Virus record (IMG/VR): IMGVR_UViG_3300036761_000294
Location: 1 to 23,189 of that record
DNA from: a virus
Direction: 5' to 3' (one strand)
Length of the DNA: 23,189 bases
Shown piece after piece: positions 1 to 23,189 of the stretch; position 1 is the stretch's first letter; each line of letters opens with the position of its first letter. A model generated the notes under the pieces. The model saw only the letters and a list, made by a program, of their open reading frames with translations. It was not told the origin of the DNA and searched no databases. The position numbers and the translations under genes were made by a program.

Positions 1-239
1 GACAGTTGCAACAGGCCGAGCGTATCGTAAAGCGTTGAACCTGAGCGCACCCAGGCGTTGCGGATCGAATCCCACACGCCATCCGAGCGGCGATAGTTCT
101 CAATCCCTCCGCCGAACGTCACTTGTCGGCGGCGTAGGTTCGTGCTGTCGTACCACGACCGGAACCCGTCCGGCTTCCACTGGGCCGACACCTCGACCGC
201 CAACAGACATATAAACAATATGTAAAGTGTGCGTTTCAT
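1..239 (-). CDS. secreted protein of unknown function, 3'-truncated by window edge
   Basis: This open frame starts at ATG 239..237 and runs off the left edge, so only the first 79 residues are seen. The N-terminus is a textbook Sec signal peptide: Lys-Arg at residues 2-3, a hydrophobic core at about 4-15, and a V-S-A cleavage motif at 17-19 followed by Gln-Trp. The mature part is rich in Trp, Asp, Arg and Ser. An AAGGA ribosome binding site lies about 9 nt upstream, and the gene follows the small paralogous protein ending at 252. It is the last visible gene of the late cluster. I do not recognise the family. It could be a long exported or surface protein whose body lies outside the window. 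Export of a late phage gene product is unusual and matches the other exported proteins at 704-1114 and 7240-7767. Confidence 0.72.
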   Translation of the reverse strand, partial: MKRTLYILFICLLAVEVSAQWKPDGFRSWYDSTNLRRRQVTFGGGIENYRRSDGVWDSIRNAWVRSGSTLYDTLGLLQL

Positions 240-251
240 GTTGCTATGTCC

Positions 252-665
252 TTACGCCAGCGTCGCCCAGCCGCCAGTGAAGTCGATAGTATAGGTCTCA
301 CCGCTCGCCAGCGTCACGTCCGAACCGTGATCGTACCAGCAGATAAGCGGATCGGCCGGAGATGTCGGGGTGTCGTTATAAATCACGACATATCGGAACG
401 TCGCCACCGCACCCGAGGCCGTCAGCACAAGATCGGTCGCCGCGCCCGTCGCCGTTCCCGTCGTATGTGTCCAACCGACACCCGCAAGAACGCGAGTGGA
501 TAGGTTGGTGTACGCAATCTGCGTCAGGTTGGCGAGAACAGTATTAGTCGCCACCGGCGCATTCGCGGCCGCGCACAGGGCAACGGTGAGCGCCCCGGTG
601 TTGAGGTTATGCACTCCCTGACCGATGTCTTGCACGAACACTTGGAACTTGTTGAAGGTGGCCAT
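252..665 (-). CDS. small putative virion protein, paralog of 1825-2250
   Basis: The product is 137 residues with no signal peptide or membrane segment. Its composition is rich in Ala, Thr and Val and low in charge, as in small beta-sandwich virion proteins. It is clearly homologous along its length to the product of 1825-2250. Shared blocks include GVHN near residue 17, APVATN and LTQIAYTNLS in the first half, and DLVLTA, VATFRY or VASFRY, and TSPADPLIC in the second half. An AAGGAG ribosome binding site lies just upstream of the ATG. I remember similar proteins as unnamed phage proteins near tail genes, so a tail-tip or decoration role is likely but unproven. The two copies flank a membrane/lipoprotein cassette. 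Divergence is greatest near residues 60-75 and at the C-terminus. Confidence 0.82.
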   Translation of the reverse strand: MATFNKFQVFVQDIGQGVHNLNTGALTVALCAAANAPVATNTVLANLTQIAYTNLSTRVLAGVGWTHTTGTATGAATDLVLTASGAVATFRYVVIYNDTPTSPADPLICWYDHGSDVTLASGETYTIDFTGGWATLA

Positions 666-703
666 TTTATTACTCCTTTTGAGACGTTATTGGTTCTCTG
701 GGT

Positions 704-1114
704 TCACGGACAGGGCTCCGCTCGGAGATCGGTAATCGGAAGGGGGAACGTGATGTCTTTAGTACGAAAGGAGGGGACATTGGATACAGGACTCCAATTC
801 CCGGCGTCGTCGCCGACTTTCATCGCGAAGTAAATCAAGGTATCGCTTGGCAAATCGGTAATGATCAGAGTGTCGACGAAGCCCCCGCACTTTGGCTTCT
901 TGACGACGGTCAACCTTGTAGCGGTGGCAAAGGATTCTGTGGTTATAGTGTCATAACTATACCGCAGATCATACGCCGTTGCGCACCCGGACAATCCGTT
1001 GTCGCCGGTGGTCTTGAATATGAGCCGGGCACATTGGCCCGGTGTTTGCGACACCGGCGCCGAACAACTGGCGGCGATCAGGAACATCGCGCTGAGGATA
1101 AGTAAGCGTTTCAT
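704..1114 (-). CDS. phage-encoded lipoprotein with fibronectin type III-like domain
   Basis: I chose ATG 1114..1112 over a longer upstream frame because it forms an ATGA overlap with the stop of the preceding gene and places a lipoprotein signal at the N-terminus: Lys-Arg at 2-3, hydrophobic residues 4-13, then A-A-S-C with Cys17 as the predicted lipidated residue. The lipobox has Ala rather than Leu at -3. Residues about 30-125 read as one FnIII domain: YDLRYS in an early strand, a TDLPSDT turn, the YFAMKVGDDAGNWSP strand-loop typical of FnIII, and an SNV ending. The 136-residue protein would sit on a membrane facing the periplasm. Candidate roles are superinfection exclusion, as with other phage lipoproteins, or an outer-membrane spanin partner for the membrane protein at 1449-1739. 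The sequence alone does not decide. Confidence 0.8.
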   Translation of the reverse strand: MKRLLILSAMFLIAASCSAPVSQTPGQCARLIFKTTGDNGLSGCATAYDLRYSYDTITTESFATATRLTVVKKPKCGGFVDTLIITDLPSDTLIYFAMKVGDDAGNWSPVSNVPSFRTKDITFPLPITDLRAEPCP

Positions 1115-1452
1115 GACATTGCCTTTCTTCTGGATTGACTTCTTTTGACCCCGAACTGCACACCATTGGCGGCTCTCCACTGTCCAAATGTTTGGATATA
1201 GACCAAATGCCTGCGGATCAGGGTGTGTTTCTGCTTTTCGCGGTCGTGCAATGTTGCCTTCGGATTCATCAATGCCATCACGCTTATATTTAAGTCGTTG
1301 GCCGCGATCAAGAATTGCTTGGTAATACGCTGACCGCTGAATTGGTCGCGCGCCTGTTCCAACTCAAATTCTCGCTGGCGGAATTCTTCACGGCTTATCC
1401 CCGGCTCATTCATCTTCTTAGACAAATGCCACAATTCGCGCGGTGTGGTCAT
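1111..1452 (-). CDS. basic hypothetical protein, 113 aa
   Basis: The family is not recognised. The protein is soluble, with no signal peptide, and looks mostly alpha-helical. The first 45 residues are rich in Glu, Arg and Gln and could form a helical hairpin. The last 20 residues are strongly basic, with RSQSRRK near the end. It overlaps both neighbours by ATGA: its start overlaps the stop of the membrane protein gene (1449-1739), and its stop overlaps the start of the lipoprotein gene. This gives a three-gene translationally coupled cassette. Coupling implies shared expression and perhaps a shared job, but there is no motif from which to name a function. Confidence 0.7.
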   Translation of the reverse strand: MTTPRELWHLSKKMNEPGISREEFRQREFELEQARDQFSGQRITKQFLIAANDLNISVMALMNPKATLHDREKQKHTLIRRHLVYIQTFGQWRAANGVQFGVKRSQSRRKAMS

Positions 1453-1739
1453 CGCCGATTCTCCCTCACAAGCGCTTTGATTTCCGCGAGTTCACGTTGG
1501 ATCGATTCAAATTGCGTTTCGAGTTTCGTCACCCTGTTTTCTGCGGCCTGTTCCTTATCTGTAGCGATCTTTATCCCCTCGTCGTGCCGACTCGCCGTGC
1601 TGGACATGATTGTCGCCCCGGTAATCAACAATGCCGCGATGACTCCGATGCAGGTTATAGCGATGTACTTCCATGACGGCCCGCCGTTGCTTTTGCTGGT
1701 GGTGTCCGGATCATTGTTGCTGTCTCGATGTGCTGTCAT
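1449..1739 (-). CDS. single-pass membrane protein with C-terminal coiled coil (spanin- or holin-accessory-like)
   Basis: The product is 96 residues. A polar N-terminus of about 23 residues is followed by one hydrophobic segment (about 24-46) and then a charged heptad-rich helix (about 55-96, with the core VTKLETQFESIQRELAEIKALV). With no cleavable signal, the likely topology is N-in, C-out, placing the coiled coil in the periplasm. This is the layout of inner-membrane spanins such as Rz and of some holin-associated proteins. It lies two genes before an FnIII lipoprotein, which would match an i-spanin/o-spanin pair, although the lipoprotein is larger than usual o-spanins. The ATG overlaps the stop of a possible 25-codon ORF. 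Cell-lysis or membrane-anchored roles are inference. The membrane segment and coiled coil are seen directly. Confidence 0.75.
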   Translation of the reverse strand: MTAHRDSNNDPDTTSKSNGGPSWKYIAITCIGVIAALLITGATIMSSTASRHDEGIKIATDKEQAAENRVTKLETQFESIQRELAEIKALVRENRR

Positions 1740-1813
1740 TGCCGCCCTTTCTCAAACGAGTTGTATGGCCCGCCATTCGTCTTTCTCGTGATGTCGTTGT
1801 CGCGTGTTGTCAT
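1736..1813 (-). CDS. possible 25-codon leader ORF
   Basis: A short frame from ATG 1813..1811 ends in a TGA that overlaps the ATG of the membrane-protein gene (ATGA). A GGGG-containing stretch just upstream could act as a ribosome binding site. The peptide begins MTTRDND and contains an NGGP motif near residue 13; the next gene has a similar MTAHRDS start and NGGP at 18-21. It may be a coupling leader, a decayed duplicate of the downstream N-terminus, or chance. No function can be assigned. Confidence 0.35.
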   Translation of the reverse strand: MTTRDNDITRKTNGGPYNSFEKGRQ

Positions 1814-1824
1814 TTCGGCCCCTT

Positions 1825-2250
1825 CTATGCAAGTGTCACGATATAAGTACTGAAATCAATCGTATAGGTGTCGCCGTTATTCAATGTGACCGCAGTCGCC
1901 CCCGTAGAATAAAAGCAGATCAGAGGGTCCGCCGGTGAAGTCGGGTCGTCGTTATAGAGGACGATATATCGGAACGACGCGACGGTCCCGGTTGCGGTCA
2001 GCACAAGGTCAGTGGCTGTCATTCTCGCCGTTCCCCCCGATTGTTCGGCTGTGATTCCCGTAACCACCCTCGATGATAGGTTGGTGTAGGCGATCTGCGT
2101 TAAGTCCGCGAGTACCGAGTTGGTCGCAACCGGGGCGTTACCGGTGGCGCATAGGGCAACCGTTACTGTGCAGGTAGCGTCCGAAGTGAAGTTGTGGACA
2201 CCCTTGCACAAATCCTCGGTGAACTGATTGAACTTTGTCGCTGTCGCCAT
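1825..2250 (-). CDS. small putative virion protein, paralog of 252-665
   Basis: The product is 141 residues, without signal peptide or membrane segment, and homologous to the product of 252-665 over nearly the full length. Conserved blocks are KGVHN or QGVHN, APVATNSVLADLTQIAYTNL, DLVLTATGTVASFRY and DPTSPADPLIC. It directly follows the large hub-like tail gene, with only 11 nt between that gene's stop and this start and a GGAG ribosome binding site in the gap. The position after the baseplate/hub gene supports a tail-tip or fibre-associated structural protein, but this is inference from order. The duplicate differs by short insertions around residues 22-26 and 66-72, consistent with a tandem duplication later separated by the inserted cassette. 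Confidence 0.83.
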   Translation of the reverse strand: MATATKFNQFTEDLCKGVHNFTSDATCTVTVALCATGNAPVATNSVLADLTQIAYTNLSSRVVTGITAEQSGGTARMTATDLVLTATGTVASFRYIVLYNDDPTSPADPLICFYSTGATAVTLNNGDTYTIDFSTYIVTLA

Positions 2251-2261
2251 ATCCCCAACTC

Positions 2262-4616
2262 CTACAGGTTCTTGGTAAGCCTCACATCGGGGAACGCCAG
2301 GTTAATTGAGGCGGACTCGATAATTGTGTTGTTATTCCCCGCTGGGGCCACGTTTAGATTTACCGCCGTGATGAACGTCGACGTCGGGGTGTGCCGGATA
2401 TTGGAAATCAGGAAACCGGTATTGGCCCAGCTCGCCCCGTAACAAAGCACAAGAGGGTCGATTGTCGTTGGGTCAAATAGAACCCAGTCTCCGACCTCCA
2501 AGTCGCAGTTACGAACACCGGGGCAGGTGAACGAAATCGTGGTGTGTTGCGCCGCCCATAGACGCCGAATCAGATCGGCCACCTCGTACACCGAATTGAC
2601 GGAATCTCCCGTTATGTTGGGCCAGTTGAATTCCTGCGTGAAAGTGCCGAAATCGGTCATCGATGTCGCGTTGGAATATTGGCTGAAGGATTGGCTCCCG
2701 CCATATTCCTCCATGAAATGATGCTCGATCTTCAGGTCGTTGACAAGTTTGGACTCTTTCGATATCACAAGAGAACTCATATCGATATCCGAGGCGTTCA
2801 ACGTCCTCGCGACCGTCGGAGAATCGATATCAAGATCGATGAGGCGCGGATGGGACACCCCCGATACCGTGAAGGCGAACGTCGACTGCTCGGCGAGTTG
2901 ACGAATAATTGCATACGAATAATCTTGATTGTCGCTATTGAGGTGTAGTCGCGCTTTTACGTTTGGGTTGGCGGCGGCATCGAATGAGGCCGTGTCGATA
3001 TCGGCTGAAACAAAACCCAATTCGTCACGCAGAATGGACTCGACGATGAAGGCCGGGTCTTCAATCAAATTGTTTTCATTATAGGAATTTGATCGCCCGC
3101 CTTCGTCAATCCATGCCCCGAACTTGCGGCCTTTGACGGCGGCATATATCGCGTATGTCGGTTTAGGGGCAAGCGGGCGTTGAATGGCGTTGGGATGCCG
3201 CGAGCCGGGGCGGGGTTGTGGGATCGCCCGCACGGTAAGGTACTGGAACCCCGCGCTCGGGATATAGCGAATCACGAGGCGGATATATTTCACATAGAAG
3301 ACCTCGCGCCCAGCCGTGGTCGGCGTCTTGGTCGTGTCCATGTAGACGACGGCCACAACCGGGTAGTTGGTCCCGTAGGACGTATTCAATCCGGCGCGGG
3401 GGTGCCAGTAGACATAATCGTCCCAATGCGTCGTGGTCTTGGCGAACGCCAAGCTCCCCGGCGTTCCTCCTGTGATTGTCGCTGAGGGGGGCGTACCGCT
3501 CAAACCGAGCAGTTTGATATATGCCGTGCCGGTTATATCGGGAAGTGTAACGTCCCATTCCAGGTTGAGATTGTAGGCCGTTCCGGGGGCTACCCCGCCG
3601 ATCAATCCGATTTCGTTCGTGTAGGCGTTGTCCGTCCGATCATAGTCGGGCCAACTGAAATAAGCATGAGCGTGAACGCCCGATCCCGTGATTGCGTCCG
3701 TGACGGTCGCGTAAGATGTTGTGTCCAAATCCCCGGCTTTCTGCGCATTGACCGTCACGCATTGACCGTCATACCCCGCCCCGTCAGTCTGCGCTCCCCG
3801 GTTCTGTCCGTCGACAAATAGATATGCGTCGGCGTGCACCTGGCCGTATGATCCGCCGGTGTTCGCAATGTTAGTCGTGCATCGCCCGCTATCGTCGGCG
3901 GTTAACGTCGGGCTATATATCTTCGAGGGGTGAGGCAGTTGCGGTTGCGAGTAGAAGGCGGACGTGACGGTATGGCAAACGTGATCGGCAATCAGATAAT
4001 AATTCCCGTCGGCGTTGTACAGCGGCTCGCATAACACCAGCCCAAGATCGACCGAGCTGTCGTATGTTTTGTTGTATTCTCCCCACACGAGCGGCGATTT
4101 TCGCAAACTGTAAGGTGACGCCGCCCCGCCGGTGTCAATAATAAGATTCTGAGGGAGCAAAGCGTCCCTCCGACGGGCGCCATCGATTGCATACAACTGC
4201 ACTTCGTCGAGTGTAACCGTTGCCGGTTCTGATATTTCACCAGAAAAGATCAATAGGCCGTCCGATAATGCCGTTGGGCTGACCCCCGCGAGCACGTAGA
4301 TTGACAACGTGGCCCCGCGAATCACGTCCGTTTCATCAGCGAAAGAGACCCACGCATGGGAGGCGTTCTGTTTGTATGGGGTATTAGCCAGATTCAGGCG
4401 AACGTCCTGCACCGACCACTCCTTCGTCACATAATCCACCGCACTTTCAATGCTCGGCTCGGCGGTGAGGAGAGCATAGACATGCCCGTCAGTGAGTTGC
4501 ATGTCGGTATCGCTGAAGAGCCAAGTCGAACTCCCCTTGACGATCTTGACCACCCAACGAGAAGACGCGCCGATCTGCCGAAAATACCGCGCCCCGTATG
4601 CCGGAAACGTCATCAT
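2262..4616 (-). CDS. large tail protein, probable baseplate hub / tail-associated protein
   Basis: At 784 residues this is the longest product in the window. The start is the first of two consecutive ATGs and overlaps the stop of the distal-tail gene (ATGA). The order tape measure, distal tail protein, then a large protein is the standard siphovirus tail-tip order, where this slot holds the hub or tail-associated protein. The N-terminal part (about 1-160) looks like a hub beta domain. The middle (about 190-460) is a Gly/Thr/Tyr-rich beta region, possibly an inserted carbohydrate-binding or jelly-roll domain. The C-terminal part (about 500-784) contains ADLIRRLW and a TISFTCPG...LEVGDWVLF segment like the strand pattern of phage hub domains. 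No peptidase or lysozyme motif was found. The role in adsorption and DNA ejection is inferred from position. Confidence 0.78.
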   Translation of the reverse strand: MMTFPAYGARYFRQIGASSRWVVKIVKGSSTWLFSDTDMQLTDGHVYALLTAEPSIESAVDYVTKEWSVQDVRLNLANTPYKQNASHAWVSFADETDVIRGATLSIYVLAGVSPTALSDGLLIFSGEISEPATVTLDEVQLYAIDGARRRDALLPQNLIIDTGGAASPYSLRKSPLVWGEYNKTYDSSVDLGLVLCEPLYNADGNYYLIADHVCHTVTSAFYSQPQLPHPSKIYSPTLTADDSGRCTTNIANTGGSYGQVHADAYLFVDGQNRGAQTDGAGYDGQCVTVNAQKAGDLDTTSYATVTDAITGSGVHAHAYFSWPDYDRTDNAYTNEIGLIGGVAPGTAYNLNLEWDVTLPDITGTAYIKLLGLSGTPPSATITGGTPGSLAFAKTTTHWDDYVYWHPRAGLNTSYGTNYPVVAVVYMDTTKTPTTAGREVFYVKYIRLVIRYIPSAGFQYLTVRAIPQPRPGSRHPNAIQRPLAPKPTYAIYAAVKGRKFGAWIDEGGRSNSYNENNLIEDPAFIVESILRDELGFVSADIDTASFDAAANPNVKARLHLNSDNQDYSYAIIRQLAEQSTFAFTVSGVSHPRLIDLDIDSPTVARTLNASDIDMSSLVISKESKLVNDLKIEHHFMEEYGGSQSFSQYSNATSMTDFGTFTQEFNWPNITGDSVNSVYEVADLIRRLWAAQHTTISFTCPGVRNCDLEVGDWVLFDPTTIDPLVLCYGASWANTGFLISNIRHTPTSTFITAVNLNVAPAGNNNTIIESASINLAFPDVRLTKNL

Positions 4617-5440
4617 ATAGTCGCCCCCGGCGCAATGGCTGGCTCAGTCGCAAATGAAACCCCGGCGGAATAGACCTGATAGACGACTTCCCGTCGCTCG
4701 ATCTGCGGCGAGGCGAAGCGGACGAGTTTGGCGTTAGCGGGTGTCGCATCCTCGACGAGAATCAGTGGCCGCCAGTCACCCCGGCAGTCGTTCCACGCGA
4801 GGACGAGTGGGAGCGTTTCCCATGCGCCGCCGGTCACAAACAAATATTGTCGGTTGAGCACTTCACGTTTGAGTGTGCGGATCAGTTGGGTATATACCCG
4901 CCCGGATGCACTCTCGGTCTTGCGGGTGAGATAGGTTTGCTGATCGGACTGCGGGGTCTGGTTGCCCTGCGTGATCGCGTAGTTCGTCCACAGGAACGGT
5001 ATGCTGATTTCAACGATTTGATCGGGGGCTATAATCTCGAACTTCCAGTACCGATAACTCTGCTGTGTCAATCCCAACGTGCCGAACATTATGTTCTGCG
5101 TGAAACTCTGTGTATATATGTCAGGCAGGGTGAGCGTGTCCCATAGGGTATAGGTCGAATCGTTCGAGGAGTAATAGACCTTTATCTGCTGAGTGCCTGG
5201 GCCGGGCTGTAAGGCGACGTCGACATTGTGTATCCAGACCGCCCAACCCTTGACGGTTTTTACGGTGGTCAAATCGATCTTGAATGAGACCGTGCCGACA
5301 GCGGTGGGTTTCCAGTAGGTGTCGGGATTCCAGTCGACAAGGTTTTCTTTGGGGAACCCGGTCGCCTCGCTCGTGGCCGACAAGGCAAAGGCGTCCTTCA
5401 TGGTGTTGCCGACGCAGTATAGGGTAGCGGATGAAGCCAT
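4613..5440 (-). CDS. distal tail protein-like, with discoidin (F5/8 type C)-like N-terminal domain
   Basis: The product is 275 residues, immediately downstream of the tape measure (ATG one base past its stop) and overlapping the hub gene by ATGA. This is the position of distal tail protein (Dit). Residues about 15-150 read like a discoidin/galactose-binding fold: an Ala/Thr-rich opening, ENLVDWNPDTYWKP (the family's DGD..T.W turn), FKIDLTTVKTVKGWAVW, an IKVYYSSNDSTYTLW strand pair, and a final YWKFEI strand. Residues 180-275 form a second beta-rich region. Dit proteins often carry carbohydrate-binding modules, so host-glycan binding is plausible. The discoidin call rests on pattern recognition, not a profile search. 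Confidence 0.72.
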   Translation of the reverse strand: MASSATLYCVGNTMKDAFALSATSEATGFPKENLVDWNPDTYWKPTAVGTVSFKIDLTTVKTVKGWAVWIHNVDVALQPGPGTQQIKVYYSSNDSTYTLWDTLTLPDIYTQSFTQNIMFGTLGLTQQSYRYWKFEIIAPDQIVEISIPFLWTNYAITQGNQTPQSDQQTYLTRKTESASGRVYTQLIRTLKREVLNRQYLFVTGGAWETLPLVLAWNDCRGDWRPLILVEDATPANAKLVRFASPQIERREVVYQVYSAGVSFATEPAIAPGATI

Positions 5441-5441
5441 A

Positions 5442-7220
5442 TCAGTTGAACGCGATTACGGAGTTGCCCGTCGTAAAGCCACTGTTATACTTAAAGCCAC
5501 CGAATCCATAGTTGGCGGCGCGCTGAATTGTATCGACGATGTTCTTCTTGATGAACTCGTGGGTCATATTGCCGGTGACGTTGATAACGATATTCCCGCC
5601 GCCATGCCCGGCGGCTGGCGCGGTCGCATTCTGGATATAACGCTGTGACTGGCCACCGAAAGCCGCCGCCCCCGCCATCTCGGCGGCTCCCGCAGTCATC
5701 GCCTCGACGGCACCCCGCGTGAAGTACGTCCCATAATCACGACCCATCTGCATCGCCATACGGTCGTTTGCGGGGACATCGAATAGCTTGAGCATTATCA
5801 ACAGTTTAGTAACGAGTTTTTGCGCCACCTGTCGAAGCACTTCGTCGATAAAGTAGAACACGAAATCCTGAGCCATATTCCCAAAGACACTTGACGTTTC
5901 AACCCGCAACTTCCACAGCTCCTCGCTGATATTGTCTATCCCCTTGCTGGCCGATTTACCGATGGCCGAGGCGAATCCCTTGCTGAGCGTCGACAACTCG
6001 TTAAGACCCTTCTTCCCCGCGTTCTTGAATTTGTCGAAACACATCATCGCACGGTCGAAGTCGGTGCCCATCGATTTGATAGTCTCGTCGAAGTTCTTCG
6101 CGGCTTCATTGAACGGAATAAAGAACTCCATCGCACGGTCGAAGTCGGTGCCCATCGATTTAAGCATTGCGTCGAGTTCTGCGGTATTTTGCAAGAATGG
6201 TTTCAGTGCCTTTTGATTCGCCTCGCCGAAATTCTTCAGGACATCCTCAGCCGCAGAATTCATTAACACCGCCACATTTACCGCCTGCCCGATTCCAAGA
6301 ACCGCGTCGGTTCCGACCTTTAAGAATGCCGCGCCAACGTCGGCCGCGTTTTGCTTGATTTGCTGAAGCGCCGCCGGCAAACCCGCCGCGCCCGCGCCCG
6401 GCCCTTCTGCAAACGCGGCCATAGCGGTAATAACTGTGCTGATAGTATCGAGTGTCTTCGTGGCAACAGTCGATATTGCGCCGAAGAAGTCCCGCACAAA
6501 CTGCGTCGCATTGCCAAACATCATGGGGACGTTTTGTGCAAAGACTGAAATCTCAGCAAACGCGGCGGCGAGTAACGCCGTAACCCTGACGCCCTTGCCG
6601 AACGCCTCAGCTACATTGTCAATGCTTTCTTTCATCCGCTTCAGTTGGCCGTCGTATGTCATCATGTCGGCTTGAGCGGAGCCGCCGAAGTTTGCATTCA
6701 GTTGTTTCACTACTTGGGCAAACTTCTCCGCTTTCGGTAAACTATCATCGATTTTAAGTCCGTACTGTTGAACTCCCCGCGTTATTCCATTGAATGCTTT
6801 GCCAAGCATTGACGCCGTGGATTCAAGACTCTCCCCACTATACTTGGCGGCGTCCATCGCCGTCGTCATGACCGTCATTGCTGTCGCTACCGGTACGCCG
6901 AGATTTATCATCCGCGACAGACCACGCTTGTATAACTCGTCGGAAGTCCCCGTCAGGTTGATTGTCGCAAGGGACGCCTTGTCGATCTTATCCTTCCAGT
7001 CACCCAACGTGATCCCGTGGCGTTTCATAGCGGCATCGAGAGTGATTGTCGCCTGCTCATCTTCACGCGTGGCGGTGACGATGCCCCCGATGACATTCTT
7101 AACCGTACTCCATGACAAATACGCAAGCCCGATTGCGCCGATAGATTTGGCAATACCGGAGAGCCCGGACGATATCTCGTCCTTGAGCGCTATTCGTAGG
7201 TTTACATCTTCCGAGGCCAT
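5442..7220 (-). CDS. tape measure protein
   Basis: The product is 592 residues and mainly alpha-helical. Ala/Gly-rich hydrophobic stretches at about 20-45 and 215-310 may form membrane-inserting segments. It sits between the tail-chaperone genes and the distal-tail gene, the canonical place for the protein that sets tail length and is ejected with DNA. Residues 60-230 have the helical pattern of phage tape measures, including GTSDELYKRGLSRMINLGVP and a GKAFNGITRGVQQYGLKI stretch. An in-frame 28-residue repeat with the core SMGTDFDRAM occurs around residues 354-364 and 382-392. The C-terminus is Gly-rich. At 592 residues it predicts a short siphovirus tail under the usual rule of about 0.15 nm per residue (inference). 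Confidence 0.88.
   Translation of the reverse strand: MASEDVNLRIALKDEISSGLSGIAKSIGAIGLAYLSWSTVKNVIGGIVTATREDEQATITLDAAMKRHGITLGDWKDKIDKASLATINLTGTSDELYKRGLSRMINLGVPVATAMTVMTTAMDAAKYSGESLESTASMLGKAFNGITRGVQQYGLKIDDSLPKAEKFAQVVKQLNANFGGSAQADMMTYDGQLKRMKESIDNVAEAFGKGVRVTALLAAAFAEISVFAQNVPMMFGNATQFVRDFFGAISTVATKTLDTISTVITAMAAFAEGPGAGAAGLPAALQQIKQNAADVGAAFLKVGTDAVLGIGQAVNVAVLMNSAAEDVLKNFGEANQKALKPFLQNTAELDAMLKSMGTDFDRAMEFFIPFNEAAKNFDETIKSMGTDFDRAMMCFDKFKNAGKKGLNELSTLSKGFASAIGKSASKGIDNISEELWKLRVETSSVFGNMAQDFVFYFIDEVLRQVAQKLVTKLLIMLKLFDVPANDRMAMQMGRDYGTYFTRGAVEAMTAGAAEMAGAAAFGGQSQRYIQNATAPAAGHGGGNIVINVTGNMTHEFIKKNIVDTIQRAANYGFGGFKYNSGFTTGNSVIAFN
6045..6077 (-). repeat. 33-bp direct repeat in tape measure gene, copy 2
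   Basis: The 33 bases are identical to 6129-6161, with start-to-start spacing of 84 bp, so the two encode the same residues (SMGTDFDRAM core) in the same frame one 28-residue period apart. This is the second copy in transcription order. Confidence 0.95.
6129..6161 (-). repeat. 33-bp direct repeat in tape measure gene, copy 1
   Basis: The 33 bases are identical to 6045-6077. Unequal recombination between copies would change the tape measure by exactly 28 residues while keeping the frame. Confidence 0.95.
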
Positions 7221-7239
7221 ATCGCCGCCCTTTGCCCTG

Positions 7240-7767
7240 CTACTTTATCTCCGTGATATGCAACTGCAAGCGGCGCGCATAGGTGTTCCCCTTGATCGCC
7301 GCAACCCAGGCGCCGCCACTGTCGGCCACGATGAACCGAGCGCGAATGATAGGCCCCGCCATAAGGGCCGTCGAATCACGATTGAACGTCTTTGCGCCGG
7401 TCGTGGTAATCACGAATCCCGAATCGCTGAGCGGCAAAAACGCAATGCGCGGCGAATCGATCAGCGTGACGGTTGTCCACGTGGCATTGTCCATCGATGT
7501 CTGGATTTGCACCTTCAAAGAATCATTGGCAAAGTTCGAATCAGTTCCCGACACCGGCGCGAGACGATGATACGTGAACCACACCCGATCCGTCGCGTCG
7601 TCAAGGATGAACGGATTGGAATACACGGTGTCTTTGTAATACCGGATATTCGCGGCTGCCGAGTCGGCCTGTTTGATTTGGTGCGACCAGTTGACCTCCA
7701 GCGCGACCGCCCCCGCAGTTGAGGCCATTGAAATCAGGGCCGCTATCGAAAGACAAAGTTTCTTCAT
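7240..7767 (-). CDS. secreted beta-rich protein of unknown function inside the tail operon
   Basis: The product is 175 residues with a clear Sec signal peptide: Lys at 2-3, hydrophobic residues 4-15, and an A-G-A cleavage motif at 18-20. A strong GGAGG ribosome binding site lies about 5 nt upstream of the ATG, which fixes the start. The mature domain alternates short beta strands with Asp/Ser/Thr-rich turns and has no Cys; it resembles a jelly-roll or adhesion-type domain but no named family. It sits between the tail-chaperone genes and the tape measure, in a slot where siphoviruses do not usually place exported proteins. A virion protein would not normally be exported, so it may act in the host envelope, for example to modify the surface or block a receptor. 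The signal peptide is seen; the role is inference. Confidence 0.78.
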   Translation of the reverse strand: MKKLCLSIAALISMASTAGAVALEVNWSHQIKQADSAAANIRYYKDTVYSNPFILDDATDRVWFTYHRLAPVSGTDSNFANDSLKVQIQTSMDNATWTTVTLIDSPRIAFLPLSDSGFVITTTGAKTFNRDSTALMAGPIIRARFIVADSGGAWVAAIKGNTYARRLQLHITEIK

Positions 7768-7779
7768 GTATCCCTCCGG

Positions 7780-8106
7780 TTATTTGTCGTTGGCTTCTCG
7801 TAATTTCCGTATCTCTGCGAGTTTGCTATCGATAATGGCACAGCAATCGACGTACACGGCCGGGAGTGCGTAATACTGTTCGGGTGTTGCAATGCGTTTG
7901 AGACCATCACACGCCGAATAGACTCTGAGCGCCTCATAACTGAGCGGCGTGAAATATCCGCTCGGACATATCCCGTACAGCATGACCGCCCGGTATGCCG
8001 GGAGCCAGTCCATGCCTTTGACGCGCTTGACCGTGTCCGTGAAGGCGTCAACGGTGTCGAGCGAGACATCGAGAGTCGGCAAGTCGGGCGCTTCGGCATG
8101 GATCAC
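7780..8106 (-). CDS. tail assembly chaperone-like protein, second ORF (T-like)
   Basis: The product is 108 residues, beginning with GTG at 8106..8104, which overlaps the stop of the preceding gene (GTGA). The pair of small, partly overlapping ORFs between tail tube and tape measure is the G/GT arrangement of siphovirus tail assembly chaperones. The frame is -1 relative to the upstream ORF, the direction used for the lambda G-GT fusion. No canonical slippery heptamer is visible; the last codons before the stop are AAA GGG. The middle part contains Tyr- and Cys-bearing helices (LSYEALRVYSACDGLKRI), and the end is a charged helix. It may be made separately by translational coupling rather than by frameshift. 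The family call rests mainly on position and size. Confidence 0.6.
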   Translation of the reverse strand: MIHAEAPDLPTLDVSLDTVDAFTDTVKRVKGMDWLPAYRAVMLYGICPSGYFTPLSYEALRVYSACDGLKRIATPEQYYALPAVYVDCCAIIDSKLAEIRKLREANDK

Positions 8107-8525
8107 CCTTTGTCGGCTAAAGCATTTAAGTCCGCCGCAACATCCGCCTCGCTGAGGGTCGGGCGGCTCGACCCAGACAGAATTCCCTCCGCTGGCTTGC
8201 CACTCAACAAGGTCTCTGAGTTTTTTGCTTCGACCTCGCCCAGCGTCGCGAACCGCGTGATCGCGCTGACCAGATCGAGCAGGTCTTTGGCCGTCTCGAG
8301 CGACTGGATATTCGCCTCAACCGACTCTTTGTCCCGCCCCTCGAAGTGATCGATCATAGCTGCCAACAGGCCAGCATTGACAAGTTTGCCGTCCTTGATT
8401 TCAATCAGTTTTTGCAGGTCGGACAGTCCGGCCAGCCGTTCACCGATAGATATGCTTTTGAGGTAGACCTTTGTCCCGTTGACATCGATCTCATGCACCG
8501 TGTTCGGGTCTGCGAATCGTAACAT
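8103..8525 (-). CDS. tail assembly chaperone-like protein, first ORF (G-like)
   Basis: The product is 140 residues, starting right after the tail tube gene with a GAGGAG ribosome binding site. The N-terminus (VHEIDVNGTKVYLKSIS) is the short beta hairpin seen in many phage tail chaperones and DUF-type tail-region proteins, followed by a helical domain with GERLAGLSDLQKLIEI, an acidic central part, and a C-terminal helix ending in LNALADKG. Its stop overlaps the GTG of the next ORF. The likely job is to bind tape measure protein and recruit tail tube subunits during assembly. Identification rests on position, size and the two-ORF arrangement rather than a diagnostic motif. Confidence 0.65.
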   Translation of the reverse strand: MLRFADPNTVHEIDVNGTKVYLKSISIGERLAGLSDLQKLIEIKDGKLVNAGLLAAMIDHFEGRDKESVEANIQSLETAKDLLDLVSAITRFATLGEVEAKNSETLLSGKPAEGILSGSSRPTLSEADVAADLNALADKG

Positions 8526-8526
8526 A

Positions 8527-9531
8527 CTACCAACTCCTCAGCGTTGAATTGGCCATGATGAGAGTGGCGATCGTGGTGCCGCCGGAAGGGACAAAGAGTT
8601 TACCCTCCAACGTCACGCCCAGCAGGTCCTGATTGTCGGGCGACGCGTTGGTCAGCTTGCTTTGAGCCGCGAAGTCAAAGTCCCCATCGGTCGTACCCGG
8701 GGTCACGTTGCCCCAGCCGAGATTTATCGGTATCAAAGTACCGGCGGCGAGAGCAGTCCGGGCGGTCAGGATGTTCGCATCATAGACGCAATCGACCTTG
8801 TATGTCCCCGCCCGCGACACAATCCCCCATGTCTGGAAATTCCCAGCGCCGTCTTGTCCAACCCCTACGACTTCCTGAGTGAGGACGATCTCGATATTTT
8901 TGAAAGCCAGCGGCACGACCCCCCCCCCAAAGTCCATTGTGAAGCGCGCCCGATTGGCGGCATGCCAGTATTCAAAGTTGGCGCGCGTCCAGGTGCCTGA
9001 TGGCGTGCTTGTGGCGGGAACCCCCATGCCGATCATTGCCGCGGTGACCTTCATGCGGCCATTTGCAGGCACGGAGATTGTCAGCGACTTAGCGATGCAA
9101 TTCTTGACTTTGAGCGAATGGGCGGCTACGGGATAGCGCTCGATGATTGTGCCGGTCCACCCGGCGTTGCCGGTGCTGAAATCGGGCTGGGTGGCCGGTG
9201 TCGTGAAAGTCTTTTTCATTGTTCCCGTTCCGACTTCCACGACGCTCTGGAAATAAGCATAGAACAGGTGATCGACGGTCTTCTGCTTGGCGTCCATGAC
9301 CAGAGAGAACTCAGGCGTCACCTGATACGGGTCAGGTACTAAGTCATTGCCAAATGCGGCCCGGCTGGCATGGACCTGCGGCGACTCCCGTAGATTAGGA
9401 ACCACCGGGAGCACTACATGCTCACAATCAAGTTCCGTAAAAGCCGCCGCGTCAGCAGTGGCAGTTCCCCAGACGGTTTGCTCGGCGAGGCCGTACCGCT
9501 TGTCCCTGCTCGAATAGACATCAAGTGCCAT
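8527..9531 (-). CDS. major tail tube protein
   Basis: The product is 334 residues. It starts at ATG 9531 with an AAGGAGG ribosome binding site inside the end of the preceding small gene. The first half has features of siphovirus tail tube proteins: a YGLAEQTVWGTAT opening typical of this family, an early loop, and PDPYQVTPEFSLVMDA before a domain ending in Tyr/Phe-rich DHLFYAYFQSVVEVGTG. Residues 130-300 form a long beta-rich region with SLTISVPANGRMKVTAAMIG. The position before the chaperone pair and tape measure supports the call. A run of ten G (8919-8928 on the complement) encodes Gly202-204; slippage there would frameshift the protein. The product is longer than a minimal tube protein, so an extra surface domain may be present. 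Confidence 0.85.
   Translation of the reverse strand: MALDVYSSRDKRYGLAEQTVWGTATADAAAFTELDCEHVVLPVVPNLRESPQVHASRAAFGNDLVPDPYQVTPEFSLVMDAKQKTVDHLFYAYFQSVVEVGTGTMKKTFTTPATQPDFSTGNAGWTGTIIERYPVAAHSLKVKNCIAKSLTISVPANGRMKVTAAMIGMGVPATSTPSGTWTRANFEYWHAANRARFTMDFGGGVVPLAFKNIEIVLTQEVVGVGQDGAGNFQTWGIVSRAGTYKVDCVYDANILTARTALAAGTLIPINLGWGNVTPGTTDGDFDFAAQSKLTNASPDNQDLLGVTLEGKLFVPSGGTTIATLIMANSTLRSW
8919..8928 (-). repeat. G10 mononucleotide tract in the tail tube gene
   Basis: Ten consecutive G on the coding strand encode three Gly codons plus the first base of the next Val codon. Loss of one G leads quickly to a stop (TAG about 18 codons later), while gain of one G opens a different frame for about 45 codons. 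The tract is a likely site of replication or transcription slippage. Confidence 0.9.
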
Positions 9532-9532
9532 A

Positions 9533-9706
9533 TCACGCCTCCTTAACGAAGCCGTCCGCTATCAGGGCGTCGGCGATGGTTTCGTCAAAACTAACAGTCT
9601 CGCCCTGCTTGAGCGCCTGAATGACTTCGACCCCCGTGCCATAACTACTTGCGGCGGCGTATGCTTTGAGCATAAGTCCCAGCTCGGTTATGATGAAACT
9701 TCTCAT
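9533..9706 (-). CDS. small 57-aa protein upstream of tail tube gene
   Basis: ATG 9706..9704 has an AGGAG ribosome binding site about 6 nt upstream and lies three bases past the stop of the preceding gene. The frame ends in TGA at 9535..9533, one base before the tail tube ATG, and its last codons (GTT AAG GAG GCG) contain that gene's ribosome binding site. The peptide has a helical N-terminus (ELGLMLKAYAAAS) and an acidic C-terminal half (FDETIADALIADGF). I do not recognise a family. Perfect packing between the two neighbours and good ribosome binding sites on both sides make it a real gene, probably a minor assembly or accessory protein of the tail region. Confidence 0.75.
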   Translation of the reverse strand: MRSFIITELGLMLKAYAAASSYGTGVEVIQALKQGETVSFDETIADALIADGFVKEA

Positions 9707-9709
9707 GCG

Positions 9710-10204
9710 TTACTCCTGCGTATGTTCAACGACCGCGCGGACCTCGATCACGAGTGCCCCGCCAATCGTGGCTGATTCTTCAAAAATCTGTTTTGTCATC
9801 GCCTGCCCGACCTGCCAGACTTGTATCTGGGATCGCGGTTGTGTGGCACTGGCCAGGGTCAACCGGGCGCGTAACTTATTCTCGATGGATTCAAGTAGCC
9901 GCGCCTGCCGCTTTTCATCGTGGAGGCCGCCGGCGAAATCAGTGTGAACGCGAATCGTATAGATCATGCGGTGATTGGCAACAATGCCCGTCGTACCGAT
10001 AGCATCAGCGCCGTCGGCGGCTTCGGCCCGTTCAAGTCCAATCGTGATCGCGCTCAACTGAATGTCCGCGACTGTGTGCGTGTCGTGGACTTCGGTGAAC
10101 GTCGGATCATAGCCGGTAGCCATCGCCGTCACCAACTCGCCCAAGCGCGCGTAGAGAAACTGCCGGGTGGCTTCGATATATGACGTACCGTAGACAACCG
10201 CCAT
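9710..10204 (-). CDS. tail terminator / neck-like protein (second of two)
   Basis: The product is 164 residues. Its ATG overlaps the stop of the previous gene by one base (TGATG). The layout is an N-terminal helix (residues 7-28, YIEATRQFLYARLGELV) followed by alternating beta strands, then a helix with RQARLLESIENKLRARL and a final strand pair ending in VVEHTQE. This resembles the alpha/beta tail-terminator or minor tail proteins placed just before the tail tube gene in siphoviruses. Its role would be to cap the growing tail tube and join it to the head. Two proteins of this general type occur in a row (the other at 10204-10659), so which one is the true terminator cannot be told from sequence alone. 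Confidence 0.6.
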   Translation of the reverse strand: MAVVYGTSYIEATRQFLYARLGELVTAMATGYDPTFTEVHDTHTVADIQLSAITIGLERAEAADGADAIGTTGIVANHRMIYTIRVHTDFAGGLHDEKRQARLLESIENKLRARLTLASATQPRSQIQVWQVGQAMTKQIFEESATIGGALVIEVRAVVEHTQE

Positions 10205-10659
10205 CAGACCGCCCCTTTCGCCCGGATGTAGCGCAGGTGCAATGAAACGATGCAGTCGGCCATGTTGCGATCAGGGTAGAGATTATATGAATCGACAGCG
10301 GCGACCCGGATATGGACGAAACTGCCGTCACTGAGTGAGCGGTCATCGGCGAACTTCTGAATCTCGGCCACAACGGCGTTGAGATTCGTCAACGCGTCCT
10401 CTTTGGTGTCCAACTTGACAAGGATTTGCAGATGGATATGCGACAGATACCGCACATTCACAGCGTCTTGGACTTCGGGGATAGATTCACCCGCGTCTAT
10501 GATCGTGATCGCGGGGGTCTGCGTCTGCGGCGTGGTTAGGTAATTCGTTTTCCACCGGGTGATATTCGGGCCTTTGACGGCGACAGAAACGCCGGGCGTC
10601 TCAAAGTGATCGCGCAGATCGCTTTCCAATGCAGTCAGGACGGATTCTTTACTGCTCAC
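10204..10659 (-). CDS. tail terminator / neck-like protein (first of two)
   Basis: The product is 151 residues, with GTG start 10659..10657 overlapping the stop of the gp10-like gene (GTGA). The N-terminal helix (SVLTALESDLRDHF) and a beta strand carrying PAITIIDAGE are followed by a strand with YLSHIHLQILVKLDTKEDA, a helix (TNLNAVVAEIQKF) and closing strands. This order of helix, ligand-like strand and the HIHLQIL strand is common in minor tail or tail-completion proteins (DUF-type gpU-like). It lies between the HK97 gp10-like protein and the second similar protein, so it belongs to the head-tail joining set. No enzymatic motif is present. Confidence 0.6.
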   Translation of the reverse strand: MSSKESVLTALESDLRDHFETPGVSVAVKGPNITRWKTNYLTTPQTQTPAITIIDAGESIPEVQDAVNVRYLSHIHLQILVKLDTKEDALTNLNAVVAEIQKFADDRSLSDGSFVHIRVAAVDSYNLYPDRNMADCIVSLHLRYIRAKGAV

Positions 10660-11117
10660 TTGCGCCCCCCGATAGCCGCCAGCATGATATTGATGACCTT
10701 ATCCTTGCTCTGCCGCCACGCTGGTTTGACATACGCCCTCGGCGGGATCGTGATCGCCGTCGTGCTCGCGCGCAGGTGAATCCCTGTTGCATGGAGGTAT
10801 CGACGCATGGCCTCCGTTATGGTGATCCGACCACCAAACTCCTGAATGGCCGCATACACCGTATTCGGGCCAACCTTGACGACCATGCCGTTGGATTCCG
10901 CTTGAGCGGTGACGCTTCGACGTAGGTTACTCGTGACCCAGCCGGGATAGGGATTCCCCGGTGATCGCTTGCCCGACAGGTTCTTCTTGATCTGCGCTTC
11001 AACGGCAAAGCCGGATTTGAGCAGACCCGCTTTCGCTCGCGTCAAAGTCGCGCCGAGAAAGGTCCCGAACCGCGCCACGCGGGCTTCGTCGTCCCATTTG
11101 ACGATCAGTTCAGCCAA
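10656..11117 (-). CDS. HK97 gp10-like head-tail joining (neck) protein
   Basis: The product is 153 residues, apparently starting with TTG at 11117..11115, since no ATG or GTG exists in frame nearby. The TTG overlaps the end of the connector gene, so initiation is probably coupled. An AAGG motif lies about 9 nt upstream. Features of the gp10/virion-morphogenesis family are a basic helix in the first 50 residues, a VGPNTVYAAIQEFGG strand-turn (the family's YA..QEFGG), and the ending IPPRAYVKPAWRQS (R.YL.PA). These proteins close the head or join it to the tail. The order connector, gp10-like, tail terminators, tail tube agrees with HK97-type phages. Confidence 0.8.
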   Translation of the reverse strand: MAELIVKWDDEARVARFGTFLGATLTRAKAGLLKSGFAVEAQIKKNLSGKRSPGNPYPGWVTSNLRRSVTAQAESNGMVVKVGPNTVYAAIQEFGGRITITEAMRRYLHATGIHLRASTTAITIPPRAYVKPAWRQSKDKVINIMLAAIGGRK

Positions 11118-11703
11118 TGACCACCGCCTTGTGGCTGTCGAGGATCATCTTGAGGTCGGGCGGCAATTTGTCGAGCGAGAACGATATGCTGTGGGCGTCA
11201 AACGATTCAGACGCCACGCCTTCTTGCTTGTCGACGATCTTTCGCAAGGCGCGGAAGATGAACTGCGCGCAGGCGTACTTCAAATCCTGCGGCACGTCCG
11301 TTATCGCATACCCGGCCTTGCAGGTCAACTTGTAATTGCGCTTCCCACCCCAGAAATAGTTTGCATCCGTGAAATACAGCAACCCATTCGCGGCTGTGTA
11401 CGTCCACGCACCCGTGACCGTCTGCCAAGTCGCACCGTCAAACCATTTGAGGGTGGGTGTCGGCGAGGCGAGAATCGGCCAATCAGCCGCGTATTTCTCC
11501 TGAGTACCGTTGCCGTCGAATATCCAATCAGCCGCTGATGCCGGTACGATAAACGTCCGGTGACAATACCGGGCGATAAACGTCGAGGCCGAATTGATGT
11601 GTGTCTCAATCGTCGGTTGTTCTCGGCCCGCATTGGCATCAGTCTGCCCAATGAAGTCGCGGTATTCCTGAGCGGTGATGAGTGCGGATGTACCGAGACT
11701 CAT
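11110..11703 (-). CDS. head-tail connector (HK97 gp6-like adaptor)
   Basis: The product is 197 residues. The ATG overlaps the stop of the preceding small gene (ATGA). The N-terminal helices (ITAQEYRDFIGQ, then TIETHINSASTFIARYCHRTF) are characteristic of gp6-like connectors: a first helix with a Phe-Ile pair and a second helix ending in a Cys/Arg motif before a beta hairpin. The central part has beta strands with many Trp and Tyr residues, and the C-terminal part has DVPQDLKYACAQFIFRALRKI, the family's core helix. The protein should bind the portal and form a ring that extends the DNA channel. The order right after capsid genes supports this. Confidence 0.82.
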   Translation of the reverse strand: MSLGTSALITAQEYRDFIGQTDANAGREQPTIETHINSASTFIARYCHRTFIVPASAADWIFDGNGTQEKYAADWPILASPTPTLKWFDGATWQTVTGAWTYTAANGLLYFTDANYFWGGKRNYKLTCKAGYAITDVPQDLKYACAQFIFRALRKIVDKQEGVASESFDAHSISFSLDKLPPDLKMILDSHKAVVIG

Positions 11704-11912
11704 TTGTTTTTCTTCGGTCCTTCGGCCATGCGGTTCTTATCCGGGGCGGATGCGGCCTTTGCGAATGTTGGGCCGCCAACTTCCGAAAAATACGCCCCGA
11801 AGGTTTCGAGCAGATACGCGGCGCGTTCCTCGGTCACTTCGGCAATCGTCCCGTCAAAGAATCCCTCGTATGAGTCGAATCCCCCGGCGGCTGTGAATTT
11901 AAGTTTTGGCAT
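11700..11912 (-). CDS. small head-region protein, 70 aa
   Basis: ATG 11912..11910 has an AGGAG ribosome binding site about 8 nt upstream. The stop overlaps the connector start. The peptide starts with a beta strand (KLKFTAAGGFDSY), contains a turn and a helix (VTEERAAYLLETFGAYF), and ends in a charged, Lys-rich tail. Similar short genes (VTEEKAEYL-type) between capsid and connector in phages are commonly unannotated head proteins. No enzymatic motif is present. The tail KNRMAEGPKKNK suggests a flexible basic end that could contact DNA or another virion protein, but this is inference. Confidence 0.7.
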   Translation of the reverse strand: MPKLKFTAAGGFDSYEGFFDGTIAEVTEERAAYLLETFGAYFSEVGGPTFAKAASAPDKNRMAEGPKKNK

Positions 11913-11997
11913 CTATCTAACTCCTAAAGTATGGACGGCGGGGGGGAAGAGAACCCGCCGCCCGTTCTGCATGCGACGACCCAGGGTGAGTGGGTTA

Positions 11998-12267
11998 TCA
12001 GACGCTATTTTGCAACCAGAACAAGACCACCTGATTGCTCGACGTGTTTGTGCTGGCGAATTGGATGTTGCCGTCGGACGTGATCGAACACTCCGACGTC
12101 AAATCCGCCACGCTGGCGATGGAAGCCGCTGTGGTGAACACCAGCGCGCCCCAAATCGTGTCGGTTGTCTTTATGCCAGTCACCGCGATATTCGCGGCCG
12201 CAGTCGTGCCTGCGGCGGCGGTCATCCGACACAGCAGGCGTTCTTTTGCTCTCGTCATTACGGCCAT
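11998..12267 (-). CDS. small head-region protein downstream of capsid, possible decoration protein
   Basis: The product is 89 residues, with ATG 12267..12265 and an AAGGAG ribosome binding site 7 nt upstream. After a basic start (MAVMTRAKERLLCRM) it is rich in Ala, Thr and Ser with beta-strand character (NIAVTGIKTTDTIWGALVF and SNQVVLFWLQNSV). It sits directly after the major capsid gene, a slot often used by head decoration or stabilisation proteins. No characteristic decoration-protein motif is recognised, so this is an inference from position and composition. A GC-rich hairpin (12313-12334) separates it from the capsid stop. Confidence 0.65.
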   Translation of the reverse strand: MAVMTRAKERLLCRMTAAAGTTAAANIAVTGIKTTDTIWGALVFTTAASIASVADLTSECSITSDGNIQFASTNTSSNQVVLFWLQNSV

Positions 12268-12312
12268 GTTATTGCTCCTTACTCAACAGTTTCATGTTTC
12301 GTTCTCAGCCGA

Positions 12313-12334
12313 GCCGGAGCATAAAATCTCCGGC
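12313..12334 (-). promoter_or_regulatory. hairpin downstream of the capsid gene
   Basis: A perfect 7-bp inverted repeat (GCCGGAG / CTCCGGC) surrounds an 8-nt loop. On the transcribed strand it starts 22 nt past the capsid stop and is not followed by a T run, so it is not a standard intrinsic terminator. A role in mRNA processing, stabilisation of the abundant capsid message, or partial attenuation is possible. Confidence 0.45.
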
Positions 12335-12355
12335 CCTATCCCATCCCTCCACCGA

Positions 12356-14509
12356 CTAAACGATGTTGTATCCGACCGTCACGGGATACTGCGTGGAAGG
12401 CGTCATTTTCTGGAATGACTCCCGCTTGGTCGTGACCGCCAAGACTCCCTGCGTGCTGATATCCTTGGCAAATTCCAAGGTCAGCAAACGACGCTCGCCG
12501 ATCTTGAACGCTTCGGGGCGAACCGTGATGAGCGAGGTGAAGGTCGAGGAGGTCACGCCGTCAGTGTACAATCCGGTCGCGGCCTGGTTCTCGTCGATGG
12601 CCGAAGTCACCACGACGTTGCACCCGTCAAACGGCAGAATCAAGTTGCCGGTCTTCCACGTCCCAGCCATCAGGTAATACAACTGGGCCTGGGCCTGCTC
12701 AGTGAAGTTCAGGCACCGGAAATATGTCCGCAGGGACATAATGTAGGCGACCTTCGCGGGGTCCATACCGAGCACGCCCATCAGTTGACGGCCGTACCGC
12801 ACGTCCTTGGCCACGAAAGCCGCAGTCGCGTCGCCCACGCCAGTCGATGTCGACTGCACATCGAACTTCGTAGCGGTGACGAGACCGAGTTTCCGCAAAC
12901 CCTTCTCGTAGGTCTCAGGAGTGGTGGCGGCCCAGCGCGTCGCCGAGGCGTTGTCCATATGAGTCGCCGTATCGTCACTGTTGATGATCCGCGAATCGTC
13001 GGAGAGCGCAAACGCCGTGGCTGTCGAGGATCGCACCGTCTGCAAGACGCTGATGATCGCGTCTTCGAGCAGAACCGCATCCATCAGCGTCGCGGCGGCG
13101 AACAATTCCGCCGTGAAAGTGACCTGCGACGTCCCGACATCGGATCGGACAATCGCGTCCGGCGTGTTGCTCGACACCTTGGAGGCGCGGTACACGGTCG
13201 GATTGCTCGTCTTGATCGGCCAGATGTACGGATTCTGCGTCATCTGGAAGCTCGGAAACAACGACCTCACCTTGGCCTCCATGACGATCAGGTCAAAGAG
13301 TTCCGAGGACCAGCCGGTCGGCACCCATTCGGTCCCGACGCCTGTGCCCACATACATCGACTTGGCAAAGTCGGGATCGATATGCTCGGCCAACTGTTTG
13401 AGTCGGCCGTAAGTTTTGGTCGCGCTGAGGTTGACGGGCTTGTTGACCGCCCGGCCCATTGCGTCAAGCATCAGGAGCACGTCGTTGGCCTCGTGGATTT
13501 CGTTGAGGCATTCGCCCATCGCGCCGTCTTTCTTAAACGGCATCTGCATCAGGCGGTATGTGCGCTTCTGCGCTTCGCTCCACGGAATGCCCTGGTCATC
13601 CCGATAATCAATCAGCGACCGGATCGCGCCGTGGAACTGCTCCATCGGCATCTTACTCGCTTCGTTCTTGCGGGTCTTCTCGGCTTTGGCCAGCGCCTCG
13701 TTCACGTCGAGAATGTCCTGCCCGATCTTCTTCGTGAAGGTCTCGAATTCGGTGTGGGTGAGCAGACCCTTGGCGAATTCCTCCTGCTTGTCGATCAGTT
13801 CCTTGTATCGCCTTCCCTGCTCCTCAGTGAGGCGGTTCAGGTTGCCGATATCCTTCGTAATCGGCGCAAGCATCGGCTCAACGGCCGCTGTAACGTCTTT
13901 AGGTTCCATCTTCTTGACTCCTTCGCTCCCATCCCTGTGGGCGAACTGGTTTATTGATTTCAATGATAATTGCAACGCTGATTGCCCCTTACTCACTTCC
14001 TCAAAGAGGGCATCGGGGTTTGCCGGTCGATTGACAAAGGATATTTCCGCCAATTTCAGGCGGAGAATGCGGTTCGGCTTCCCGTCGCCGCTGTTGTCTT
14101 CGTATTGGAGAGTCCAGAAGCCAATAGACATGGCTTTCAGGATTTTGAATCGTATCAACTCAACTATTTTGCGGCCATCATCGGTATTGGGAATCGCGGC
14201 GCGCACCCATAGACCATTAGAATCAATGCGATGCTCGTCGATTCTCCCGACCCCAAACTCCTGCCACTTGTGCATCGGCAACATGAAATTCCACTTGGTG
14301 AAATAATCCTCGTTGCCCTGAAACGCGACCGGCTCTACAATTTCGTCGTAACTATCAACCGTGGGAGTTGAAGCATATCCCTCAATGAATCCAATTGGTT
14401 CACCCGGTTGAGGAGAAACGCCTGCCTCGATGAACTTGAATTCCGGCCCCGATTTGTAGCATTTGAATTCTGGATTCTCTATGATTCTAACATCGATAAT
14501 CTTTCCCAT
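12356..14509 (-). CDS. prohead protease-major capsid protein fusion (HK97 fold)
   Basis: The product is 717 residues; the ATG has an AGGAG ribosome binding site 7 nt upstream. Residues 1-190 form a prohead serine protease of the HK97/S78 type: GFIEGYASTPTVDSYDEIV opening, His80 in LPMHKW, Ser128 in AMSIGF, Glu155 in LAEISFVNRPANPDA. A linker with polar sequence leads to Met201, then a coiled-coil region (about 200-290, LNRLTEEQGRRYKELIDKQ) like the scaffolding delta domain, and from about 370 the HK97-fold capsid protein (GTEWVPTGWSSELFDLI, IPW-like strands, GWGD-type turns). In most phages these are separate genes; here one frame holds both. A strong AAGGAG ribosome binding site 8 nt before Met201 (13918-13923) could also produce a 517-residue capsid protein alone. 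The protease should remove the delta domain during maturation. Confidence 0.88.
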   Translation of the reverse strand: MGKIIDVRIIENPEFKCYKSGPEFKFIEAGVSPQPGEPIGFIEGYASTPTVDSYDEIVEPVAFQGNEDYFTKWNFMLPMHKWQEFGVGRIDEHRIDSNGLWVRAAIPNTDDGRKIVELIRFKILKAMSIGFWTLQYEDNSGDGKPNRILRLKLAEISFVNRPANPDALFEEVSKGQSALQLSLKSINQFAHRDGSEGVKKMEPKDVTAAVEPMLAPITKDIGNLNRLTEEQGRRYKELIDKQEEFAKGLLTHTEFETFTKKIGQDILDVNEALAKAEKTRKNEASKMPMEQFHGAIRSLIDYRDDQGIPWSEAQKRTYRLMQMPFKKDGAMGECLNEIHEANDVLLMLDAMGRAVNKPVNLSATKTYGRLKQLAEHIDPDFAKSMYVGTGVGTEWVPTGWSSELFDLIVMEAKVRSLFPSFQMTQNPYIWPIKTSNPTVYRASKVSSNTPDAIVRSDVGTSQVTFTAELFAAATLMDAVLLEDAIISVLQTVRSSTATAFALSDDSRIINSDDTATHMDNASATRWAATTPETYEKGLRKLGLVTATKFDVQSTSTGVGDATAAFVAKDVRYGRQLMGVLGMDPAKVAYIMSLRTYFRCLNFTEQAQAQLYYLMAGTWKTGNLILPFDGCNVVVTSAIDENQAATGLYTDGVTSSTFTSLITVRPEAFKIGERRLLTLEFAKDISTQGVLAVTTKRESFQKMTPSTQYPVTVGYNIV
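13918..13923 (-). promoter_or_regulatory. internal ribosome binding site for a separate capsid protein
   Basis: A perfect AAGGAG on the coding strand lies 8 nt upstream of ATG 13909..13907 (Met201 of the fusion). The protease domain ends just before this point, so initiation here would give the delta domain plus capsid as an independent 517-residue product. This placement is too apt to dismiss, but expression has to be shown. Confidence 0.55.
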
Positions 14510-14519
14510 TCTATTTCTC

Positions 14520-16619
14520 CTATACCACCGCGATGATACCGCAATGGCAATTGATTACGTTCTCCGGACTACCGTCAGGATCACCGGGAAACATGATCGG
14601 CTCGCCGTCGACATTGAACGCTTCGTCAATGCCGACCTGCTGGCCGTCCAGCCCTTCGACTAATTCATGTCGTGGATATTTCGCACCGGGCGCGGTGAGC
14701 CATTCCTTCTTCTCGACTCCGGCTTCTCGGTATCCCTCCATCGACGCGCCGTTGACTGCGCCGTTCATTTCAGTCATAGCAATACGCTGTGACCGCGCGC
14801 CCGCGAATTCGGCAAACTTATCCTCCAGCTCGCCCGCGATTTTCTTGATCGACCAACCCTCGTCGTATGCCTGTTGCAAAACGGCTTTAACATCGTCGTA
14901 GCTTTTATCATTGATCCCGACAATGCGGTTGGCGAAGGAGTTGAGCATCGACTGGACGCGGGGATTGTTGACGTTGAATTCCATGTCGATACCGATTTCG
15001 TCAATGGCCTTCTGCCCCATTTTCTTGGCGACCATCGCCATAAACGGTTCGAGCTTCTTACGGAGGGCTTCGTTCTCGGCGTTCTTATCGAATATCTTCG
15101 AAGCGTCGTCGGATGCACCACGCCGGAGTATATCGTAATAGAGCAGGGCCGAGATAACCTGGCCTTTTGGCGTGCTGATTGTCTTCAATCCTTCGAGAAC
15201 GCGATCCAACTGATCGTCGAAATACCCGCGCACGAGCTTCTGCATCTGCTTTTCGTAGCGCAGAACAATGCCCTCGTGGGCTTTCCAGATCATGCCGCGT
15301 GCATCGCCGCGACGGGAGCGCACAAAAATATCACTCGGCTCATCTTCGCTCTTGGCCTGCTCAGCAGACTTTGCAGGCGTGGCATCCGCCGCGCCAAACG
15401 CACCGCCGACAGGTGAGGATTGCAGTTCATCGCCGCCAATGATCGGCTCCCAACCGAGTTTCTCCCGCGCCTCATTGGGCGTGATGACGCCGGATCGTTT
15501 GAGATTCGATAGCCGCGTCGCCTTTTCGTTTTCGTCTTCCTGTAGAGCGTTGATCTGCGAAGTGTCAGCCGCGACTTGCTGATCGGGCCAATACGCTTCG
15601 ACGAGTTGACGATTGATCGCGCCAAGGACAATACGCTGAAGCGGCAAAATCGTGTGTTGCCAGAATATCTTTATCTGTTCTCTTGAATTCGCGTAATTCG
15701 CGTATTCGAATATCCCCGCTAAGACCGGCGGCACACCAAACGTCGCAAGGATCGCTTCACGCGGCGTCTTCGTTAAGACATCAGACGTGAGCTTGTCAAT
15801 AGACGGCGTGATGTCGTGAAACTTGCCGCCCGAATGTAGGACCGCAACCTTGTGCTGATTGTCCGGTCCACCGTGCATCTCATTCCACTGCTGAGTTAAT
15901 TGCTTGGCTTGATCGGGTTGCAATTCATGGTCGGTCTCAATCGCGCCCGTCGGCATTGCGCCATTCTTGAAGAAGTTATAGACGAATCGCTTATAGTAAT
16001 AATCAAGCCGCAAATCCTGCTGCGCCGGTTCCATCGGCGACAATCCGCCCATCACGTCACGCGGATTCGGCATCGAGATATGGACAACCTGTTCAGCTGG
16101 GTATCGTTTGCGCTGACCATACCGCCCTATCTCGTAGCCAAGCGGATAGACATCGCCCAAGTTGCGGTAGAGCGGGGTCACGTATTCCGGCGCTACGTCG
16201 ATAAGTGTGTGATCGTCCGGCTCGTAGAGCAGATATCCGCACCGCGATAGGACCGACAGCATGAGCCGCCAGACGATGATGTCCATCGAGTCGTGCGGAT
16301 TCGGTTTGGCCATGAGTTCAGCAAGCGGCCCGGTGGTCTGACCAACCCACGTCGGCTTCGAATTGATAATCTTCTGACGTTGCGCGATGATCGGCGCCTC
16401 GGATATCGTCTTGCCAATGGTGTTGATCGAGACGTAAGCCCAGACGTTTTGGTTGGGGTTACTGATTGAAACATCGGGCGCGCCGCTGACAGGTTCGCCG
16501 AAGTTATTCGCCCAGCCCATTTGACCGATCCATGCCCCGGTGGACTTGGCCTTCTCGATGGCTTGGACTGCGGCCTGATCGATGATCGCGTTGAGCTTTT
16601 TGTCGGTGAGTAGTTTCAT
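14520..16619 (-). CDS. portal protein with fused C-terminal MuF domain
   Basis: The product is 699 residues from ATG 16619..16617; an upstream TTG overlapping the terminase stop is possible but weaker. Residues about 35-380 form an HK97-type portal: a VWAYVSINTIGKTISEAP start, then ISMPNPRDVMGGLSPMEPA, the helix DYYYKRFVYNFFKNGAMPTG, and ILATFGVPPVLAGI, the typical portal stem/wing order. A linker rich in charged residues follows. The last roughly 130 residues are a MuF/SPP1 gp7-like domain: ARSQRIAMTEMNGAVNGAS, a WLTAPGAKYPRHELVEGLDG strand (R..H..lDG), and a PENVINCHCG ending (NC.C). MuF proteins are minor head proteins ejected with DNA or involved in injection; fusing one to every portal subunit gives twelve copies. 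The gene order terminase-portal-protease supports the call. Confidence 0.9.
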   Translation of the reverse strand: MKLLTDKKLNAIIDQAAVQAIEKAKSTGAWIGQMGWANNFGEPVSGAPDVSISNPNQNVWAYVSINTIGKTISEAPIIAQRQKIINSKPTWVGQTTGPLAELMAKPNPHDSMDIIVWRLMLSVLSRCGYLLYEPDDHTLIDVAPEYVTPLYRNLGDVYPLGYEIGRYGQRKRYPAEQVVHISMPNPRDVMGGLSPMEPAQQDLRLDYYYKRFVYNFFKNGAMPTGAIETDHELQPDQAKQLTQQWNEMHGGPDNQHKVAVLHSGGKFHDITPSIDKLTSDVLTKTPREAILATFGVPPVLAGIFEYANYANSREQIKIFWQHTILPLQRIVLGAINRQLVEAYWPDQQVAADTSQINALQEDENEKATRLSNLKRSGVITPNEAREKLGWEPIIGGDELQSSPVGGAFGAADATPAKSAEQAKSEDEPSDIFVRSRRGDARGMIWKAHEGIVLRYEKQMQKLVRGYFDDQLDRVLEGLKTISTPKGQVISALLYYDILRRGASDDASKIFDKNAENEALRKKLEPFMAMVAKKMGQKAIDEIGIDMEFNVNNPRVQSMLNSFANRIVGINDKSYDDVKAVLQQAYDEGWSIKKIAGELEDKFAEFAGARSQRIAMTEMNGAVNGASMEGYREAGVEKKEWLTAPGAKYPRHELVEGLDGQQVGIDEAFNVDGEPIMFPGDPDGSPENVINCHCGIIAVV

Positions 16620-16621
16620 AT

Positions 16622-18307
16622 TCAACCCGCGACTATCATGCTTCCTGATTGATAGATTCGCGCCGCGATCCGTGCGTAATTCGAAGCGTGGTGATAGTGA
16701 TCGTCGCCCTTGGTCCAGATGTACCGGAACGTGCCGTCAGGGCGATCCTCGCGTATGCGCGTGGGCATCTTCATCTGCCGCACAAAGTCACCGCCGTCGA
16801 GCATTTGATAAGTGGCCGGGAGGACAAAGACTCCATTCTGCCAGTCCGCGAAATGGCCGTCGAGCGATTCGGTGCGATTCACCGATACCGTCTTCTCGAT
16901 CCAATCGACGTGCATGTCCTTATGCGATGTTTTCTTCCCGGCCACCAATTTGTCACTGAGATTATAGCGGCACAGCATCCAGCCGGATCGCCCGCGCACA
17001 AACTCACGAGGCGCATGTATCTCCGGCCCGGCATCCATGACACCGCTCGTCACACCGAGATTCTCGCAGAGCGACGATAGGTCGGCATAGTCTGAGCAAA
17101 GTTGCGCCGTGACCTGGCGGAGTTTCCCGCCATGTATCTCGTAGATGATAGTATGTAGACCAATCCCGATGTCAACGCCCGCCACGCGCGCACCCTCCGG
17201 CGCCTTCGGTAGCCATGCGGCATCGACACAAGCGGCCAGTGTGCCGTCGGTGATCTTCACCCCCGACGCCTCGAAGGTCTCGCCGAGGATGTTGTTGTAG
17301 AATCGCTGTAGCGCCGTCATGTTCGACTGCGCCGCCACCCATTCGACAAACAGGCCGCGAATGACATCTATGCCGGTACGCGAGTCGGCGAATAGGCGCG
17401 ACAGGTGGTAGCCGGATATTTTTGAGGCGGGATTCTCAGCCCGCCACTCTCCCCTGCCGCACCGATTGAACGGCTCTGAGCAGTGGGAGCAAATGGGGCT
17501 GGCGTCGCCATCTTTGCGGGCCTCAGCGTCATCGCGGAGGCGTGGCTTGCCGTCTTTCCCCTGATCTATGAAATGCGTGAACCAGTCAAGGCGCTGGTGC
17601 TCGCCGCACTTGTCGCACTGTGTCCACCAATGTTTTTGATCGGACTCGGAAAACTTGGCGTCAATGCCGGACCCGCCGATTGTGGGGTTTCCGAGTATGC
17701 GGATGATCGGTCGCTTAGCCGCGCCAAGTCGGTCCTGCGCGTAGATAAGATTGGCTTGGTCGCATTGATCGAACTCGTCGATGATTATCGCGCCGACCGG
17801 GATTTCAAAGAAGTTGCGGACCTGATTCGACCCGGCGAACTTCCACGTTTGCGCAAACAGAGTCTTCATGCCTCGCGCTTGAATATCTTTTTTGTGACTT
17901 GGACCGCTCTCGCAATTCGCGGCATAAAATGGAACGCGGTTGACCAGCTTGTCTATCCGGTTCGCGCAGAATTCGTTCCTCCATCGGTCGGTCGGGAGCA
18001 CATAAAGTCCTGGTACGCCGTGCATCGCCAATGCGAACATCTCGCAAAGCATGAACTCAGTCGCTCCAATCTGCGATGCTTTTTTAAGAATCAGAGTCTC
18101 GGATTCATCGAGATACGGCTGGACCCACCATGGGCGTAAGGAGAAATCTTCGAGTGGTTGGTTGTTGGTTGCTCGGTGATGATATAGCGCCAACGCATAG
18201 CGAGGCGCCGCGACAAGAACCTTCGGGTAGAGACTTACGACATCATCGGCCGGTAGTTTCGGCGAATGCTGTTGCAAGTCCGCTACGAATGCGGTTGCGG
18301 TCGACAT
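16622..18307 (-). CDS. terminase large subunit, GpA type
   Basis: The product is 561 residues from ATG 18307..18305. A longer frame exists upstream but it starts deep inside the small-subunit gene and has a spurious hydrophobic leader. The ATPase domain has a Walker A-like KKASQIGATE (about 75-84) and Walker B AIIIDEFD (about 173-180). A zinc-binding pair follows (CDKCGEH and later CSHCSEPFNRCG), as found in the GpA family of large terminases. The C-terminal nuclease domain shows VAGVDIGIG (first acidic residue) and GVMDAGPEI (second), then a C-terminal HHASNYARIA. It docks on the portal and packages DNA. It overlaps the small subunit by 65 bp. Confidence 0.92.
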   Translation of the reverse strand: MSTATAFVADLQQHSPKLPADDVVSLYPKVLVAAPRYALALYHHRATNNQPLEDFSLRPWWVQPYLDESETLILKKASQIGATEFMLCEMFALAMHGVPGLYVLPTDRWRNEFCANRIDKLVNRVPFYAANCESGPSHKKDIQARGMKTLFAQTWKFAGSNQVRNFFEIPVGAIIIDEFDQCDQANLIYAQDRLGAAKRPIIRILGNPTIGGSGIDAKFSESDQKHWWTQCDKCGEHQRLDWFTHFIDQGKDGKPRLRDDAEARKDGDASPICSHCSEPFNRCGRGEWRAENPASKISGYHLSRLFADSRTGIDVIRGLFVEWVAAQSNMTALQRFYNNILGETFEASGVKITDGTLAACVDAAWLPKAPEGARVAGVDIGIGLHTIIYEIHGGKLRQVTAQLCSDYADLSSLCENLGVTSGVMDAGPEIHAPREFVRGRSGWMLCRYNLSDKLVAGKKTSHKDMHVDWIEKTVSVNRTESLDGHFADWQNGVFVLPATYQMLDGGDFVRQMKMPTRIREDRPDGTFRYIWTKGDDHYHHASNYARIAARIYQSGSMIVAG

Positions 18308-18731
18308 CGGGAACCTGAGCAAGCCCAGTGAAGAATTGCTGAACACTGACGCTGCCGCCAGGAACAGACTGACCAAGATCAACACGTTTAAGCGCCTCTA
18401 TATTCTCAAGGATTCGGATCGCCAAGTCCTTGTCTTTGCGTTCGGTTATGTGATAATGCAGAGTATTGAGAGCGTCGACCGCGAGCATGGAGATTGCGCC
18501 TCGGTAATTCTCCAACAGGGTTCCAGTCGGGTCGACGAAATGTTTCAGCTTTGATCGGCGCGATTCAATCGCCTGCCTGGTAACTCCGAGCTTTTCGGCT
18601 GATTCGGTTGCGGGGATACCGTCGATCAAATCCGTCCAGACCAGAAAGTTTATCTGTTCGGTTTTAAGGTCAAGAGGCCGGCCGACTTTGCGCCCTTTCG
18701 GCAAATGCTTCCCAAACTTTGGAGCCGCCAT
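18243..18731 (-). CDS. terminase small subunit-like DNA-binding protein
   Basis: The product is 162 residues from ATG 18731..18729, preceded by an AGGGGG ribosome binding site; a GTG codon directly upstream is a weaker alternative. The basic N-terminus (FGKHLPKGRKVGRP) is followed by a helix-turn-helix with ESAEKLGVTRQAIESRRSKL at about residues 43-62 and then helices with DALNTLHYHITERKDKDLAIRILENIEAL, consistent with an oligomerisation region. The protein should recognise the packaging site and regulate the large subunit. Its position just before the GpA-type gene and just after the intergenic promoter/hairpin region fits the first gene of a late operon. Confidence 0.85.
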   Translation of the reverse strand: MAAPKFGKHLPKGRKVGRPLDLKTEQINFLVWTDLIDGIPATESAEKLGVTRQAIESRRSKLKHFVDPTGTLLENYRGAISMLAVDALNTLHYHITERKDKDLAIRILENIEALKRVDLGQSVPGGSVSVQQFFTGLAQVPDVDRNRIRSGLATAFAETTGR

Positions 18732-18755
18732 CACGCACCCCCTGAAAATAGGACG

Positions 18756-18785
18756 CCCCGCCGCGGGTATGCGCCAACGGCGGGG
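18756..18785 (-). terminator. GC-rich hairpin just upstream of terminase small gene (attenuator or weak terminator)
   Basis: A perfect 8-bp stem (CCCCGCCG / CGGCGGGG) surrounds a 14-nt loop. On the minus strand it is followed 7-12 nt later by TATTTTC, a poor T tract. It lies 25 nt before the terminase ATG, so it could end early transcription, act as an attenuator, or be the target of an antiterminator. Confidence 0.45.
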
Positions 18786-18815
18786 TGGTCCGGGGGGAAG
18801 ACAATGCTACAATAC

Positions 18816-18832
18816 ACGCATGGAATATGCGT
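18816..18832. promoter_or_regulatory. short dyad, candidate operator in early/late junction
   Basis: The inverted repeat ACGCAT / ATGCGT has a 5-nt centre. It lies in A/T-rich non-coding DNA between a promoter candidate at 18850-18877 and the hairpin at 18756-18785. Such a symmetric site just downstream of a promoter is typical for a dimeric repressor or activator, but no binding protein has been identified. Confidence 0.35.
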
Positions 18833-18849
18833 AATGTTTTATTGGATTA

Positions 18850-18877
18850 GATATAGCTGGGGTGATGATGATAACAA
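18850..18877 (-). promoter_or_regulatory. candidate sigma70-type late promoter
   Basis: On the minus strand TTGTTA (18877..18872) and TATATC (18855..18850) are separated by 16 nt, with A/T-rich sequence downstream. It precedes the terminase operon across the only sizeable non-coding gap (about 180 bp) in the window. The match to the -10 consensus is partial, and the host sigma factor is unknown. Confidence 0.3.
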
Positions 18878-18916
18878 CAATGGGCGACAACCCAACAACA
18901 CGACGGTGTTTGTAAC

Positions 18917-19123
18917 TCAGGCGGTCAGTTTGGCTATTTCCGCCGGCGGTTCCGCAATCTGCCCCTCAAGCTCTTTGCACCGAACTTACTCCGATGCAGA
19001 GAGAAATCCCACAAAATCAATTAATTTTTGCTGGTCATCCATAAAGTCAGCGATGTCCCGAGTCTCCACGAGGAACCTCTTGTCGGGCGATTTCTGTTTG
19101 TCTAATGATTTCGGTTTTCCCAT
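18917..19123 (-). pseudogene. small gene with in-frame stop (45 aa, then 22 more in the same frame)
   Basis: ATG 19123..19121 lies three bases after the stop of the previous gene. Translation gives a 45-residue basic-then-acidic peptide (start MGKPKSLDKQ, end LSASE) and stops at TAA 18988..18986. Reading on in the same frame gives 22 residues (VRCKELEGQIAEPPAEIAKL plus two) up to TGA at 18919..18917, a typical amphipathic helix of small phage proteins. The first stop therefore looks like a nonsense change that shortened a roughly 68-residue protein, unless it is read through. The ribosome binding site is poor (GAGG only 1 nt from the ATG, GGAAGG 11 nt away), so coupling to the previous gene is likely. 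Confidence 0.55.
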
Positions 19124-19126
19124 ACC

Positions 19127-19519
19127 TCAAGATACCTTCCCCGCCACCGACACGCAACCGGGCTTTGTCTCAAATTTGATGCTATCAGCCGGGACTACCA
19201 GCCGCCAGCGCCCAACACCGTCCGGCTCAAATAGGCGGATGCCTTTGAGTCGGCTGTCTTGGTCGGACAGGTTAGACTCCCAGCGACCGATATAAACCGA
19301 TAGGGTTTGGGGATGCTTGGTTTTAGCCAACAGGTGATCCCGGCTGACCCAGCCGTCAGGCGAATCGATCCGCTTATTGGTTAGGATATTTAGAACTTGG
19401 AAGCACAACTCAGTCACGCCTGCAGGATATCCGTCGATATAAATCAAATATCGCGCCCCGATCTTTTGGGCTGTGAGTCGCAGTGAGGTTGCTCGTTTGG
19501 TCGCTCTTTTTGGTCTCAT
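19127..19519 (-). CDS. possible winged-helix DNA-binding protein, 130 aa
   Basis: I start it at ATG 19519..19517, which has an AGGAGG site 9 nt upstream; a GTG three codons earlier abuts that site and is unlikely. After a strongly basic N-terminus (RPKRATKRATSLRL) the middle (about 35-105) alternates helices and strands: a helix FQVLNILTNKRI, a second VSRDHLLAKT with HPQTLSVYIGRWESNL as a candidate recognition helix, and a beta wing GIRLFEPDGVGRWRLVVP. This order resembles winged helix-turn-helix regulators such as the C-terminal OmpR type. It lies at the end of the early operon just before the late promoter region, so it could control the early-to-late switch. This is an inference from shape and position; no family match is certain. 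Confidence 0.6.
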   Translation of the reverse strand: MRPKRATKRATSLRLTAQKIGARYLIYIDGYPAGVTELCFQVLNILTNKRIDSPDGWVSRDHLLAKTKHPQTLSVYIGRWESNLSDQDSRLKGIRLFEPDGVGRWRLVVPADSIKFETKPGCVSVAGKVS

Positions 19520-19541
19520 ATCTTTCACCCTCCTCGGTGGT

Positions 19542-19982
19542 TTATAACTCCTCTATTTTGATTACAACACCAGGCGGGATCTCAACCGTCGCCCATCGTT
19601 TCTTGATATTCTGGTCGCACACCAGCGCGTCGTCGTCATACACGACGTTGACGAGGGCGTTCGTCACCGCGTATGCGTAGTTGTCCAGGTCCGGCCGCTT
19701 GTTGGGATATGGATAACCCTTCTTCGACGAGGTACTGGGCTTAGTGCGGTAAAATATCAGGTCCATACTAAGCGCCACGCCCGGCACGGAGTTTGAACAG
19801 ACATGGCCGTCGAAGGGTTTCAATCCCAAGGTTTTCATCGTCTCGTGGGCTGTAAACCTCACGGCGTTCATCCATCCCAGCTTCGATCCGTCTTTGTCGC
19901 GAGCGTAGACCGTTCCGGTTCTCCGGTTGATTTGTTTTTTCGCCATCGGTTGCGGCTCCCCAAATACGCGGATTGTAATCAT
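19542..19982 (-). CDS. rusA: RusA-family Holliday junction resolvase
   Basis: The product is 146 residues, with ATG overlapping the stop of the previous gene (ATGA). The N-terminal VFGEPQPMAKK matches the G.P.pk.RPR start of RusA. The core signature KRPDLDNYAYAVTNAL (about 95-110) holds Asp98 and Asp100, and VVYDDDALVCD (about 113-123) holds the third acidic position; these correspond to the metal-binding aspartates of RusA. The enzyme cuts four-way junctions, probably resolving branched DNA before packaging or after recombination. It is slightly longer than typical RusA (about 120 residues) through an insert near residues 50-65. Phages commonly encode it in early operons next to methyltransferases and helicase loaders, as here. 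Confidence 0.92.
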   Translation of the reverse strand: MITIRVFGEPQPMAKKQINRRTGTVYARDKDGSKLGWMNAVRFTAHETMKTLGLKPFDGHVCSNSVPGVALSMDLIFYRTKPSTSSKKGYPYPNKRPDLDNYAYAVTNALVNVVYDDDALVCDQNIKKRWATVEIPPGVVIKIEEL

Positions 19983-20185
19983 ACCACCTCCCCGGCTATC
20001 TGGTCACGCTCAAGCGAGGCCAGCTTGATTTCCGCCTTCACTCCCTCGATCATCGCAAAGCGTATCCATTCCCCGCGCTTCAACCCGCGCCTGCCCGCCG
20101 CCCAATCGGCCTGTTGAGCAAGCCGCGATGAACACGCGATACTGAAAACCTTATCGTTAGCGATTGTCCGTTTTGGTGGAGTCAT
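19979..20185 (-). CDS. small ribbon-helix-helix-like protein, 68 aa
   Basis: ATGA overlaps join it to both neighbours. The fold suggested by sequence is a beta strand (KVFSIACSS) followed by two helices: RLAQQADWAAGRRG and KRGEWIRFAMIEGVKAEI. The phrase LKRGEWIRFAM resembles the second helix of ribbon-helix-helix proteins (S..EWIR.A). The strand would contact DNA in a dimer. It may be a phage regulator, but the assignment rests on pattern only and the N-terminal strand is not typical in composition. Confidence 0.6.
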   Translation of the reverse strand: MTPPKRTIANDKVFSIACSSRLAQQADWAAGRRGLKRGEWIRFAMIEGVKAEIKLASLERDQIAGEVV

Positions 20186-20400
20186 AGTTTCATCCGCTCC
20201 CTATCCGCCGTTTGCCGATATTCATCAACAATCGGGTGATCCGGCGATACTCCCGCGTTGAGTAGATACTGGGTTTGCGCGTCACAAAATTGCAGGGTCG
20301 TCTTCCCTTGGCCCCCGTTGATTTTATACCCGTCAAGCATGATCCTGGCGGCGGCAGAACAGCGAGACGTTGAGACGGGCACTCCGAAGATGTTAGTCAT
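20182..20400 (-). CDS. small hypothetical protein, 72 aa
   Basis: ATG 20400..20398 overlaps the stop of the N4-cytosine-type methyltransferase (ATGA), and its own stop overlaps the next gene. The sequence starts MTNIFGVPVS, which recalls the MVNVFGNAVS start of the 33-codon ORF at 22516-22617 that precedes the other methyltransferase. The middle has KINGGQGKTTLQF, which superficially resembles a P-loop but is too short to be one. The C-terminus is charged. No function is recognised; it is real by coupling and spacing. Confidence 0.65.
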   Translation of the reverse strand: MTNIFGVPVSTSRCSAAARIMLDGYKINGGQGKTTLQFCDAQTQYLLNAGVSPDHPIVDEYRQTADRERMKL

Positions 20401-21902
20401 ATCGCCAAGACCTCCTGCTTGAGCCGTCGCTCGGCCATTGCAATATATTCGGGGTTGAGTTCTATCCCGACAAATTGTCGCCCCGCGTTCTTGGCTACAA
20501 CGGCCGTCGTGCCGCTTCCCATGAAGGGGTCAAGAATTACGTCGCCGACTTTTGTCCCCGCCATAAGACATATCTTCACAAGGTCGGGAGGAAAAGTTGC
20601 AAAGTGGGCCTCGGAAAACGGTTTCGTTGCGATAGTCCAGACCGAGCGGCGGTTTCGAGATGTTATTTCACCGTTCCTCGCCTTTTTGAACCACTCGTTT
20701 TTGTATCTTGCCGTTATGGGGGAATTGTCGAAAGTCTCATTCTTCTGGTTGGTCCCGTCATCGCCATAATTATCGGAACCGGGGGCAAGTGGCTCCGCAA
20801 CCGCCTTCGCGTCGTAATAGTACCGTTCAGATTTTGTCATCAAGAAAATATATTCGTGCGATTTCGTGCATCGGTCGGTCACTGACTCCGGCATAGGGTT
20901 GGGCTTTGACCAAATAATATCAGACCGGAGCCACCAACCATCGGCCTGCAATGCCAGGGCCACGCGCCACGGGATGCCGATCAGGTCTTTGGGTTTGAGG
21001 CCTTGCTTGGGCTTGAAATACTTTTGGATTGATTCCGGAACACTGGTGATGTCAATCCTGAGTGAGGACAAAAACCGAACAAACCTAATGCCGAATTGCA
21101 GTTCCAACAAAGAATTCGGTATTTGTCCTTTGGCAATCCTTCTGCTATCGCCCTTCGCCAAACTCCATGTGGCCCTCCCGCTTTCTTGTATTCGCGCCTC
21201 CCTTGTCCCTTGATGTGATCTAAGCAAAGGAATATCATTTCTGTCTCGCCGCAACAAACACACTTGCCCCCGAGTGCTTGGATCATTTCCACCCGTCTTT
21301 GACGCCTTCGATTCTTTATCCGTAGGTTGAACTCCGCTGGGTTCTGGTGATAGTATTTCCTTTGCAACTCGAGCATCCTGGCTTTGTTCTCCCTCTTGTA
21401 TTTGACCTGATAGCACTGACGACAAAGGCCCTTCGCTTTCTTCTGCCCAACAGGATTTCCACAACTCCGGCACGTGCTCTTGTATTTCCAACGCGACTTC
21501 ATAAATCTCCTTCACCGTTAAATCTTCCTTGAGTATATATGAATTATTGGAAGATGTAAAGGATGTTGGAGGCCTTTTATTTGTGCCTGCCCGCTTGGCC
21601 TTCCCCGCCATATCGTGAGACATCGCCCCCCATGACCCGGAATAACTGTCACCCAGATTTAGAAAAAGTGTGCCGTCGGCTCGCAGGATTCGCCGAACCT
21701 CGCGGAAGACCTCGACCATTTTGGCAACATATTCCCCCGGCGTTTTTTCAAGACCCATCTCGCCATTTTCAACCCCGATGTCATACGATCTCAAACCCCA
21801 GTAGGGTGGGCTGGTTATCACGCACTGGACTGATTCTTCCGGCCAGTCGCGCAGAACGGTTAGCGCGTCACCGAGGATGATCTGGTTCGATGGCAGGGTC
21901 AT
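20397..21902 (-). CDS. site-specific DNA methyltransferase (N4-cytosine type) with an in-frame insertion
   Basis: The product is 501 residues. N-terminal motif IV is TSPPYWG (30-36), the SPPY form used by N4-cytosine and some adenine enzymes, and the C-terminal AdoMet motif I is DPFMGSGTT (about 458-466), followed by FVGIELNPEYIAMAERRL; this order defines a beta-class amino-methyltransferase. Conserved blocks after the insertion include LKPKDLIGIPWRVALALQ, IIWSKPNPMPESVTDR and HEYIFLMTKSERYYYDA. Residues about 122-305 have no family resemblance; this segment overlaps the HNH gene at 20981-21502 in another frame and has no stop. Removing it leaves about 315 residues, the usual size. Phage methyltransferases protect the genome from host restriction. 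ATGA overlaps link it to both neighbours. Whether the insert permits activity is unknown. Confidence 0.82.
   Translation of the reverse strand: MTLPSNQIILGDALTVLRDWPEESVQCVITSPPYWGLRSYDIGVENGEMGLEKTPGEYVAKMVEVFREVRRILRADGTLFLNLGDSYSGSWGAMSHDMAGKAKRAGTNKRPPTSFTSSNNSYILKEDLTVKEIYEVALEIQEHVPELWKSCWAEESEGPLSSVLSGQIQEGEQSQDARVAKEILSPEPSGVQPTDKESKASKTGGNDPSTRGQVCLLRRDRNDIPLLRSHQGTREARIQESGRATWSLAKGDSRRIAKGQIPNSLLELQFGIRFVRFLSSLRIDITSVPESIQKYFKPKQGLKPKDLIGIPWRVALALQADGWWLRSDIIWSKPNPMPESVTDRCTKSHEYIFLMTKSERYYYDAKAVAEPLAPGSDNYGDDGTNQKNETFDNSPITARYKNEWFKKARNGEITSRNRRSVWTIATKPFSEAHFATFPPDLVKICLMAGTKVGDVILDPFMGSGTTAVVAKNAGRQFVGIELNPEYIAMAERRLKQEVLAI
20406..20418 (-). repeat. 13-bp repeat at 3' end of second methyltransferase gene
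   Basis: These 13 bases (caagacctcctgc on the plus strand) are identical to 21908-21920 at the matching place in the first methyltransferase gene. They encode the shared QEVL stretch near both C-termini. Confidence 0.7.
20981..21502 (-). CDS. HNH endonuclease nested inside the methyltransferase gene
   Basis: The product is 173 residues, read in the +1 frame relative to the methyltransferase. ATG 21502..21500 has an AAGGAG ribosome binding site 5 nt upstream, so it can be translated on its own. A CxxC zinc-binding pair lies at the N-terminus (Cys11/14 and Cys27/30), then a basic helical region, and the HNH core: CVCCGE (81-86), LDHIKG with Asp95-His96, and LCWNCNSALG with Cys122/125. GFCPH (133-137) closes the domain, as in intron- or gene-inserted HNH homing endonucleases. 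The last 30 residues, after GFCPH, read through methyltransferase coding sequence and stop inside its conserved KPKDLIG block. This is a mobile gene; it would spread by cutting methyltransferase genes that lack the insertion (family knowledge). Confidence 0.88.
   Translation of the reverse strand: MKSRWKYKSTCRSCGNPVGQKKAKGLCRQCYQVKYKRENKARMLELQRKYYHQNPAEFNLRIKNRRRQRRVEMIQALGGKCVCCGETEMIFLCLDHIKGQGRREYKKAGGPHGVWRRAIAEGLPKDKYRILCWNCNSALGLFGFCPHSGLTSPVFRNQSKSISSPSKASNPKT
21838..21887 (-). repeat. 50-bp perfect direct repeat, copy at 5' end of second methyltransferase gene
   Basis: The 50 bases are identical to 22455-22504. They encode the common NQIILGDALTVLRDWP stretch that starts both methyltransferases. 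Recombination between the copies would delete the DPPY methyltransferase gene and leave the SPPY gene with a hybrid 5' end. Confidence 0.95.
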
Positions 21903-22519
21903 AGGGACAAGACCTCCTGCGCTAATCGTTGTTTGCAGATTTCAACGTATTTGGGTTCGATTTCTATGCCGATGAACTTTCGACCAAGCTGTTTCGCCGC
22001 GACCAGGGTTGTACCGCTACCAGCGAAGGGGTCGAGGATGATGTTATGTTTTGGGAAAAGGGCAATTTGTTTCTTCGCCCAATCAATCGGTTTGGGGCAG
22101 GGGTGTCCGTTGAGCCCGGCGTCTGGGACGATTGGAGCAATAATAACATCCACGCCGACCGTCGAGCCATCTCCCCACATTAAAATTGGTTCACCATTGC
22201 AGAAACCAACCGGAGATCGACCCATCGCGGCTGGCTTATACCAGTAAAGTAACCACTTCCACTTCTCAATTATTGCATAATTGGCGGCGTTTACCTGCCC
22301 GGTAGTGATGAGAACGGTTCGGGAGAGCCGACGTAATTCCATGAACCAGTCTCGCACCCAATCCATATAGTCTAACCGCTTATCGTTTGTTCCGGCCCCA
22401 TAATCAATCCCAACATTGTACGGCGGGTCTGTCACAATCAGGTCGATACACTTATCCGGCCAGTCGCGCAGAACGGTTAGCGCGTCACCGAGGATGATCT
22501 GGTTGAGCGGTAGAATCAT
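21899..22519 (-). CDS. DNA adenine methyltransferase-type protein (DPPY, beta class)
   Basis: The product is 206 residues. Motif IV TDPPYNVG (30-37) is the DPPY form typical of N6-adenine enzymes. Motif I DPFAGSGTT lies near the C-terminus (about 163-171), followed by FIGIEIEPKYVEICKQRL. The order motif IV before motif I marks the beta class. The middle (about 60-150) holds the target-recognition region with WYKPAAMGRSPVGF and IIAPIVPDAG. It transfers a methyl group from AdoMet to DNA, probably to hide phage DNA from host restriction. No partner nuclease is visible. The ATG overlaps the stop of the 33-codon ORF (ATGA), and the stop overlaps the next methyltransferase start. N- and C-terminal ends match those of the neighbour, but the catalytic core differs. 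Confidence 0.88.
   Translation of the reverse strand: MILPLNQIILGDALTVLRDWPDKCIDLIVTDPPYNVGIDYGAGTNDKRLDYMDWVRDWFMELRRLSRTVLITTGQVNAANYAIIEKWKWLLYWYKPAAMGRSPVGFCNGEPILMWGDGSTVGVDVIIAPIVPDAGLNGHPCPKPIDWAKKQIALFPKHNIILDPFAGSGTTLVAAKQLGRKFIGIEIEPKYVEICKQRLAQEVLSL
21908..21920 (-). repeat. 13-bp repeat at 3' end of first methyltransferase gene
   Basis: Identical 13 bases to 20406-20418, at the equivalent codons close to the stop. Together with the 50-bp 5' repeat this shows that both ends of the two methyltransferase genes are shared while the middles differ. Confidence 0.7.
22455..22504 (-). repeat. 50-bp perfect direct repeat, copy at 5' end of first methyltransferase gene
   Basis: Identical to 21838-21887, spaced 617 bp start to start. 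The bases flanking both sides differ, so the identity ends sharply. Confidence 0.95.
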
Positions 22520-22617
22520 TCTTCCCCCACTTTCGTAAATCCCTTATTCACCACACCGACCCGTTGTTTCCCCGCGTAGCGGGGCGCTGAGACTGCGTTG
22601 CCAAAGACATTAACCAT
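22516..22617 (-). CDS. 33-codon ORF between helicase loader and methyltransferase
   Basis: ATG 22617..22615 overlaps the stop of the helicase-loader gene by 8 bases, has GAGG about 7 nt upstream, and ends with a TGA that overlaps the methyltransferase ATG (ATGA). The peptide starts MVNVFGNAVS and ends in a Lys/Glu-rich tail (NKGFTKVGEE). A 6-bp hairpin with a 3-nt loop (22570-22584) lies within it. Coupling at both ends and the similar MTNIFGVPVS start at 20400 support a real small gene. No function is known. Confidence 0.55.
   Translation of the reverse strand: MVNVFGNAVSAPRYAGKQRVGVVNKGFTKVGEE
22570..22584. promoter_or_regulatory. GC hairpin inside the 33-codon ORF
   Basis: A 6-bp perfect stem (CCCCGC / GCGGGG) encloses a 3-nt loop about 50-65 nt before the methyltransferase start. 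There is no T tract, so it is not an intrinsic terminator. It may shape translation of the coupled methyltransferase gene or be a chance product of GC-rich codons. Confidence 0.3.
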
Positions 22618-23189
22618 TACGTTTCCTCTCAAATGCCTTCTTTCGGTAGTCTACCTTCCCCAGGTCGATTGCAATCCCCATTTCCAGGAGTCGGCTCGTA
22701 ATGCGCGTATCGATATGCCTGGCTAATTCGCCGAGTGAAAGGTTCGAGGTGATAATCGTCTGTTTCATATCTCGGTATCGCCGGTCGATAAGCGTATAGA
22801 ACATCTGCCTCGACCAGTCTGAGACCTTCTCGGCCCCAATGTCATCGATCAATAGGCAGGTACACTTGCAATACTTGTCTACAACCTGTTCCTCGTTTCC
22901 TGGGGTGTCACCGAAAGTCGATTTAAGTTCCAAGAAGAAATCGACGGCGGCAAGAAAGCGATAGGTCCGGTCGGGAACGTATCTGTGTTCGTATTGGGGA
23001 ACCTCAACGGGACTGGCCGCTCCCAAGTAATGCGCTATCTTCAACAATCCAACGGCCAAATGGGATTTCCCTGTTCCGCAAATACCCGTCAAAAATACTG
23101 ATTGTCCCGACTTGATTGCCGTAAATACCTTTTCTTTGTCTGCATCAAATCCTATAAAGTTTTTGATCGTCTTAACGTGATACCGCTCT
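22610..23189 (-). CDS. DnaC/IstB-like helicase loader ATPase, 5'-truncated by window edge
   Basis: The frame stays open to the right edge, so the start lies outside. About 193 residues are visible, beginning RYHVKTIKNFIGFD, the usual sequence just before the AAA+ core in DnaC-type proteins. Walker A is GICGTGKSHL, with Lys-Ser as expected; Walker B is LLIDDIGAEK; a sensor-1-like segment is TIITSNLSLGEL; and DTRITSRLLEM gives the arginine finger (box VII). The protein probably loads the replicative helicase at the phage origin. It leads the early operon seen here, just before the methyltransferase genes. The lack of the N-terminal helicase-binding domain is due to the window cut and not to gene damage. 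Confidence 0.9.
   Translation of the reverse strand, partial: ERYHVKTIKNFIGFDADKEKVFTAIKSGQSVFLTGICGTGKSHLAVGLLKIAHYLGAASPVEVPQYEHRYVPDRTYRFLAAVDFFLELKSTFGDTPGNEEQVVDKYCKCTCLLIDDIGAEKVSDWSRQMFYTLIDRRYRDMKQTIITSNLSLGELARHIDTRITSRLLEMGIAIDLGKVDYRKKAFERKRNG

Follow-up and report, generated by a model that had tools for sequence, protein, structure and literature searches.

Phage lipoproteins that block receptors and are encoded beside tail genes are already a known kind. In T5, the llp gene lies adjacent to and downstream of pb5, the receptor-binding gene, and Llp binds FhuA from the periplasm (PMC9586334), while Rtp45 acts likewise on LptDE (PMC12685063). Lipoproteins also form the outer-membrane half of spanin pairs. 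A published survey of these gives a range of 62-300 residues for the combined periplasmic length of a pair, finds beta structure to be commonest in separated o-spanins, and records the Shivani pair, whose genes are about 700 bp apart with one gene between them, as well as o-spanins with four Cys and i-spanins that are Cys-free (PMC6139136).

The window analyzed here is the whole of IMG/VR record IMGVR_UViG_3300036761_000294, a 23,189-base fragment of the genome of an uncultured phage. It contains lipo136, a predicted lipoprotein with a fibronectin III (FnIII) domain, encoded in a chain with the coiled-coil membrane protein coil96. This locus exhibits similarities to the systems above, but there are also clear differences. 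Like T5 Llp, T1/phi80 Cor, and Rtp45, lipo136 is a predicted phage lipoprotein whose gene lies beside tail genes and which should reside on the periplasmic side of the outer membrane; however, its mature part comprises 120 residues with an FnIII domain rather than a short peptide, it has no sequence link to these proteins, and Llp and Rtp45 (the latter about 6 kDa) are much smaller than the 13-kDa mature lipo136. Separated spanins (T4 PseT.3/PseT.2 and the Shivani pair) are alike in having a transmembrane (TM) coiled coil, a lipoprotein with beta structure and Cys, separate genes, and lengths within the same range, whereas the window has a folded bacterial-type FnIII domain, no profile match, and no lysis genes in view, and the FnIII protein of a syntenic phage has no lipobox. 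XhlA-type coiled-coil membrane proteins, finally, also combine a short TM segment with a coiled coil beside late or lysis genes, but the TM segment of coil96 is N-terminal, and no holin or endolysin neighbor is seen in the window.

Organization of the cassette and its neighbors

The minus strand holds the recognizable phage genes of the window. Portal, protease/major head protein, neck and adaptor proteins, and tape measure were identified by profile matches, and TerL matches terminases in tblastn. After the gene for a 784-aa tail protein (2262-4616), the order is a phrog_644 gene, the cassette, a second phrog_644 gene, and the start of a further exported protein (Table 1). The cassette consists of four tiny genes, mini25, coil96, basic113, and lipo136 (25, 96, 113, and 136 aa), chained by ATGA overlaps. 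All of them have a ribosome-binding site and phage-like codon bias; coil96, basic113, and lipo136 are each preceded by a Shine-Dalgarno-like sequence, and their GC3 of 0.61-0.66 is like that of the adjoining phage genes. These last three had been proposed in an initial annotation of the sequence as a coupled cassette, and they are indeed present and chained on the minus strand. That annotation lacked both mini25 and the two phrog_644 paralogues, which are 64% identical to each other and flank the cassette on both sides.

The mini25 product repeats the N-terminus of coil96, resembling the first 20 residues of that protein (MTTRDNDITRKTNGGP / MTAHRDSNNDPDTTSKSNGGP; z 6.1, reached by 0 of 500 shuffles). 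Translationally coupled to coil96, it looks like the remnant of a tandem duplication.

The coil96 protein has one N-terminal TM segment (Kyte-Doolittle value of 2.40 over 19 residues at residue 26), and in its 50-residue C-terminal part seven of the eight heptad a/d positions in the best 28 residues are hydrophobic, a result equaled by one of 5000 shuffles. The earlier description of a single-pass coiled-coil protein is therefore borne out in its TM segment and coil, while the N-in/C-out orientation, which the charges do not settle, is only plausible. Its best match to a spanin profile is the Rz-like spanin phrog_739 (E 0.0046). The Rz-like matches (0.005-0.02) were dropped as evidence for a spanin, with unrelated coiled coils matching alongside them. 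Together with mini25 and basic113, coil96 is, by analogy, most likely a membrane component of a lysis region, that is, an inner-membrane coiled-coil protein. The protein encoded between coil96 and lipo136, basic113, proved to be basic and free of TM segments, as had been claimed, and its AlphaFold2 model consists of four soluble helices (pLDDT 82). All matches of this fold to viral structures had E values of at least 0.29, and the PDB gave common helical matches only.

Table 1. Features of the cassette and of its flanks in the window
Feature	Position	Strand	Basis or remark
Exported protein, start only, cut by the contig end (MKRTLYILFICLLAVEVSA-QWKP...)	3..239	-	Following exported gene
phrog_644 paralogue, downstream of lipo136	252..665	-	E 8.5e-12; function of family unknown
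lipo136, predicted lipoprotein: one FnIII domain plus the beginning of a second (DITFPLPITDL)	704..1114	-	
lipo136 FnIII domain, about residues 26-119	758..1039	-	Profile, model, structure matches
lipo136 signal peptide, residues 1-16, predicted lipobox AAS-C17	1067..1114	-	PS51257-type pattern
basic113, soluble basic four-helix protein, pI 10.9, no family	1111..1452	-	AlphaFold2, profile searches
coil96, single-pass membrane protein, 96 aa, C-terminal coiled coil	1449..1739	-	Weak profile matches only
coil96 coiled-coil stretch, about residues 62-94	1458..1556	-	Heptad test
coil96 predicted TM segment, about residues 26-46	1602..1664	-	Hydropathy
mini25, 25-aa leader ORF heading the chain	1736..1813	-	SD GAAGGGG; ATGA overlap with coil96
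phrog_644 paralogue, upstream of the cassette	1825..2250	-	E 2.8e-10

Two further regions of the minus strand deserve mention. A signal-peptide protein (MKKLCLSIAALISMASTAGA-VALEVNW...) is encoded at 7240-7767, with the tail assembly genes on one side and that for the tape measure on the other. At 20397-21902, the frame of a 501-aa DNA methyltransferase stays open across a nested 173-aa minus-strand ORF in another frame (20981-21502), which by eye has the look of an HNH-type zinc-finger nuclease; within the methyltransferase, the best-matching Pfam stretch begins at residue 313, past the stretch of the nested ORF.

The FnIII lipoprotein and its relatives

The N-terminus of lipo136 has K2 and R3, followed by a hydrophobic stretch and ...FLIAAS-C17. 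This fits the PROSITE PS51257-type lipobox pattern, with no Asp at +2, and the lipoprotein of the initial annotation is upheld as a prediction, although the Ala at -3 falls outside the strict [LVI][ASTVI][GAS]C consensus (PMC6139136). The fibronectin III-like domain is likewise real: a profile built with five relatives finds the FnIII domain of chitinase A1 (1k85) at 1.3e-8, the AlphaFold2 model shows a beta sandwich, its overall pLDDT of 72 rising to as much as 91 in the core, and FnIII domains occupy the top rows of a Foldseek search of the PDB (E 0.03, probability 1.00). Beyond an FnIII-type domain below threshold, lipo136 matched no PHROG or Pfam family. It contains four Cys, and the soluble part of coil96 contains none.

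Peptide-pattern searches of IMG/VR with lipo136, coil96, basic113, and TerL gave none, and such a search with the 784-aa tail protein gave no new locus, its two-row alignment yielding L094 only. When 50,697 phage records were searched by tblastn, neither coil96 and basic113 nor the tail and tube proteins had a match, and the one hit of lipo136 covered a short part of a glycosyl hydrolase from a Nitrincola phage (6e-3). Searching IMG/VR with a degenerate pattern built on the YDLRYS...YFA core that marks this class of FnIII domain retrieved 13 loci, among them L094 (11 kb), a distant phage fragment and the sole syntenic relative found, in which eight tail genes of the window are matched in order at 24-35% identity.

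In L094, the homologue of the 784-aa tail protein gene is followed by genes for a 75-aa coiled-coil protein with an N-terminal TM segment, a 94-aa hydrophobic protein, a 144-aa exported protein with a single FnIII domain, and a large exported protein, the last joined to the FnIII gene by an ATGA overlap. The FnIII protein is 34% identical to lipo136 (z 20), and its orthology is assigned by position together with this identity. It starts with MKKAFLIMAVLLFAAPLMADDYS, an ordinary signal peptide with no lipobox and no Cys near the cleavage site. Therefore, the feature common to the window and L094 is export together with FnIII, and not lipidation. Both proteins stop a few residues into what would be another domain (PITDL in lipo136 and TVTDL in L094), as if cut out of a repeat array. 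The likeness between coil96 and the L094 TM-coil protein is weak (z 4.4, reached by two of 500 shuffles) and is of the degree expected of short coiled-coil proteins. The protein starting at the contig end of the window occupies the same relative position as the exported protein after FnIII in L094, but its match to that protein needs the signal peptides, the mature part scoring only z 1.1. The signal-peptide protein encoded at 7240-7767 has no L094 counterpart at its position. In addition, the L094 signal-peptide protein at 10318-11034 is homologous (z 23) to a protein of podovirus MW202647 (L101, 13902-15038) that shows no visible signal peptide and whose gene immediately precedes those for a coiled-coil/TM protein, an M15-type endolysin, and a holin.

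The closest domains are bacterial. FnIII domains of Elusimicrobia are 39-44% identical to that of lipo136, with scores of 177-200 versus 120 for the L094 protein. These exported domains of the YDLRYS type (e.g., in RIFOXYD2_FULL_34_15) and lipo136 have motifs in common, but lipo136 is a 136-aa phage lipoprotein with just one such domain, and the bacterial matches are not seen as stand-alone phage genes. Judged by sequence, the FnIII domain of lipo136 is of the bacterial exported type. Because lipo136 is nearer to these bacterial domains than to the L094 protein, the FnIII proteins of the two phages may have been captured independently. No relative of the tail-tube protein was found in 341 genomes of the Elusimicrobia phylum, where the host may still lie.

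Loci with phrog_644 relatives have no other tail gene in common with the window and are therefore analogies only. Two of them, L025 and L073, carry a lipoprotein gene immediately upstream of the phrog_644 gene; these lipoproteins are apparently unrelated to lipo136, no relation being detectable by what is a weak test. L100 encodes, at 2585-8038, three signal-peptide proteins in succession (348, 494, and 972 aa), after which comes a coiled-coil gene; the 972-aa protein contains FnIII domains. The three sit among podovirus-like genes and represent exported fibre-type proteins in another phage lineage.

Possible functions of the cassette

The initial annotation favored a spanin pair. As a separated two-component spanin, coil96 would be the i-spanin and lipo136 the o-spanin, with basic113 merely lying between; once the endolysin has cut the wall, the two would pair and fuse the inner and outer membranes. 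The parts, sizes, and Cys of this proposal fit. The topology of coil96 is that of a TM-coil protein, lipo136 has the predicted lipobox at Cys17 of an outer-membrane lipoprotein, and at least one periplasmic Cys is looked for in a pair, lipo136 having all four. The predicted periplasmic lengths of 50 and 120 residues add up to 170, within the surveyed 62-300, and an argument that the pair is too short for the periplasm was dropped, known pairs going down to 62 residues (PMC6139136). A separated pair, beta content, and a Cys split of 4/0 all have known precedent (PMC6139136), and L073, the strongest example in favor of a spanin, has a comparable layout in a lysis setting (TM-coil, M15-type endolysin by a weak match, DUF1353, 98-aa lipoprotein, phrog_644). 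However, the FnIII protein of L094, with its ordinary signal peptide and no lipobox, cannot be an o-spanin, so that the lipid anchor expected to be kept in homologous pairs is absent there. Profile matches are poor as well: coil96 reaches 0.0046 at best and lipo136 has none, against 1e-14 and 4.5e-6 for the Rz/Rz1 pair of L023, used as a positive control. Moreover, the endolysin and holin that the annotation had suggested looking for in the adjoining sequence were not found among the genes scanned in the 23-kb window, which is a genome fragment. The membrane-fusing pair is hence weakly supported, and we consider it unlikely.

Spanin profiles can miss true spanins. In L005 (2103-2415), genes for a 67-aa protein with an N-terminal TM segment and a 58-aa LIGC lipoprotein overlap by 68 bp after an M15-type endolysin, and this looks like an ordinary overlapped spanin pair in a phage of another kind, yet the PHROG spanin profiles either overlook it or score it no better than E 0.2. 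Behind the pair comes a separate gene for an exported beta-rich protein, whose candidate identity as FnIII was not confirmed.

A role in lysis could also be an accessory one, with coil96 and basic113 as a holin-type pair, as in XhlA plus holin, and lipo136 as a periplasmic accessory such as a wall- or membrane-binding tether rather than a fusogen. The 94-aa hydrophobic protein that follows the TM-coil in L094 is possibly holin-like, and coiled-coil/TM proteins adjoin M15-type endolysins in L005, L073, and MW202647. However, basic113 is soluble and does not span the membrane, and neither the window nor L094, both of them fragments, shows an endolysin; this is the least probable of the readings considered. 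An adhesin or conversion module, in which lipo136 and the products of 3-239 and 7240-7767 would be displayed as a set on or near the host surface and would alter host adhesion or shield the host from competitors, seems just as unlikely as the spanin pair. One late operon with three exported proteins is consistent with it, as are the two exported proteins in a row in L094, of which the second is homologous to the signal-less podovirus protein encoded shortly before endolysin and holin, and the three signal-peptide proteins in a row in L100. On the other hand, none of these proteins has a known function, the 3-239 product matches the large L094 protein only via its signal peptide, and late expression leaves little time for a benefit to the host.

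The likeliest of the readings weighed, which we put forward tentatively and at somewhat less than an even chance, is that lipo136 is a receptor-shielding lipoprotein of the superinfection-exclusion type, the fallback of the initial annotation. The cassette, with its translational coupling, would then be a late envelope module where the tail genes end. Lipo136, predicted to leave the cytoplasm by Sec and to reach the outer membrane with a lipid on Cys17, would most likely bind a host surface protein or glycan through its FnIII domain and shield the receptor late in infection, thereby keeping progeny from sticking to infected cells or debris. It would act in the manner of the T5, T1, and Rtp superinfection-exclusion lipoproteins, with a bacterial-type FnIII domain in place of the short peptide, and lipo136 would not be the outer-membrane half of a spanin pair. 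The precedent of T5 Llp, a lipoprotein encoded at such a tail-gene site, argues for this role, as does the fact that the distant syntenic L094 also encodes an exported FnIII protein at this position; conserved export and position are accommodated at least as well as by a spanin. However, lipo136 matched no Llp/Cor-type family among the PHROG and Pfam profiles, and its gene adjoins late tail genes among which no receptor-binding protein was identified in the window. Furthermore, the coupling of lipo136 to coil96 and basic113 suggests a joint action that shielding leaves unexplained.

Implications for environmental phages

Receptor shielding could be extended to the phage family of the window and L094 as a whole, although we regard this broader proposal as doubtful, more so than the spanin pair. 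Such phages would carry, at the tail boundary of the late operon, an exported envelope module that is shown on the dying host and blocks re-adsorption. The module would consist of the FnIII protein, lipid-anchored in one phage, and a large adhesin- or fibre-type protein with a signal peptide, and would thus represent superinfection exclusion built of bacterial FnIII and tail-fibre-type parts.

If lipo136 is an o-spanin after all, a folded bacterial-type FnIII domain would be able to serve membrane fusion. If, as we consider likelier, lipo136 belongs to the exported late envelope proteins, it would point to a recurrent and little-noticed habit of environmental phages, namely, placing genes for FnIII and fibre-type proteins with signal peptides among those of the tail.
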